Source: Pseudomonas sp. MYb327
Lineage (GTDB): Bacteria; Pseudomonadota; Gammaproteobacteria; Pseudomonadales; Pseudomonadaceae
Assembly (NCBI RefSeq): GCF_040438925.1
Contig: NZ_CP159258.1
Coordinates: forward strand, 4,044,001-4,108,000
Direction of reading: 5' to 3'
DNA length: 64,000 bases
Part shown: positions 1 to 64,000 of the stretch, piece by piece
How the letters are laid out: every line of letters starts with the position of its first letter
Numbering within the stretch: the stretch's first letter is position 1
Notes under the pieces: model-generated
What the model was told of the DNA's origin: nothing
Database searches by the model: none
What the model saw: the letters and a program-made list of their open reading frames with translations, nothing else
Translations under genes and position numbers: made by a program

Positions 1-503
1 ATCACCGGTTTGACGTTGTGACCAAGGGCACGGGCTTCATCGACCTCATCGAACAGCTGTTCCCAGCTCAGCTTGAACTGTTGATCCGCGCTGAACTCCG
101 GGACCAGGTAGTGGTAGTTGGTGTCGAACCACTTGGTCAACTCTTGAGCGTACTGCGCCTGACCATGCTCGCCGCAGCAGCTCGCGGTGGCGCCACGGGC
201 CATGGCGAACAGGGTGTCGAGGGTTGGCAAGCCGTTGGCATCCTTGGCGCTGTCGAAACGCTCGGGAATCACGCCGAAGGCCAGGGAATGGGACAGCACC
301 TGGTCGTACCAGGCGAAGTCGCCGACGGGCAGCAAGTCGATACCGGCGTCTTTCTGCAACTGCCAATGGGTGGCGCGCAATTGGCGGCCGACACTTTCCA
401 ATGTGCTCTGGTCGATATCGCCCTTCCAGTAGGCTTCGAGGGCTTTTTTCAATTCGCGGTCGGCGCCGATGCGCGGAAAACCAAGGGTGTGGGCCACGGC
501 CAT
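1..503 (-). CDS. metE: Cobalamin-independent methionine synthase, 5' part only
   Basis: Catalyses the last step of methionine synthesis, transferring a methyl group from methyltetrahydropteroyl-triglutamate to homocysteine without B12. Only the first 167 codons are in the window; the gene runs off the left edge. The reverse strand reads [20 protein letters not shown] from position 503, the characteristic MetE N-terminus with the G-F-P-R-I-G motif. The start at 503 is the first ATG matching the family N-terminus. It is divergent from metR (start 612), the usual arrangement in which MetR activates metE. No B12 riboswitch fits in the short 108-bp spacer. Confidence 0.95.
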
Positions 504-555
504 GTCGAATGTGCTCCAGTAAATGATGGCGCTATTGTCGACAGCCAAGGCAACA

Positions 556-568
556 TGAGACAAACTCA
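556..568. promoter_or_regulatory. Candidate MetR box between metE and metR
   Basis: The sequence TGAG-ACAAA-CTCA is a perfect 4+4 dyad with a 5-base spacer. It resembles the known MetR consensus TGAA-N5-TTCA with one symmetric change. It lies in the divergent metE-metR spacer, 53 bp upstream of the metE start and 44 bp upstream of the metR start, where such a box is expected. Binding is inferred, not shown. Confidence 0.45.
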
Positions 569-611
569 ACCTTTTCGTGTTGATCACAAGTTTTCCTCAT
601 GGAGCCCCACG

Positions 612-1529
612 GTGCTTGAAATCCGTCACCTGAAGACCCTGCACGCCTTGCGCGAAGCCGACAGCCTGGTGGACGCGGCCGACCGCCTGCATCTGACCCA
701 GTCGGCGCTGTCCCACCAGTTCAAGGAACTGGAAGAGCGCATGGGCATGCCGCTGTTCGTGCGCAAGACCAAACCGGTGCGTTTCACCAGCGCCGGTTTG
801 CGCCTGCTGCAACTGGCCGACGCCACCCTGCCGCTGCTGCGCGCCGCCGAGCGCGACATCGCGCGGCTGGCCGGTGGCACCGCCGGGCGTTTGCACATGG
901 CAATCGAGTGCCACAGTTGCTTCCAGTGGTTGATGCCGACCATCGACCAGTTCCGCGATGCCTGGCCGGAAGTTGAACTGGATCTGGCTTCGGGTTTCTC
1001 GTTTGCACCCTTGCCCGCGCTGGCCCGCGGCGATCTGGATCTGGTGGTGACTTCTGATCCGGTGGAGCTGGTCGGCATTACGTATGTGCCGCTGTTCACC
1101 TATGAAGCGATGCTCGCGGTGGCCAACCAGCACAAACTGGCAAGCAAGGCCTACATCGTCCCGGAAGACTTGCTCACGGAAACCCTGATCACTTACCCGG
1201 TGGAGCGTGATCGGCTGGACATCTTCACTCGTTTCCTGGAGCCCGCCGACATCGAACCGGCGCAAGTCCGCACCTCGGAACTGACGGTGATGATGATGCA
1301 ACTGGTGGCCAGTGGACGCGGCGTGTGCGGCATGCCCCATTGGGCGCTGCATGAATACAGTTCACGGGGTTATGTGAAGGCCAAGCGTCTGGGCGATAAG
1401 GGTTTGTTTGCGACGCTGTACGCGGCGATCCGGGCGGACATGCTGGATGCGCCATACATGCGTGACTTCTTGCTGACGGCGAAAGACACGTCGTTTTCGA
1501 CACTGGATGGGGTCAGCGCCGTTCGCTGA
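612..1529 (+). CDS. metR: LysR-type transcriptional regulator MetR
   Basis: Activator of methionine genes that uses homocysteine as coinducer. The 305-residue protein starts at a GTG (612) reading MLEIRHLKTLHALREADSL, the conserved MetR beginning. Residues 1-60 form the LysR winged helix-turn-helix, with recognition helix around AADRLHLTQSALSHQ. Residues about 90-300 are the LysR effector-binding fold. The open frame extends further upstream to position 18, but that part is antisense to metE and is not coding. Divergent orientation with metE supports the assignment. Confidence 0.93.
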   Translation: MLEIRHLKTLHALREADSLVDAADRLHLTQSALSHQFKELEERMGMPLFVRKTKPVRFTSAGLRLLQLADATLPLLRAAERDIARLAGGTAGRLHMAIECHSCFQWLMPTIDQFRDAWPEVELDLASGFSFAPLPALARGDLDLVVTSDPVELVGITYVPLFTYEAMLAVANQHKLASKAYIVPEDLLTETLITYPVERDRLDIFTRFLEPADIEPAQVRTSELTVMMMQLVASGRGVCGMPHWALHEYSSRGYVKAKRLGDKGLFATLYAAIRADMLDAPYMRDFLLTAKDTSFSTLDGVSAVR

Positions 1530-1533
1530 AATC

Positions 1534-1625
1534 TGTAGGAGCCGGCTTGCTGGCGATGGCGGTGCATCAGGCGACATAGTTGTTGTCTGATACACCGCTA
1601 TCGCCGGCAAGCCAGCGCCTACAGG
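1534..1625. repeat. REP pair (inverted)
   Basis: Two REP elements face each other: tgtaggagccggcttgctgg at the left and its complement-like cggcaagccagcgcctaca at the right, separated by about 45 bp. The pair sits between the convergent ends of metR and the acetyltransferase gene and can fold into a large hairpin, so it may also limit read-through. Confidence 0.9.
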
Positions 1626-1637
1626 GTTGTGGTGGAT

Positions 1638-2141
1638 TTAGAGCTCTCGCCACATGTGGATCTTGTCGAAGTATTCCTCACCGACGCGCACCGCCATCGG
1701 CTCAAGGCCGAACTGGATGAAGCCGCAGCGCCGGTACAGATTGAACGCCGCATCATTGCCCGCAGTGACGGTCAACTTGATCAACCGCAGTCCTTGATGC
1801 GCCTGTGCTTCGGCCAAAACCGCCTGCACCAGTTGATAACCCAGCCCGCGCTGGCGGACGTTGGCAGACACGTACATGCCAAACAGCGTTGCCTTGTGCC
1901 GCGCCTTCTCCCGAGGCTCAAAAGCCAGGCCAACGATGCCCGCCAACTTGCCCTCTTCGAATGCACCGAACACCACATCCAGCTTGCCGGTCAGGCGCGA
2001 CTCCCACCAACTCAGCGGCATGGCCGTCCGTTCGCGCACGCTGGAGGTGAACGCCTGGGGGTGACGGTCATAGGCTTCCAGCATCAATTCCCGGTACGCC
2101 AGGGCATGACTGGCATCGAGCTGTTCAATCCACATGTTCAC
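1638..2141 (-). CDS. GNAT family N-acetyltransferase
   Basis: A 167-residue acetyl-CoA-dependent acetyltransferase of unknown substrate. The GNAT acetyl-CoA binding motif is visible as VRQRGLGYQLVQAVLAEA (about residues 95-112), with the preceding beta strand LFGMYVSANVR and the late NLYRRCGFIQFG segment typical of the fold. The ATG overlaps the stop of the upstream lysE-like gene by 4 bases, so the two are translationally coupled. The pairing suggests modification or export of an amino acid or a toxic amine, but this is inference. Confidence 0.85.
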   Translation of the reverse strand: MNMWIEQLDASHALAYRELMLEAYDRHPQAFTSSVRERTAMPLSWWESRLTGKLDVVFGAFEEGKLAGIVGLAFEPREKARHKATLFGMYVSANVRQRGLGYQLVQAVLAEAQAHQGLRLIKLTVTAGNDAAFNLYRRCGFIQFGLEPMAVRVGEEYFDKIHMWREL

Positions 2142-2776
2142 ACCGCCCGGCGTTGTTCAAGCATCAAGCGCAGCGCCAGACCACCCAACACAAAACCCAT
2201 GAAATAACGCTGCACCGCCAGCCACGTCGGGTTGTTGATGAACCATGAGGCGATGCTCGCGGCAAACAGGGCGATCAGCAGATTGATGCAGAAACTGACG
2301 CTGATCTGGGTCAGGCCCAACACGATGCTTTGGGTGAACACCAAGCCGTGCTCAGGTGTGATGAATTGCGGAAACACCGAGAGGTAAAACACCGCGATTT
2401 TCGGGTTCAAAGCGCTGGTCAGAAAACCCATGGTGATCAGTTTGCGCGAAGAATCCGGCGGCAATTGCTGGGCCTCGAACGGCGAGCGCGCGCCGGGTTT
2501 GACCGCCTGCCAGGCCAGCCATAACAGGTACAGCGCGCCGGCCCATTTCAGCACTTCATAAGCCATCGGCACCGCAAGGAACACCGCCGTCAAACCAGCC
2601 GCAGCGGCGAACAGGTGGACGAAAAAACCCGCCACCACGCCCAGCAACGACGTCACACCGGCCTTGCGCCCCTGGCAGATCGAACGGGAGATCAGATAGA
2701 TCATGTTCGGCCCCGGCGTCAGTACCATCAGCAACGCGGCAGCGGCGAAAATCAGCAAATCCTGGATCGGGATCAT
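2138..2776 (-). CDS. LysE/RhtB family amino acid exporter
   Basis: A 212-residue inner-membrane exporter of the LysE/RhtB family, which pumps amino acids or their derivatives out of the cell. The N-terminus carries the family motif LTPGPNMIYLISRSICQGRK (about residues 20-39). Six hydrophobic segments are visible, and NPKIAVFYLSVFPQF (about 124-138) is the second family signature. It overlaps the downstream acetyltransferase gene by 4 bases. Substrate cannot be told from sequence. Confidence 0.9.
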   Translation of the reverse strand: MIPIQDLLIFAAAALLMVLTPGPNMIYLISRSICQGRKAGVTSLLGVVAGFFVHLFAAAAGLTAVFLAVPMAYEVLKWAGALYLLWLAWQAVKPGARSPFEAQQLPPDSSRKLITMGFLTSALNPKIAVFYLSVFPQFITPEHGLVFTQSIVLGLTQISVSFCINLLIALFAASIASWFINNPTWLAVQRYFMGFVLGGLALRLMLEQRRAV

Positions 2777-2799
2777 GGCGGGGTCCTTTGCGTGAATGA

Positions 2800-3213
2800 T
2801 CAGGCGGTCACGGTCAGCGAAGCTCGATAAAACGGCAGGATCAGGTCGCGTGTCAATGGCGCCAGAGTGACATCGCCGTCGGTGGCCGGGTCGATCCAGA
2901 GCACTTCTTCGATCTCGGCTGCCGGGGTGACGTCGGCATCAATGGTCAGCAGAAAAATTTCGGCTTGTACGACAAAACCCGGCTCGTTGGCGGCGGGGGC
3001 CGAGAACTGCCCGAGAAAGGTGGCGAGCGCCGGATCGATGACCAGACCCAGCTCTTCTTTCAGCTCACGGGCCAGGGCATGGACAGGTTGTTCGTCAGCT
3101 TCGATCTTGCCACCTGGCTGCATGAACGCCTCGGTGCCGCGCTTGCGTACCAATAGCGTACGACCGTCGGGGCCGATCAGCAGAGCGGCGGCGATGTGGA
3201 TAATTCTCGACAT
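2800..3213 (-). CDS. Nudix hydrolase
   Basis: A 137-residue Nudix pyrophosphohydrolase. A perfect Nudix box (G-x5-E-x7-R-E-U-x-E-E-x-G-U) runs from G35 to L57. The start is the ATG at 3213, reading MSRIIHIAAALL, preceded by an AAGG ribosome binding site; the frame opens two codons earlier at a TTG that is less likely. The substrate is unknown; short stand-alone proteins of this type clean up oxidised nucleotides or other nucleoside diphosphate compounds. It lies 23 bp upstream of the lysE-like gene on the same strand and may be cotranscribed. Confidence 0.88.
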   Translation of the reverse strand: MSRIIHIAAALLIGPDGRTLLVRKRGTEAFMQPGGKIEADEQPVHALARELKEELGLVIDPALATFLGQFSAPAANEPGFVVQAEIFLLTIDADVTPAAEIEEVLWIDPATDGDVTLAPLTRDLILPFYRASLTVTA

Positions 3214-3543
3214 AAACAAAAGACCTTTTACTCAAAGGCCGCAAGGATCACATGTCTTTCGCGGATGATCAAAACCGCTGTATGCAAAAGATCGCAGCCT
3301 AGTTTCACTCGTCAGCTCCTACAGGTTATGCGCGATCCCCCGGACATTTCTTTCTCACCGTGTACTATCAACGATACTTTCGTGTGAATGTCGTGGCCGT
3401 CGAAATCCGGTTTAATTGTCAGCTCGAAGACGACCGCACGCGGTGCTTGTTTTTGAGACTGCTTCGCGGTCCAGCGGGAGCAAGCTCCCTCGCCACAAAA
3501 GCTGTCTGCATCGAACCATCGAGTCCGAACCCAAGGAAACCGT
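3214..3543. other. Intergenic region with repeat fragments
   Basis: A divergent spacer of about 330 bp. It contains a half REP-like element at about 3468-3502 (gcgggagcaagctccctcgcc) and a degenerate second repeat type at about 3286-3340 (agatcgcagcctag...cagctcctacagg). Promoters for both flanking genes must lie here, but no convincing -35/-10 pair stands out. Confidence 0.5.
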
Positions 3544-5163
3544 ATGAGCCTGTCACTCCTGAGCCGCTACGCCTTCTTTGCCGTCTGCGTGATCTTCACC
3601 CTCGCCAGCCTGCCTTTCCTCGAACACGACTGGCTCTGGCCAATCACCGCCGTCACCGGCGTGCTCAGCCTGATCGGCATTTTCGATCTGCTGCAAAGCC
3701 CCCACGCGGTGCGGCGCAATTATCCGATCCTCGGCAACATCCGTTATCTGGTCGAAGCCATCCGCCCGGAAATCCGCCAGTACCTGCTCGAATCCGACAG
3801 CGATGCCCTGCCCTTCTCCCGGGCCCAGCGCTCGCTGGTGTATTCCCGGGCCAAGAATGAAAGCGCCGACAAACCGTTCGGTACGCTGATCGACGTGTAT
3901 CAGTCGGGTTTCGAATTCATCGGCCACTCCATGCGCCCGGCGCCGTTGAGCGACCCCAGCGGCTTTCGCGTGACAGTCGGCGGCCCGCAATGCACCCAGC
4001 CCTATTCCGCCTCGGTGTTCAACATCTCGGCCATGAGTTTCGGCTCGCTCAGCGCCAACGCCATTCGCGCGTTGAACCAGGGCGCCAAACTCGGCAACTT
4101 CGCCCACGACACCGGTGAAGGCAGCATCAGCGCGTATCACCGCGAACACGGTGGCGACCTGACCTGGGAACTGGGCAGCGGCTATTTCGGTTGTCGCACC
4201 AGCGACGGCCGTTTCGACCCGGAGCGCTTCGCGGCGCAAGCCCGGACGCCACAAGTGCGGATGATCGAAATCAAGATGAGCCAAGGCGCCAAACCCGGTC
4301 ATGGCGGGATCCTGCCCAAGCACAAGGTCACCCAGGAAATCGCCGACACCCGCGGCATCCTGATGGGCGAGGACTGCATCTCGCCATCACGCCACAGCGC
4401 GTTTTCCACACCGATCGAAATGATGCATTTCATTCAGCAGTTGCGTGAGCTGTCCGGTGGCAAACCGGTGGGTTTCAAGTTCTGCCTCGGCCACCCTTGG
4501 GAATTCATGGGCATTGCCAAGGCCATGCTGGAAACCGGCATCCTCCCGGACTTCATCGTCGTCGACGGCAAGGAGGGTGGCACCGGCGCCGCGCCTGTGG
4601 AGTTCACCGACCACATCGGCGTGCCGATGCGCGAAGGCCTGCTGTTCGTGCACAACACCCTGATTGGCCTGAACCTGCGGGACAAAATCAAACTCGGCGC
4701 CAGTGGCAAAATCGTCAGCGCCTTCGACATCGCCAGCGTCCTGGCCATCGGCGCCGACTGGGCCAACTCGGCGCGTGGTTTCATGTTCGCCATCGGCTGC
4801 ATCCAGTCGCAGTCCTGCCACACCAACAAATGCCCGACCGGCGTCGCCACCCAAGACACCCTGCGCCAGCGCGCGCTGGTGGTGCCGGACAAGGCCCAGC
4901 GCGTCTACAACTTCCATCGCAACACGCTCAAGGGCCTGGCGGAAATGCTCGCCGCTGCCGGCCTCGAACATCCGTCGCAGTTGTCGGCCAAACACTTGGT
5001 GCGGCGCATGTCGGCGACCGAGATCAAACTGTTCTCGCAGCTGCACGTGTTCCTGAAACCGGGTGAGCTGCTGACCGGTGAAGTGAATGGCGAGTTCTAC
5101 TCGCGGATGTGGCAGATGGCCCGAGCCGACAGTTTCGAACCCAACGAAATCGCCGCCGCGTGA
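3544..5163 (+). CDS. Membrane-anchored FMN-binding glutamate synthase family protein
   Basis: A 539-residue protein with two hydrophobic segments at residues about 7-47 followed by a GltB-like FMN/TIM-barrel domain (about 90-500). Motifs seen: FNISAMSFGSLSANAI, GGDLTWELGSGYFGCR, MSQGAKPGHGGILP, and the 3Fe-4S cysteine set C419-x5-C425-x4-C430 in CIQSQSCHTNKCPTG. These match the central domain of glutamate synthase large subunit. The N-terminal amidotransferase and the C-terminal beta-helix of true GltB are missing, so it is a stand-alone oxidoreductase of unknown physiological substrate. It is a monocistronic gene followed by a convergent operon. Confidence 0.88.
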   Translation: MSLSLLSRYAFFAVCVIFTLASLPFLEHDWLWPITAVTGVLSLIGIFDLLQSPHAVRRNYPILGNIRYLVEAIRPEIRQYLLESDSDALPFSRAQRSLVYSRAKNESADKPFGTLIDVYQSGFEFIGHSMRPAPLSDPSGFRVTVGGPQCTQPYSASVFNISAMSFGSLSANAIRALNQGAKLGNFAHDTGEGSISAYHREHGGDLTWELGSGYFGCRTSDGRFDPERFAAQARTPQVRMIEIKMSQGAKPGHGGILPKHKVTQEIADTRGILMGEDCISPSRHSAFSTPIEMMHFIQQLRELSGGKPVGFKFCLGHPWEFMGIAKAMLETGILPDFIVVDGKEGGTGAAPVEFTDHIGVPMREGLLFVHNTLIGLNLRDKIKLGASGKIVSAFDIASVLAIGADWANSARGFMFAIGCIQSQSCHTNKCPTGVATQDTLRQRALVVPDKAQRVYNFHRNTLKGLAEMLAAAGLEHPSQLSAKHLVRRMSATEIKLFSQLHVFLKPGELLTGEVNGEFYSRMWQMARADSFEPNEIAAA

Positions 5164-5189
5164 ATCCGCGGCCCCCGTTCAATGCGCTG

Positions 5190-6698
5190 TCACCAACGCA
5201 GCGCTTTGATCGGGGCCGGTTCTTTCATCACGATAAAACCGTAATCGCCAATCAGGTAAATCCGGTAGTACTGACTCTCCACCAGCGGCGAATAGCCTAG
5301 ATAACCCACCCGTGTCGCATTACGCCGCTCTTTCTCCGCCACCACGTTGGTGATGCCCACTGTGGGCAGGTTTTCGGCCAGCATGTAAAAGTCGACGTTC
5401 AACAGATAGTGCAACACGGGCATCCGCTTGAACGATCCCGCCGCTCCCACCAGCCAGTGATCGGAATAGCTCACCGACATGTAAATGCGCTTGGCCTCGC
5501 GCAGTGCTTGATGGCTGGCGATGTCGCGCTCAAGGCTGAACAACGCGCTGGTTGCGAAGGTTTTTTGCACCGTCAGCACTCGCCCGTAAGCAAATGACAG
5601 CGACAGCATCGCGAGCAACGGCACCGCCAACAGCAGCGGCAATCGCTCATGCAGCGGCGCCAGCGCCAAATAGCTCAAATAGAACATCAGCACCAATAGC
5701 ACGGCGAACCCCATCAAGGTTCTGGCGCCTTCGTTGAAGTCGCGGAAAAACAACGCCACACCGGACACCAGCAACAACACAGCGGGCACGGTCAGCAGAC
5801 ACAGCAGCCCGATCAGCCAGTTCTTCCCCCCAGTGTCCTTGCGCTCAACCACCCTCCAGCCCAGGCGAACAGCACCGGCAATGGCGCAGAGCAACAATCC
5901 GGCAAACACCCAAGCCATACCGCCGTGGAACAGCAGCACGATTTTTTCCAGCACTCGGGCAATGTTGATGTCGATTTGCAGCCACGGCTGCGCCGATCCG
6001 TTCAGCAGCGACGTGCGCCCCTCACCCATGAACGGATAGGCCGTGACGCAGTAAATCAACCAGCCAAGCACGATCTGAGCGATTCTCCGGCCAATCAGAA
6101 CACGCCACTGCGACCACGGTGTTTTGTCATGGGCGGACCTGAGCAAGTCCAGGCAACACAGGCCCAAAAACACATTGATGCTGACCTGATAAAGGCCCAG
6201 CGCCAACGCTATAAGGAACGCCGGTACCAGCCATTGCACGCTGCGCGAAGGGTGATGAAACGTGACGGCGTAAATCACCGCCACCACACTCAAGGTCATG
6301 ACGGGACCGTCATATTGATACGACAGGTTTTGCAGGAAAAACGGGTTGTACCAGAGCGGCAACAGCACCAGGCAACAGGCGATCGTGGGCTGGGGAAAAT
6401 AGTGAAAGGTCAGGCTGGTCAGCGCCCAGGACATGGCCAGGGTCGCGATCAACAGCGGCAACGGAAAGATGTTTGGCGCGGCATTGCTGAACGTCAGCGC
6501 GTTATAGAACAGCTCGGCGAACAACCGCCCTTCCTTGGCCCAGGCCATGCCGGCCGACAGCGAGCGCCAGTTGTCATCAATGTAGGGATAGTCCGCGAGG
6601 ATCAGCGGCAGGACATACACCAGGGTCGCCAGCAGAAAAAACAACCAAACCTGGCGGCGCCCGAGTTCCTTGATGAAGAAATCGCTGAACCTGCCCAT
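5190..6698 (-). CDS. GtrII-type membrane glucosyltransferase
   Basis: A 502-residue polytopic membrane protein with about ten hydrophobic segments, of the GtrII/GtrC type that adds glucosyl groups to O-antigen or another surface glycan from a lipid-linked donor in the periplasm. The early motif YPYIDDNWRS (about residues 36-45) holds the acidic residues characteristic of these GT-C enzymes. The start at 6698 (MGRFSDFF) lies one base after the gtrB stop; the open frame goes 24 codons further but that part overlaps gtrB. It is the last gene of a gtrA-gtrB-gtrII operon, and the third gene determines acceptor specificity in known systems. Confidence 0.82.
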   Translation of the reverse strand: MGRFSDFFIKELGRRQVWLFFLLATLVYVLPLILADYPYIDDNWRSLSAGMAWAKEGRLFAELFYNALTFSNAAPNIFPLPLLIATLAMSWALTSLTFHYFPQPTIACCLVLLPLWYNPFFLQNLSYQYDGPVMTLSVVAVIYAVTFHHPSRSVQWLVPAFLIALALGLYQVSINVFLGLCCLDLLRSAHDKTPWSQWRVLIGRRIAQIVLGWLIYCVTAYPFMGEGRTSLLNGSAQPWLQIDINIARVLEKIVLLFHGGMAWVFAGLLLCAIAGAVRLGWRVVERKDTGGKNWLIGLLCLLTVPAVLLLVSGVALFFRDFNEGARTLMGFAVLLVLMFYLSYLALAPLHERLPLLLAVPLLAMLSLSFAYGRVLTVQKTFATSALFSLERDIASHQALREAKRIYMSVSYSDHWLVGAAGSFKRMPVLHYLLNVDFYMLAENLPTVGITNVVAEKERRNATRVGYLGYSPLVESQYYRIYLIGDYGFIVMKEPAPIKALRW

Positions 6699-6699
6699 G

Positions 6700-7641
6700 C
6701 TAAAGCTCGCGCCGGTCTTTGCCGCCGACGATGTCTTTGACCACATAGCGCGGGCGGTGCTTGGCCTCAATGTAGATACGGCCGATGTACTCGCCGAGGA
6801 TGCCGATGCCGATCAGTTGCACGCCACCCAAAAACAGAATGGCGGTCATCAACGAAGGGTAACCGGGGACGCTGTTGCCGTTGAGAATCTTGTCCAGCAC
6901 CATGTACACCGCGTACAGCACGGCAAAGATCGACACCGCCCCACCGACGTAAGTCCACAATCGCAACGGCACCGTGCTGAACGAGGTCACGCCTTCCAGT
7001 GCCAGGTTCCACAACTTCCAGCCGTTGAACTTGCTGTTGCCCGCGACACGCGGTGCCCGTTCGTATTCCACCACCACGGTGTTGAACCCGGCCCACGACA
7101 GCACGCCCTTCATGAACAACTGATGCTCGGGCAACGCGCGAATCACATCCACCACCTTGCGATCCATGAGGCGGAAATCCCCGACGTTCTCTTCGATCCG
7201 GGTGTAGGAAATTCGATTCAACAGGTGATAGAACATTGCCGCACTGTGACGCTTCAAATAGCCGTCGGCGTTGCGGTTGCGGCGCTTGGCCAATACCACG
7301 TCGGCGCCTTTTTGCCATTGCTCGATCAACAACGGGATCACGCTGATCGGGTCCTGAAGATCGACGTCCATCGGGATCACCGCGTCGCCGGTGGCATATT
7401 CCAGGCCGGCAAACAGCGCGGGTTCCTTGCCGAAGTTGCGCGAGAAATTGATCAGCGTGACCTGCTCGTCCGACTGCGCCAGCGCCGTGATTTGATCCGC
7501 CGTGCGGTCGGAGCTGCCGTCGTTGATGAACACGATTTCGACGTCGACCCCATCGAGCTTCAACTCACGCCGCACAGCCTGATAAAACAGTTCGATCGCC
7601 TGTTCTTCGTTGAACACCGGAACGATGAGCGAAACTTTCAT
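6700..7641 (-). CDS. gtrB: Bactoprenol glucosyl transferase (GT2), GtrB-like
   Basis: A 313-residue family 2 glycosyltransferase that makes undecaprenyl-phosphate glucose from UDP-glucose. The GT-A domain shows [11 protein letters not shown] at the start, FINDGSSD (about 38-45) and MDVDLQDP (about 91-98). The [12 protein letters not shown] segment (about 150-161) is typical of the GtrB/DPM family. Two C-terminal membrane helices (about 230-255 and 268-290) anchor it. It overlaps gtrA by 4 bases and is spaced one base from the gtrII gene. Confidence 0.9.
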
Positions 7642-8012
7642 GCGTCACGCTCGCGAAACACCACGTATTTGGAAAACAGAAAGCCGAACACCAGGCTCAA
7701 CGCCGAAAACAGCGCCACGGTCAGTAAGCCATGCAGGCGCCACGCATCACCCAGGTAGCCGACGCCATAACTCAGCGCCCCCATCGCCGCCATAAACAGC
7801 AAATACCCGCCGACCGAGGCCTTGCTGTCAAAGGTGTACAGCGCATTCATATAGAAGGAAAACGACGCTGCGGCGCAGAAGGCCAGCAGATTGCTGACAG
7901 CCTGGCGCAGACCCGCAGCCACGCTCAGCAGGAAAAAAATCTGCCAGTGAATAAGGGTGTTGGCGACCCCGATCACCGTGTAGCTGGAAAACCCTTTCCA
8001 CAACCGCCTCAT
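7638..8012 (-). CDS. gtrA: GtrA family flippase
   Basis: A 124-residue protein with four predicted membrane helices, of the GtrA family thought to flip bactoprenol-linked glucose across the inner membrane. The N-terminal [19 protein letters not shown] and the late [16 protein letters not shown] segment match the family. It is the first gene of the leftward glucosylation operon and overlaps gtrB by 4 bases (ATGA). Its promoter should lie in 8013-8262, shared with the divergent opgC-like gene. Confidence 0.87.
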
Positions 8013-8262
8013 GCTGAAGCTCCCCGGTTAGCACGCAATTACTCCTATAGGTATTTGAGCTTGTCTACTGTCAGAAATCGCAGTATCACCGGCCTTTCAG
8101 ACCAGCGGTTGAGCACAACGCCAATGCAAGGAGACATTCCGTAATATCCCGACTTTGCAATTGCCGGCGAATCGGGCCACCCTGCGCGCCGCCGATGAGC
8201 GGCGCCACTTTTTGCGCCGTCGTCGACCCCTTTGTTCAACACCCGTTTACGAGCTTGCCGTC

Positions 8263-9387
8263 ATGACGTTAGTGCGCGATCACCGGATCGACTTTTTTCG
8301 TGGCCTGGCACTGATCTTCATTTTCTGGGATCACGTGCCCCACAACCCGTTGGGTCAAATTACCCTGCGTAACTTCGGCTTCAGCGATGCGGCCGAAATC
8401 TTCGTATTTCTGGCTGGCTATGCCGCCGTGCTGGCCTACGGAAAAATCCTTGCGCGAGAAGGTTTTCTGATCGCCTGCGTAAAAATCCTCCGGCGCGCCT
8501 GGGTGCTGTACGTGGTGCATATCTTCCTGCTGGCAATGCTGATGGGCATTGTGTTCTTCGCCAACAGCCACGTGGAAACCCGCGATCTGGTGGAAGAAAT
8601 GGGCATGCACCATTTCATCAGCGAGCCGCAGCAAGCCTTGATCGATGAGCTGCTGTTGCGCTTCAAGCCAAACCTGATGGACCCGTTGCCGCTGTACATC
8701 GTGTTGCTGGCGGGTTTGCCGCTGGTGTTGCCGATGCTGGTGCGCAAGGCCTGGGTGGTGGTGGCGGTGTCGTTTGCGCTGTACCTGACCGTGCCGTTGT
8801 TCGGCTGGAACCTGGCCGCGATCAAGGACGGCGTCTGGTATTTCAACCCTGTCGCCTGGCAGTTGCTGTTTGTGCTTGGCGGTGCGGCGGCGATTCACAG
8901 TCAGCGACCGCGATTGCCTGAAACCCGTCCGCTGCTGCGCCAGCCGTTGTTTGTCGGTGCGGCGCTGTACGTGGTGATGGCCGGGGTGATTACCGTCGCG
9001 TGGCGTTGGCCGCAGATCCACGACGCGCTGATGCCGGCCAGCCTGGGCAACTGGCTGTACCCGATCAGCAAAACCAACCTGTCGCCCGTGCGCCTGATTC
9101 ACTTTCTGGCATTGGCCTACGTCACCGCGAAACTGCTGCCCGATACCGGCTGGACACAAAACTGGCTGGCGCAGCAAAGCTGTCGCATGGGGCGTTTTTC
9201 CCTGGAGATCTTCTGCCTCGGCGTGCTGCTGGCACCGTTGGCGGACATGGTCAACGCGCTGGCCGACGATGCGTTCGCCATGCAGGTGTTTACGGCCTTG
9301 GTGGGGGCCGGGTTGATGGCGTTGCTGGCGGTCTGGCTGGAGTTCAACAAGCGTTTGAATCGATCACTGAAAAACGCGCCCGCCTGA
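8263..9387 (+). CDS. OpgC domain membrane protein (acyltransferase-like)
   Basis: A 374-residue integral membrane protein of the OpgC family, whose founding member succinylates osmoregulated periplasmic glucans. It opens with RDHRIDFFRGLALIFIFWDH, the family signature with the conserved R-x-D and H residues, and has about ten hydrophobic segments. The ATG at 8263 is chosen because it places this signature at the N-terminus; the frame extends upstream to a TTG at 8155 with arginine-rich unlikely sequence. It is divergent from the gtr operon, consistent with a surface- or periplasmic-glycan theme. Confidence 0.88.
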   Translation: MTLVRDHRIDFFRGLALIFIFWDHVPHNPLGQITLRNFGFSDAAEIFVFLAGYAAVLAYGKILAREGFLIACVKILRRAWVLYVVHIFLLAMLMGIVFFANSHVETRDLVEEMGMHHFISEPQQALIDELLLRFKPNLMDPLPLYIVLLAGLPLVLPMLVRKAWVVVAVSFALYLTVPLFGWNLAAIKDGVWYFNPVAWQLLFVLGGAAAIHSQRPRLPETRPLLRQPLFVGAALYVVMAGVITVAWRWPQIHDALMPASLGNWLYPISKTNLSPVRLIHFLALAYVTAKLLPDTGWTQNWLAQQSCRMGRFSLEIFCLGVLLAPLADMVNALADDAFAMQVFTALVGAGLMALLAVWLEFNKRLNRSLKNAPA

Positions 9388-9395
9388 GTGCTTTT

Positions 9396-9420
9396 TGTGG
9401 CGAGGGAGCTCGCTCGCCAC
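9396..9420. repeat. Single REP-like palindrome
   Basis: A short palindrome gtggcgagggagctcgctcgccac just after the opgC-like stop. It is a different REP subtype from the tgtaggag elements seen elsewhere in the window. Confidence 0.6.
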
Positions 9421-9432
9421 AGAGGTCACATG

Positions 9433-9462
9433 AAAAAGCCCCGGCCAATGGACCGGGGCTTT
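9433..9462. terminator. Bidirectional rho-independent terminator
   Basis: The hairpin aaaagccccgg-N8-ccggggctttt has an 11-base stem and is flanked by T or A runs on both sides. It lies between the convergent opgC-like and permease genes and should end transcription from both. Confidence 0.85.
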
Positions 9463-9482
9463 TGCGTTTCAGGCGTTACGAC

Positions 9483-10904
9483 TTACGAAACCGAACCCAC
9501 CGCACCTTGCGACACATTGGTCGGTTGCAACTTGAACACGTAGAACAATACCGTCAGCAGCACCAGGAACGCCGGGCCGACATACAGCGCCACGCGGGTG
9601 TCCGGGAAGTAGGCCATCAGTCCGACCACCAGCACCAGGAACGCCAGCGCCAGGTAAGAGCTGACCGGGTACAGCCACATCCGGTATTTCAGGCCGGCAC
9701 GTTCGCTGGCGCTCAGGCCTTTGCGGAACTTGAGTTGGGCCAGCAGGATCATCACCCAGGTCCAGATCGCGCCAAAAGTGGCAATCGCGGTCACCCAGAC
9801 GAAGACTTTTTCCGGCACCAAATAGTTGAGCAACACGCCCAGCAACAAGGCGCCCATCGACAACAGCAACGCGCGACGCGGCACACCATTGCTCGAGGTT
9901 TTGGCGAAGCCCGCCGGGGCCTGGCCGTTCTGCGCCAGGCTGTAGAGCATGCGCCCGGTGCTGAAGATGCCGCCGTTGCAGGACGACAGCGCGGCGGTGA
10001 TCACCACGAAGTTGATGATGCCGGCGGCGGTCTTGATGCCCAGACGCTCAAAGGTCATCACGAACGGACTGCCTTGTGTGCCAATTTCATTCCACGGGTA
10101 GATCGACAGAATCACGAACAGCGCCCCCACGTAGAACAGCAGAGTCCGCCAGAACACCGAGCCGATCGCATCGGGAATGGTCTTCTGCGGGTTCTTCGCT
10201 TCACCGGCGGTCAGGCCGATCATCTCTACCCCGAGGTAGGCAAACATAACCATTTGCAGCGACATCAATACGCCTTGCACGCCGTTGGGCATGAAGCCGC
10301 CGTGGGTCCAGAGATTGGAAATACCCAGGGCCACACCATCGTTGCCAAACCCGAAAGCGATGACGCCAACACCGCCAAGCACCATGGCGATGATGGTGAC
10401 AATCTTGATCAGGGCGAACCAGAATTCGAATTCACCGAAGGCCTTCACGGCGATCAGGTTGATGGTGCCCATACTGACCAATGCCGACAGCGCCCAGATC
10501 CAGCGCGGCACATCGGGGAACCAGACGCCCATGTACACCGCCACGGCGGTGATTTCCGCCACACAGGTCACCAGCCACAGGAACCAGTAGTTCCAGCCGG
10601 TCAGGAAGCCGGCCAAGGGGCCGAGGTAGTCTTGGGCATATCGGCTGAACGAGCCAGCCACCGGGTTGTGCACGGCCATCTCACCGAGGGCGCGCATGAT
10701 CACCAGGATCGCCAGACCGCCGATGATGTAGGACAGCATGATCGCCGGCCCCGCCATCTCAATGGCTTTGGCCGAACCGAGAAACAGACCGACGCCGATA
10801 CAGGCACCGAGTGCCATCAAGCGAATATGCCGTTCGCCGAGTTCGCGTTTGAGCGGACCGCCCTGAGCGGTTTCGCCGTGGGGCAGATGATTGCCTACGG
10901 ACAT
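9483..10904 (-). CDS. AAT-family amino acid permease (ProY/HutT-like)
   Basis: A 473-residue, 12-helix amino acid/proton symporter of the APC superfamily. Motifs include RHIRLMALGACIGVGLFLGS (helix 1), IIGGLAILVIMRALGEMAVH, and VMFAYLGVEMIGLTAGEAKN, all typical of the AAT subfamily. By memory it most resembles ProY and the histidine permease HutT; exact substrate is unsure. The ATG at 10904 is preceded by GAGG at a good distance. The frame opens 42 codons earlier but without family similarity. Confidence 0.87.
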   Translation of the reverse strand: MSVGNHLPHGETAQGGPLKRELGERHIRLMALGACIGVGLFLGSAKAIEMAGPAIMLSYIIGGLAILVIMRALGEMAVHNPVAGSFSRYAQDYLGPLAGFLTGWNYWFLWLVTCVAEITAVAVYMGVWFPDVPRWIWALSALVSMGTINLIAVKAFGEFEFWFALIKIVTIIAMVLGGVGVIAFGFGNDGVALGISNLWTHGGFMPNGVQGVLMSLQMVMFAYLGVEMIGLTAGEAKNPQKTIPDAIGSVFWRTLLFYVGALFVILSIYPWNEIGTQGSPFVMTFERLGIKTAAGIINFVVITAALSSCNGGIFSTGRMLYSLAQNGQAPAGFAKTSSNGVPRRALLLSMGALLLGVLLNYLVPEKVFVWVTAIATFGAIWTWVMILLAQLKFRKGLSASERAGLKYRMWLYPVSSYLALAFLVLVVGLMAYFPDTRVALYVGPAFLVLLTVLFYVFKLQPTNVSQGAVGSVS

Positions 10905-11552
10905 GGGGGTACAACCTCGTCTTGTTATTGGATATGACCACCGAGTGTCGAAGTGCTGACCGATAAGCCATGCTTCGCGAAACCGGGCCTGCTTCGTGGG
11001 CGGGACCGTCTTGCCGGGTAAAACCTGCAAGATCAGCGGGGCGTGCAGTATAAAAAGCTCGCGCCAGAGTTTTTCACTCTATAAACCACAAAAATCAGGC
11101 GTAAATCTCGGTAAAACCGCTATCCGCGGAGATGGATTGTCTGGGATTTGTAGGATTTTTCGCTATTGGAGCGGCGACGAGTATTGCACGGTATTGGTGC
11201 GTCGTCATGCCCCGACGCAGGTCTTATTTTTGCTTGCGAAGGCTCTATATCAGTGGTTTCGGATGACGCATCGATGGGCGAACGCCTATTCCCCTTTGCG
11301 CACGATTCACTGTAGGAGCCGGCTTGCTGGCGATTACGTCCGATCAGTCAACACCGCCATCGCCAGCAAGCCGGCTCCTACAGGTACGCGTCCACCGAGC
11401 TGCCGAAGGTTGCGATCTTTAAGCGGCCGTTACCGCAGAAATGGATATGTACACAAACCGATACCCCAAAATCCCCCTTTGGGATCCTCACAATTTTTTC
11501 ACCATCGCCAACCACCGTCTAAGCTTCAGACAAGTCCGATCAATCTGCGTGA
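10905..11552. other. Long divergent intergenic region
   Basis: About 650 bp separating the divergent permease and penicillin-binding protein genes. Apart from the REP pair at 11311-11383 and a short repeat fragment (gagctgccgaaggttgcgatcttt, about 11398-11420), I see no credible gene; the 233-codon open frame across it has no recognisable protein character. Promoters for both flanking genes are expected here. Confidence 0.5.
11311..11383. repeat. REP pair (inverted)
   Basis: tgtaggagccggcttgctgg and its exact complement ccagcaagccggctcctaca face each other across about 33 bp. Unlike most copies in the window it sits upstream of two divergent genes rather than at a 3' end. Confidence 0.9.
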
Positions 11553-14500
11553 ATGGATCAGTCGACTATGGGCGCTTTATGGCAAACCGATTCGAGTAAA
11601 ACCGTGGTCCCGACTGAACGAGTGGATGAAGCGCCTATACCTGAAAAACCCCGTCGCAGTCGCGTCAAACACGGGTGGAAGGCGTTTTGGCTGTTGATAG
11701 TGATCATTGCCATTGTCGTGGGGCTGGCGGCGTCCAAGGAGATGCGCACGTCGAGGTTTCAAGCCCGCGAGGTCAGCAAGTTTGCCAAAACCCTGAATTA
11801 TGAACTGCATTCCGGCCCCAGCGATGCCATTCGCTACCCTGGTGCCGGCCCGTTCGATATGCGCCTGGGCTACAGCTCACTGGGTGACTTCCTGCCACGG
11901 CTGATCAAACGCGACTACGTGATTTCTGAACAAACGCGCTTTTCCCCGGCCCTGATGAGCTACAGCGACAAGGGCTTTTTCGTGCCCTACTCAGAGAAAA
12001 TCCAGGCCGGTTTGTCGATTACCGACTGTCGCGCGGCGCCCTTGTACCAGTTCAAATATCCACAACAGCTCTATTCCAGCTTCGAGGCGATTCCGCCGGT
12101 GGTGGTCAGCAGTTTGCTGTTCATCGAAAACCGCTTTTTGCTCGACCCTCGCCAACCCTTGGCCAACCCTGCCGTGGACTGGCCGCGGTTCGGCATGGCG
12201 GCGTACACCCAGGTAGCCAAGCTGTTGCACCTGCCTGGTCAATCGGCTGGCGGCAGTACGTTGGCGACGCAACTTGAGAAGTACCGGCACTCGCCCGACG
12301 GCCTGACCGTGTCGGGCGGGGAAAAGATTCGCCAGATGATTTCCGCCAGCGTGCGGGCTTATCAGGACGGGCCGGAAACGCTCAAGGCCCGGCAGAACGT
12401 GGTGCGTGACTACCTCAACAGCGTGCCCCTGTCGGCCGTACCGGGTCACGGTGAAGTGCATGGCATGGCCGAAGGTTTGCGCGTGTGGTACGGCGCCGAT
12501 TTCAACCAGGCCAACGAAACACTGGCGAGCGACGCCACGGATGCAAAAAGCCTCGCGGACAAAGGCCTGGCCCTGCGTGAGATGTTGTCGCTGATGATCG
12601 CCCAGCGCCGCCCTTCCCATTACCTGACCAAGGGCCGCGATGAACTGGCCGAACTCACCGATAGCCACATTCGCCTGCTGGCCCAGAATGGCGTGATCGA
12701 CGGACCGTTCGCCGCCGCCGCATTGGCCAGCAAGGTGACGTACCGCGACTGGGCTACCCAGCCGACCATTCAACCGATCGAAACCAATAAGGGCATCAGC
12801 GTCGCGCGCAGCCGCCTCGGCGGTTTGCTCAATCGGCCGCTGTACGACCTCGACCGTCTCGATCTCTCGGCCACCAGCACCTTGCAAGGCGACCTGCAAA
12901 CCCAAGCCACGGCGTACCTGAAAAAACTCGCCGACCCAGCCTATGCCGCGGAAATCGGCCTGCTCGGCGAACGCCTGCTGACCCCCACCAGCACCACCCA
13001 GGTGCGCTACAGCTTTACCTTGTTCGAGTTGACCCCGGATGGGTCGCGGGTGCGGGTGCAGACCGACAGCACCGATCAGCCGTTCGACATCAATGAAGGC
13101 AGCAAGCTGGAACTGGGCTCCACCGCGAAGATGCGCGTGCTGACCACTTACCTGCAGATCATTTCCGAAATCCACGATAAATATGCCGGCCTGAGCATCC
13201 CGGAACTGAAGAAACTCGAGGTGCCGGAACAGGATCGCCTGAGCCGCTGGGTCGTCGATTATCTGATCGAAAACAAAGACCGCAGCCTGCCGCCCCTGCT
13301 CGGTGCCGCGCTGGACCGCAAATACTCCGCCAGCCCCGGCGAAGCGTTTTTCACCGGCGGCGGGTTGCACACATTCCATAACTTCCGCAAGGAAGACAAC
13401 GGGCGCAATCCCACGCTGCGCGACGCCCTGCGGGAGTCGATCAACCTGCCGTTCATCCGTCTGATGCGCGACCTGGTGCGCTACACCACCTATTCCGGCC
13501 CCAATAACAGCTCCGAACTGCTCAAGGACGACCGCGACCCAAGGCGTCAGGAATACCTGGCCTCGTTTGCCGATCGCGAAGGCACTTCGTTCCTGCTCAA
13601 GTTCTGGAAAAAGTATAAGAACAAGGACACCCAGGCGCGCCTTGAGACCTTCCTCGACAGCATGCGTCCGACGCCGATCCGCATGGCCGCCGTGCACCGT
13701 TACCTGCTGCCGCACGCCAGTCAGGAGAGCTTCAACACGTTCGTGCGCTCGCACCTCACCAACGAAAAACTCACCGAGAAACTCACGGACGAACGCCTGA
13801 AACAACTCTACGAAAGTTACGGTCCCGGCGCGTACGACCTGCCGGACCAGGGCTTCATCGCCAAGGTCCACCCGCTGGACCTGTGGATGATGGGTTACCT
13901 GCTGGGCCACCCGGACGCCACGTTCAAGGATATCGTCAAGGCCAGTCAGTTCGAGCGCCAGGAAGTTTACAGCTGGCTGTTCAAAAGCCGTCACAAGGGC
14001 GCCCGCGACAGCCGTATCCGCACCATTTTGGAGATCGAAGCGTTCCTCGACATTCATCAGCGCTGGCAGAAAGTCGGCTATCCGTTCGATCACCTGGTGC
14101 CATCGCTGGCGACCGCCATCGGCAGCTCTGGTGACCGTCCCGCCGCGTTGGCCGAACTGATCGGGACCATCCTCAACGACGGTGTGCGGATGCCGACCTT
14201 GCGCATCGACAGCATGCATTTCGCGGCGAATACGCCCTATGAGACCAAGTTGATCAATGACCCGGATGCCGGTAAACGGGTGATGCCTTCCGAAGTGGCA
14301 ACCGCCATGCGCGAGGCCCTGTCACAAGTGGTGGATGCCGGTACCGCCAAGCGCGTGGCCGGCAGCTTCAAACTGCCCGACGGCACTCCGCTGGCCATGG
14401 GTGGCAAGACCGGTACGGGCGACAACCGGATCGAGGCCATCGGTTCTGGCGGACGGATCCTCAGCTCCAAGTCACTCAACCGTACGGCCACGTTTGTGTT

Positions 14501-14687
14501 CTACATCGGCAGTAACCATTTCGGCACGCTGACCGCTTTCGTGCCGGGACGCTCGGCCGAGAATTTCACCTTCACTTCGGCACTGCCGGTGCAGGTGCTC
14601 AAGGGCATGGCGCCGATCCTGACCCCTTACTTGCAACCGGGCACCCACACCATGTGCCAGCCAACCGAGGTCACCGCCGGCCGCTGA
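11553..14687 (+). CDS. Long class A penicillin-binding protein (GT51 transglycosylase/transpeptidase)
   Basis: A 1044-residue bitopic protein that probably polymerises and cross-links peptidoglycan. Residues 1-41 are cytoplasmic and 43-60 a membrane helix. The GT51 domain shows the catalytic-glutamate segment LLFIENRF (E192) and GGSTLATQLEK (233-243). The transpeptidase domain has the three penicillin-binding motifs: S523-T-A-K526, S629-I-N631 and K952-T-G954. The gap between SxN and KTG (about 320 residues) is far longer than usual, and the GT51 motifs deviate from the canonical E-D-R-x-F-x-x-H. The ATG at 11553 has only a weak ribosome binding site; 11568 is an alternative. The gene stands alone, 164 bp before the NEL toxin gene. 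Confidence 0.85.
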   Translation: MDQSTMGALWQTDSSKTVVPTERVDEAPIPEKPRRSRVKHGWKAFWLLIVIIAIVVGLAASKEMRTSRFQAREVSKFAKTLNYELHSGPSDAIRYPGAGPFDMRLGYSSLGDFLPRLIKRDYVISEQTRFSPALMSYSDKGFFVPYSEKIQAGLSITDCRAAPLYQFKYPQQLYSSFEAIPPVVVSSLLFIENRFLLDPRQPLANPAVDWPRFGMAAYTQVAKLLHLPGQSAGGSTLATQLEKYRHSPDGLTVSGGEKIRQMISASVRAYQDGPETLKARQNVVRDYLNSVPLSAVPGHGEVHGMAEGLRVWYGADFNQANETLASDATDAKSLADKGLALREMLSLMIAQRRPSHYLTKGRDELAELTDSHIRLLAQNGVIDGPFAAAALASKVTYRDWATQPTIQPIETNKGISVARSRLGGLLNRPLYDLDRLDLSATSTLQGDLQTQATAYLKKLADPAYAAEIGLLGERLLTPTSTTQVRYSFTLFELTPDGSRVRVQTDSTDQPFDINEGSKLELGSTAKMRVLTTYLQIISEIHDKYAGLSIPELKKLEVPEQDRLSRWVVDYLIENKDRSLPPLLGAALDRKYSASPGEAFFTGGGLHTFHNFRKEDNGRNPTLRDALRESINLPFIRLMRDLVRYTTYSGPNNSSELLKDDRDPRRQEYLASFADREGTSFLLKFWKKYKNKDTQARLETFLDSMRPTPIRMAAVHRYLLPHASQESFNTFVRSHLTNEKLTEKLTDERLKQLYESYGPGAYDLPDQGFIAKVHPLDLWMMGYLLGHPDATFKDIVKASQFERQEVYSWLFKSRHKGARDSRIRTILEIEAFLDIHQRWQKVGYPFDHLVPSLATAIGSSGDRPAALAELIGTILNDGVRMPTLRIDSMHFAANTPYETKLINDPDAGKRVMPSEVATAMREALSQVVDAGTAKRVAGSFKLPDGTPLAMGGKTGTGDNRIEAIGSGGRILSSKSLNRTATFVFYIGSNHFGTLTAFVPGRSAENFTFTSALPVQVLKGMAPILTPYLQPGTHTMCQPTEVTAGR

Positions 14688-14851
14688 GAGAACTCAATGG
14701 AAGGGTGGCGGTACCTATGTATTTTTCACTCTTGAATTTTGCGAAATAGGTGCCGACAACGGTGCCGATTCAAACCGATTTTTGCGCTTTTTTTGGGCCT
14801 CATGCCTACCTAGTCTGGTCGTCCGATTCATGATCAAAGGACGATCAAGCA

Positions 14852-17800
14852 ATGCCCACTACCCCCTCGACGAGTCAAGGATCAGCCCTGCTCGACCTCC
14901 CACCTTTCGATAAAAGCATCCACTTCCATCAAGTCAGAAAGGCGATTCCTGCCTGGCTGCTGAACACCTCGCCATCGCGTGTCGATGCCCTGAAATCGGT
15001 CAGGCTGACGCTACCCGACTGGGACAGGAACGCGTCAACAACCGCTCACCGCAAGTTGAAAAAAACCATCCAGCTCGGCTGGACCGCGCAGAACAATGTG
15101 GATAAGGCACTGAGCGATGTGCAGGATATTTCCGCCTTTGCCAAACCCTTGCTGCAGAAAGCCTTGAAGAACCGCTTCGGCGTCGAAGACGATGTCGAGC
15201 AAACCTGGCTGCGCCTCTATGCCCCGGTGAAAACCGCCTGGTGGGTGCATGACTTTTCTGGCGGAACCACCAGTCGCACCGTCTCGCTGCTGGACGCAGC
15301 GCTGCACAACTTTTCCCGGGACGAGGCATTCACCCAGGACTCGGAATTCATCACCCGCCCCGACGCGCGCGGCCATTTCAACGTCAGACAGCTCAAACAC
15401 AAACTGAGCATCGAGCAGTTCAAATCGCTGTGTCGCGAACTGGACATCGGCGCCCAGTACCAAAAGCACTTGAACGATTCGTTACTCCCGAGCGACAAAG
15501 CGGCGAGCAATGTCCTGCGCCAAAAAGTCATTCTCAGCCAGAAAAGTGCGCTGAATGTCGCCGCGCAAATGGCCTTGATGAAAAAGGACATCGACCAGGC
15601 CGCCTATGACGTGGTGCAAGGCATGCTCGACGATCGTTCAGGGCTGAAATGGGACGGCAAACCTGTCGACTATTACAACCTGGCAATGATGGACACGCGC
15701 CTGAGCGGCATCATCCTGATCGCGGCGGACGCCGCCAGCGCCAGTGGCCCGGTCCCGTTGATCGCCTATGTTCCCCATGACCCGCTGCACCCGCTTAAAC
15801 AATACCCCTCGTCACTGGCATTCATGGCTGAACTGACGCGCCAGTTGCGCGATGGCGCCTCCGCCAACAGCTATCAACGGTTCTTCAGTCAATTCGTACC
15901 GCATGAGCAACGCGGCCATTTTTTTGCCGGGTTGAACGCGCGTCTCAGCACCGTGAAATGGCAGCCGGTGGCAGCAGGCTCCAACCTGCCGACCTGGCGC
16001 GAAACGGCTGTGGATAAACCCGATCTGCAATTTGCTGTGTCGAGCATCCAGAGCGACCGCGAGACGACCTTCAACAATGACCTGTGGAGCTACCGCTACC
16101 GGCAAACGCTCAACAAGGTGCTCAACGATGCTCGGGAAATCGCCATCGCCACCGCTTACGCCGACCGAATGGCCCGCTGGGCCTGGTGGGACAACCTGGA
16201 AAAAATGCTCGCCGACATTCTCAACATTGCCTTGCTGGTGGCGACGCCGTTGGTGCCTGGCCTGGGCCAACTGATGCTGGCGTACACGGCTTATCAATTG
16301 ACGGACGGAGTGGTCGAAGGCCTGGTCGACCTGGCCGAGGGACGCGTGGCCGAGGCCGGTGAGCAGACCCTCGGCGTGCTCGAAAGCGTCGTGCAGTTGG
16401 GCGCGTTCGCGGCGGCAGGCGCCATCGGCAATGTCGCTAGGGCGAAGCTCTCGCCGTTCTTCGAAGGCCTGAAACCGGTGCAGTTGGCAAACGGTGAGAC
16501 GCGGTTGTGGAACCCTGACCTCAGCCCTTATCAGCGAACCGACGTGGTTTTGCCCACCGACGCCCGGCCTGATACACAGGGTATTCATCAGCATCAGGGT
16601 CGGCGTATTTTGCGCCTGAACGAGCAACACTTCGAAGTGCTGGACGACCCGCTCACCGGGCAACAACGCATCCGCCATCCGCAGCGTTTCGATGCCTACA
16701 CCCCGACCCTGCGCCACAATGGCCAAGGCGCCTGGGTCTGCGAAACCGAAAACCCGCGCGAGTGGCAAGGCTCGACCCTGATGCGCCGCCTCGGCCACAG
16801 CACCGAGGGCTTCAACTACGAACAACTGGAGCAGATTCGCCAGATAAGCGGCACCGATGAAGGCGTGCTGCGCCGAATGCACGTTGAAAACGCACCACCG
16901 CCGCCGCTGCTGACCGATACCCTGCAACGCCTGTCGTCACCGCCCATTGCAGCCGCTGCGTTGCCCCCTGAAATTGCGCCGCTGTTCAGCGATTTCCCCG
17001 AGCTGCCGGCCACCGTCGCGGAGCAAATCCATGCGCGTGCCAGCGCCACGGAACGTCAGCGGATGACCAATGAAAACCGTCTGCCCCTGCGCCTGAGGAC
17101 CCAGGCACGAGAGCTGGAATTCGAAACGCAAACGGTACGAGCGGCCCAGGGTTTGTATCCGAGCGCCGCCATCACGCCCGAGACCGAGCGCCTGGTGCTC
17201 GGCACCCTGCGCTTCAACACCGATACTTTTGGCGACCTGCGCCTGGAGGTTCGTCAGGGAACATTCGATGGCGAACTGCGCTACAGCGTCGGCCCCGATG
17301 ACGCAACAAAGGTGCGGGTGCTGATTCGTGACGAGGCCGGGCAGTATCAGGTGCGTGATGGCGAGGATCAGCCGATCCATGAAGCCGATGACTTTTTCGA
17401 AGCCGTCCTGCAGGCCACGCAGGAGAATGGTCAAAACAGCCTGGGCTACAAACCGGGTGACGGCGACATGTTCCGCCAATGGGTCATGGTCAAATCGGCC
17501 CCGCCCAGTGAGCGTCGGACGGTGCTTGCCGACCCGCCCATTCGCCCGGTGGCCGAGCATGAAACGATGTTGTTGGTGCGTGGGGGTGGGTTGAGCCGGG
17601 AGGGCCAGACCGTGCACGAACGCATTCATGACCTTTATCCGCACTTCAACGATGCCGAGGTCGATACGTTCGCCAATGCCCTGACCGAACGGGGTGAGCC
17701 GATGAGGCTCCTGGAAGAACAGGAAAACGATCTCAACCAACTGCGTAATCTGATCGAACTCTGGCAACTGCAATCCGCCGGGCTGGATGCCGATAATCCG

Positions 17801-19531
17801 ATTCCGTTGCGCGGCGCTCGGCAACACATTTCTCGGTGTTTGCTCGCCTGCTTCGGGCGAAAAAACACCGAGCTCGGCAGCCGTACCGATCTGCATGGCT
17901 ATGCGCTGGATCTGTCATACGATCAATTTCTTTTGCCTCTGAACCTGCAATCCGAGTGGCCCGCACGGCCGCAACTGCAACAGTTTCTGGACAAGGTCAC
18001 AATCCTGAAACTCGATAACACACGCTTCTCCAGCAAGTCGAATGGCTTGCTGAAGGACTTCCCCAACCTGCGTGAACTCAGCGCCAACCGATGCTTCCTG
18101 ACGAGCCTGCCGGAAAACATCAGCGCCCTGCATCGGCTCGAACGCCTGCGCTTGAGTGACAATAAAATCGTGCTGGACGCCGCCGCTGTCGAGCAACTCA
18201 AGCACCTGACCTATCTGGAGATCCTGCGTCTCGATAAGAACCCTCTGGGTAGGCCTATCGACATTTCGCGCATGCCTCGGTTGAAGGTCGTCGGGCTGCG
18301 GGACACGGCGATTAACAGTTGGCCCGAAGGTACGTTGAGCAAAACCAGGCCTCGCGGTTTTCTGCTGGATCTTCGGGACAACCCGATCAGCCTGATTCCC
18401 GAAGTGGTCCCCGGCTCAGCGCAGGCCTGGGTCGTGGCCCGCACCCGGTTGGATGTCGGCAATCTGTCGGAACTCAACCAGGTTCGCTACCAGGCTATCC
18501 GCCGCTCGATGGCATTGCCCCCGGAACCCATCGTGCCTGCCAACAGCCAGGCCGGGTGGGTGGTCAGCTCTGACTACAGCGCGAACCACTGGAGCGATGT
18601 GCCCGGTTGGGGCGTCGACCGGGCCAATCTCTGGTTGGAGCTGGTCGATGAGCCCCAGGCCGAGCGTTTCCTGAACGTGCTGCTCGATACCCGGCTTTCT
18701 GCCGACTACCGGGCCGGCGGCCCGGCGCGGGATCAACTGGTGCAGCGTGTCTGGCGCATGCTCGATGCCGTCTACGTCGACACATCTCTACGGGAAAAGC
18801 TGTTCACCATGGCCATCGCGCCGGTGGATTGTGCGGATGCCGGGACGCAATTGTTCAACCACATGGGCATCCATGTGCTCGCCTACGAGGCCTACGCGTA
18901 CTCCACCAACAACGTCGAAATTGAACGCAAACTGGTCACCCTGGCCAAAGGCGCGGCGCGGCTGGAACAGGTCAACGACATTGCCCGGGCCGATGTCGCC
19001 AGTCGTGGCGGCAACCCGGACGAAGTCGAGGTCTACCTGGCCTATCAGACCGGATTGGCAGAGCGCCTCGACTTGCCCTGGCAATCGAAGGGCATGCTGT
19101 ACCGGCCGGTCTCCGGCGTCACTGACGCAATGATCGATCAAGCCTATGACACAGTGCTGGCCTTGAGCGAAGGCGATGGTCTGGTCGATCGAATGCTCGA
19201 ACAGGATTTCTGGCAAGACCATTTGAAGGAACGCTATGCGACCCAAATGGAAACCAACAAACATCGCTATCAGCGCCTGTCAAATCAACTCGACACCCTG
19301 CGCGATACACAACGTGAATGGGTCGAGTCGACATCGGATCTACGCCGCGCTGAATTGCGCAGTCGGCTCAGGGAATTGATGAACGATATGCCGGCGCCGG
19401 ACACGGTGGTCTTTGCCGATGAGCCGTTCAGCGATGCGGTTTTCGACCGTTTGCTGGTCGACCTGGGCGACGCCGAGAAAGAACTGTCGAGGCGCTTGAC
19501 CCGCGAAGCCATGAGGCACGCCGGCCAGTAA
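14852..19531 (+). CDS. Giant effector: dermonecrotic-toxin-like N-terminus, LRR, NEL E3 ubiquitin ligase
   Basis: A 1559-residue protein that I assign to the Pseudomonas family combining a dermonecrotic toxin-like (DUF6543) region with leucine-rich repeats and a NEL domain, as in Shigella IpaH. Residues about 30-450 match the toxin N-terminus. Residues about 451-530 hold hydrophobic segments (NIALLVATPLVPGLGQLMLA) that could insert in membranes. Leucine-rich repeats span about 1045-1190 (LRELSANRCFLTSLPENI). The NEL domain fills about 1240-1559, with the catalytic C-x-D motif at C1327-A-D1329 in PVDCADAGTQLF. No classical signal peptide is seen. The ATG has an AAAGGA site 10 bases upstream. 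No secretion genes lie nearby. It would transfer ubiquitin to eukaryotic host proteins; this is inferred from the family. Confidence 0.85.
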   Translation: MPTTPSTSQGSALLDLPPFDKSIHFHQVRKAIPAWLLNTSPSRVDALKSVRLTLPDWDRNASTTAHRKLKKTIQLGWTAQNNVDKALSDVQDISAFAKPLLQKALKNRFGVEDDVEQTWLRLYAPVKTAWWVHDFSGGTTSRTVSLLDAALHNFSRDEAFTQDSEFITRPDARGHFNVRQLKHKLSIEQFKSLCRELDIGAQYQKHLNDSLLPSDKAASNVLRQKVILSQKSALNVAAQMALMKKDIDQAAYDVVQGMLDDRSGLKWDGKPVDYYNLAMMDTRLSGIILIAADAASASGPVPLIAYVPHDPLHPLKQYPSSLAFMAELTRQLRDGASANSYQRFFSQFVPHEQRGHFFAGLNARLSTVKWQPVAAGSNLPTWRETAVDKPDLQFAVSSIQSDRETTFNNDLWSYRYRQTLNKVLNDAREIAIATAYADRMARWAWWDNLEKMLADILNIALLVATPLVPGLGQLMLAYTAYQLTDGVVEGLVDLAEGRVAEAGEQTLGVLESVVQLGAFAAAGAIGNVARAKLSPFFEGLKPVQLANGETRLWNPDLSPYQRTDVVLPTDARPDTQGIHQHQGRRILRLNEQHFEVLDDPLTGQQRIRHPQRFDAYTPTLRHNGQGAWVCETENPREWQGSTLMRRLGHSTEGFNYEQLEQIRQISGTDEGVLRRMHVENAPPPPLLTDTLQRLSSPPIAAAALPPEIAPLFSDFPELPATVAEQIHARASATERQRMTNENRLPLRLRTQARELEFETQTVRAAQGLYPSAAITPETERLVLGTLRFNTDTFGDLRLEVRQGTFDGELRYSVGPDDATKVRVLIRDEAGQYQVRDGEDQPIHEADDFFEAVLQATQENGQNSLGYKPGDGDMFRQWVMVKSAPPSERRTVLADPPIRPVAEHETMLLVRGGGLSREGQTVHERIHDLYPHFNDAEVDTFANALTERGEPMRLLEEQENDLNQLRNLIELWQLQSAGLDADNPIPLRGARQHISRCLLACFGRKNTELGSRTDLHGYALDLSYDQFLLPLNLQSEWPARPQLQQFLDKVTILKLDNTRFSSKSNGLLKDFPNLRELSANRCFLTSLPENISALHRLERLRLSDNKIVLDAAAVEQLKHLTYLEILRLDKNPLGRPIDISRMPRLKVVGLRDTAINSWPEGTLSKTRPRGFLLDLRDNPISLIPEVVPGSAQAWVVARTRLDVGNLSELNQVRYQAIRRSMALPPEPIVPANSQAGWVVSSDYSANHWSDVPGWGVDRANLWLELVDEPQAERFLNVLLDTRLSADYRAGGPARDQLVQRVWRMLDAVYVDTSLREKLFTMAIAPVDCADAGTQLFNHMGIHVLAYEAYAYSTNNVEIERKLVTLAKGAARLEQVNDIARADVASRGGNPDEVEVYLAYQTGLAERLDLPWQSKGMLYRPVSGVTDAMIDQAYDTVLALSEGDGLVDRMLEQDFWQDHLKERYATQMETNKHRYQRLSNQLDTLRDTQREWVESTSDLRRAELRSRLRELMNDMPAPDTVVFADEPFSDAVFDRLLVDLGDAEKELSRRLTREAMRHAGQ

Positions 19532-19572
19532 AAGCGGAGGCGTGAGTATCAGGTTGGATTGATGCAAGACGT

Positions 19573-20210
19573 GCTGGCCTCATCGCGGGCAAGCCCGCTC
19601 CTACAGTGACCTCGGTTGGTCGCGGATTTTGCGTACGACCATAAAACCTGTAGGAGCTGGCTTGCCAGCGATGGCGGTCTGCCTGCCAGCATCGTTGTTG
19701 AATGTACTGGCCTCATCGCGGGCAAGCCCGCTCCTACAGTGACCACGGCCGGTCGCGGATTTTGCGTACAACCACAGAGTCTGTAGGAGCTGGCTTGCCA
19801 GCGATCGCGGTCTGCCTTCCTGCATCGTTATTGAATGTACTGGCCTCATCGCGGGCAAGCCCGCTCCTACAGTGACCTCGGTTGGTCGCGGATTTTGCGT
19901 ACGACCATAAAACCTGTAGGAGCTGGCTTGCCAGCGATCGCGGTCTGCCTGCCAGCATCGTTGTTGAATGTTCTGGCCTCATCGCGGACAAGCCCGCTCC
20001 TACAGTGACCTCGGTTGGTCGCGGATTTTGCGTACAGCCACAGAACCTGTAGGAGCTGGCTTGCCAGCGATGGCGGTCTGCCTGCCAGCATCGTTGTTGA
20101 ATGTACTGGCCTCATCGCGGGCAAGCCCGCTCCTACAGTGACCTCGGTTGGTCGCGGATTTTGCGTACAACCACAGAATCTGTAGGAGCTGGCTTGCCAG
20201 CGATGGCGGT
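19573..20210. repeat. Tandem array of about five 133-bp REP units
   Basis: Five near-identical units of 132-134 bp, phase-marked by catcgcgggcaagcccgctc at about 19581, 19715, 19847, 19980 and 20113. Each unit has one REP (gcgggcaagcccgctcctaca), a spacer ending gtcgcggattttgcgta, the opposite REP (tgtaggagctggcttgccag) and a second spacer with catcgttgttgaatgt. Units differ by a few substitutions. The array lies between the convergent NEL toxin gene and the last fimbrial gene. The 85-codon reading frames that recur every 133 bp are artefacts of the repeat. Confidence 0.93.
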
Positions 20211-20240
20211 GTGTCAGGCAGCGGTGCTGTCTGCCCGACC

Positions 20241-21500
20241 TCAGATTTCCGAATCCCAGATCACCGTGACCTTGCCCTTGTAGAAGGGACCAGCACCGGG
20301 TTCCAGCATGAACTCCATCTGGCTTGGCGGTACTTCGAAGTGCAAAACACCGGGCGCCCTGTCGACGTAGAAACCCGGCTGCAAATACAGCGCATTGGCC
20401 GCGCCCGCTCGCAGACGCCTGTGCCTGACGGGTTGCCCGCTCATGTCGGTCAGGCCATTGGGCAAGGTGACATAGACCTGCAGTTCCACGGCTCGCTTGG
20501 ACACCCGGTCATCGAGCATGCAATCGTAAACAGTGCCCCCCCGCTCACATTCCATGTGCATCTTGAAACGCGATGACGCCGAGATATTGAAGGTCTGGTC
20601 ACGGAACAACCGTACCGGTGTACGACCCGCCTGCAACCAGCTCTGCCAGCCGCCGGCCGGGACCAACTGGACTTTCTCGCCACCCGGCGGGACATCGACC
20701 TTGAGGGTGTGTTGAACCTCGAGGTTGAAATTCAGGGTCAACACCGGACTGCTCGGCAGCATGACATCGCCGAAATCGAAATCACCGCTGGGGCCGACGG
20801 TATAGGTCAGCGAGCCCGTGTAATGACCGGCCAACATGCCCAATGGATTGGGTGTGACCAGCTCATAGGAGAAGTCCAGAAAGTCGTAACGCATCCACGG
20901 AACATTGAATTTGGCCTGTTTGACACACGCGGCTTCCACCGGTGTCTTCCAGAAAAAACCGTAGTAGTTGGTGTCGTAGTAACCCACACCACTGTAAAGG
21001 CATGGCGCCGGGGTATTCACCCAGCTCGATCCCCAGAGGAGGTTGTGCGCAAGCCTGTAATCATCGGCGCCCCCTACCAATTCCATCACATCTTCCGTCA
21101 CGTACATGGAGCCCACGCCGGTAATCCGCATTTTTACCGTCTCCACCGCTCCGGATTCATGACGAACCGTCAGCTCGCGCCATTGCGCCGGCACCTTGAA
21201 CGTAGCGCCCTGGCGCGGCGACGCATGGTTGGCCGGGATCGCTTGACTGGAATGGAATTGAATCGGCACTTGCAGGCTGAACGTCTGATTTAAGTCGCAT
21301 TGCCCAGGGTATCGCTCGCAGTACCCACTGAGTGGCGTGGTGTTCTTGAATTGGTTGAGGTGCGGATACGCCGAATCGGGCTTGAACAGCGCGGTGATTG
21401 AAACGTCCTGGGCCAAGGCCTGGGGTATCAGCCACCACACCATCAAAAGATTCCATGACCAAAGACGCCTTGTTGAAAACAAAAAACCTGTGACGTTCAT
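20241..21500 (-). CDS. Tip adhesin of CS1-type fimbria, operon B
   Basis: A 419-residue exported protein, probably the fimbrial tip adhesin (CfaE/CooD/CblD type role). A hydrophobic signal segment occupies about residues 11-30 ending QALA. The C-terminal half (about 215-419) is a pilin-like domain with TPNPLGM, GDVMLP and the terminal VTVIWDSEI. It has the same length as the operon A adhesin and aligns to it almost without gaps, but residues about 130-200 are unrelated. The start at 21500 (MNVTG) has GGAG 12 bases upstream. It is the last gene of operon B. Confidence 0.82.
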   Translation of the reverse strand: MNVTGFLFSTRRLWSWNLLMVWWLIPQALAQDVSITALFKPDSAYPHLNQFKNTTPLSGYCERYPGQCDLNQTFSLQVPIQFHSSQAIPANHASPRQGATFKVPAQWRELTVRHESGAVETVKMRITGVGSMYVTEDVMELVGGADDYRLAHNLLWGSSWVNTPAPCLYSGVGYYDTNYYGFFWKTPVEAACVKQAKFNVPWMRYDFLDFSYELVTPNPLGMLAGHYTGSLTYTVGPSGDFDFGDVMLPSSPVLTLNFNLEVQHTLKVDVPPGGEKVQLVPAGGWQSWLQAGRTPVRLFRDQTFNISASSRFKMHMECERGGTVYDCMLDDRVSKRAVELQVYVTLPNGLTDMSGQPVRHRRLRAGAANALYLQPGFYVDRAPGVLHFEVPPSQMEFMLEPGAGPFYKGKVTVIWDSEI

Positions 21501-21596
21501 CTGTATCCATCTCCAAAGAAAACCTCCCTGTTCCTTGGGAGGGTCGATATCCACTCGACATTCAAACGCTGAAAAAACCGGCATCACGAAAAGGGA

Positions 21597-22085
21597 TCAG
21601 GGCGCAGCAGCGCTGAAAATCAACTGAACCGTTCCGTAGTAAGTGCCCGGCTTATAGCCACCGGCCGGCACCTTCGGCTGGATTTCCAGAGCAAAGCGCC
21701 CGCCGGCCCTGGCCTGCGCCGCCGACACAACTTGGCGCGGTTTCGGATCATGGCTCAGCTCCTGACCGTTGAAGCTGACCCGCAAGTAGATGCTCTGGTC
21801 TTCACGCCCGTTGAACAGATAGGGCTCGGCGTCCAGCCGTGCTTCGATCGCACTGGTGTCGTGCTTGACGTCGAAGTTTTTGCGCAGCCCGTCGAGCCTC
21901 GACGTGTTGAGGTTCCACGGCAGGGTCTGTTCGAGATGGATCCAGTTCGTCTCGGCCGGTGTCACGTAAAAGCCCAGGGTCGGAATATCTACCTGCACCT
22001 CGAACGTGCGCTCTTCCCGTGCCGCGAAAACCTGGGCACACGTCATCACGCCCACACATAGGGCAAAGGCCGATTGCTTGATCAT
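21597..22085 (-). CDS. Minor pilin of CS1-type fimbria, operon B
   Basis: A 162-residue exported fimbrial subunit. Residues 1-22 are a signal peptide (MIKQSAFALCVGVMTCAQVFA). The mature protein begins REERTFEVQVDIP and ends GTYYGTVQLIFSAAAP, as in CFA/I-family pilins. It matches the operon A minor pilin in length (162) and in pattern (GYKPG-YYG), and both differ from the major pilins, which lack the GYKPG motif. It probably acts as an adaptor below the tip adhesin; this role is inferred from position just before the adhesin gene. Confidence 0.82.
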   Translation of the reverse strand: MIKQSAFALCVGVMTCAQVFAAREERTFEVQVDIPTLGFYVTPAETNWIHLEQTLPWNLNTSRLDGLRKNFDVKHDTSAIEARLDAEPYLFNGREDQSIYLRVSFNGQELSHDPKPRQVVSAAQARAGGRFALEIQPKVPAGGYKPGTYYGTVQLIFSAAAP

Positions 22086-22148
22086 GTCAGTTACCTGTTG
22101 CGTGAAAAAAAGCGGCGAGTCCTCCAGCGCAACTCGCCTTTGGCGGTG

Positions 22149-22892
22149 TTACTGGCTGGCAATGCGCAACGCCTTTTTGTCGGCGCCTTCGATCAGGTTG
22201 AAGCGGTATTCCCGACCGGGTTTCTTCTCGAACTCGAACGACTTGCCCGCCAGCACGTGATGCTTGGTGGTCGGCTCGCACTCGGTTTCGTTCTTCAGCG
22301 AGCAGTTGCGAAACTCATCGATCACCACCACGGTGTTGCCGTTATTGCGCAGTCGATAAACACCGGCGCTGTCATCGATCACGCTGTCGAAACGGCTGTT
22401 CTTCGGGCGGACAAAAAACACCGTGCCGAAGCCGGTCATGACGTTGACCCCCGCCGACAGGTTCTCCTTGTAGGCGTCGCGCTCTTCGCTGGACACCGCG
22501 AACTCGTCTTCCTTTTCCGGTACCACCGGCACGAAGCGCACACGGAAATAGCGCTCGGTGTCACGGTCTCCCATGAGCAGCAAGCGTGTGCCCTGCATGC
22601 CTTTGGCCGGCACGATCAGACGCGCCGGGCTGGCCATCAAGCCATTCCGGCCGCTGCCATCCGCCTGCGTTGCGACCGGTATTTCGCGGTGGCTGCCATC
22701 GGCGTCGTAGATGATTTCGAGAATGTTGACCTTGACGAATGCGGTGCTATCGCCGCTGTTGTAAACGCGCTTGAGATAGGTGCTCTTGTCGCTGTCCAGA
22801 TAGTCGTACACCGTTCCGACGTTGATCTGCGGACCGGCCTGAACCGCCAGAGATATCCCGCTCATACCCAACAGCAACCACAGACGTTTCAT
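22149..22892 (-). CDS. Periplasmic chaperone of CS1-type fimbria, operon B
   Basis: A 247-residue periplasmic chaperone of the alternative chaperone/usher class, which caps pilin subunits by donor-strand complementation. The signal peptide is MKRLWLLLGMSGISLAVQA. The family segments GPQINVGTVYDYLDSDKSTY, ASPARLIVPAKGMQGTRLL and RVRFVPVVPEKEDEF are visible and repeat nearly unchanged in the operon A chaperone. The start at 22892 is chosen for the signal peptide; the frame runs upstream to 23018 in sequence that also encodes the adhesin relic in another frame. Confidence 0.87.
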   Translation of the reverse strand: MKRLWLLLGMSGISLAVQAGPQINVGTVYDYLDSDKSTYLKRVYNSGDSTAFVKVNILEIIYDADGSHREIPVATQADGSGRNGLMASPARLIVPAKGMQGTRLLLMGDRDTERYFRVRFVPVVPEKEDEFAVSSEERDAYKENLSAGVNVMTGFGTVFFVRPKNSRFDSVIDDSAGVYRLRNNGNTVVVIDEFRNCSLKNETECEPTTKHHVLAGKSFEFEKKPGREYRFNLIEGADKKALRIASQ

Positions 22893-22951
22893 ACCCTTGA
22901 ACCTCATGACATTGAACACAACACAGGCGCTGTCCATCGATAGGCGGCCCA

Positions 22952-23056
22952 TCAGATTTCCGAATCCCAGATCACGGTGACAGAGCCGGTGTACGGGCTC
23001 GCCACATTGGGTAGCCAAGGCCCAATAGATGAAACAAAAGAACGCGAGACGTTCAT
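22952..23056 (-). pseudogene. Internally deleted tip adhesin gene (34-codon relic)
   Basis: The reverse strand reads a complete 34-codon frame starting MNVSRSFVSSIG and ending TGSVTVIWDSEI. The first ~30 bases match the start of the operon B adhesin gene (atgaacgtc...gtt.tttgtttca) and the last ~36 match the 3' end shared by both adhesins, so about 1.1 kb between them has been lost in frame. A strong ribosome binding site GGAGGT lies 9 bases before the ATG. It sits 39 bp after the usher stop, the place where the adhesin gene lies in canonical cfa/coo operons. It is not present at the equivalent site in operon A. Confidence 0.75.
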
Positions 23057-23095
23057 GTAAGCCTGACCTCCAATAACCAAATTCAACGGGGCCAT

Positions 23096-25618
23096 TCAGC
23101 CCGCTGTCTCGGCGTTGTGGGTGGCATCCGCCAGGGTGTCTGGCGAACAGCGCAAATCACCGATCATCAGCACGTTGTTTTCACTGCGGTGTTTGTCGAC
23201 ATCGAGGCGGAACTGGCACAGCAACTGGTCGGCATAACGCACTTGCAGGGTCGGCGAGCCGGCGTTCATTTCCATCGAGAAGAAGCCATCGACCTCGCTG
23301 ACCCCACGGCTGGCGTGGTTGATCACGTGGTGGCCCTTGAGCGGCCGCCCCTGCGGATCGAGCAGACGTCCGAGCACGGTCAGGGTTTTCATCACCCGCA
23401 CCTTGCGATACTCCACACCACCCTTGTTCAGGTGATAGCGGGTACGCGCCGGTTCGATGCTGGCCGCCGGCACGTGATTGCCTTCGAAGTCGAAGCTCAC
23501 CGAGCTGTTTTTGTAGGCTGTGAGCGGAATGAAATTGCGTCCCGGGCGCAAGGCTGCGCTGCCGCCACTGAGATCGTCGGCGCGCAAGGCGATACCGTCG
23601 ATGTCGGACTCGACGTCAACGATCATCCCGGCGCCGCGCCCTTGGTGTTGGCTGGTCAACGCCATGCGTTGCGCGCCGACCACCAGCGTGCTGTCGAGGT
23701 TCACGCCACCGGTGAATTTGTTGTTGAACGACGAACGCTGGATAAAACCGTCGCCATTGATTTCGTCGGTACGAAAGTTCGCCAGGCTCGAAAGGCCGAC
23801 GCCATAGGTGTCGGTGAGCGCGGTCACTGACACGCTTTGCAGCACGTGGTCTTGCAGGTCTTTGCGGAAACCGAGCGAGGCGTTGGTGTCACGACTGCCG
23901 TCACGGGCGGTGCGGCTGCCGATGCTGCCGGAAATCTGCTGGCCGGGGCTACCCAGGGCCATGTTGATGCTCAGGTCGACCCCGCGATTGCGCGCATCAC
24001 CGCTGCTGTAGCTGCCCGGACGGTCGAACAGCGACAGGCGCCAATTGGCATCGCTGCCGAACAACTGGGTCCGTTGGGTCCAGCCGAGGTCGATGCCGAC
24101 ACCTTCGACGTTGCCCTCACTGTGGGATACCCGAGCATTGAGCGAATTCTTGCGGCTGATGCGGTGGTTCAGTGCCAGCGACGAGTTGCTGGTCTGGCCG
24201 GTGAATACATTGCGTTGGCGCACGCGGGTGCCGTCGGGCAGTGTTTCGTAGGTGTTGGTGGTGTCGAGCCAGCTGCGGTTGTGGCTGATCACCAGGCTGC
24301 CAGAGCCATAGTTGTACAGGCCTTGCAGGTCGGCCCCGGTGCCGTGGTCTTCGGTCTGGTAGAGGTTGGCGTAGACACTGGTGCTGTTGCCCAGGGTCCA
24401 GTCGATCGAGCTGCCGTACTGGAGTTTTTCCCGCACCTGGCGTGCCGACAGGCCAAGAATCACCCGCGGGTGCAGCAGATAGTTAATCGAGGCGCCTGCC
24501 GTGGCATCACCACTGCTTTGTTGGTCCCAGTTGCTCAGCAGTTTGCTTTCCTGGCCGGCGAACAGATTGTAGCGCCAGCGATCATCGTGGTTGCGCCAGT
24601 TGCTCGGCTTATAGATCAGTTCCTGAATGGTCGAGGTGATTTGACCGTCCTCGATCAGCCGCACTTCCACTTCGTAAATGCCGCCGGGCAATGGCCGAGT
24701 GTCGAGGGTCTGCAAACCGGCCGGGACCGACTGCGTGTTGATCAACAGGCCATCGCGGTAGATTTCCACCGACGCCTGTCGGTTGGCCGTGACATAAACC
24801 GGGTACACGCTGGGTTTTGGACTGTCGATGGCCAGGCTATCGGAGCTGCCATACATCACGCCCACGGCCGTGTCAGGGCTGGTGCCGAACGAACGAGGCT
24901 GACGCGTCAGGCCTTCGGAGTTGGGCGTGAAGTAGCCCAGGCGGAAAAAACTGCCCTCCAGTTCGCGCTGGGTGAAAAGCTCATGCACGGCGTGGTAGGT
25001 CTTGTCGTCCGGCCCACCCAGACGCGCCAGTTGAATGTTGAAGGTCTGGCTCCAGTTGCCCAGGCTGCCGCTGGCCTCCAGACCGAAACGGCCGCCGAGG
25101 TCTTGATCCTGGCCACCGTTGAGGTTGAGTTGGTTACGTACCATCAGGCCGCTGCTGCCACCTTCGGGTTGGTCGAAATAGCGTTTGGCTTCGCTGTCGC
25201 GCTCGGCATTTTCAGTGACGATCGACAGCAATGAATTTTCCAGGTTGTAGTGAACCGCCAACATTTGTTCCGGGCATTGCCCCGTGCAGGCACCCAGGGC
25301 CACGCCAGGCTTGAGGATGTCAGCCCAGGTCTGGCGTTCTGTGGCACCGAAACGGCTTTCACTGGTGTCGGTGAAGTCGAGCAACGTCACCCGGTCATCG
25401 CGGGACAACACAATCATCGCCTCGCCGAGCGGTTGCTGGTCGAGTTCGACCCGAACCGCCAAAGGAACGTCGAAGAAATGCTCCTCGAACTCTGCCGGCA
25501 AGCCTTTGGCCTGGGCCAGCAAACTTCGCGGTGTATTATCAACGGAGGTGGGCGCCGCAAATGCACTGCTACATAACAGCAACGCAAGCGCAGCCGCGAT
25601 GGGCGTCATCGGGAACAT
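23096..25618 (-). CDS. Outer membrane usher of CS1-type fimbria, operon B
   Basis: An 840-residue outer membrane usher (CfaC/CooC/CblC type) that assembles and secretes fimbrial subunits. The signal peptide spans about residues 1-22 (MFPMTPIAAALALLLCSSAF). It continues with the conserved N-terminal segment LLAQAKGLPAEFEEHFFDVP, a long beta-barrel region, and a C-terminal domain with GRLLDPQGRPLKGHHVINHA. The start at 25618 equals the start of the operon A usher, giving both the same length; the ATG at 25609 is an alternative. By eye it is highly similar to the operon A copy throughout. Confidence 0.9.
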   Translation of the reverse strand: MFPMTPIAAALALLLCSSAFAAPTSVDNTPRSLLAQAKGLPAEFEEHFFDVPLAVRVELDQQPLGEAMIVLSRDDRVTLLDFTDTSESRFGATERQTWADILKPGVALGACTGQCPEQMLAVHYNLENSLLSIVTENAERDSEAKRYFDQPEGGSSGLMVRNQLNLNGGQDQDLGGRFGLEASGSLGNWSQTFNIQLARLGGPDDKTYHAVHELFTQRELEGSFFRLGYFTPNSEGLTRQPRSFGTSPDTAVGVMYGSSDSLAIDSPKPSVYPVYVTANRQASVEIYRDGLLINTQSVPAGLQTLDTRPLPGGIYEVEVRLIEDGQITSTIQELIYKPSNWRNHDDRWRYNLFAGQESKLLSNWDQQSSGDATAGASINYLLHPRVILGLSARQVREKLQYGSSIDWTLGNSTSVYANLYQTEDHGTGADLQGLYNYGSGSLVISHNRSWLDTTNTYETLPDGTRVRQRNVFTGQTSNSSLALNHRISRKNSLNARVSHSEGNVEGVGIDLGWTQRTQLFGSDANWRLSLFDRPGSYSSGDARNRGVDLSINMALGSPGQQISGSIGSRTARDGSRDTNASLGFRKDLQDHVLQSVSVTALTDTYGVGLSSLANFRTDEINGDGFIQRSSFNNKFTGGVNLDSTLVVGAQRMALTSQHQGRGAGMIVDVESDIDGIALRADDLSGGSAALRPGRNFIPLTAYKNSSVSFDFEGNHVPAASIEPARTRYHLNKGGVEYRKVRVMKTLTVLGRLLDPQGRPLKGHHVINHASRGVSEVDGFFSMEMNAGSPTLQVRYADQLLCQFRLDVDKHRSENNVLMIGDLRCSPDTLADATHNAETAG

Positions 25619-25720
25619 GAACGAATACTCTAATAACAAAGAAGTTGAATCACGACCGGCAACTTTTAAGATTGCCGGCCGGTCACGTTACTTATGCAAG
25701 TAAGCGCTTATGACTCTTGA

Positions 25721-26206
25721 TCAAGGAGCAGGAGGAACAGCATCGAACATCATGGTGACCGCACCGGTGTAGTCACCTGGCGCAAAGGTGGTGCCCAGCG
25801 CCTTGATATTCAGTGGGGCGCGATAGTTGACGTTCGATTCGGTTTCGCCGACCACCATTTGCGGCGTCGTAGTGAGGACGACGTTGTTGAGTGCCACTTG
25901 CAGGCCGATCTCGGAAGCGCCACCGATCAGCTTCGGCACACTTTCAAGGCTGGCGTGCACCGAGCCATTGTTGTTGCGTACGTCGAAGAAACCGTTGACC
26001 TCATCCATAGTGCCCTTGCTTGGCACGTAGTCCATTCTCTGATCCTTGTTGACCAGGTCCGGATCGACCGGCACCACGTAGAAACCATTGGTGGGTACAT
26101 GAGCGACAAGGTTGATGGAATGACGGGCTTCGCCCGCGGCAAATACGGCGGAAGAACTCAATGCCAGAACAGCCAGAGGAGCAGCGAACGCGATTTTCTT
26201 GAACAT
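25721..26206 (-). CDS. Major pilin of CS1-type fimbria, operon B
   Basis: A 161-residue structural pilin of the CFA/I (CS1) family. The signal peptide MFKKIAFAAPLAVLALSSSA is nearly identical to that of the operon A pilin, but the mature part (starting about AGEARHSINLVAHVP) has diverged strongly while keeping the pattern DYVPSKGTMDEVNGFFDVRN and the C-terminal PGDYTGAVTMMFDAVPP. No cysteines are seen, as usual for this class. It is first in operon B and has a structured leader (26207-26298). The ATG follows attgaaag, part of a conserved pairing arm. Confidence 0.88.
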   Translation of the reverse strand: MFKKIAFAAPLAVLALSSSAVFAAGEARHSINLVAHVPTNGFYVVPVDPDLVNKDQRMDYVPSKGTMDEVNGFFDVRNNNGSVHASLESVPKLIGGASEIGLQVALNNVVLTTTPQMVVGETESNVNYRAPLNIKALGTTFAPGDYTGAVTMMFDAVPPAP

Positions 26207-26298
26207 CTTTCAATACCTGTCTTTAAAAAGGATTAAGTGCTGAAAGTTCATGAAGGGCAAAACCGTCACGAGCAGCTATTTGCCCAGCTGAACTTTCA
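26207..26298 (-). promoter_or_regulatory. Structured leader of pilin gene B (three-arm)
   Basis: On the mRNA strand, arm 1 TGAAAGTTCA (26298-26289) and arm 2 TGAACTTTCA (26250-26241) are perfect complements, enclosing an inner perfect stem GGGCAAA/TTTGCCC (plus-strand 26254-26260 and 26279-26285). A third arm, TGAAAG (26212-26207), abuts the ATG and can pair with the CTTTCA of arm 2 instead. The pilin A leader has the same layout with different bases. Function is inferred. Confidence 0.5.
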
Positions 26299-26349
26299 AC
26301 GCCGAAAGATGATCAGCCAATTTATCTGGAAAGTAAGCAGGCAAGTTCC

Positions 26350-26365
26350 TGCAAGTGCGTAGCCA
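26350..26365 (-). promoter_or_regulatory. Possible sigma-54 promoter for fimbrial operon B
   Basis: The reverse strand reads TGGC-TACGCAC-TTGCA, with the -24 GG and -12 GC elements at the correct spacing for an RpoN promoter. Transcription would start near 26338, giving a leader of about 130 bases that includes the whole three-arm structure. The inner bases fit the consensus poorly and the operon A upstream region has no equivalent, so chance is possible. Confidence 0.3.
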
Positions 26366-26623
26366 AAGTGCTATCGACACAGAAAGAAAAAACCTGAAAT
26401 ACGATAAAAATCAATGTTTGACTGTAAGAGACAGACTACAAACCGCACATTATAAGCCATGAGAACGAGATACTAACGAAGTAACTTCTGTAAGACCAAG
26501 ACTACATATCCCGCAATCAATGGGCGAAAACAGAACATTAGAGAGTTAACACTAATTTGAACTTGCGGCCGAGGGAAATTACGATTTTTTTTGATTGAGC
26601 ACATCGATGGGAATTGCGGAGCG

Positions 26624-26654
26624 ACCTGAAGCCTTCACTCACGAGGCTTCAGGT
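26624..26654. terminator. Perfect hairpin after fimbrial operon A
   Basis: acctgaagcc and ggcttcaggt form a 10-bp perfect stem with an 11-base loop, 8 bp downstream of the operon A adhesin stop. There is no T run on either side, so it may stabilise the 3' end or slow polymerase rather than act as a classical terminator. Confidence 0.4.
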
Positions 26655-26662
26655 CCATGGCT

Positions 26663-27922
26663 TCAGATCACTTCGGAATCCCAGATCACCGTGACATTGC
26701 CCGACCAGGTTCGCCCGGTGCTCTCGTCCAGCATCTGTTCGACATGCTCCCGGGCCACTTCAAAGTGCAAGGTGCCCGGCTTGCGTTCGACGTAGACACC
26801 CGGTTGAAACAACTCCGTACCAGTGCCATCGAGCAGCAGTGGTCGACGCTGGACCGGTTGGCCTGCAGCATCCGTCAGGCCGCCGGGCAGACTCACGCTG
26901 ATGTCCAATGGCACCTGCTGCGCAGACTCGGTGTCGCGCAACGCACAGGTATTGCCAGCGGAATACTGGCATTCGAGTTGCACCTTGAAGCGCGATGACG
27001 CCGAGACATTGAACGTCTGGTCGCGGAATAACCGCGCTGGTTTGCGTCCCTGATTCAACCAGGCTTGCCAGCCGCCCTGAGGAAGCAGTTCGACTTGATG
27101 GCCGCCCGGCGGGATTTCGACCTTGAGGGAGTGCTGGACATCCAGTTTGAAATTGAGGGTGATGGATGTGTCGTTGGGCAGCATGACATCGCCCATGTCG
27201 AAGTCACCGCCTGGCCCTACGCTGTAGGTCAATGAACCTCGATATTCCCCCGATGACATACCCAGAGGGTTGGGTGTCTTGAGTTCGTAGACGTATTCGA
27301 CTGCGGAGTGCTGGAACCAGGGAATATCCTTGGTGGGCACTACGCCGCAGGCCCCTGCGCCCTCAGGAATAAGCCAAAAGAAAAACGCAAAAGCGACTCC
27401 GGCGACATTAATATCGAGACCGCTACAGGGGGGCGGCGGTGTTGTCCATGGTTTTCGCCAATAGCTGCTACCCGGCGGCGTCCAGGCACTGACTCCCGGT
27501 GGCCTCGCGATGTTCCAAGTACCACCAATTCCGGCGATGCGTACTTCAACGGTCTCTCGCTCACCTGTGCGACTGTGGACAACGTCCACTGGGCGCCAGC
27601 TTGACGGCACACTGAAGGTCGCTCCCTGCCTGGGATCGGTATGCCCGGCCGGAATCGGCTGTATAGAGCGAAATTTCAGGTCGGGCACCCGCAGACTGAA
27701 GATGCCTAATTGCGCACAACGGGCAGCGATATAGTTTGGGCACACCCCGGTCTGTGGCGTTGTGTTGACAAACCGGTTGACCAACTGGTTCGCCGGATCA
27801 GGCACGAACGTCGCGGTTATGTCTTGCTCCACTGCGCCGACAGACGAGACATGCAACCCGGCCAGCAAGCCACCCGCCAACGAGAACGCAGCCATCGTTC
27901 CTGGCGAAAAAAATAACTTCAT
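26663..27922 (-). CDS. Tip adhesin of CS1-type fimbria, operon A
   Basis: A 419-residue exported tip adhesin. Residues about 1-30 form a signal peptide (LAGLHVSSVGA). The N-terminal domain includes a divergent region at about 130-200 with a proline-rich stretch (TTPPPPCSGLD) and an unusual hydrophobic run (AGVAFAFFFWLIP, about 174-186). The C-terminal pilin domain (about 215-419) carries TPNPLGM, GDVMLP, LFRDQTFNVSASSRFK and VTVIWDSEVI. It pairs with the operon B adhesin of identical length. It is last in operon A, followed by a hairpin. Confidence 0.82.
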   Translation of the reverse strand: MKLFFSPGTMAAFSLAGGLLAGLHVSSVGAVEQDITATFVPDPANQLVNRFVNTTPQTGVCPNYIAARCAQLGIFSLRVPDLKFRSIQPIPAGHTDPRQGATFSVPSSWRPVDVVHSRTGERETVEVRIAGIGGTWNIARPPGVSAWTPPGSSYWRKPWTTPPPPCSGLDINVAGVAFAFFFWLIPEGAGACGVVPTKDIPWFQHSAVEYVYELKTPNPLGMSSGEYRGSLTYSVGPGGDFDMGDVMLPNDTSITLNFKLDVQHSLKVEIPPGGHQVELLPQGGWQAWLNQGRKPARLFRDQTFNVSASSRFKVQLECQYSAGNTCALRDTESAQQVPLDISVSLPGGLTDAAGQPVQRRPLLLDGTGTELFQPGVYVERKPGTLHFEVAREHVEQMLDESTGRTWSGNVTVIWDSEVI

Positions 27923-27983
27923 TTTGAATTAACCTGGAATTTCAATAGGGCGAAATAAGCGCCACGCGGTTACCCCTGAGGCA

Positions 27984-28472
27984 TCAAGGAGCGAGGGCCT
28001 CAAAAATCATATGCACACTGCCGTAATAGACTCCGGGCTTATAACCATCATCCGGCCTGACTGCCGCAATCAATAACTCCACGCGCTTTCCGGTTTTCCC
28101 ATCCAGCTCCGAAATGACTTCGGCATTGTCCACTGTGAGTTTTATCCGGTTGAACATGACCTCCAGCGCAATGTTGTCGACGTCCCTGCCGTTACTGATA
28201 TAAGGCTCTGCACTTAATCGCGCGACGATCCCGCCGTTAGCATTTTTCACATCGAAATATTTACGCAGGGAACTCAACTCCTGCGTTGTCAAATTCCAGT
28301 GCAATTCCTGCTCGACTCCCATCCAGCCCGGGTCTACCGGAAGCACATAAAACTCTGCAACAGGGACAGTGACCGACACTTCGAAGGTTTCGCGCTCCAC
28401 CAATGCAAACGCACAAACACTGGCTAGCGTCAGACACACCATCGAGGTGACAGTGATCCATTTTTTGAACAT
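27984..28472 (-). CDS. Minor pilin of CS1-type fimbria, operon A
   Basis: A 162-residue exported fimbrial subunit, with signal peptide MFKKWITVTSMVCLTLASVC and mature start near LVERETFEVSVTVP. It ends PGVYYGSVHMIFEALAP, the same C-terminal pattern as the operon B minor pilin. The ATG at 28472 is preceded by GAAGG at a good distance; the frame opens three codons earlier at a GTG. It lies between the chaperone and adhesin genes and is probably the adaptor between shaft and tip. Confidence 0.82.
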   Translation of the reverse strand: MFKKWITVTSMVCLTLASVCAFALVERETFEVSVTVPVAEFYVLPVDPGWMGVEQELHWNLTTQELSSLRKYFDVKNANGGIVARLSAEPYISNGRDVDNIALEVMFNRIKLTVDNAEVISELDGKTGKRVELLIAAVRPDDGYKPGVYYGSVHMIFEALAP

Positions 28473-28567
28473 GACCTTCACCCGCAGCTAACACTTCAAT
28501 GTTGTAAAAAACTGGATTAATTGAACTGGTTACTTCAAGGAAACTTTATCCGCTCACCTGGGCGGCC

Positions 28568-29308
28568 TTATCCCTTGACGTCCAGATTTTGGTTTTTACT
28601 GCCTTCGACCATCGTAAAACGGTAGTGACGACCGGCCTGCTTTTCGAACTGGAAACTTCGACCCGGCAGAATGTGATGTTTGCTGGGTGGCTGGCACTCC
28701 AGTTCGTTCTTTATCGAGCAGTCTTTGAATTCCTCGATCACCACCACGCTATTGCCGTTGTTGCGGATCCGGTACTGCCCTGCATCATTCTCGATCACGC
28801 TGTCAAAGCGGGTTTCTTTTGGACGGACGAAGAACACCGTGCCATAACCGGCAAGTACGTTAACCCCGGCCGACAGGTTTTTTTTATAGTCTTCTTTCTC
28901 TTGTGCCGACACGGCGAATTCATCTTCTTTTTCCGGTACTACCGGGATATAACGCACGCGGAAGTAACGTTCTTTCTCACGCTCGCCGACGTACAGCAAA
29001 CGCGAGCCCTGCATGCCGTCGGCCGGCACGATCAATCGCGCCGGGCTGGCCATCAAGCCGTCACGCGAAGTGCCGTCGGCCTGGTTGACCAAGGGTATTT
29101 CCCGGGCTTTGCCATCTGCGTCATAAATAATTTCAAGAATATTGATCTTGACGAAAGCTGTACTGTCACCACCGTTGAACACGCGTTTCAGATACGAACT
29201 TTTGTCACCATCGAGATAGTCGTAGACTACCCCGACATTAATTTGCGGAGCCGCTAGGGCGGCGTGAGAAAACATGGAAAAACCAAACAATGCCAACAGG
29301 CGTTTCAT
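28568..29308 (-). CDS. Periplasmic chaperone of CS1-type fimbria, operon A
   Basis: A 246-residue periplasmic chaperone with signal peptide MKRLLALFGFSMFSHAALA. It shares long blocks with the operon B chaperone, such as APQINVGVVYDYLDGDKSSY, LMASPARLIVPADGMQGSRL and GTVFFVRPKETRFDSVI. The two cysteines near the end (CSIKNELEC) are conserved in both copies and could form a disulfide. It follows the usher by 56 bp, with no adhesin relic in the gap, unlike operon B. Confidence 0.87.
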   Translation of the reverse strand: MKRLLALFGFSMFSHAALAAPQINVGVVYDYLDGDKSSYLKRVFNGGDSTAFVKINILEIIYDADGKAREIPLVNQADGTSRDGLMASPARLIVPADGMQGSRLLYVGEREKERYFRVRYIPVVPEKEDEFAVSAQEKEDYKKNLSAGVNVLAGYGTVFFVRPKETRFDSVIENDAGQYRIRNNGNSVVVIEEFKDCSIKNELECQPPSKHHILPGRSFQFEKQAGRHYRFTMVEGSKNQNLDVKG

Positions 29309-29364
29309 GACTTGCTACCTCAATATTAAATTCAGCGAAACCTGACTATCGGTGTCCAGTTCAT

Positions 29365-31887
29365 TCAACCAGCCTTATAAAAATCACGATTTGCGTCGGC
29401 TAACGTCTCCGGCGTACAGCGCAACTCACCAATCATCAGCACATCGTTTTCACTACGCGCGTTGTTCGGGTCCAGACGGAACTGGCAAAGCAACTGATTA
29501 CCGAAACGCACTTCCAGCGTGGGTGAACCGGCATTCATTTCCATGGAGAAAAAGCCGTCGACTTCACTCACGCCACGACTGGCGTGATTGATGATGTGAT
29601 GGCCCTTGAGCGGCTTGCCTTGGGGGTCGACAAGACGGCCGAGTACGGTGACGGTTTTGCTGATGGTGATCTTGCGGTACTCCACGCCGCCCTTGTTCAG
29701 GTGATAGCTGGAGCGTGGCGGCTGGATGCTCGCGGCAGGCACGTGATTGCCTTCGAAATCGAAGCTCACCGAGCTGCTTTTGTAAGCCGTAAGGGGTACA
29801 AAGTTGCGCCCTGGCCGCAGCACCGCGCTGCCGCCGCTCAAGTCGTCGGCGCGCAAGGCAATGCCGTCGAGGTCCGACTCCACGTCGATGATCATGCCCG
29901 CGCCCTCACGGTGGGCCTGGCTGGTGATGACCATTTTCCGCGCACCGACCGCGAACGTGCTGTCCAGATTGAGGCCGCCTGTGAGGTCATTGTTGTAGGA
30001 AGAACGCTGGATAAAGCCGTCACCGTTGACCAGGTCCGATTGCATCATCGCCATGGCGGACATGCCCACGCCATAAGTGTCGGTGGTCGCCGTTGCCGAG
30101 ACACTTTGCAGCACGTGATTCTGGAGTTCTTTGCGATAGGTGATCGACGCGTTGTTGTCACGCTCACCGTCACGGGCCGTACGGGTACCGATACTGCCGG
30201 ACAGTTGTCCCCCAGGTCCGCCCAACTCAATGTTGAGGCTCAAATCGACCCCGCGATTACGGTGGTCTCCGGAACTGAAACTGCCCGGACGATCAAACAG
30301 GGAGAGCCGCCAGTTGGCGTCGCTGCCAAACAGCTCGCTGCGCTGGGTCCACCCCAGATCCACGCCGGTGCCTTCGGTATTGCCCTGGCTATGTGATACC
30401 CGGGCGCTGACGGAGTTTTTTTGGCTCAAGCGGTGGTTGAGCGATAAAGAGGACTGGCTGGCCTGGCCGACAAACACGTTGCGCTGTCGCACTCGCGTGC
30501 CATCGGGCAGGGTGTCGTAGAGGCGGGTCGTGTCGAGCCAGCTACGGTTATGGCTGGCGACGACGCTGCCCTTGCCGTAAGAGTACAAACCTTGCACATC
30601 AAGGCCCGTGCCGTAGTTCTCAGTCTGATAGACGTTGGCAAACAAGCTGGCATTATCGACGACCGCCCAGTCGACCGAAGAGCCGAATTGCAATGTATCG
30701 CGCACCTGCCGACTACTCATGCCGAGGATCACCCGCGGGTGCAACAAGAAGTTGAGCGCCGCGCCGGCGGTCAAATCGCCGTCGTCCTGCTCTTCCCAGT
30801 TGCTCAGCAGTTTTGATTCACGGCCGGCAAACAAACTGTAGCGCCAGCGTTCGTCGTGATGGCGCCAGTTGTTCGGTTTGTAGACCAGTTCCTGAGTGCT
30901 GGAGGTGATTTTTCCGTCTTCAATCAGTCGCACTTCCACTTCATAAATCCCCCCGGGCAGCGATCGGGTGTCGAGCGTCTGCAATCCAGCGGGCACGGCT
31001 TGCGAGTTGATCAGCAAACCGTTGCGGTAGATTTCCACGGAGCCCTGGCGATTGGCCGTGACGTAAATGGGATAAACCGCCGGTTTGGGGTTGTTGATGA
31101 CCAGACTGTCGGAACTGCCATACATGACACCTAATGAGGTGTCGGGACCTGCGCCGAACGAGCGTGGTTGACGGGTCAAGCCTTCAGTGGCGGGCGTGAA
31201 GTATCCGAGGCGCAGAAAACTGCCTTCCAGTTCACGTTGGGTGTAAAGACTGTGCACGGCGTGGTAAAGCGAGTGGTCGACTCCCCCCGTGCGGGACAAT
31301 TGCACGTTGGCGGTCTGGGTCCAATTGCCCAGGCTGCTGCTGGCCTCCAGGCCGTATCGCCCGCCCAGGTCCTGGTTCTGACCGCCATTGAGGTTCAATT
31401 GATTGCGCACGATCAGGCCGCTACTACCGCCGTCGGGCAACTGGTAATAACGCTGCAGCTGATCGTCGTGCTCGGCATTTTCCGTAAGGATCGAGACCAT
31501 CGAATTTTCCAGGCTGTAATGCACAGCCAGCAATTGTTCCGGGCACTGGCCCTGACAACTGCCGAGTAATACGCCTTGCTTGAGGTAATTCGACCAGATG
31601 TCCCGTTGATCGGGTTTAATCCGGCTGTCGCGGACGTCAGTAAAATCCATAAGGGTGATGCGATCATCGCGGCTCAGCACGACCATCGCCTCCCCGACAA
31701 ACTGTTGATCAAGTTCCACTCGCACCGCCAACGGCACATCAAAAAAGTGCTCTTCGAACTCGGCCGGCAATCCTTTGGCCTGTGCCAGCAAACTACGAGG
31801 TGAATGGCCATTGTCCGTTGGCGCCGCCAAAGCGCTTGCACTTAAAAAAAAAGCGAGCGCTGCCGCGATGGGAGTCATCGGGAACAT
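29365..31887 (-). CDS. Outer membrane usher of CS1-type fimbria, operon A
   Basis: An 840-residue outer membrane usher of the CfaC/CooC type. The signal peptide is MFPMTPIAAALAFFLSASAL. The mature N-terminal block LLAQAKGLPAEFEEHFFDVP is identical to that of the operon B usher, and long identical blocks follow through the barrel to the C-terminal LVDPQGKPLKGHHIINHASR. The start at 31887 was chosen for the signal peptide; the frame opens at 31968 without family similarity. It lies about 100 bp after the major pilin stop, typical of a pilin-usher gap with partial termination. Confidence 0.9.
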   Translation of the reverse strand: MFPMTPIAAALAFFLSASALAAPTDNGHSPRSLLAQAKGLPAEFEEHFFDVPLAVRVELDQQFVGEAMVVLSRDDRITLMDFTDVRDSRIKPDQRDIWSNYLKQGVLLGSCQGQCPEQLLAVHYSLENSMVSILTENAEHDDQLQRYYQLPDGGSSGLIVRNQLNLNGGQNQDLGGRYGLEASSSLGNWTQTANVQLSRTGGVDHSLYHAVHSLYTQRELEGSFLRLGYFTPATEGLTRQPRSFGAGPDTSLGVMYGSSDSLVINNPKPAVYPIYVTANRQGSVEIYRNGLLINSQAVPAGLQTLDTRSLPGGIYEVEVRLIEDGKITSSTQELVYKPNNWRHHDERWRYSLFAGRESKLLSNWEEQDDGDLTAGAALNFLLHPRVILGMSSRQVRDTLQFGSSVDWAVVDNASLFANVYQTENYGTGLDVQGLYSYGKGSVVASHNRSWLDTTRLYDTLPDGTRVRQRNVFVGQASQSSLSLNHRLSQKNSVSARVSHSQGNTEGTGVDLGWTQRSELFGSDANWRLSLFDRPGSFSSGDHRNRGVDLSLNIELGGPGGQLSGSIGTRTARDGERDNNASITYRKELQNHVLQSVSATATTDTYGVGMSAMAMMQSDLVNGDGFIQRSSYNNDLTGGLNLDSTFAVGARKMVITSQAHREGAGMIIDVESDLDGIALRADDLSGGSAVLRPGRNFVPLTAYKSSSVSFDFEGNHVPAASIQPPRSSYHLNKGGVEYRKITISKTVTVLGRLVDPQGKPLKGHHIINHASRGVSEVDGFFSMEMNAGSPTLEVRFGNQLLCQFRLDPNNARSENDVLMIGELRCTPETLADANRDFYKAG

Positions 31888-31992
31888 GAAGTCATTACTC
31901 TGGATATAAAGATAAAAACTCGATCGACGAACATTAAATGCCCGCCGACCGATAACACCATCGAACAATCGATGTTTTTAGTTCACAGCGAG

Positions 31993-32484
31993 TTAAGGAC
32001 CAACTTTCGGGATCGCATCAAACACGACGACCGGAGTTGCGGTGTAAACACCGTTCTTACCCGCGGCTGGTGTGGCTGGAACAATCGAAAGTTCGGCCTT
32101 GATGCCGGGCTTCGCTGCGGCTTCAGTCACAACTTCCTTGGAAACTGCCGTCAGTGCTATACCGTTGAAGGTGTAGGTCAGAGCAATCTCATCAGCACCA
32201 TTGAACAAAGGCTGCGGACCGCCTTCAACATAGGCGCCTACTGCACCGTCAGTGTGCTTCACATAGTAATCCGCACGCAGCGAACTCAGTGTGCCAGACG
32301 GGATGTCGTAATCCATTGTTTCGGCTTTACCGAAGTTCGGATCAACCGGTTGCGCGTGGAAAACGCTGCTTGGGACTTTGGCGGTGATGTTGATGGTGCT
32401 GCGAGACTCTTCGACGGCAAATGCGAAAGAAGAGCTCAATGCCAGAATGGCTAATGGAGCGGAAAAGGCGATTTTCTTGAACAT
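31993..32484 (-). CDS. Major pilin of CS1-type fimbria, operon A
   Basis: A 163-residue structural pilin of the CFA/I (CS1) family. The signal peptide MFKKIAFSAPLAILALSSSF matches pilin B closely, while the mature part (about VEESRSTINITAKVP onward) is only distantly similar. It retains the pattern DYDIPSGTLSSLRADYYVKH and ends VYTATPVVVFDAIPKVGP. It is the first gene of operon A and has a leader with three complementary arms. An AAAGG ribosome binding site lies about 9 bases before the ATG. Confidence 0.88.
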   Translation of the reverse strand: MFKKIAFSAPLAILALSSSFAFAVEESRSTINITAKVPSSVFHAQPVDPNFGKAETMDYDIPSGTLSSLRADYYVKHTDGAVGAYVEGGPQPLFNGADEIALTYTFNGIALTAVSKEVVTEAAAKPGIKAELSIVPATPAAGKNGVYTATPVVVFDAIPKVGP

Positions 32485-32599
32485 ACTTTCAGACCTTTCT
32501 TAGTAAGTGACAGGCAATTGAAAGTCCAACCAAACCATCAAGCCTTATTGACCGCATAGAAATAAGGATCGTGATTGATAACTTGGCCAGACTTTCAAT
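32485..32599 (-). promoter_or_regulatory. Structured leader of pilin gene A (three-arm)
   Basis: On the mRNA strand, arm 1 ATTGAAAGTC (32599-32590) and arm 2 GACTTTCAAT (32526-32517) are perfect 10-base complements; an inner perfect stem (CCTTATT/AATAAGG, plus-strand 32543-32549 and 32561-32567) lies between. A third arm TGAAAGT (32491-32485) sits between the AAAGG ribosome site and the ATG and can pair with ACTTTCA of arm 2. The alternatives arm 1:arm 2 and arm 2:arm 3 exclude each other. Function is inferred. Confidence 0.5.
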
Positions 32600-32882
32600 G
32601 GCGCAGATCCTCTAGAAAATCATAAGAAAAGTATGTAGGAATACTCTGAGTACTTAGTAGGTAAAACAAACCAATCCGTAACGATTAATTTATTGATTGA
32701 AAAGTCCTACTCATGTGTTTTCAAACACTACAGACACAAGTGCAATATTTTTTTACTTCTTAATTTCTCGCCCTACGCCGGACATTTTTTGTGTGTGGCC
32801 CCGTCACCGTTGGTCGACGTCGCTTGCATTCTCCATAAGATATATCTTAAGTTGTATCTAAATAAGACGAGAGAGCACAGAA
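32600..32882. other. AT-rich divergent region between pilin A and nfeR-like gene
   Basis: About 280 AT-rich bases that must contain the promoters of fimbrial operon A (leftward) and of the PadR-type regulator (rightward). I see no gene and no strong sigma-70 hexamer pair for the fimbrial side. A perfect palindrome near the right end is listed separately. Confidence 0.5.
32836..32849. promoter_or_regulatory. Palindromic operator candidate for the NfeR-like regulator
   Basis: TAAGATATATCTTA is a perfect 14-bp palindrome, 33 bp before the start of the PadR-type regulator gene, downstream of a -35-like TTGCAT (32824-32829). Autorepression by PadR-family proteins through such AT-rich dyads is common, so it is the likely binding site. 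Confidence 0.5.
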
Positions 32883-33458
32883 ATGAGAGACCATCATTCC
32901 CCCCACCGCGAACACGGCGACGGCCGCGACGGCTTCGAGAAACGCCCCGGCCGCGAACGCGGCGGTCGCGGTCCACGAGTGTTCGCCCCCGGCGATCTGA
33001 AACTGCTGCTGCTGGCGTTGATTGCCGAGCAGCCATGCCACGGCTACGACTTGATCCGCCAGATCGAAGGCATGTTCGACGGTGCCTATAGCCCGAGCCC
33101 CGGCGTGATCTACCCGACCCTGACCTTTCTGGAAGAAAGCGAAATGATCCAGGGCGACGCCGAAGGCGGGAAAAAACGCTACAGCGTGACCGACGCCGGG
33201 CGTCAGTCCCTGACCGAACAAGCCGTCGCCCTGGAAGGTGTGCGGGTGCGCATCGATGTGAGCAAACGCTCGCTGCGCGGCCATGATCGCCCGCCAGAAA
33301 TTCACGAAGCCGTGCATAACCTGCGTCATGCATTGCAATTGCACCACGGCCGCTGGAGCGCGGAAGAAATCCAGCGCGTCGCTGCCCTGCTCAACGACAC
33401 CGCCAAAGCCATCGTCGACGGCCCCGCCGTTCAAGCTGCCCAGGAGAAAGCCGAATGA
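32883..33458 (+). CDS. PadR family regulator, NfeR/YqjI-like
   Basis: A 191-residue PadR-type repressor. The N-terminus is rich in histidine and charged residues (HHSPHREH, residues 4-11), like the nickel-binding N-terminus of E. coli NfeR (YqjI). The winged helix (about 35-105) reads HGYDLIRQIEGMF and SPSPGVIYPTLTFLEE, the PadR signature. The stop overlaps the start of the ferric reductase gene by 4 bases, the same pairing as yqjI-yqjH, where the regulator links nickel to iron reduction. A perfect palindrome upstream is the probable operator. Confidence 0.85.
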   Translation: MRDHHSPHREHGDGRDGFEKRPGRERGGRGPRVFAPGDLKLLLLALIAEQPCHGYDLIRQIEGMFDGAYSPSPGVIYPTLTFLEESEMIQGDAEGGKKRYSVTDAGRQSLTEQAVALEGVRVRIDVSKRSLRGHDRPPEIHEAVHNLRHALQLHHGRWSAEEIQRVAALLNDTAKAIVDGPAVQAAQEKAE

Positions 33459-34243
33459 CTGAAGTGATTGCACAACAAACGATTCACCGCGTCATGCACG
33501 AGATCAAACGCCGTCGTCTGGAGGTCTTGCGCGTGGTCGACCTGACGCCGCGCATGCGTCGGATTACCCTGGGCGGACCTGAGTTGGCGGGCTTCGTCAG
33601 CCTCGGTACGGACGACCACGTCAAGCTGCTGTTCCCGCAGAACGCGGCGGAACAAGCGGCGATGGAAACCATGAAACTCGGTGCCGGAAAAAGCGAAGGT
33701 CCAATGCCGGCCATGCGCGACTACACACCACGCCGCTACGACCTCGACACCCTGGAACTGGACATCGACTTCGTGCTGCACGGCGATGGCCCTGCCTCGA
33801 CTTGGGCCGAACAGGCCAAGCCGGGACAATTCCTGCACATCGGCGGACCACGGGGTTCGATGATCGTGCCGGACATGTTCGACAGCTACCTGTTGATCGG
33901 CGACGAAACCGCCCTGCCCGCCATTGCCCGGCGTCTTGAAGGCCTGGCCGCGAATCGCCGTGCATTGGTGATTATCGAAGTGGAGAACGGCAAGGAGCAG
34001 CAGGTGCTGGAGAGCGCGGCCGAGGTCAATGTGATCTGGGTGCTGCGCGAGGGTGGCAAGGACCATTTGCTGAACACCGTGAAGCAGGTGCAAGTGCCTG
34101 CCGGCAATCTGTATGCGTGGGTCGCGACCGAGACCAAAGTGTCACGGCAGATTCGCCGGGTGTTACTCGATGAGCACGGGCTGGATGAGCAGTTCGTCAA
34201 GGCTGTGGGTTACTGGCGGCTGGATGACAGCGACGAAGAGTGA
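33455..34243 (+). CDS. Siderophore-interacting protein / ferric-chelate reductase (YqjH-like)
   Basis: A 262-residue cytoplasmic flavoprotein that releases iron from ferric chelates using NAD(P)H. The FAD-binding motif is visible as MRDYTPRRYD (about residues 87-96), followed by GPRGSM (about 130-135) and the reductase domain with YLLIGDETALPAI. It is translationally coupled to the NfeR-like regulator by a 4-base overlap, supporting the YqjH assignment. A REP pair follows its stop. Confidence 0.88.
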   Translation: MTEVIAQQTIHRVMHEIKRRRLEVLRVVDLTPRMRRITLGGPELAGFVSLGTDDHVKLLFPQNAAEQAAMETMKLGAGKSEGPMPAMRDYTPRRYDLDTLELDIDFVLHGDGPASTWAEQAKPGQFLHIGGPRGSMIVPDMFDSYLLIGDETALPAIARRLEGLAANRRALVIIEVENGKEQQVLESAAEVNVIWVLREGGKDHLLNTVKQVQVPAGNLYAWVATETKVSRQIRRVLLDEHGLDEQFVKAVGYWRLDDSDEE

Positions 34244-34251
34244 ATTGTTTC

Positions 34252-34336
34252 TGTAGGAGCCGGCTTGCTGGCGATGAGGCCCTTCAACCCTGCGTTGAAC
34301 GTTAAGCCGCCGTCGCTAGCAAGCCAGCTCCTACAG
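34252..34336. repeat. REP pair (inverted)
   Basis: tgtaggagccggcttgctgg faces ctagcaagccagctcctaca across about 44 bp, between the convergent ferric reductase and Pr6Pr genes. One arm carries substitutions. Confidence 0.9.
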
Positions 34337-34358
34337 TTTCGGTGTGGAGTGGCCAGGG

Positions 34359-35003
34359 TTAACGACGTCGATCCAATCCGATCAGCACCAGTGAAATCAC
34401 CACAAACCCCGCCAACAATCCCCCGGCATTGATAAACACCTGTGGATAACCCAGCTTTTCCACATCAATGAACGGATACGGATATGCAGCCAGCAAATGC
34501 CCGCGCAGCAGCGAATAGGCGAAGTACACCAGGGGATAAATTATCCACAACCCGATGTGCCGCATTCGCAACGTACCCTTCGGAACACAACACCACCAAT
34601 ACGCCAGAAACAGCAGCGGCATGACGTCATGCAGCAGCTCATCGGCCAGCCATTGCCAACCTTCGGGATGCCACAAATGGCGCAGCAGCAGGTTGTAGGC
34701 CAGGCCCACAATCGCAATGCTCACAGCAATGCCGCTAGTGACCCACGGCTGCAAAAACCAGCGACGCGCCGCCGATTCGCGGGAGGTCAGTTCACAGGTC
34801 AGGACGGTCGCCACCAGGGTATTGCTCAGCACCGTGAAGTAGCTGAAGAAACTCACCAGCCCTCCGAGCAAACTGGCTGCCAAGGTCCAGCGCGAATAGA
34901 AAATCAGGTACAGCTGAATGCTTAATCCGGCCCAGCCGAGAACGGCAGCCACGGCGACAAAACGACGCCGCGTGGCAGCCGCTGACGTCGACGAAATGAG
35001 CAT
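34359..35003 (-). CDS. Pr6Pr family membrane protein
   Basis: A 214-residue integral membrane protein with six hydrophobic segments, of the Pr6Pr family of unknown function. Features seen are an early FFSYFTVLSNTLVA segment, LLHDVMPLLFLAYWW with a conserved H-D pair, and a late PYPFIDVEKLGY loop. The start at 35003 is the ATG after the VF530 gene stop (3 bp gap) and gives a short cytoplasmic N-terminus before the first helix; the longer frame would overlap the neighbour. It probably forms an operon with the VF530 gene. Confidence 0.8.
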   Translation of the reverse strand: MLISSTSAAATRRRFVAVAAVLGWAGLSIQLYLIFYSRWTLAASLLGGLVSFFSYFTVLSNTLVATVLTCELTSRESAARRWFLQPWVTSGIAVSIAIVGLAYNLLLRHLWHPEGWQWLADELLHDVMPLLFLAYWWCCVPKGTLRMRHIGLWIIYPLVYFAYSLLRGHLLAAYPYPFIDVEKLGYPQVFINAGGLLAGFVVISLVLIGLDRRR

Positions 35004-35005
35004 GT

Positions 35006-35236
35006 TCAGAGCGGACGCTTGGTGCGCATCAGCTTTACGTACAGGCGTTCGACTTTCTCGCGCGCCCATGGGGTTTTACGCAGGAACGTCAGGCTCGACT
35101 TGATGCTCGGGTCACTCTTGAAGCATCGGATATCGACGCGCTCGGCCAGCCCCGACCATTCGTAGTGTTCAACCAGGGCGTTGAGGATTTGCTCCAGTGT
35201 TACGCCGTGCAGCGGGTCGTTGTTCTGTTCGGTCAT
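35006..35236 (-). CDS. VF530 family (DUF2132) small protein
   Basis: A 76-residue basic protein of the VF530/DUF2132 family. The conserved [12 protein letters not shown] near the start and the [19 protein letters not shown] block towards the end are diagnostic. The founding member has a solved fold and is presumed to bind DNA, but no function is proven. It is the first gene of a two-gene leftward unit with the Pr6Pr gene. Confidence 0.85.
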
Positions 35237-35505
35237 GCCGGGCCTTTGAACGAAGAGGATGGGAAGCCGCGCACCTTAGCCGAGGGCTTCGTTGGGGGGA
35301 AGCTCATTAAATGTAGGTGAGCCCTGAATATCGCGCCGATCAGACTGTTACCAAATCCGAAACGATGCATGTCAGTAAAAGCCCTTTCTCTATTTGCAAC
35401 AGAACATTATCCTTGCACCCGCCTTAGCTGAAACGCTTCTGCCAAGCCGTTTTTCTCCCGTCGCTTCCGTTTATCCCCTAGAAAAAGATCAAGAAATTCT
35501 CCTCT

Positions 35506-36888
35506 ATGCCTGATTTACACTCCTCGCAAGACAGCGCTGTCTTTACGATGGCCAACTGCCCGAAAGTACTGAACCTGATCGGCGGATTGACCGCTTTGAG
35601 CCTTGCCACCTGCGCTCACGCTGCACCGGCATTCGATAGTGACTCTCCTTGGATGCTCGGCGACTGGAACGGCACTCGCACCGAACTTGCGGAAAAAGGC
35701 TACGACTTCAAACTCGATTACACCGGTGAAATGGGCAGCAACCTGCACGGCGGCTACGATCACGACCGCACCGCGCGCTACAGCGATCAGTTCGCCCTCG
35801 GCACGCATATGGATTTGCAGAAAATCCTCGGCTGGGACGATGCCGAATTTCAGCTGACCGTTACTGAACGCAGCGGCAACAACATCAGCAACGACCGCAT
35901 CAACGATCCGCGCGTGGGTGGTTTCACCTCGGCTCAGGAAGTCTGGGGCCGTGGCCAGACCTGGCGCCTGACGCAGATGTGGTATCAGCAGAAATTCTTC
36001 GACCAGAAGCTCGATATCAAGGTCGGCCGCTTTGGCGAAGGCGAAGATTTCAACAGCTTCCCCTGCGACTTCCAGAACCTGGCGTTCTGCGGCTCGCAGG
36101 TGGGTAACTGGGTGGGTGGCATCTGGTACAACTGGCCAGTCAGCCAGTGGGCAATGCGGGTCAAGTATCACCTGACATCGGAGTTGTACGCGCAGGTTGG
36201 CGTGTACGAACAAAACCCGTCGAACCTTGATCGCGACAACGGCTTCAAGCTCAGCGGCAGCGGCACCCAGGGTGCAATCCTGCCGGTGGAACTGGTGTGG
36301 ACGCCCAAGCTCAACGGCCTGCCGGGCGAATACCGCGCCGGTTACTACTACAGCAACGCCAACGCCACCGACGCCTACAAGGACAGCAACGGCCAACCCG
36401 CTGCCCTGAGTGGCGAGGCTTACCGCAGTGCGTCGAGCAAGCATGGTGTGTGGCTGGGGATTCAGCAGCAGATCACCAGCATCGCCAGCGATCACAGCCG
36501 CGGTTTGAGCGTGTTCGCCAACGGTACGATGCATGACAAGAAGACCAACGCCATCGACAACTACGTCCAGGCCGGCGTCGTCTACAAAGGTCTGTTCGAC
36601 GCCCGCGCCAAGGATGACATCGGCTTCGCCATGGCTCGCGTGCACGTCAACCCGGCCTATCGCAAGAACGCAGAAGCGACCAATCAGGCCCACACGGTTT
36701 TCGACTATGACGACCCGGCCTTTTTGCCGCCGCAAGACACCGAATACAGCGCCGAACTCTATTACGGCGTGCACGTGACCAACTGGCTGACCGTGCGCCC
36801 GAACCTGCAATACATCCGCCACCCCGGTGGCGTGAACGAGGTCGATGACGCACTGATTGGCGGGATCAAGATCCAGTCATCGTTCTAA
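35506..36888 (+). CDS. oprB: OprB-type carbohydrate porin
   Basis: A 460-residue outer membrane porin for glucose and other sugars. After a signal peptide ending ATCAHA (residue 39), the mature protein starts APAFDSDSPWMLGDWNGTR, the OprB N-terminus, and ends in an aromatic residue (IQSSF) as expected for outer membrane barrels. The start at 35506 gives a long signal region; the ATG at 35548 would give an ordinary 25-residue signal peptide and may be the true one, since neither has a strong ribosome site. It is followed by gcd on the same strand, linking outer membrane entry to periplasmic oxidation of glucose. Confidence 0.9.
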   Translation: MPDLHSSQDSAVFTMANCPKVLNLIGGLTALSLATCAHAAPAFDSDSPWMLGDWNGTRTELAEKGYDFKLDYTGEMGSNLHGGYDHDRTARYSDQFALGTHMDLQKILGWDDAEFQLTVTERSGNNISNDRINDPRVGGFTSAQEVWGRGQTWRLTQMWYQQKFFDQKLDIKVGRFGEGEDFNSFPCDFQNLAFCGSQVGNWVGGIWYNWPVSQWAMRVKYHLTSELYAQVGVYEQNPSNLDRDNGFKLSGSGTQGAILPVELVWTPKLNGLPGEYRAGYYYSNANATDAYKDSNGQPAALSGEAYRSASSKHGVWLGIQQQITSIASDHSRGLSVFANGTMHDKKTNAIDNYVQAGVVYKGLFDARAKDDIGFAMARVHVNPAYRKNAEATNQAHTVFDYDDPAFLPPQDTEYSAELYYGVHVTNWLTVRPNLQYIRHPGGVNEVDDALIGGIKIQSSF

Positions 36889-36905
36889 ATAGCACCACAA
36901 AACCC

Positions 36906-36995
36906 TGTAGGAGCTGGCTTGCCAGCGATGGCGGCGTATCAGTCAACATTGATGCGACAGGTATACCGCTACCGCCAGCAAGCCGGCTCCTACAG
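36906..36995. repeat. REP pair (inverted)
   Basis: tgtaggagctggcttgccag faces cgccagcaagccggctcctaca across about 50 bp, between oprB and gcd. Being inside a codirectional pair it could reduce read-through from the porin gene or protect its mRNA. Confidence 0.9.
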
Positions 36996-37100
36996 AGAGG
37001 TGATCAACCAACCGGTTTTTATCTGAACCCTGCCCGCACAGGATCGTCATCTACAGTGAACTTGCGCGGGACTACTTGAAACATCACGGAGAATCACACT

Positions 37101-39512
37101 ATGAGCACTGATGGTGCCTTGAGTCGAAGCCGTCTATTGCCGAGCCTGCTCGGCATTCTGCTTCTGCTGATGGGCCTGGCCATGCTGGCCGGGGGGATCA
37201 AGCTGAGCATGCTGGGCGGCTCACTGTATTACCTGCTGGCCGGTATCGGCCTGGCGCTGACCGGCGTCTTGCTGATCGCCGCCCGCCGCGCCGCGCTGGG
37301 CCTCTACGCCCTGGTACTGTTCGCCAGTACCGTGTGGGCCCTGTGGGAAGTCGGCCTCGACTGGTGGCAACTGGTGCCGCGTCTGGCACTGCTGTTTGCC
37401 TTGGGCATCGTCATGCTGCTGCCGTGGTTCCGCCGTCCGCTGCTGCGCGCAGGCGCGGCGCCGATGGGCACGGGCGCCCTGGGCGTGGCCGTGGTCATTG
37501 CCGGCGTTGCCGCACTGGCCAGCCAGTTCACCAACCCAGGTGAAATCAAGGGTCAACTGGACCGTGACAGCGTGCCAGGCATGACCAACACCGCCCCGGC
37601 CATGCCCGACGGTGACTGGAACTCCTACGGCCGCAGCGCCCATGGCGACCGTTACTCGCCACTGGCGCAGATCACCCCGCAGAATGCGCACAAGCTGGTT
37701 GAGGCGTGGAGCTATCGCACCGGCGACCTGCCAGGGCCGAACGACCCGGGCGAAACCACCGCCGAAAACACCCCGCTGAAAGTCAACGGCATGCTTTACG
37801 TGTGCACGCCGCACAGCCAGGTGATCGCGCTGGACCCGGACACCGGCAAGGAAATCTGGCGTTTCGATCCGAAGCTTTCCACGCAAAACGCGGCGAACTT
37901 CAAGGGTTGGGCGCACATGACCTGCCGTGGCGTGAGCTATCACGATGACGCCGTCTACGCCTCCGAACAGAGCCCGACCGGCAGCGCCAGCCCGGCAGCT
38001 GTCAACAACGTCTGCCCGCGCCGGATCTTCCTGCCGACCGCCGATACCCGTCTGATCGCCCTCAACGCCGACACCGGCAAGATGTGCGAAGACTTCGGCG
38101 ACAAGGGCCAGGTTGACCTGCGTGCCAACATCGGCGGCTTCGCTGCTGGCGGTTACTATTCCACCTCGCCACCCGCGGTCACCAAGGATCTGGTGGTCAT
38201 TGGCGGCCACGTTACCGACAACGTCTCCACCGACGAACCGAGCGGCGTGATCCGTGCGTTCGACGTGCACACCGGCAAACTGGTGTGGAACTGGGACAGC
38301 GGCAACCCGGACGACACCACGCCGATTGCCGAGGGCAAGACTTACACCCGCAACTCGCCGAACATGTGGTCCATGTTCGCCGTCGATGAAAAACTCGGCA
38401 TGCTTTACCTGCCAATGGGCAACCAGACCCCGGACCAGTTCGGTGGTGCTCGCACCCCTGAATCGGAGCTGCACGCCGCCGGCCTGACTGCGCTGGACAT
38501 CGCCACCGGTCAAGTGCGCTGGCACTTCCAGTTCACTCACCATGACCTGTGGGACATGGACGTCGGTGGCCAGCCAACCCTGATGGACCTGAAAACCGCT
38601 GACGGCGTGAAGCCAGCCGTTCTCGCGTCCACCAAGCAAGGCAGCATCTACGTGCTGGACCGCAGCACCGGCCAGGCCATCGTGCCGATCAATGAAATTC
38701 CGGTGCCGCAAGGCGCGGTGGAAGGCGACCACACCTCGCCAACCCAGCCGAAGTCCGACCTGAACCTGATGCCGCCTCCGTTGCAGGAACGCGACATGTG
38801 GGGTGTCACGCCGTTCGATCAACTGATCTGCCGGATCGACTTCAAGTCCATGCGCTACGACGGCCCGTTCACTCCGCCGTCGCTGCAAGGTTCGATCGTT
38901 TATCCGGGCAACTTCGGCGTGTTCGACTGGGGCGGTATCTCGGTTGACCCGGTGCGCCAGATCGCTTTCGTGAACCCGAGCTACATGGCGTTCAAATCGA
39001 AAATGATCCCGGCCGCCGAAATCGCTGCCCAAGGCCCGCGCAAAAGCGAAACCGAAGGTGTGCAGCCGAACAAAGGCGCGCCGTACGGTGTAGTCCTCGA
39101 AGCGCTGCTGTCGCCTATGGGCCTGCCGTGCCAGGCGCCAGCGTGGGGTTATGTGGCGGCGGTCGACCTGACCACCCACCAAGTCCTCTGGAAGCACAAG
39201 AACGGCACCGTGCGCGACAGCTCGCCGGTTCCGATCCCGCTGAGCATGGGCGTGCCAAGCCTGGGTGGCACCTTCACCACCGCCGGTGGCGTCGGTTTCC
39301 TGAGCGGCACCCTCGACCAGTACCTGCGTGCCTACGATGTGAAAAACGGTAAGCAACTGTGGGAAGGCCGCCTGCCGGCCGGCGCGCAAACCACGCCAAT
39401 GACCTACACCGGCAAGGACGGCAAGCAATACGTGCTCGTCGTCGCCGGCGGTCACGGCTCGCTGGGCACCAAGCAGGGTGACTATGTGATTGCGTACAAA
39501 CTGTCCGAGTAA
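37101..39512 (+). CDS. gcd: Membrane-bound PQQ-dependent glucose dehydrogenase
   Basis: An 803-residue quinoprotein that oxidises glucose to gluconate in the periplasm and passes electrons to ubiquinone. Residues about 10-145 contain five membrane helices. The rest is the PQQ beta-propeller, opening with DWNSYGRSAHGDRYSPLAQI and containing the repeats LDPDTGKEIWRFDP and GWAHMTCRGVSY, and ending with VVAGGHGSLGTKQGDYVIAY. Length and order fit Gcd. A good terminator follows. The upstream OprB porin supports a role in sugar catabolism. Confidence 0.93.
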   Translation: MSTDGALSRSRLLPSLLGILLLLMGLAMLAGGIKLSMLGGSLYYLLAGIGLALTGVLLIAARRAALGLYALVLFASTVWALWEVGLDWWQLVPRLALLFALGIVMLLPWFRRPLLRAGAAPMGTGALGVAVVIAGVAALASQFTNPGEIKGQLDRDSVPGMTNTAPAMPDGDWNSYGRSAHGDRYSPLAQITPQNAHKLVEAWSYRTGDLPGPNDPGETTAENTPLKVNGMLYVCTPHSQVIALDPDTGKEIWRFDPKLSTQNAANFKGWAHMTCRGVSYHDDAVYASEQSPTGSASPAAVNNVCPRRIFLPTADTRLIALNADTGKMCEDFGDKGQVDLRANIGGFAAGGYYSTSPPAVTKDLVVIGGHVTDNVSTDEPSGVIRAFDVHTGKLVWNWDSGNPDDTTPIAEGKTYTRNSPNMWSMFAVDEKLGMLYLPMGNQTPDQFGGARTPESELHAAGLTALDIATGQVRWHFQFTHHDLWDMDVGGQPTLMDLKTADGVKPAVLASTKQGSIYVLDRSTGQAIVPINEIPVPQGAVEGDHTSPTQPKSDLNLMPPPLQERDMWGVTPFDQLICRIDFKSMRYDGPFTPPSLQGSIVYPGNFGVFDWGGISVDPVRQIAFVNPSYMAFKSKMIPAAEIAAQGPRKSETEGVQPNKGAPYGVVLEALLSPMGLPCQAPAWGYVAAVDLTTHQVLWKHKNGTVRDSSPVPIPLSMGVPSLGGTFTTAGGVGFLSGTLDQYLRAYDVKNGKQLWEGRLPAGAQTTPMTYTGKDGKQYVLVVAGGHGSLGTKQGDYVIAYKLSE

Positions 39513-39531
39513 GTTGTAACGGCAGTAGTAC

Positions 39532-39564
39532 AAAGGCGACGCCCCCACAGGCGTCGCCTTTTTT
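39532..39564 (+). terminator. Rho-independent terminator after gcd
   Basis: aaaggcgacgcc-N5-ggcgtcgcctttttt forms a GC-rich stem followed by six Ts, 20 bp after the gcd stop. Confidence 0.88.
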
Positions 39565-39583
39565 GTGCCCGTGTGAAAAACAC

Positions 39584-39665
39584 TGTAGGAGCCGGCTTGC
39601 TGGCGATTGTGTCAGGCAACATCACCGTGGCTGACACACCATCGCCAGCAAGCCGGCTCCTACAG
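39584..39665. repeat. REP pair (inverted)
   Basis: tgtaggagccggcttgctgg faces its exact complement ccagcaagccggctcctaca across about 42 bp, between the gcd terminator and the lon gene. Confidence 0.9.
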
Positions 39666-39805
39666 ATGGCTGCATCGTCTCAGTATCCAGCTAACCTGAA
39701 TCCCTGCTGAACACACCTTCGAATGATCCATTAACGCCAAGGCATCATTGAAACCACCGCCAACCTGCCCCATCTAAGACCCATACCCATTGCGCAGGTG
39801 CCCAA

Positions 39806-42223
39806 ATGAGCGACCAGCAAGAATTCCCCGAAGACCCGAGTGAATACGCCGACCCGGAAAACGACACACACCACTCCACCGGCAAAGGCCTCGCCCTGCC
39901 CGGCCAGAACCTGCCGGACAAGGTCTATATCATCCCGATCCATAACCGACCGTTCTTCCCGGCCCAAGTGCTGCCGGTCATCGTCAACGAAGAACCGTGG
40001 GCCGAAACCCTCGACCTGGTCAGTAAGTCCGAACACCACTCCCTGGCCCTGTTCTACATGGACACGCCCCAGGAAGACCCGCGCCACTTCGACACCTCGG
40101 CCCTGCCGCTCTACGGCACGCTGGTCAAGGTGCACCACGCCAGCCGTGAAAACGGCAAACTGCAATTCGTCGCCCAAGGCCTGACCCGCGTACGCATCCG
40201 CACCTGGCTCAAGCACCATCGCCCGCCGTACCTGGTGGAAGTCGAATACCCGCACCAGCCCACCGAGCCGACCGACGAGGTCAAGGCCTACGGCATGGCG
40301 CTGATCAATGCGATCAAGGAACTGCTGCCGCTTAACCCGCTGTACAGCGAAGAGCTGAAGAATTACCTCAACCGCTTCAGCCCCAACGACCCGTCGCCGC
40401 TGACCGATTTCGCCGCCGCGCTCACCTCCGCCACCGGCAGCGAGCTGCAAGAAGTGCTCGACTGCGTGCCGATGCTCAAGCGCATGGAAAAAGTCCTGCC
40501 GATGCTGCGCAAGGAAGTCGAAGTCGCGCGCTTGCAGAAAGAGATTTCCGCCGAAGTAAACCGCAAGATCGGCGAACATCAGCGCGAATTCTTCCTCAAG
40601 GAACAGCTCAAGGTCATCCAGCAGGAGCTTGGGTTGACCAAGGACGACCGCAGCGCCGACCTCGAACAGTTCGAACAGCGGCTGGAGGGCAAAGTCCTGC
40701 CGGCACAGGTGCAGAAGCGCCTCGAAGAGGAAATGAACAAGCTGTCGATCCTCGAAACCGGTTCGCCGGAGTACGCGGTCACCCGCAACTACATCGACTG
40801 GGCGACCTCGGTGCCGTGGGGCGTTTACGGCGAGGACAAACTCGACCTCAAGCATGCGCGCAAGGTGCTGGACAACCACCACGCCGGCCTCGACGACATC
40901 AAGGACCGCATCCTCGAATTCCTCGCGGTGGGTGCCTACAAAGGCGAAATCAGCGGTTCCATCGTATTGCTGGTGGGGCCGCCGGGCGTGGGTAAAACCA
41001 GCGTCGGCAAATCCATCGCCGAATCCCTCGGTCGGCCGTTCTACCGCTTCAGTCTTGGCGGCATGCGTGACGAAGCGGAGATCAAGGGCCACCGCCGCAC
41101 CTACATCGGCGCGCAGCCTGGCAAACTGGTGCAGGCGTTGAAAGACGTTGAAGTGATGAACCCGGTGATCATGCTCGACGAGATCGACAAGATGGGCCAA
41201 AGCTACCAGGGCGACCCGGCCTCGGCGCTGCTGGAAACCCTCGATCCGGAGCAGAACGTCGAATTCCTCGACCACTACCTCGACCTGCGCATGGACCTGT
41301 CGAAAGTGCTGTTCATTTGCACCGCCAACACCCTGGATTCGATTCCCGGCCCGTTGCTGGACCGGATGGAAATTATTCGCCTGTCGGGCTACATCACCGA
41401 AGAAAAAGTCGCCATCGCCAAGCGTCACCTGTGGCCGAAACAGCTTGAGAAGGCCGGCGTATCGAAAGGCAGCCTGAGCATCAGCGACAGCGCACTGAAA
41501 GCCTTGATCGACGGTTACGCCCGTGAAGCCGGGGTCCGTCAGCTGGAGAAAAACCTCGGCAAACTGGTACGCAAAGCGGTGATGAAACTGCTCGACGACC
41601 CGAACGCGGTGATCAAGCTCGGCCCCAAAGACCTCGAACCTTCACTCGGCAAACCGGTGTTCCGTAACGAGCAAGTGCTGTCGGGAACCGGCGTGATCAC
41701 CGGTCTGGCGTGGACCAGCATGGGCGGCGCGACCTTGCCGATCGAAGCGACGCGCATCCACACCCTCAGCCGTGGCTTCAAACTCACCGGGCAATTGGGT
41801 GACGTGATGAAGGAATCCGCGGAAATCGCCTACAGCTACGTCAGCTCCAACCTGAAGTCTTTCGGCGGCGATCCGAAGTTCTTCGACGAAGCTTTCGTGC
41901 ACTTGCACGTACCGGAAGGCGCGACGCCGAAAGACGGCCCGAGCGCCGGCGTGACCATGGCCAGCGCCCTGCTCTCCCTGGCGCGCAACCAGCCACCGAA
42001 AAAAGGCGTGGCCATGACCGGCGAACTGACGTTGACCGGGCACGTGCTGCCGATTGGCGGCGTGCGCGAGAAGGTGATTGCAGCGCGGCGGCAGAAGATT
42101 TTCGAGCTGATCTTGCCGGAGGCCAATCGCGGGAATTTCGAGGAATTGCCGGAGTATCTGAAGGAAGGGATTACCGTGCACTTTGCCAAGCGCTTTGCGG
42201 ATGTGGCGAAGGTATTGTTCTGA
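39806..42223 (+). CDS. Lon-type ATP-dependent protease (AsrA-like second Lon)
   Basis: An 805-residue Lon protease. The N-terminal substrate domain starts with an acidic tail and VYIIPIHNRPFFPAQVLPV. The AAA+ domain has Walker A GPPGVGKT (about 391-398). The protease domain carries the Ser-Lys dyad S713 (KDGPSAGVTMASA) and K756 (VREKVIAARR), 43 residues apart as in E. coli Lon. The gene is not in the clpX-lon-hupB context of the main lon, and the acidic N-terminus resembles the second Pseudomonas Lon (AsrA), so I take it for that paralogue. Confidence 0.88.
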   Translation: MSDQQEFPEDPSEYADPENDTHHSTGKGLALPGQNLPDKVYIIPIHNRPFFPAQVLPVIVNEEPWAETLDLVSKSEHHSLALFYMDTPQEDPRHFDTSALPLYGTLVKVHHASRENGKLQFVAQGLTRVRIRTWLKHHRPPYLVEVEYPHQPTEPTDEVKAYGMALINAIKELLPLNPLYSEELKNYLNRFSPNDPSPLTDFAAALTSATGSELQEVLDCVPMLKRMEKVLPMLRKEVEVARLQKEISAEVNRKIGEHQREFFLKEQLKVIQQELGLTKDDRSADLEQFEQRLEGKVLPAQVQKRLEEEMNKLSILETGSPEYAVTRNYIDWATSVPWGVYGEDKLDLKHARKVLDNHHAGLDDIKDRILEFLAVGAYKGEISGSIVLLVGPPGVGKTSVGKSIAESLGRPFYRFSLGGMRDEAEIKGHRRTYIGAQPGKLVQALKDVEVMNPVIMLDEIDKMGQSYQGDPASALLETLDPEQNVEFLDHYLDLRMDLSKVLFICTANTLDSIPGPLLDRMEIIRLSGYITEEKVAIAKRHLWPKQLEKAGVSKGSLSISDSALKALIDGYAREAGVRQLEKNLGKLVRKAVMKLLDDPNAVIKLGPKDLEPSLGKPVFRNEQVLSGTGVITGLAWTSMGGATLPIEATRIHTLSRGFKLTGQLGDVMKESAEIAYSYVSSNLKSFGGDPKFFDEAFVHLHVPEGATPKDGPSAGVTMASALLSLARNQPPKKGVAMTGELTLTGHVLPIGGVREKVIAARRQKIFELILPEANRGNFEELPEYLKEGITVHFAKRFADVAKVLF

Positions 42224-42246
42224 CCTTTCTGTAGTGCCTGCACCGC

Positions 42247-42348
42247 CGCTATCGCTGGCAAGCCAGCTCCTACAGTGAGCGTGCGTCGTTCATATATTTT
42301 TCGATCGACACACAACCACTGTGGGAGCTGGCTTGCCAGCGATGGCGT
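42247..42348. repeat. REP elements after the lon-like gene
   Basis: A REP arm gctggcaagccagctcctaca at about 42255-42275 and an opposite arm tgtgggagctggcttgccag at about 42320-42339, about 45 bp apart. The order is reversed compared with the other pairs (tails inward). Confidence 0.75.
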
Positions 42349-42440
42349 CGGCACTGTCAACGCCAACTCCCTGGCTGTCACACCTTGTCTCATCTCGGTT
42401 ATGCTCGCCGTTCGTCGTGAACGCCGGAGCCCCTGACCTT

Positions 42441-42833
42441 ATGTCCCCCACTCGCCTGTTTGTCCCCCTCGCCCTCGCGCTGCTGGCCGCTTGCGCCACG
42501 CAACCGAAACACAACGTGACCGTGGAAAAACAAAGCGAATGCCCGGTGAAACTCACCAACGGGCAAAACCTGATCCTGACCCTGCCGAGCAATCCGACCA
42601 CGGGTTATCGCTGGGCCATTCAGGATTCGGCCGGTGGCGTGTTGCACGCCCTCGGGCCAGAGGTGTATCGAAACCCGGAAGACGCCGGCATCGTCGGCGC
42701 GGCGGGTGTGTCGACCTGGCGCTTTCAGGCCTTCGCCCCCGGGACCGGGCGCCTGCGTCTGACCTCGCAACAACCTTGGGCGCCAGAAGTGCTGCCGGTG
42801 GATTCCTTCGACTGCAACATCTCGGTCAACTGA
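42441..42833 (+). CDS. Chagasin-like (I42) protease inhibitor lipoprotein
   Basis: A 130-residue predicted lipoprotein: the signal LALALLAAC places the lipidated cysteine at 18. The mature part has the I42 cysteine-protease-inhibitor loop NPTTGY (51-56), a middle GAAGVSTWRF segment and a QPW motif near the end in place of the usual RPW. Chagasin-type proteins block papain-like proteases using these three loops. The ATG at 42441 is set by the signal peptide; the frame extends upstream into the REP region. The YhhN gene starts 2 bp after its stop. Confidence 0.82.
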   Translation: MSPTRLFVPLALALLAACATQPKHNVTVEKQSECPVKLTNGQNLILTLPSNPTTGYRWAIQDSAGGVLHALGPEVYRNPEDAGIVGAAGVSTWRFQAFAPGTGRLRLTSQQPWAPEVLPVDSFDCNISVN

Positions 42834-42835
42834 TC

Positions 42836-43471
42836 GTGGGCTGGCTGATTCTGGCGCTGATGGGCGCGGTGACTTTTCTCTATGGCCTGAGCGTGCACGC
42901 CGCGCTGCTGTGCCTGCTGGTCAAGCCTTTGCCCGTTCTGGCGCTGCTCGGCTGGCTGCACGACGCACCACCCAGCGAGTATCGGCGCTGGATCAGTCTC
43001 GGATTGATTTTCTCCCTGATCGGCGATGTGTTGCTGGCGTGGCCGGGGGATTTGTTTGTGTTTGGCCTTGGGGCATTTCTGGTCGCGCACCTGGCTTATC
43101 TGAAAGCGTACTTGAGCGATTGCCGGCGATTGGCCGTGTTGCCGCTGATCCTGGCCCTTGGCGTCGGTGCGGTGCTGCTGGGGATTCTGATCTCCCACGG
43201 ACTCGGGCCGCTGCTGATCCCGGTGATTGTCTATGGTCTGGCGATCAGCGCCATGCTTTGGCGTGCGATGGCGCGACTCGGCACCGATGTTCCGAAACGT
43301 TCAGCGTTGCTGGCAGCGGCCGGTGCGGTGGCGTTCGTGTTCTCGGACAGCGTGATTGGCATCAGCCGCTTCGTGGTGCCCTTCGAAGCCGCGCCATACG
43401 TGATCATCCTCAGTTATTGGCTGGGGCAATGGGGCATCACTGCCTCGGCGTTCACTCAGCAACCGCGTTGA
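42836..43471 (+). CDS. YhhN family membrane protein (lysoplasmalogenase-like)
   Basis: A 211-residue protein with eight hydrophobic segments, of the YhhN/TMEM86 family, whose animal members hydrolyse lysoplasmalogen. The family motif GLIFSLIGDVLLAWPGDLF (about 58-76) with the conserved G-D-x-x-L-x-x and the late FVFSDSVIGISRF (with D-S) are present. The start is a GTG 2 bp after the I42 gene stop, reading MGWLILALMGA; the same frame upstream overlaps the neighbour and is not coding. Confidence 0.8.
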   Translation: MGWLILALMGAVTFLYGLSVHAALLCLLVKPLPVLALLGWLHDAPPSEYRRWISLGLIFSLIGDVLLAWPGDLFVFGLGAFLVAHLAYLKAYLSDCRRLAVLPLILALGVGAVLLGILISHGLGPLLIPVIVYGLAISAMLWRAMARLGTDVPKRSALLAAAGAVAFVFSDSVIGISRFVVPFEAAPYVIILSYWLGQWGITASAFTQQPR

Positions 43472-43476
43472 CCCTA

Positions 43477-43538
43477 TCGCGAGCAGGCTCGCTCCCACGG
43501 GAACGGTGATCAACCTGTGGGAGCGAGCCTGCTCGCGA
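43477..43538. repeat. REP pair, second subtype
   Basis: tcgcgagcaggctcgctcccac faces gtgggagcgagcctgctcgcga, an exact inverted repeat of 22 bases with an 18-base loop, immediately after the YhhN stop. It belongs to a different REP subtype from the tgtaggag elements and could act as a terminator-like hairpin. Confidence 0.9.
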
Positions 43539-43656
43539 AAGCAATATCACTGATGGCGAAGATTCCGAGGCATGCCTCTTTATCAGACAACCCGCGCATC
43601 CCCGCGCCAACTTGGCTAAAATGCCGGCCTTTTCCACCTACGCCGCTGGAACCGCC

Positions 43657-44400
43657 GTGAGCAAAGAACCCGATCGCCTTTTCGCCCAGCCTTTGGCCCA
43701 GGTGCCTGACTTCGCCTTCAACGAGGACGTGGTGCGGGTGTTCCCGGACATGATCAAGCGCTCGGTGCCAGGTTATCCGACCATCGTCGAAAACCTTGGC
43801 GTGCTCGCCGCGCAGTTCGCCCAGCCTAATAGCGTGCTTTACGACTTGGGCTCGTCCCTCGGTGCCGTGACCCAGGCCCTGCGCCGCCACGTGCGCACCG
43901 ACGGTTGCCGGGTAATCGCTGTGGATAACTCCGCCGCGATGGTCGAGCGCTGCCGCGAATACCTCAACGGCCAGGACTCGATGTTCCAGGAGTTGTTGCC
44001 GGTCGAAGTGATCGAAGGCGACATTCTCGCCCTCGACTTCCAGCCAGCCTCGGTGGTGGCGCTGAACTTCACCCTGCAATTCATCGCCCCGGAGCAACGT
44101 ACGGCGTTGCTGTCGCGTATCCGCCAGTCGCTGTTGCCGGGCGGTGCGCTGATCCTCTCGGAAAAACTGCGTTTTGAAGACGAACAGGAACACGCGCTGC
44201 TCACCGACTTGCACGTCGCCTTCAAACGCGCCAACGGCTACAGCGAACTGGAAATCGCCCAGAAGCGCAGTGCCATCGAAAACGTCATGAAGCCCGACAG
44301 CCTTGAAGAACACCGCGAACGCCTGTTGGCCGCCGGCTTCTCGAAAGTCGTGCCGTGGTTCCAGTGTCTTAACTTTGCCTCGTTGATTGCCTTGCCATGA
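43657..44400 (+). CDS. cmoA: Carboxy-SAM synthase CmoA
   Basis: A 247-residue enzyme that converts S-adenosylmethionine and prephenate to carboxy-SAM, used by CmoB to make the cmo5U34 wobble base of tRNA. The SAM-binding motif is [12 protein letters not shown]; CmoA-specific blocks [20 protein letters not shown] and [18 protein letters not shown] are clear. The start is the GTG at 43657, giving the usual family length; the frame opens at a TTG 15 codons earlier. It overlaps cmoB by 4 bases. Confidence 0.93.
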
Positions 44401-45353
44401 TTGATCTGTCTCCACTCGCCCGCCGTCTGGCCGGTACTCCACTGGCCGAATGGGCGAACACCCTGCAAGCGCAACTCGACAAGAAAATGGAAAAGGGTCA
44501 CGGCGACCTGGAGCGCTGGCAGAGTGCGCTGGACGCCCTGCCGAAGATCCAGCCGAGCGAAGTCGATTTACTCAACGGCCTGAAGCTCGATACCGATTGC
44601 GACGACGCAACCCGCGCGCAGATGCGCACCGCGCTGATGGGCTTGTCGCCATGGCGCAAAGGGCCGTTCGACCTGTTCGGCGTGCACGTCGACACCGAAT
44701 GGCGCTCGGACTGGAAATGGTCACGGGTCGCCCCGCACCTGGACCTGAAGGGCAAACGTATCCTCGATGTCGGCTGCGGCAACGGCTACTACATGTGGCG
44801 CATGCTCGGCGCCGGCGCGGACAGTGTGATCGGCGTCGACCCGAATTGGCTGTTCTTCTGCCAGTTCCAGGCCGTGCAACGTTACCTGTCCGAGCCCAAC
44901 GCCTGGCACCTGCCCTTCCCGTTCGAAGACCTGCCGCCGAACCTCGAAGGTTTCGACACGGTGTTTTCCATGGGCGTGTTCTACCACCGCCGTTCGCCGA
45001 TCGAGCATTTGCTGGCGCTGAAGGATTGCCTGGTCAAGGGCGGTGAACTGGTGCTGGAAACCCTGGTGATCGAAGGCGACAAACATCAAGTGCTGGTGCC
45101 GGAAGACCGATACGCACAGATGCGCAACGTGTGGTTCCTGCCGTCGGTTCCGGCGCTGGAATTGTGGTTGCGGCGTGCCGGTTTCACCGACGTTAAATGC
45201 GTGGACGTGAGCGTGACCTCGGTCGAGGAACAACGCGGGACGGAGTGGATGAAGTATCAGTCGTTGAGCGACTTCCTTGATCCGCAAGATCACAGCAAGA
45301 CCATTGAAGGGCTGCCGGCGCCGATGCGGGCGGTGATTGTGGCGAAGAAGTAA
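44397..45353 (+). CDS. cmoB: tRNA U34 carboxymethyltransferase CmoB
   Basis: A 318-residue enzyme that transfers the carboxymethyl group of carboxy-SAM to 5-hydroxyuridine at position 34 of tRNA. The methyltransferase motif I is [20 protein letters not shown] (about 119-138), preceded by the family segment [15 protein letters not shown] and followed by [17 protein letters not shown]. It is coupled to cmoA by a 4-base overlap, the usual cmoAB operon. Confidence 0.95.
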
Positions 45354-45381
45354 CCCAATCCCCCCAAACACCAATTGAACC

Positions 45382-45470
45382 TGTAGGAGAGCTTGCCAGC
45401 GATAGCGCTGCATCAGTCGCCATCAATGTTTGATACGCCGACGCCATCGCTGGCAAGCCAGCTCCTACAG
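45382..45470. repeat. REP pair with a damaged left arm
   Basis: The left arm reads tgtaggagagcttgccagcg, lacking part of the gctgg core, while the right arm gctggcaagccagctcctaca is intact. It lies between the convergent cmoB and tadA genes. Confidence 0.8.
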
Positions 45471-45478
45471 TGTCGAGT

Positions 45479-45976
45479 TCAGTCTGAGGGCTTCGCGCGG
45501 CGGGCCTTGAAGAATTCGCTAAGCACTGCCCCGCATTCCTCCGCCAACACCCCGCCTTCAAACAACACCCGATGATTCAAAAAGCCTTGGGTAAAAAATT
45601 GCCCCTGGCTCTGCACGATCCCCGCTTTCGGCTCCAGCGCGCCGTACACCACCCGCGCAATCCGTGAATGGACGATCAGCCCGGCGCACATGCTGCACGG
45701 CTCCAGCGTCACATAGAGGGTGCTGCCCGGCAGGCGATAGTTGCTAACAGCCTGGGCGGCGGCGCGGATCGCGACCATCTCGGCGTGAGCACTCGGGTCG
45801 TTGCCGCTGATCGGGCAATTGAAGCCGCGACCGATGATTTCACCGTCCTGCACCAGCACTGCGCCCACCGGCACTTCGCCGAGAGCAGCACCTTGGGCAG
45901 CCAACGCCAGCGCTTCACGCATGAAGTCGCGATCACGGCTGCGGTCGATGATCGCCGCGGGACGAATCTGACGCAT
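45479..45976 (-). CDS. tadA: tRNA adenosine(34) deaminase TadA
   Basis: A 165-residue zinc deaminase that converts A34 to inosine in tRNA-Arg(ACG). The zinc-binding and catalytic residues are H64-A-E66 and P93-C-S-M-C97. The start at 45976 shares one base with the stop of the multicopper oxidase gene (TGATG), so translation is coupled. A later ATG (MREALALAA) is possible, but the extra basic N-terminus is kept because of the coupling. Confidence 0.92.
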   Translation of the reverse strand: MRQIRPAAIIDRSRDRDFMREALALAAQGAALGEVPVGAVLVQDGEIIGRGFNCPISGNDPSAHAEMVAIRAAAQAVSNYRLPGSTLYVTLEPCSMCAGLIVHSRIARVVYGALEPKAGIVQSQGQFFTQGFLNHRVLFEGGVLAEECGAVLSEFFKARRAKPSD

Positions 45977-47352
45977 CACACCACCTCGATAGCGGCCATC
46001 AGGCCGGTTTCCATGTGGTCGATCACATGGCAGTGGAACATCCACACGCCGGGGTTATCGGCCACCAGCGCCACTTGCGCGCGCTCGTTCTTGCCCAACA
46101 GGTAAGTGTCGGTGAAGTACGGAATGACCTTGTGCCGGTTCGAGGCGATGACCTTGAAGCTCATGCCGTGCAGGTGAATCGGGTGCTGATACTGAGTCAT
46201 GTTTTTCAATTCGAAAATGTAGCTCTTGCCCTTTTCCAGTTTGGCAATCGGGCGGTCGGCGCAGGTCTTGTCGGTGATGTCCCAGGCTTGGCCGTTGATC
46301 TGCCACAGGCTCGGCGGTTTGCCGTTATCGACGTTCACCGACACCGAACCGACCCATTCGAAATTGAAGTTGAGTTTCTCGGCATTGGCCAGGTCCGGCT
46401 CGGCCACCGGGTTGGCGGGCAGCGCGGGTGGCCATTCGGTCGGGGCGTCCGTGTGGGCGACTGACCGCAACGTTCCCAGTCGCACCGGGCCGTTGCGCAG
46501 GGACAATTCTTCACCGGCCGGCGGGGCCTTGATCGCCAGGCAAATGCGCATGCCGGGACCGAGCCAGTATTCCTTGCCAAGCGGACGCGGCTCGATGGGG
46601 TTGCCGTCCAGCGCATAGATCTGCGCTTCGACGCCGGGAATGTTCAGGCGATAAGTCAGGGTGTTGTCGAGATTGAGCAGGCGTACTCGGGTGATCTGCC
46701 CGGCCGGCAAATCAATCACCGCTTGCGGGATGCCATTGATGGTCGACAGACGCCCCGCCGTTCCGCCACGGGCCGCTTCACGGGGAATACTGAAGTCGAC
46801 GAACGCACCCTGTTCATCGATGTGCCAGTTCTTCAGGCTCAAGGTTTTTTCATACTTGAATCCGGTGGGCTCGCGCTCTTCGACGATCAGCGGGCCGACC
46901 AGTCCACGACCGAGTTCTTCGCTGCTGTTGACGTGGGGGTGATACCAATAGCTGCCGGCATCCGGCACGCGGAATTTGTAGTCGAAGTATTCACCCGGCA
47001 GCACCGGCAGCTGCGAGACGTACGGTACGCCGTCCATTTCCAGCGGCAGGCGGATGCCATGCCAGTGGATGGTCGTGGCAACCGGCAGGTGGTTGATGAA
47101 GCGCACCCGCAGCCATTCACCCTGGCGCACGCGCAACTCGGTGCCCGGTGCCGACGGGCCGAACGCCCAGGCTTCGGTCTTGTGTCCTGGCACCAGCTCG
47201 ACGTCCAGCGGTGCGGCAATCAGTTCATAGTCGTGACCGGCATCCGCGTCGGCCCTCTTGCCCAGCCAGTAACGCGACGCACCGCCCGCCCCCACGCCAA
47301 CCACCACAAGACCGGCCAGACCACCGAGTATTTGTCGACGGGAAAAGGACAT
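45976..47352 (-). CDS. Multicopper oxidase, Tat-exported
   Basis: A 458-residue periplasmic copper oxidase of the laccase/CueO/PcoA group. A twin-arginine type signal (SFSRRQILGGLAG) precedes the mature part. All four copper motifs are present: H96-W-H98-G, H138-P-H140, HPIHLHG (about 390-396) and HCHVIDHMETGLM (about 440-452), giving type 1, 2 and 3 sites. The start at 47352 is chosen because it places the Tat motif at the N-terminus. The methionine-rich loop of CueO is absent, so the substrate is open (copper detoxification or phenolics). It overlaps tadA by one base. Confidence 0.9.
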   Translation of the reverse strand: MSFSRRQILGGLAGLVVVGVGAGGASRYWLGKRADADAGHDYELIAAPLDVELVPGHKTEAWAFGPSAPGTELRVRQGEWLRVRFINHLPVATTIHWHGIRLPLEMDGVPYVSQLPVLPGEYFDYKFRVPDAGSYWYHPHVNSSEELGRGLVGPLIVEEREPTGFKYEKTLSLKNWHIDEQGAFVDFSIPREAARGGTAGRLSTINGIPQAVIDLPAGQITRVRLLNLDNTLTYRLNIPGVEAQIYALDGNPIEPRPLGKEYWLGPGMRICLAIKAPPAGEELSLRNGPVRLGTLRSVAHTDAPTEWPPALPANPVAEPDLANAEKLNFNFEWVGSVSVNVDNGKPPSLWQINGQAWDITDKTCADRPIAKLEKGKSYIFELKNMTQYQHPIHLHGMSFKVIASNRHKVIPYFTDTYLLGKNERAQVALVADNPGVWMFHCHVIDHMETGLMAAIEVV

Positions 47353-47541
47353 GAACTCAACTACCTCACAAATCAGCGTCAGGCCCGGGGCCTGCAAAAG
47401 GCGAATACGATACACCTGCAACTGCGAAACAGTAAGGGCGACCTGTGGCCGCACATCAGCCCGGATATAACTATGTAGTGCACAGGCCTTGCACGAACGG
47501 GTCATCCTCGACGTCCCGTTCTTCTCAAGGAGAGAGAGTGC

Positions 47542-50500
47542 ATGAACCCGAACGAAATACGTCCGCTACCCAATGCCGCCGACAAAGCCGCGCTAAAAGC
47601 CATCGCCAAAAGCGTCATCCAGACCTGCCCCGGCCTGCAGGACACCGCGCACGAAGCCGCCAGTGACCTGCTGAAAAAAACCGGCCTCACCGGCCTCGAT
47701 CCGGATCAGGTGTATTTCCACCGTTTCGACGCCGCCCAAAGCAGCTCGAGAACTTTTACCGGTTGGGAGCATGTCAAAGCCACGCCGACGTCCTCCATGA
47801 CCCTGACGCAGTTGGTAATCCACCGCTTTCGCGCCAGCGACCAGGACAATGCCGACCTGCTGGACGTCTATGCGGGCTTCTATACCGCCGGCTCGAACGC
47901 CGGCACCTTCAATGAAACCAACGAAGTGCGCCTGCACGGCAACGAAGTGCTCAAGGAATTCTGGAGCATCGATTTCAGTTCGATGTACCGCGAGCGCCTG
48001 ACAACCTTCTGGAACACATCCGCTGCCGACTTCCGTACCCTGGCCAAGTGCAACTTTCTCATCGAGGCGGTGAAGGCACGGGACAAACGCCAGTTGAGCG
48101 ACGAGGATTTCCAGTTCGTCACCGACGCTGTCATCGGTCCGGTCACCTGGCCTGTCACCCTGCAATTGCTGCAAGCACAGCATCCTTGCGCGGATAACGT
48201 TCGGGCGCTGGATGTCGATGGCTACGTCGCCACCAATGTCCTTCGTTTCGTTGCGCCCAAGGGCCGGCAAATGGTTTACCTGCCCGGTGAAACCGTCGCC
48301 TTCAAGGTGCTGGAAACAGAGACGGACATGCACTACTGGATGTTGCAGCAGATGAACAAAGACGCTGCACGTCAGGCGTTCATGACGCACTTTTCCATGG
48401 CCGATCGCCAGACCATCGCCGAGAATATCACCGACTTGATGAATCGGCTGGTCAGCACTTGGGGCAAGTACGACCATCACCTCATCAACAAGACAAACCG
48501 GATCATCAGCGGTGATGCCTTCAACTGGCTGCGCGATTCGAGCAAAGACGCGATGTTCGCCGAGGCCGATCTTTCATTGACCTCCAATGGCGACCTACGC
48601 AAGAAGCTGTGGATCGGCTACCTCAGTGCCGGTGTGAAAGTGTTTGGCCCGATGGCGGTCGTCGGCTGGCCGATTGCATTGCCCCTGGTCGGGGCCAGCA
48701 TCGCCAACCTGGGCCTGAACATCGATCAGGCCCAGAATGCGAAGACCGCCGAAGAGCGCAAGGCCGGTGTCCTGGGTGCGGTGTTCGCCAGTATCGATGT
48801 GCTGTTCAACTTGCTCGTTCTCAAGGGCCCGGGCTCGCTGGAAGAAATCGGCCCCGAAATTGATGCCGCCGAAGCGAGTGAAATGGCCGAGTATCGCGAA
48901 GCATTAATACCGGATGAAGGCAGCGAGTCCGTTGGTGAATCGACGGAAACGTCTGAGCCGTCTGGACCTGTAACGGGCACACCCGGCAACACGGGCACAG
49001 GCAGTTCACCGTTATCAGTGCCGGATGCCTACAAAGTCGATGTGGTTCTGGACGACGCAACACTTGTCCGTGAGCCGGGCAAGTTCCAGGGGACCTATCG
49101 ACTCCAGTCCAATCCCTCCAGCGCGATCAAGCTAAGGGGCAATGCCTACTACACACGCTACGAAAACAACCTCAATGGCCGTGGCCAGTGGGCAATCATC
49201 GACCCGGCCAACCCCGACTCGTTTTCAAGATCGATTCCGGTGCGGTTTTTGACTGCCGCTGAAGAGTGGGAAGTCGTACCCAAGCTGGGCCTCAAGGGCG
49301 GCATGGAAGCACCCATTGAGTTTGCCGAGGGCGTAAGTGGCGGGGCTGACGTCGAAGAGTGGGCACGAACGCCAGGCATTCATCTGCCGGGCCTTGAAGA
49401 CCCTGCGATGAGGAAATGGGCGCTCGGGGGTGCAGACGTTCGCAGTCCATTCAGGCGAATTTGGTCGGTTGGCGGAATCGACGTCGAGAGCGTGGTGGGA
49501 CGCGACGTCAGGGCAAACATCCAGAGTTGGCTCAGGCTTCCTGTCGTTGAAGAGGAAGTCAGTTTCAGCGAGTTCGAAATGGCTCAGGAAGTACCTCGCC
49601 AAACGCTCGTCAGTGATGCCAGGGCCTGGTACGACCTTCACCCCCCCGTACCCCGTTTACCGGTTGCTTCAGCGCAGTCGATCGCATCGCCCGGCGACCT
49701 GCTTGAAACGGCATTCGCGCAAAAACCGGGACTTGTCATCGGCGAAAGCCAAGGCAGCATCGGCAGCAAACAGTTCCTGATCGAGAACATGCCCGCCCTC
49801 GCTCAGCGCGGGGTGAAGACGCTGTACTTGCAGGAACTGCTGGTGAACGTCAATCAACCCGAACTGGATGCTTTCGCACGAACCGGCGAAATGCCCGCCG
49901 AGCTGGATAACTACCTGCAAAAACTCGATATCAAGGCCGGCAACGATCCCACTGGCAAATTCAATCTGATGAATTTGGTGAAAGCCGCCAATGCCCAGCG
50001 CATTCGGGTACAGGCCATCGACATGTCGACGACCTACAACATCAACAAAGAAGCTTTCGCCTGGGAGTCGGATTACCAGTCGTCACGGAGTTTTTTTGCA
50101 AGCGAAGTCATTCAATTCAATGAAGCGTTAAAAGCGCCAGCTAAATGGGTGGCCCTGGTCAATCACGAGAACATGGCGACGTTCAGAGGTTATCGAGGCA
50201 TCAGCGAACAGACGGACGCGTTGAGCATCCGCATCGACGACGTGGCACCAGGACAAGCGCAATCCATTGGCGCCGACCCGGGGTTACCCGTGGAATACGC
50301 AGACTATCCGGACTCCCCCGTTTATGAAGTGTCGGACGGGACCGACGTCGACAGCATCCATGACTCGATCAAAGGTGACTGGCGTCTTCAGGTGGAAACC
50401 CAATGGGCGTACAGAACCCCGCATGACCTCAGAGTTCTGTTGCCGAAACCGGGGATGTTCACCTTCCAGCGCTACCGAAGCAGCGCCCTGGTGGTGTATC

Positions 50501-52269
50501 GCAACGCCGAAGGTCGAATGGCCGACAGCGTGATCAGGACGACACCCGGTGGCAGGCTCAACCTGGATACTCCGCTTCGGCCCGCCTACGAATCCATGAC
50601 GGTGAATAACCTCGATGAACTGAAAGAGGCATTGATCGCCAAAGGCATGAAACCCATGGGTTGGCCCGCCGAACTCGCTGAAGAAGTCGACTCAGCCTTG
50701 CCTGAAATCTCCCAACGCGTCGAAGTACCCAGCCACTGGCAAGCCAACGAACTGCTCGAAGGTCAAACGCCAGTGAGCGAGCCTGGGAAATTCCAGGGTA
50801 TTTATCAGCTCGAGTCCAACCCGTCATCCGCCATCCTGATGAACGACCTCGCGTACTACGTGCGCTACGAGAGCGACCTCAATGGTGCAGGGCACTGGGC
50901 AATCATCGACCCGGAAAACCCGAACAGCTTCACGAACTCGATTCCGGTACGCATCAACGCCGAGGGTGAATGGGAAACCCTGCCACGCAACGGTCTACAG
51001 GGTGGTGGCAATAACCTGCCGGGAAGGTCACAAATAGCTGTTCCAAACCCTCCACAAGCAAACCCGGGCCGCCCCGTCACTCCCTATGATGTGTCTGGGG
51101 GACTGCGCCTGAGAAAGCTCGCGCTGGGCATAAGAGAGACCCACATCAGAATCGTCCGCCAGCCAAACGGCAGTCTGCGCGGAATGTCCACTTACGATGA
51201 ATACGTTGCAGCGTCTCGTGCCAAGTTGTCGAAAGACGCTCGTGAGTTTTTTTCCCACAGCGGCTTCACACGTTCATTGCCCCCACGCCCGGAGCTTCCT
51301 GCCGTTACACCTTCGACTACGGTTACTGAACTGATTCAAAAAGTATTCGACGCGGCACCGGGCCTGGTGGTCGGCGAAAGCCAGGATCGCATTGCCAGCA
51401 TGCAGTTTCTCATCGAGAACATGCCGACCCTCGCGCGTCAGGGTGTCAAGACGCTCTACTTCCATCGTCTGCTCAATGACTTCAGTCAACTGGACCTCCT
51501 CCAATTCTTCCAGACCGGGGAAATGTCCAGCGACCTCGAGGAGTATCTGCAACGGCTGGAAAGCGACCCCTCCGGACGATACACGCCGCTTCAAGTGGTC
51601 AAGGCTGCCCGACTCAACGGCATTCGCGTTCAGGCAACAGACTGCCTGGCGAGCTACCGCTACCCCGCTTCGCCACTTCCCGACATGCACGAACAAGCCA
51701 TCAAGACTTACCTCACCCACTCCATCATGCAGGCGGAAAAATCCCTCAACGGAGCTGGCAAATGGGTGGTACTGACGGATCAGCAAAACATAAACACCTT
51801 CCGCGGCATGGCGGGCATCAGCGAAATGCAGGGCGGTATCGGATTGCGCATAGAGGAGGTGCTGCCTGAAAACCACCTGCTGATCGAAACGGACAGAGGG
51901 ATTGAAATTGGGCGCGGTTTTGCCACTCAACCCGAATCCACAGTCGGCAATTACGACACTCTGTACGCTGACATGAGTTTGCAGTCGCCACTGCCGTTGC
52001 TCGAAAGGACACCGGCCGAGCTCGAACGACTACTGTTCCGGCAAGGGATGTTCACCTTCGTGAAATCGAATGGGAACTGGACGCTGATTCATCGCAGCAG
52101 AGTCGGTCAACTTGTCCGCACTCTCGTCGAGCATACGGCTGACGGCAAATACCTGATCAATCGCCCGTCATGGACCGATGTGCATCAGGTGCCGTATGAC
52201 AACATCGTCGAACTGACCTGGGCTCTCAGCCGCATGGGCATGGATCTGGTAGGCCGTTTGCCGCTTTAA
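47542..52269 (+). CDS. Giant dermonecrotic-toxin-like protein with duplicated C-terminal module
   Basis: A 1575-residue protein of the dermonecrotic/membrane-targeting toxin type. Residues about 80-300 match the toxin N-terminal region (TNEVRLHGNEVLKEFWSIDF). Residues about 355-435 are hydrophobic (VFGPMAVVGWPIALPLVGAS). The rest is a direct duplication of a ~530-residue module: about 504-1050 and 1060-1575. Each has an entry part (REPGKFQGTYRLQSNPSSAI / SEPGKFQGIYQLESNPSSAI), a domain beginning GLVIGESQ (G734) or GLVVGESQ (G1278) that resembles the Tiki/EreA/ChaN-like fold of toxin C-termini, and a closing PGMFTF segment. H875 of module 1 is Q1414 in module 2. No signal peptide or neighbouring secretion or immunity gene was found. 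The ATG follows an AGGAGAGAG site. Enzymatic role is inference. Confidence 0.75.
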   Translation: MNPNEIRPLPNAADKAALKAIAKSVIQTCPGLQDTAHEAASDLLKKTGLTGLDPDQVYFHRFDAAQSSSRTFTGWEHVKATPTSSMTLTQLVIHRFRASDQDNADLLDVYAGFYTAGSNAGTFNETNEVRLHGNEVLKEFWSIDFSSMYRERLTTFWNTSAADFRTLAKCNFLIEAVKARDKRQLSDEDFQFVTDAVIGPVTWPVTLQLLQAQHPCADNVRALDVDGYVATNVLRFVAPKGRQMVYLPGETVAFKVLETETDMHYWMLQQMNKDAARQAFMTHFSMADRQTIAENITDLMNRLVSTWGKYDHHLINKTNRIISGDAFNWLRDSSKDAMFAEADLSLTSNGDLRKKLWIGYLSAGVKVFGPMAVVGWPIALPLVGASIANLGLNIDQAQNAKTAEERKAGVLGAVFASIDVLFNLLVLKGPGSLEEIGPEIDAAEASEMAEYREALIPDEGSESVGESTETSEPSGPVTGTPGNTGTGSSPLSVPDAYKVDVVLDDATLVREPGKFQGTYRLQSNPSSAIKLRGNAYYTRYENNLNGRGQWAIIDPANPDSFSRSIPVRFLTAAEEWEVVPKLGLKGGMEAPIEFAEGVSGGADVEEWARTPGIHLPGLEDPAMRKWALGGADVRSPFRRIWSVGGIDVESVVGRDVRANIQSWLRLPVVEEEVSFSEFEMAQEVPRQTLVSDARAWYDLHPPVPRLPVASAQSIASPGDLLETAFAQKPGLVIGESQGSIGSKQFLIENMPALAQRGVKTLYLQELLVNVNQPELDAFARTGEMPAELDNYLQKLDIKAGNDPTGKFNLMNLVKAANAQRIRVQAIDMSTTYNINKEAFAWESDYQSSRSFFASEVIQFNEALKAPAKWVALVNHENMATFRGYRGISEQTDALSIRIDDVAPGQAQSIGADPGLPVEYADYPDSPVYEVSDGTDVDSIHDSIKGDWRLQVETQWAYRTPHDLRVLLPKPGMFTFQRYRSSALVVYRNAEGRMADSVIRTTPGGRLNLDTPLRPAYESMTVNNLDELKEALIAKGMKPMGWPAELAEEVDSALPEISQRVEVPSHWQANELLEGQTPVSEPGKFQGIYQLESNPSSAILMNDLAYYVRYESDLNGAGHWAIIDPENPNSFTNSIPVRINAEGEWETLPRNGLQGGGNNLPGRSQIAVPNPPQANPGRPVTPYDVSGGLRLRKLALGIRETHIRIVRQPNGSLRGMSTYDEYVAASRAKLSKDAREFFSHSGFTRSLPPRPELPAVTPSTTVTELIQKVFDAAPGLVVGESQDRIASMQFLIENMPTLARQGVKTLYFHRLLNDFSQLDLLQFFQTGEMSSDLEEYLQRLESDPSGRYTPLQVVKAARLNGIRVQATDCLASYRYPASPLPDMHEQAIKTYLTHSIMQAEKSLNGAGKWVVLTDQQNINTFRGMAGISEMQGGIGLRIEEVLPENHLLIETDRGIEIGRGFATQPESTVGNYDTLYADMSLQSPLPLLERTPAELERLLFRQGMFTFVKSNGNWTLIHRSRVGQLVRTLVEHTADGKYLINRPSWTDVHQVPYDNIVELTWALSRMGMDLVGRLPL

Positions 52270-52312
52270 CTGACCACCCGCTTTTTCACGGGTACGCATC
52301 CCCCCGAAATGC

Positions 52313-52347
52313 AAAAAGCCCCCGATCTCACGATCGGGGGCTTTTTT
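52313..52347. terminator. Bidirectional rho-independent terminator
   Basis: aaaaagcccccgat-ctcac-gatcgggggctttttt has a 13-14 bp GC-rich stem with A and T runs on either side. It separates the convergent giant toxin gene and guaA. Confidence 0.9.
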
Positions 52348-52389
52348 GTCGCTATCGTTTCGAGCCTGCGTTTATCGGCTCAATCACGA

Positions 52390-53967
52390 TCATTCCCACT
52401 CAATAGTCGCTGGCGGCTTGCTCGATACGTCGTAGGTGACGCGGGAGATGCCTTCGATTTCATTGATGATGCGGCCGCTGACGGTTTCCAGCAGTTCGTA
52501 AGGCAGGTGAGCCCAACGCGCGGTCATGAAGTCGATGGTTTCCACGGCACGCAGGGCCACGACCCACGCGTAACGACGGCCATCGCCCACCACCCCAACC
52601 GATTTCACCGGCTGGAACACCACGAATGCCTGGCTGACCTTGTGGTACCAGTCGGCCTTGCGCAGTTCTTCGATGAAGATGTGGTCGGCGCGACGCAGCA
52701 GGTCGGCGTATTCCTTCTTCACTTCACCGAGGATCCGTACGCCCAGGCCCGGGCCCGGGAACGGGTGACGGTAGACCATGTCGTACGGCAGGCCCAGTTC
52801 CAGGCCCAGACGACGGACTTCATCCTTGAACAGTTCGCGCAGTGGCTCGACCAGTTTCAGGTTCATTTCTTCCGGCAGGCCGCCCACGTTGTGGTGCGAC
52901 TTGATCACGTGGGCCTTGCCGCTTTTGGCGCCAGCCGACTCGATCACGTCCGGGTAGATGGTGCCCTGGGCCAGGTACTTGATGTTTTCCAGTTTGTTGG
53001 ACTGGGCATCGAACACGTCGATGAAGGTACGGCCGATGATCTTGCGCTTCTTCTCCGGGTCGGACTCGCCGGCCAGGTTGTTGAGGAACTGGTCCTCGGC
53101 GTTGGCGCGGATCACCTTGACGCCCATGTTCTCGGCGAACATGGCCATCACTTGCTCGCCTTCGTGCAAGCGCAGCAGGCCGTTGTCGACGAATACGCAA
53201 GTCAGCTGGTCGCCGATGGCTTTGTGCAGCAGTGCGGCAACCACGGACGAATCCACGCCGCCGGACAGGCCGAGCAGCACGTTGTCGGTGCCGACCTGGG
53301 CGCGAACCTGGGCGATGGCATCTTCAGCGATCTTCGAAGGCGTCCACAGTGCTTCACACTCGCAGATGTCGAGGATGAAGCGCGACAGGATGCGGCCGCC
53401 CTGCTTGGTGTGGGTCACTTCCGGGTGGAACTGCACGCCGTAGTAGCGACGGTCATCGCTGAACATGCCGGCGATCGGACAGCTCGGGGTGCTGGCCAGG
53501 ATGTGGAAGTCTTCCGGCATGCGGGTAACTTTGTCACCGTGGCTCATCCATACGTCGAGGCCGAACAGGCCATCGGCGTCGATGTGGTCTTCGATGCCGT
53601 CGAGCAGGCGGCTCTTGCCGACCACGTCAACGCGGGCGTAACCGAACTCACGCAGCTCGGAACCTTCAACCTTGCCACCCAGTTGCTCGGCCATGGTCTG
53701 CATGCCGTAGCAGATACCGAAGACCGGCACGCCCAGGTCCCAGACCGCTTGCGGGGCACGTGGGCTATCAGCCACGTGTACCGACTCGGGGCCCCCGGCG
53801 AGGATGATCCCTTTAGGCGCGAATTCGCGGATCGCTTCATCGTCCATGTCGAACGGATGCAGTTCGCAATACACGCCGATTTCACGCACGCGGCGGGCGA
53901 TCAATTGGGTGTACTGGGAACCGAAGTCGAGGATCAGGATGCGGTGAGCGTGAATATCGAGGGCCAT
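52390..53967 (-). CDS. guaA: GMP synthase (glutamine-hydrolysing)
   Basis: A 525-residue enzyme converting XMP to GMP with glutamine and ATP. The class I amidotransferase domain (1-200) has the catalytic Cys86 in [16 protein letters not shown] and the His/Glu pair in [11 protein letters not shown]. The ATP pyrophosphatase domain has the P-loop [14 protein letters not shown]. The C-terminus [17 protein letters not shown] is typical. It lies 99 bp downstream of guaB on the same strand, the usual guaBA unit. Confidence 0.97.
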
Positions 53968-54066
53968 GATTCAGTCTCGTCTAAGTCATTCAGAAACAGT
54001 CGTGATTCAGAAACAACTCGGGGCTGAATAAAACAGCCCCGGTTGCTTAACTTGTCGCTTGAAGGC

Positions 54067-55614
<1,548 letters not shown>

Positions 55615-55652
55615 CTATTATCGATGCGGTGATCGACGGGAGATTTGAAGGG

Positions 55653-55717
55653 CATCGCCAGCAAGCCGGCTCCTACAGATTTAGCGTGATCTTGTAGGAG
55701 CCGGCTTGCTGGCGATC
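55653..55717. repeat. REP pair (inverted, tails inward)
   Basis: tcgccagcaagccggctcctaca and tgtaggagccggcttgctggcga form an exact 23-base inverted repeat with a ~19-base loop, between guaB and the zinc-ribbon gene. The orientation is opposite to most other pairs here. Confidence 0.9.
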
Positions 55718-55743
55718 AACGATAACGCGGTCCATCCGACGCG

Positions 55744-56292
55744 TTACAACTCGACTTTCACCCAACTGACAGGCTGATCGAGCCAATCGGCAAACTCGTC
55801 GAGAAAGCTCTGCTTGAACCCGGCTTCGGCCCAGTTGTTGAAGATAAAGCCCAGGTTGGAAAAGCCGCATTCCTGCAAAAACAAAAAGCCGTTGATGTCG
55901 TCTTCATGTCCGCATTCCGGGCAGGTGAAGTTATCCGTGCGTCCCGGCATCCAGTCTTCCAGGCTTTCAAACAACGCTTCACCGACTTCCTTGCGGCACT
56001 CGGCGCAACCTGCCTCACTGAGAAACCCCTTGGCCGGTGTATAGATGCAACGCTTGGTGACGATCTCGAGGCCATTGATCGGCTCACCGAACGGCAAGGC
56101 TTCCGGGTGCAGGACCACCGCGCGGGCGCCGTCGGCGATGGCGTGAGCCATGCGATTGCCGGTGCGACCGCAAGTGGTCAGCTCTTCGTTGATGATGTTC
56201 TTGCGCACCAGCCAACGCACGATCGCCCGGGCCCTCGGCTCGTGCACCGGCAGCGTGGAGATTTTCGGGACGATGATGCTTTGCGAATTCAT
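55744..56292 (-). CDS. Conserved protein with two CxxC pairs (putative zinc ribbon)
   Basis: A 182-residue soluble protein I do not recognise beyond its presence in pseudomonads, where it is sometimes labelled as a sugar transporter ATPase without any ATPase motif. It has CAEC at 96-99 and CPEC at 124-127, enough for one structural zinc site, and further cysteines at 41 and 82. The C-terminus (GFIFNNWAEAGFKQSFLDEF) is acidic and aromatic. The start at 56292 (MNSQSIIVPKIS) is the ATG nearest the conserved part. Function unknown. Confidence 0.75.
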   Translation of the reverse strand: MNSQSIIVPKISTLPVHEPRARAIVRWLVRKNIINEELTTCGRTGNRMAHAIADGARAVVLHPEALPFGEPINGLEIVTKRCIYTPAKGFLSEAGCAECRKEVGEALFESLEDWMPGRTDNFTCPECGHEDDINGFLFLQECGFSNLGFIFNNWAEAGFKQSFLDEFADWLDQPVSWVKVEL

Positions 56293-56378
56293 GGGATACA
56301 GGCCTGAAGCTTTAATGAAGGGACTTGAATACCCCACAAATAATAGGTCGACCCAGACATGATGCCTGGCACCGACCT

Positions 56379-56469
56379 TGTAGGAGCTGGCTTGCCAGCG
56401 ATGGCGTCAGCACTTCAAACATTGATGTCGACTGAACCACCGCTATCGCGGGCAAGCCCGCGCCTACAG
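56379..56469. repeat. REP pair (inverted)
   Basis: tgtaggagctggcttgccag faces cgcgggcaagcccgcgcctaca across about 50 bp, downstream of purT and upstream of the zinc-ribbon gene. Confidence 0.85.
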
Positions 56470-56496
56470 AAGAGGGCGGACCTGTCCGAGAGGTTT

Positions 56497-57678
56497 TTAC
56501 AGCTCTACGACCACAGCCTGCGAAGCACGGGTCGCCTTGGCACGGGCGGCTTCGATCGACTCGTCACGCGCCAACGCAACGCCCATGCGGCGCTGGCCGT
56601 TGACTTCAGGCTTGCCGAACAGGCGCAGCGCGGTATCCGGCTCGCTCAACGCAGCGCCCAGGTTGGCGAAAGCGGTCTGGGTAGACTGACCTTCCACCAG
56701 AATCACCGCCGAAGCCGAAGGCCCGAACTGACGGATCAACGGGATCGGCAAACCGAGGATTGCCCGTGCGTGCAGAGCGAATTGCGACAAGTCCTGGGAA
56801 ATCAGCGTGACCAGGCCAGTGTCGTGCGGGCGCGGCGAGACTTCGCTGAACCACACTTGATCACCTTTGATGAACAGCTCGACGCCAAACAGACCACGAC
56901 CGCCCAAGGCTTCAGTGACAGCTTTGGCGACGCGCTCGGATTCAGCCAGTGCGATCGGGCTCATGGCTTGTGGCTGCCAGGATTCCTGGTAGTCGCCCTT
57001 CTCCTGACGGTGGCCGACTGGCGCGCAGAAGGTGGTGCCGCCGACGTGACGCACGGTCAACAGGGTGATTTCGTAGTCGAAATCGATGAAGCCTTCAATG
57101 ATCACCCGACCTTTACCGGCACGGCCGCCCTCTTGCGCGTAGTCCCAGGCTGTTTTGACGTCATCGACGCTGCGCAGCAGGCTCTGGCCTTTGCCCGACG
57201 AACTCATGACCGGCTTGACCACGCAAGGGAAACCGAGGTCTTCGACCGCCTTGCTGTAGTCCTCGAAGGTGTCGGCGAAGTGGTACGGCGAGGTCGGCAG
57301 GTCCAGCTCTTCGGCGGCCAGGCGACGGATGCCTTCGCGGTTCATGGTCAGCTGTGCCGCGCGCGCGGTCGGGATCACGGTGAAGCCTTCGGCTTCCAGC
57401 TCGACCAGGGTCGAGGTGGCAATGGCTTCGATTTCCGGCACGATGAAGTGCGGCTTCTCGGCTTCGATCACGGCGCGCAGTGCAGCGCCGTCGAGCATGT
57501 TGATTACGTGGCTGCGGTGCGCAACCTGCATGGCCGGCGCGTTGGCATAGCGGTCCACGGCTATCACTTCAACGCCCAGGCGTTGCAGCTCGATCACCAC
57601 TTCCTTGCCCAACTCGCCACAGCCACACATCAATACGCGGGTCGCGGTCGGCGACAATGGAGTTCCGATACGGGTCAT
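56497..57678 (-). CDS. purT: Formate-dependent GAR transformylase PurT
   Basis: A 393-residue ATP-grasp enzyme that makes formyl-GAR from GAR, formate and ATP in purine synthesis. It opens [20 protein letters not shown] with the N-terminal pre-ATP-grasp fold, followed by the ATP-binding [16 protein letters not shown] and the catalytic [24 protein letters not shown] segment. The start at 57678 matches the family; the frame opens at 57753 in unlikely sequence. It shares the window with guaA, guaB and purL, all purine genes, but is not in one operon with them. Confidence 0.95.
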
Positions 57679-57765
57679 CTGAAGGTCCTCAAGGAGCGGA
57701 TCATCGAGGGATGCGACGCCTTGCGCGCTTCCCATGGGGAGAAAGCGCGGCATTTTACATGAACT

Positions 57766-58233
57766 TCAGCCGACGACAGCCTGTTTGCGCAGGCGCCAAG
57801 CCATGATTAGCCACACGACGGTGACACCCGCGAACTTCGAGCCCAGGGCGGTGAGGATCACGCCGGGGGTCAGCGCGTCGATCATGCCGAAGAAAATGAA
57901 GGTATCAAGGGGAATGCTCAGGGCCGAACTTATCCACAGGCGATCATGCAAAGGACGCTTGGTGATGCTAAACACCAGCCAGTCGATGCACTCGGAGACT
58001 GCAAATGCCGTGGCGCTGGCCAGGGCGATGGAGGGATCGGACGTGACATAGGACAGCGCCAGCGCTGCGAGCATCGCCACGATTGCGCCATGGCCAAAGC
58101 GGGTTTGCACCATGTCGCGCAAGATAAACACCAACCCACCCCAGGCTGACCAGATGATGTCCAGGTGCGGGGCGGTGGAAAAGGCGAAATTGATCAGCAC
58201 GACGCTGCTGATGTAGGCGATCAGGAAGAGCAT
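57766..58233 (-). CDS. VUT family transporter-like membrane protein
   Basis: A 155-residue protein with five or six hydrophobic segments, of the VUT (DUF165) family that includes queuosine-precursor transporters. The segment WGGLVFILRDMVQTRFGHG (about 31-49) and SATAFAVSECIDWLVF (about 73-88) are the typical parts, with the conserved R-D and E-x-x-D residues. It is shorter than YhhQ (about 220), so the substrate is open. Upstream of purT on the same strand, 87 bp apart. Confidence 0.8.
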   Translation of the reverse strand: MLFLIAYISSVVLINFAFSTAPHLDIIWSAWGGLVFILRDMVQTRFGHGAIVAMLAALALSYVTSDPSIALASATAFAVSECIDWLVFSITKRPLHDRLWISSALSIPLDTFIFFGMIDALTPGVILTALGSKFAGVTVVWLIMAWRLRKQAVVG

Positions 58234-58299
58234 GTAGGCACCTGTTGATTTGGCGCACAGGGTACTTCATCTTCCGTGCACAGATAACCTGTGCACTAT

Positions 58300-58515
58300 T
58301 CAAGTGCTGGATTTGGTCGGCAACATCCAGATCAAACCACTGGACTTGGCCCGCTCATGACACAACCCCAGCACCTTGCGGCGCTCCTCGTTGTCCATTC
58401 GGCTCCAACGGGTGATTTCTTCCACGGTGCGCTGGCAACCGGTGCAGATGTCATCGTCATCCAGCGCACAGATGTTCACGCAGGGCGATGCCACCGGGCG
58501 TTCTGGGGTGCTCAT
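58300..58515 (-). CDS. DUF1289 small cysteine protein
   Basis: A 71-residue protein with the DUF1289 pattern [20 protein letters not shown] and [16 protein letters not shown]. The four cysteines probably bind a metal. Function is unknown. It overlaps the upstream carbonic-anhydrase-like gene by 4 bases, so the two are coupled. Confidence 0.87.
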
Positions 58516-59036
58516 TGTTCTTGCTCGGCCAGATCACGGGCATAACGCTGGGAGTTGTGCACGTAGTGAGCGGCGCTGGCCTCCAGCATCTTCTTCTGCT
58601 GTTCCGTCAACTCGCGCACCACCTTGCCGGGCGACCCCATGACCAGCGAACCATCAGGAATCTCCTTGCCTTCGCCGATCAGCGAGTTGGCGCCGATGAT
58701 GCAGTTCTTGCCGATTTTCGCGCCATTGAGAATCACTGCATTAATACCGATCAGGCTGTAATCGCCCACGGTGCAGCCATGGAGCATGGCGTTGTGGCCG
58801 ATGGTCACGCCAGTGCCGATGGTCAGCGGGTAGCCCATGTCGGTGTGCATCACGGTGCCGTCCTGGACGTTGCTGTTCTTGCCGATCAGGATCAATTCGT
58901 TGTCGCCGCGCAGCACGGCGTTGAACCAGACGTTAGCGCCCTCTTCCAGCTTGACCTTGCCCACCAGCACGGCATTGGGAGCGACCCAGCTCTCTGGGTG
59001 GGTTTCGACACGGGCGTCGCCCAGGCGGTATTTCAT
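58512..59036 (-). CDS. Gamma carbonic anhydrase family protein
   Basis: A 174-residue left-handed beta-helix protein of the gamma carbonic anhydrase/YrdA group. Hexapeptide repeats (VLVGKV, VTIGHN, SLIGIN, CIIGAN) run through about residues 20-130, and the three zinc-ligand histidines are in [18 protein letters not shown]. Whether it hydrates CO2 is uncertain, as several family members are inactive. It is followed by and coupled to DUF1289, an arrangement repeated in pseudomonads. Confidence 0.88.
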
Positions 59037-59091
59037 CGTGTTGTCCTCAAGACTCAGGCAGCGGCGTGTTCAGGCCATTCGAATGATGGCT

Positions 59092-59691
59092 TCAAGTATT
59101 GATAAAGCTTTTCGGGGGTTGGTGCAGGCTGATTTTCGCGTCGTAGAGCAAGTTGATCAACTCGACGATCATGATCGCGGTCAGGCCCCAGATCTTGTAC
59201 TCGCCATAGCGATAACTCGGCACGTACCAGCTGCGGCCCTGATAATCGATGCGATGGGTGTGTTCACGCGGGTCTTTTCGGAAGAATTCCAACGGAACGC
59301 TGAATACGGCGGCGATTTCGGCATCGTTGGCCTGGTATTCGACGAAGTCCGGAATAACCCCGACATAAGGCGTTACTTTGATGCCATGCAGGGAAATCAA
59401 CGGGCTCAACGGGCCGATCACCTCGACCAGCCCCGGCGGCAGGCCGATCTCTTCTTCGGCTTCGCGCAGGGCCGTGAAAATCAGGTCAGGGTCTTCGGGG
59501 TCGCGTCGCCCGCCAGGGAAAGCAACTTCGCCGCCATGGGTCGAGAGTCCGCTGGCACGCAAGGTCAGTACCAACTCCGGCTCATCACTGCGGGTGATGG
59601 GCACCAGGACGGCGGCCTCGGGGAAACGTCGGTCGGTCTCCAGCGTTCGCGGTGTGTGGTTACTTACCCGATGCAGTAGCTCGTCCAGCAT
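59092..59691 (-). CDS. CoA pyrophosphatase (Nudix, NudL-like)
   Basis: A 199-residue Nudix enzyme that splits coenzyme A to phosphopantetheine and 3',5'-ADP. The Nudix box is GGRRDPEDPDLIFTALREAE followed by EEIG; the preceding LTLRASGLSTHGGEVAFPGG matches the CoA-specific UPF0035 motif. It begins MLDELLHRVSNHTPRTL, as in NudL. It lies 55 bp upstream of the carbonic anhydrase gene on the same strand and is divergent from the next Nudix gene. Confidence 0.9.
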   Translation of the reverse strand: MLDELLHRVSNHTPRTLETDRRFPEAAVLVPITRSDEPELVLTLRASGLSTHGGEVAFPGGRRDPEDPDLIFTALREAEEEIGLPPGLVEVIGPLSPLISLHGIKVTPYVGVIPDFVEYQANDAEIAAVFSVPLEFFRKDPREHTHRIDYQGRSWYVPSYRYGEYKIWGLTAIMIVELINLLYDAKISLHQPPKSFINT

Positions 59692-59838
59692 GAGTGTTCT
59701 CGATCTGTGCCTTACCCTGCATCATGCACCAATCGCATCGGTCGCCCAACCCCCCGGACAGCGCCGTGTCGCGAAACGACAACTTGCCGACAGACACCGC
59801 CGCACGCCAAGATAGGCGCAGCATTCAGGAACCCAAGC

Positions 59839-60390
59839 ATGAAATTTTGCAGTCAGTGCGGCAACCCGGTGACCCAACGCATTCCCGAAGGCGATTCGCG
59901 CCTGCGCTTCGTCTGCGACAGCTGTCACGCCATTCATTACCAGAACCCCAATATCGTCGCCGGTTGCGTGGCGACCTGGGGCACCAAGGTTTTGTTGTGC
60001 CGACGCGCCATCGAGCCGCGCCTCGGCTATTGGACCCTACCCGCCGGTTTTATGGAGAACGGCGAGACCATCGAGCAGGCGGCCATCCGCGAAACTGCCG
60101 AGGAAGCCTGCGCCCGGGTGCGCAACCTGAGCATCTATACGTTGATCGACGTGCCGCACATTAGCCAGGTGCACGTTTTCTTCCGCGCCGAACTGGCGGA
60201 CCTGGACTTTTCCGCCGGTCCCGAGAGCCTGGAAGTGCAACTATTCGACGAAGCCGACATTCCTTGGTCCGAGTTGGCTTTCCGCACGGTGGGCCGTACC
60301 TTAGAATGCTTCTTCGCTGACCGTCGGACCGAGGTCTACCCCGTGCGGTCAGAATCGATCCCGCCACTGGCTCAGCCTGCAATTATTTGA
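59839..60390 (+). CDS. Nudix hydrolase with N-terminal zinc ribbon
   Basis: A 183-residue protein. C4-x2-C7 and C26-x2-C29 form a zinc ribbon, and the Nudix box is in GFMENGETIEQAAIRETAEE followed by A-C. It resembles the NADH-pyrophosphatase-like family found beside nudL in pseudomonads; substrate uncertain. The start at 59839 (MKFCSQCGNPV) is required for the first zinc cysteines; the frame runs 44 codons further upstream without similarity. Divergent from the NudL-like gene with a 147-bp spacer. Confidence 0.87.
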   Translation: MKFCSQCGNPVTQRIPEGDSRLRFVCDSCHAIHYQNPNIVAGCVATWGTKVLLCRRAIEPRLGYWTLPAGFMENGETIEQAAIRETAEEACARVRNLSIYTLIDVPHISQVHVFFRAELADLDFSAGPESLEVQLFDEADIPWSELAFRTVGRTLECFFADRRTEVYPVRSESIPPLAQPAII

Positions 60391-60411
60391 TTACAAATTC
60401 GGCACCGTCGC

Positions 60412-60455
60412 AGGCGCTTAAAGACCGCAGCCTGCGGCAGCTCCTGCAAAAACAT
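60412..60455. repeat. Short dispersed repeat (gcagcctgcggcagctcctgc type)
   Basis: aagaccgcagcctgcggcagctcctgcaaaa is a copy of a second small Pseudomonas repeat, with a gcagcctgc-ggcagctcctgc partial inverted repeat. Degenerate relatives occur near 3286-3340 and 11398-11420. Confidence 0.5.
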
Positions 60456-60497
60456 CTATAACTAAATAGTCGCGACACCTCTTGGGGAATCGTTTCA

Positions 60498-61001
60498 ATG
60501 CGCTGGTTGCTTGCCCTGTTTTGCTTGTCGTTTGTAGCGCTGTCCCAGGCTTCCGCCGTGGAAACGCTCAACGGCAAGCCCATCGAGAAAATCCTGGTTC
60601 TCAAGTCTTCTCATCAATTGCAATTGATCAACGACGGCAAGCCGCTCAAGACCTATCGCATTTCCCTGGGTAAACGCCCCAAGGGACCGAAGCTGATGGA
60701 GGGCGACAAACGCACCCCGGAAGGTTTCTACTGGATCGATTGGCGCAAGGTCAGCGACCGCTTCAACCTGGCGATGCACATTTCCTACCCGAACATCAGC
60801 GATTCCGCCCGCGCCCGCCGCGAAGGTGTCGAACCCGGCGGCATGATCATGATCCACGGCACCCCGGACACCGAAGACACCCCGGAAGACCTGTTCCACA
60901 CCCTGGACTGGACCGATGGCTGCATCGCCATGCGCAACATGGACATGCGCGAAATCTGGAACCTGGTGCCGGATGGCACGATGATCGAGATTCGTCCATA
61001 A
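60498..61001 (+). CDS. L,D-transpeptidase (YkuD) family protein
   Basis: A 167-residue exported L,D-transpeptidase that cross-links peptidoglycan or attaches lipoprotein to it. Residues 1-20 are a signal peptide ending SQASA. The YkuD motif is H120-G-T with T-D-G-C142-I-A-M-R-N, the catalytic His and Cys. Only the catalytic domain is present, with no LysM. It stands alone with a weak ribosome site (ttgggg). Confidence 0.88.
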   Translation: MRWLLALFCLSFVALSQASAVETLNGKPIEKILVLKSSHQLQLINDGKPLKTYRISLGKRPKGPKLMEGDKRTPEGFYWIDWRKVSDRFNLAMHISYPNISDSARARREGVEPGGMIMIHGTPDTEDTPEDLFHTLDWTDGCIAMRNMDMREIWNLVPDGTMIEIRP

Positions 61002-61022
61002 CCCTTTGGCCACCCGATAAAA

Positions 61023-61082
61023 CGCCATCGCTGGCAAGCCAGCTCCCACATTGATTATGTAGGAGCTGGCTTGCCAGCGATG
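61023..61082. repeat. REP pair (inverted, tails inward)
   Basis: cgccatcgctggcaagccagct and agctggcttgccagcgatg face each other across about 15 bp, between the transpeptidase stop and the terminator. Confidence 0.88.
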
Positions 61083-61098
61083 AGGCCCTTCCGGGCAA

Positions 61099-61139
61099 TA
61101 AAAAAACCCGCTGAAATCGCTTTCAGCGGGTTTTTTATT
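61099..61139. terminator. Bidirectional rho-independent terminator
   Basis: ataaaaaaacccgctgaaa-tcgc-tttcagcgggttttttat has a 15-bp stem and long A/T runs on both sides, between the convergent transpeptidase and NIF3-like genes. Confidence 0.92.
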
Positions 61140-61154
61140 TGAGCGATGGAAAGA

Positions 61155-61466
61155 TTAAAAATCCTCCAACCGCCACACTTCATAAGCCGGTGTCTCGTAG
61201 GGGTGACTCTGTTTCAAAGCCGCCACCACTGCGCGAATCAACTCATCCGCCACCACAAGCTCAACTTTCCATTCCTCGACCTGCTCGACCTGCCCCGCTT
61301 CGCCAATGAATGGCGCACTGCCATCCAATGGACGAAACTGGCCTTGGCCCAACACCTGCCACGCGCAATGGTCGTAAGCACCGATACGACCGCCACCGGC
61401 GGCGAATACGGCACGCTTGACTACTTCGACATGACTGTCGGGAACGAAAAAGCTGAGTTTGTACAC
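61155..61466 (-). CDS. YqfO/NIF3-like small protein
   Basis: A 103-residue protein of the Nif3/YqfO (YbgI-related) dinuclear-metal fold group. The start is a GTG at 61466, giving MYKLSFFVPDSHVEVVKRAV, the family N-terminus; an ATG at 61484 would overlap purL by 13 bases. Conserved parts are GGRIGAYDHCAWQVLGQGQF and PYETPAYEVWRL. Function not established. It follows purL after 5 bp on the same strand and is probably read through from it. Confidence 0.85.
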   Translation of the reverse strand: MYKLSFFVPDSHVEVVKRAVFAAGGGRIGAYDHCAWQVLGQGQFRPLDGSAPFIGEAGQVEQVEEWKVELVVADELIRAVVAALKQSHPYETPAYEVWRLEDF

Positions 61467-61471
61467 AGCGA

Positions 61472-64000
61472 TCAGTTCACCCACACACGAGCGTTACGGA
61501 ACATGCGCATCAGCGGTGCGTCTTCGTTCCAGTCGTCCGAACGCCACGAGTTCTGCACGGCACGGAACACACGCTCCGGGTGCGGCATCATGATCGTTAC
61601 GCGACCGTCGCGGCTGGTCAAACCGGTGATCCCGCGCGGCGAGCCGTTCGGGTTGGCCGGATAGTTTTCGGTGACCTTGCCGTGGTTGTCGACGAAACGC
61701 ATCGCCACGCAACCCGACAGATCGGCTTCCAGCAGTGCTTCTTCGCTGGAAAACTCAGCATGACCTTCGCCGTGGGCAATGGCGATCGGCATGCGCGAAC
61801 CGGCCATACCTTGCAGGAAGATCGAGTTCGATTCCTGGATCTGCACCATCGCTACGCGCGCTTCGAACTGCTCGGAACGGTTACGCACGAAGTGCGGCCA
61901 AAACTCGCTGCCCGGGATCAGCTCGTGCAGGTTGGACATCATCTGGCAACCGTTGCAAACGCCAAGGGTGAAGCTGTCGTTACGCTCGAAGAAGCCTTGG
62001 AACGCATCACGGGCGCGGCTGTTGAACAGCGCGGATTTCGCCCAACCTTCACCGGCACCCAATACGTCGCCGTAGGAAAAACCACCGCAAGCGACCATGC
62101 CCCTGAACTCGTTCAGGTCGACACGGCCGGCCAGAATGTCGCTCATGTGCACGTCGATCGCGTTGAAACCGGCGCGGTCGAACGCTGCTGCCATTTCCAC
62201 CTGACCGTTGACGCCCTGCTCACGCAGCACGGCAACCTGTGGGCGGATGCCTTTCTTGATGTAAGGCGCGGCGATGTCCTGGTTGACGTCGTAGCTGAGC
62301 TTGACGCTCAGGCCCGGGTTGTCTTCTTCCAGCAGCACGTCGAACTCCTGATCGGCGCAGTCGGCGTTGTCACGCAGACGCTGGATCTGGTAGCTGGTCT
62401 CGGCCCACTGGCGCTGCATCAGACGACGCTGGCCTTCGAACACGGTGTCACCGTTGAAGGTGATGCTGATCTGGCCGTTGTTGATCGGCTGACCGATCAC
62501 CGACACGCATTCGCCCAGACCGGCAGCGCTGAACTGCGCGAGGATGTCCGGGGTGGCGTCCTGACGAACCTGGATCACCGCACCCAACTCTTCGTTGAAC
62601 AGGATCGCGGCGATGTCGGCGGAGGTTTCCGCCAGACCGTCAAGGTTCAAGCTCAGGCCGCAGTGACCGGCGAAGGCCATTTCCACGGTGCTGGTCAGCA
62701 GACCACCGTCAGAACGGTCGTGGTAAGCCAGCAGGTGACCGTCGGCGTTCAGACCCTGGATCACGGCGAAGAAGGCTTTGAGGTCTTCGGCGTCATCGAC
62801 GTCCGGAGCCTGCTTGCCGAGCTTGCCGTGAACCTGGGCGAGGATAGAAGCGCCCATGCGGTTCTGGCCACGGCCCAGGTCGATCAGGATCAGGTCGGTG
62901 GTGCCCTTGTCCATGCGCAGTTGCGGGGTCAGGGTCTGACGGATGTCAGTCACTGGCGCGAAACCGGTCACGATCAGGGACATTGGCGAAGTCACGGACT
63001 TGTCCACGCCTTCGTCGTTCCAGCGGGTGGCCATGGACATCGAGTCCTTGCCCACCGGAATGGTGATGCCCAGCTCAGGGCACAGTTCCATGCCGACCGC
63101 TTTCACGGTGTCGTACAGACGTGCGTCTTCACCCGGGTGACCGGCCGCCGACATCCAGTTCGCCGACAGTTTAATGTCGGAGATCTTGCCGATGCGCGAA
63201 GCCGCGATATTGGTCAGGGTTTCGCCAATGGCCATGCGGCCCGACGCCGGAGCGTCCAGCAGTGCCAGCGGAGTACGCTCGCCCATGGCCATGGCTTCAC
63301 CGGTGTAGACGTCGAAGCTGGTGGCGGTGACGGCAACGTCGGCCACCGGAACCTGCCACGGGCCGACCATTTGGTCACGGGCCACGAGGCCGGTGATGGT
63401 GCGGTCGCCGATAGTGATCAGGAAGCTCTTGCTCGCCACGGCCGGGTGATGCAGAACGCGCTCGACGCATTCGCCGATGTCCAGGGTCGACGGATCGAAA
63501 TCATCGCCCAGCTCGTTTTCACGCACCACCGAACGGTGCATGCGCGGGGCTTTGCCCAGCAACACCTCCAGTGGCATGTCCACCGGGCTGTTGCCGAAGT
63601 GGCTGTCGGTCACGGTCAGTTGCGGCTCGGCAGTCGCTTCGCCGACGACGGCAAACGGGCAACGCTCGCGCTCGCAGATCGCCTTGAAGCGCTCGAAGTC
63701 GGCCGGGCCGACCGCCAGAACGTAACGTTCCTGGGATTCGTTACTCCAGATTTCGTGCGGGGCCATGCCCGGCTCGTCGTTTGGAATGTTGCGCAGTTCG
63801 AAACGGCCACCACGGTCGCCGTCGTTGACCAGTTCCGGGAAGGCGTTGGAGAGGCCACCGGCACCCACGTCGTGGATGAAGCTGATCGGGTTCTTGTCGC
63901 CCAACTGCCAGCAACGGTCGATGACTTCCTGGCAGCGACGTTCCATCTCAGGGTTTTCGCGCTGTACGGAAGCGAAGTCCAGGTCCGCCGAGCTGGTGCC
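61472..64000 (-). CDS. purL: Phosphoribosylformylglycinamidine synthase, C-terminal part
   Basis: PurL makes FGAM from FGAR, glutamine and ATP in purine synthesis. The last 842 codons are present and the gene runs off the right edge (the complete protein is about 1300 residues). The reverse strand reads continuously from the edge ([18 protein letters not shown], then [10 protein letters not shown]). The ATP-binding/synthetase part shows [20 protein letters not shown] sequence, and the C-terminal glutamine amidotransferase has Cys in [12 protein letters not shown], with HGEGHAEF and [11 protein letters not shown]. 5' end is missing. Confidence 0.97.

Follow-up and report, generated by a model that had tools for sequence, protein, structure and literature searches.

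The 5′ leaders of CS1-type major pilin mRNAs in Pseudomonas were found to carry a conserved, strand-specific RNA element, of which a long hairpin, P3, is the long arm. The element is kept by many Pseudomonas species and has apparently not been described until now. It has a defined place and strand in these leaders, shows compensatory change and, across the genomes searched, was found in no other place than CS1 pilin leaders. It is built of an outer helix (P1), a small hairpin (P2b) whose loop is GAUCAU-like, and the long hairpin P3, after which comes the ribosome site. Two copies lie in the 64,000-nucleotide stretch of Pseudomonas sp. MYb327 DNA that was analyzed (the window), as seen in Table 1. 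With moderate confidence, we consider the element to be a 5′ stabilizing leader, like those of papA and ompA in its action, that sets the excess of pilin over usher and needs no second state.

Table 1. Coordinates of the pilin leader elements and neighboring features in the window
Feature	Position	Strand	Basis
-10-like TACTTT in conserved block CCTACATACTTT; probable transcription start near 32621	32628..32633	-	Block conservation
Whole leader element of pilA, R2 match	32487..32639	-	36.4 bits, E 2.8e-6 in 64 kb; E 1.2e-8 in 261 nt
Predicted P1 5′ strand	32601..32621	-	Covariance model match and P1 test
P3 5′ strand (first 10 nt, arm 1)	32575..32599	-	Read and folded
P3 apical stem (CCTTATT/AATAAGG)	32543..32567	-	Read and folded
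P3 3′ strand (last 10 nt, middle arm)	32517..32541	-	Read and folded
Predicted P1 3′ strand, overlying ribosome site AAAGG 32498-32494	32492..32515	-	Reading and P1 test
Third arm TGAAAGT; outside the conserved element	32485..32491	-	Swap, energy and complementarity tests
pilA, CS1-type major pilin, 163 aa, first gene of cluster	31993..32484	-	ORF; Pfam PF04449 E 4e-6
Hairpin between pilA and usher, 15 pairs, then T5	31920..31952	-	Terminator scan, folding; conserved
Usher, CooC-like; probable start ATG at 31887 (listed ORF start 31968)	29365..31887	-	ORF and Pfam
Leader element of second CS1 cluster, before pilin 25721-26206	26209..26341	-	R1 E 4e-10, untrained; R2 training member
Hairpin after second-cluster major pilin	25653..25681	-	25621-25720 z -3.61; z -1.9 with 25 shuffles

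In its cluster, pilA is followed by the usher, a 246-aa protein, a second CS1 pilin and a 419-aa protein. The 246-aa protein lies at the chaperone's place and the 419-aa protein at the adhesin's place; neither has a Pfam match, and their probable identities as chaperone and adhesin come from gene order. A second CS1 cluster lies directly downstream, and the leader of its first pilin has the same kind of hairpin. The two clusters (20241-26206 and 26663-32484) stand in tandem with the same gene order, and their major pilins have diverged to 42% identity.

In the pilA leader, read on the minus strand, positions 32599-32575 pair with 32541-32517 in 25 consecutive pairs (19 Watson-Crick, 6 G-U and no mismatch). 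A sequence-only reading of this DNA had picked out an arm 1, ATTGAAAGTC (32599-32590), a middle arm or arm 2, GACTTTCAAT (32526-32517), a third arm before the pilA ATG (32484-32482), and an inner stem (CCTTATT 32567-32561 with AATAAGG 32549-32543). Direct reading placed all of these where that reading had put them, and the complementarity between arm 1 and the middle arm, given as 10 pairs, proved longer. Covariation among relatives had been named as the check on this hairpin, and compensatory changes were found. The arm 1/arm 2 hairpin is a genuine conserved RNA structure of the pilin leader. Folding of the 156-nt leader stretch gave a z of -2.27, with 5 of 200 shuffles equally good, and folding of 32500-32610 gave -4.24 on the sense strand vs. 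-1.77 on the antisense strand (200 shuffles each).

Conservation was examined in 118 leaders, which comprised 7 named Pseudomonas records, 29 search loci, 80 loci taken by coordinates and the 2 of the window. A search of the genus gave a match in at least 206 of 398 Pseudomonas genomes, and the leaders compared are a selection among the matches listed; further matches in genomes already used (mostly second pilins) and weaker matches were left out. In some cases a named and an unnamed record stood for the same genome; removal of near-identical leaders brought the number to 104. Outside the genus, CS1 pilins were found in one other genome among the 369 of the class sample, which was too few for testing. 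At -120 to -20, the 104 leaders folded with a mean z of -2.55 on the sense strand (61% below -2) vs. -1.31 on the antisense strand (26% below -2). The next two 100-nt segments upstream had mean sense z values of -0.22 and -0.07, and the third had -0.6 on both strands. The longest-hairpin count was barely above that of shuffles, with at least 20 pairs in 51% vs. 42%.

Pairing was then compared between each leader's own strands and strands swapped among the leaders of its group. Fixed windows were used for this rather than windows chosen by folding, since arms taken from each leader's own fold gave a biased test. For P3, own strands paired better than swapped strands in groups 18 (n = 31) and 15 (n = 14), with 0 of 2000 permutations as good in each. 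The six smaller groups (n = 4-11) did not reach significance, and in groups 10, 14 and 3 own strands were no better than swapped ones. Two control windows gave nothing beyond single values of 71/2000 and 74/2000. P1 was supported in group 18, the largest (11/2000), and more weakly in groups 2, 10 and 3 (35, 50 and 92 of 2000); in the other four of the 8 groups it was unsupported (three not significant, one with the sign reversed), and the controls were negative. No pairing signal was seen between the leader hairpin and the first 45 nt of the coding sequence.

Compensatory change was counted on a MAFFT alignment of 17 leaders that was not fitted to structure. It held 18 compensatory cells compared with 7.4 expected, a number reached in 0 of 500 shuffles. 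Against a null of substitutions placed on a tree, the values were 0/500 for paired cells, 4/500 for compensatory cells and 0/500 for the G statistic. Alignment A4, in which 24 of 28 pairs had two-sided changes (0/500 shuffles), was model-fitted and carries supporting weight only. The pair count on alignment A2 showed the register but no covariation (377 of 500 shuffles were as high) because the lower stem hardly varies. P2b showed no two-sided compensatory change and varied on one side only, in a model-fitted alignment.

The leaders of group 15 fold as a three-way junction of P1, a 4-bp P2b with GAUCAU in its loop, and P3. A covariance model, R1, was built from 17 leaders of this type and run on 98 sources, one of which holds a training leader. 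At E <= 1 it gave 51 matches, each of them within a pilin leader (51/51); one, in L097, ends at -67. Across 149 genomes, R1 gave 25 matches in 25 genomes, every one directly before a CS1 pilin. For 24 of the 25, a protein starts within 5 nt after the match and matches a window major pilin at 46-91% identity (24/24); the 25th is the window's own second-cluster pilin. In the window's genome, the second-cluster leader was the single R1 match at E <= 1. This leader is a closer copy of the element; R1 is too narrow to reach the pilA leader in that genome and gave it no more than 12 bits (E of 0.0063 over 261 nt). The sister leader L012 was likewise not recovered as a whole by R1.

A wider model, R2, was trained on the 51 R1 matches with the pilA leader of the window left out. 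Over the 64 kb, the pilA leader was its only match besides the second-cluster leader, a member of the training set, and L012 was found with an E of 2.2e-7. On 44 untrained sources, R2 found 36 leaders at E <= 1 and 28 at E <= 0.01, missed 8 at E <= 1, and gave two extra matches on the wrong strand. The covariance model annotates CS1 pilin leaders directly. Rfam 15 had no family match at the gathering score in the window and 18 relatives. Among the best-listed matches in the open-licence PMC literature, we found no paper on CS1 pilin leader structure, and the excerpt of a paper on the P. fragi fim operon (PMC13188923) contained no mention of untranslated or hairpin.

A second structure lies on the other side of pilA. 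Downstream DNA was long enough for folding in 38 loci (34 distinct sequences), and in each of them the first 100 nt after pilA held a long hairpin, with a mean z of -3.67 sense and -1.82 antisense and a z below -2 in 34 of the 38 (25 shuffles each). In the window, this hairpin is followed by a T run. The T run is missing in many loci, for example in groups 14 and 15, so the hairpin is not a terminator throughout; a terminator-like score was found after pilA in 34% vs. 26% of shuffles. The leaders and the pilA-usher gaps of both window clusters had z values of -4.24, -3.84, -4.87 and -3.61; five further junctions of these clusters were tested and proved unstructured (z -0.99 to 0.64). Since the leader and post-pilA hairpins are both conserved, the message of the major pilin is flanked by structure on both sides. 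Between the clusters, 26563-26662 had a z of about -2.7 on both strands, as expected of a terminator.

Chaperone-usher pilus operons need rod subunit in large excess over usher. If the element is a stabilizing leader, transcription would begin close to 32621, where P1 has its foot, and this helix would lock in the mRNA's 5′ end and so slow decay from that end. The post-pilA hairpin would shield the other side and leave a long-lived pilA segment. With the pilin segment protected on both sides, much more pilin than usher could be made from one operon. The sequence-only reading had also proposed control of the amount of pilin relative to usher; the placement of the leader hairpin, at the first gene only and in both clusters, fits this part of its claim, whereas the switch by which it was to work is unsupported. 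A conserved RNA that has no Rfam entry before the major pilin, together with a hairpin after it, offers a testable account of pilin excess through segmental mRNA stability. The start site proposed here takes the conserved block CCTACATACTTT, just upstream of P1, as a probable -10 region; a strict pattern for the -10-like block fits 47 of the 104 leaders, and a sigma-70 scan found no promoter-like site for the pilA leader.

In the stabilizing 5′ UTR of ompA, the shape of the 5′ helices counts more than their sequence. The pilin leaders likewise conserve structure rather than sequence, on the transcript strand, but differ from ompA in their junction plan and partly conserved loop letters. The cable pilin gene cblA of Burkholderia cenocepacia encodes another CS1-related pilin that is reportedly under post-transcriptional control. 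In E. coli, a 5′ stem-loop is important for the longevity of papA mRNA, according to the title of a study (Bricker and Belasco 1999) cited in PMC3997798. Both papA and pilA encode the major pilin of a chaperone-usher operon and have a 5′ stem-loop. However, papA belongs to another pilus family and organism, and the element here is larger, has several helices and is genus-wide. An effect on longevity would be a likeness of action and not of membership.

A plain stabilizer does not explain why the letters of the P3 5′ strand and the GAUCAU-like loop are kept, and it does not need P1 to lie over the ribosome site in the pilA leader. Another possible explanation, which we regard as somewhat unlikely, is that the leader senses a signal: the GAUCAU-like loop junction and the GGCGUUGAAAGU strand would bind a protein, small RNA or small molecule and thereby alter pilA translation or decay. 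Exact GATCAT is found in 52 of the 104 leaders and GA[TA]NAT in 75, the letters of the P3 5′ strand are kept in many leaders while the distal stem changes freely, and the junction plan was fitted to 51 leaders. We entertain a sensing role because many leaders keep these letters to a degree that a stabilizer would not require and because the irregular predicted P1 (32621-32601 with 32515-32492) covers the ribosome site here. In the pilA leader of the window, however, P2b is not formed and the loop is degenerate in the R2 alignment, and the one-sided variation of P2b also speaks against sensing. A tiny reading frame in the P2b loop occurs in some leaders only, is broken in others, and was rejected by eye.

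Access to the ribosome site bears on sensing in both directions. ACAGG precedes the start codon in 92 of the 104 leaders, with AAAGG in its stead in the pilA leader of the window. In transcripts from -165, the ribosome site was less open than in shuffles (median 0.08 vs. 0.28; 101 of 104 leaders, three lacking AGG being dropped). In transcripts from -115, it was nearly as open as in shuffles (0.28 vs. 0.31), and the start codon was slightly more open. Masking of the ribosome site rises above chance only when -165 to -115 is part of the transcript. Family-wide, it depends on the block CCTGCTTAC; this block may belong to the promoter and not to the RNA, and has no clear covariation above control windows. 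Pairing of this block and its variants with ACAGGTA, as an anti-ribosome-site sequence, was considered and is unproven, as the block may be the -10 region. The duplex had a mean z of -0.79 in 115 leaders (3 of the 118 had no AGG and were dropped); among the larger groups, it stood out chiefly in 10 and 12. Own strands vs. swapped strands gave 35/2000 at -160 to -120 and 457/2000 at -175 to -105, compared with 132/2000 in a control window.

An extended form of this idea would place the element in a new class of cis-regulatory RNAs, built as a three-way junction, through which a sensed signal determines how much major pilin Pseudomonas makes. P3 would be a fast-changing structural arm, and in some lineages binding of arm 1, or its cleavage (e.g., by RNase III on the 25-bp stem), would be followed by a third-arm pairing that closes the start site. 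We regard this picture as doubtful.

The sequence-only reading had described a two-state switch with two possible partners for arm 2: pairing with arm 1 leaves the start site free (on), and pairing with the third arm hides it (off). Exclusive hairpins in a structured leader near the ribosome site are the mark of translational riboswitches and thermometers. CS1 pilin leaders are likewise structured beside the ribosome site, but a conserved second state was looked for in them and not found. In the pilA leader of the window, all three arms exist at their places and the middle and third arms can form 7 bp, yet forcing this pairing costs 7.9 kcal/mol and its pair probability is at most 1.4e-5; the third arm is also transcribed after both others. 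Complementarity of at least 7 bases between the two regions was found in 4 of the 104 leaders (3.8%; L014, the pilA leader of the window, L057 and L012) compared with 2.6% of swapped combinations. Own third arms gave no signal over swapped ones in 7 of 8 groups, and group 8 (n = 5) reached 30/2000. The second pairing is not conserved among relatives and, in the pilA leader, is far from the first in energy; the switch is very improbable.

Some single leaders point the other way. In L012, the one close relative found, two positions have changed in step in arms 2 and 3 (from ACTTTCA/TGAAAGT into ATTTTTA/TAAAAAT), which keeps the two arms complementary; no more close relatives of L012 and the window leader were found in 331 genomes, a sample evidently without L012's own genome. 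When arm 1 is cut away, arm 2 pairs with arm 3 at a probability of 0.8-1.0 per pair in the pilA leader and of 0.3 in L012. In the four leaders tested, the energy penalty of the alternative fold was +7.9 kcal/mol in the pilA leader, +7.6 in the second-cluster leader, +5.6 in L012 and 0.0 in L014, where the equal energy of both pairings agrees with a switch. Third-arm pairing may be a lineage-specific addition in single lineages, outside the element proper. In L014 (1365-1510), the 3′ strand of the hairpin is complementary over 10 bp to GTACTGAAAG at the ribosome site, with no difference in energy between the two folds. On this folding, L014 would be the best candidate for a genuine start-site switch.

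That the leader hairpin is a transcription attenuator or terminator is hardly credible: the hairpin is strong, but no T run follows P3, and the terminator scan had no site in the leader. A reading of the inverted repeat as DNA rather than RNA, either an operator or a decaying mobile palindrome, is equally hard to believe. Long inverted repeats are often operators and conserved DNA sites do lie further upstream, but the 25-bp stem has six mismatches at the DNA level, every one of them a G-U pair in the transcript, an indication of an RNA feature. Also, the sense z is far below the antisense z, and at E <= 1 R1, too narrow for the pilA leader, matched the second pilin leader alone in the window's genome. 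The stems held 331 G-U pairs vs. 7 single A.C mismatches, which agrees with RNA, although this count is biased since folding accepts G-U pairs.

The upstream DNA sites have the form TGTAGT-N5-TCTTACAG. Two copies 66 bp apart lie in the window at 26422-26506, at -234 and -300 from the second-cluster pilin start, and they look like putative activator sites of the CS1 pilus genes. At least one site of this type was found in 46 of the 104 leaders and two in 7. A further conserved CTAC lies at about -160 in pilin leaders. In groups 10 and 12 (e.g., L067, L070 and L080), the block AAAGTTTTGGCAAAATGCCATCTTTTTC, with variants, is strongly conserved at about -205 to -180, upstream of the pilin promoter region.
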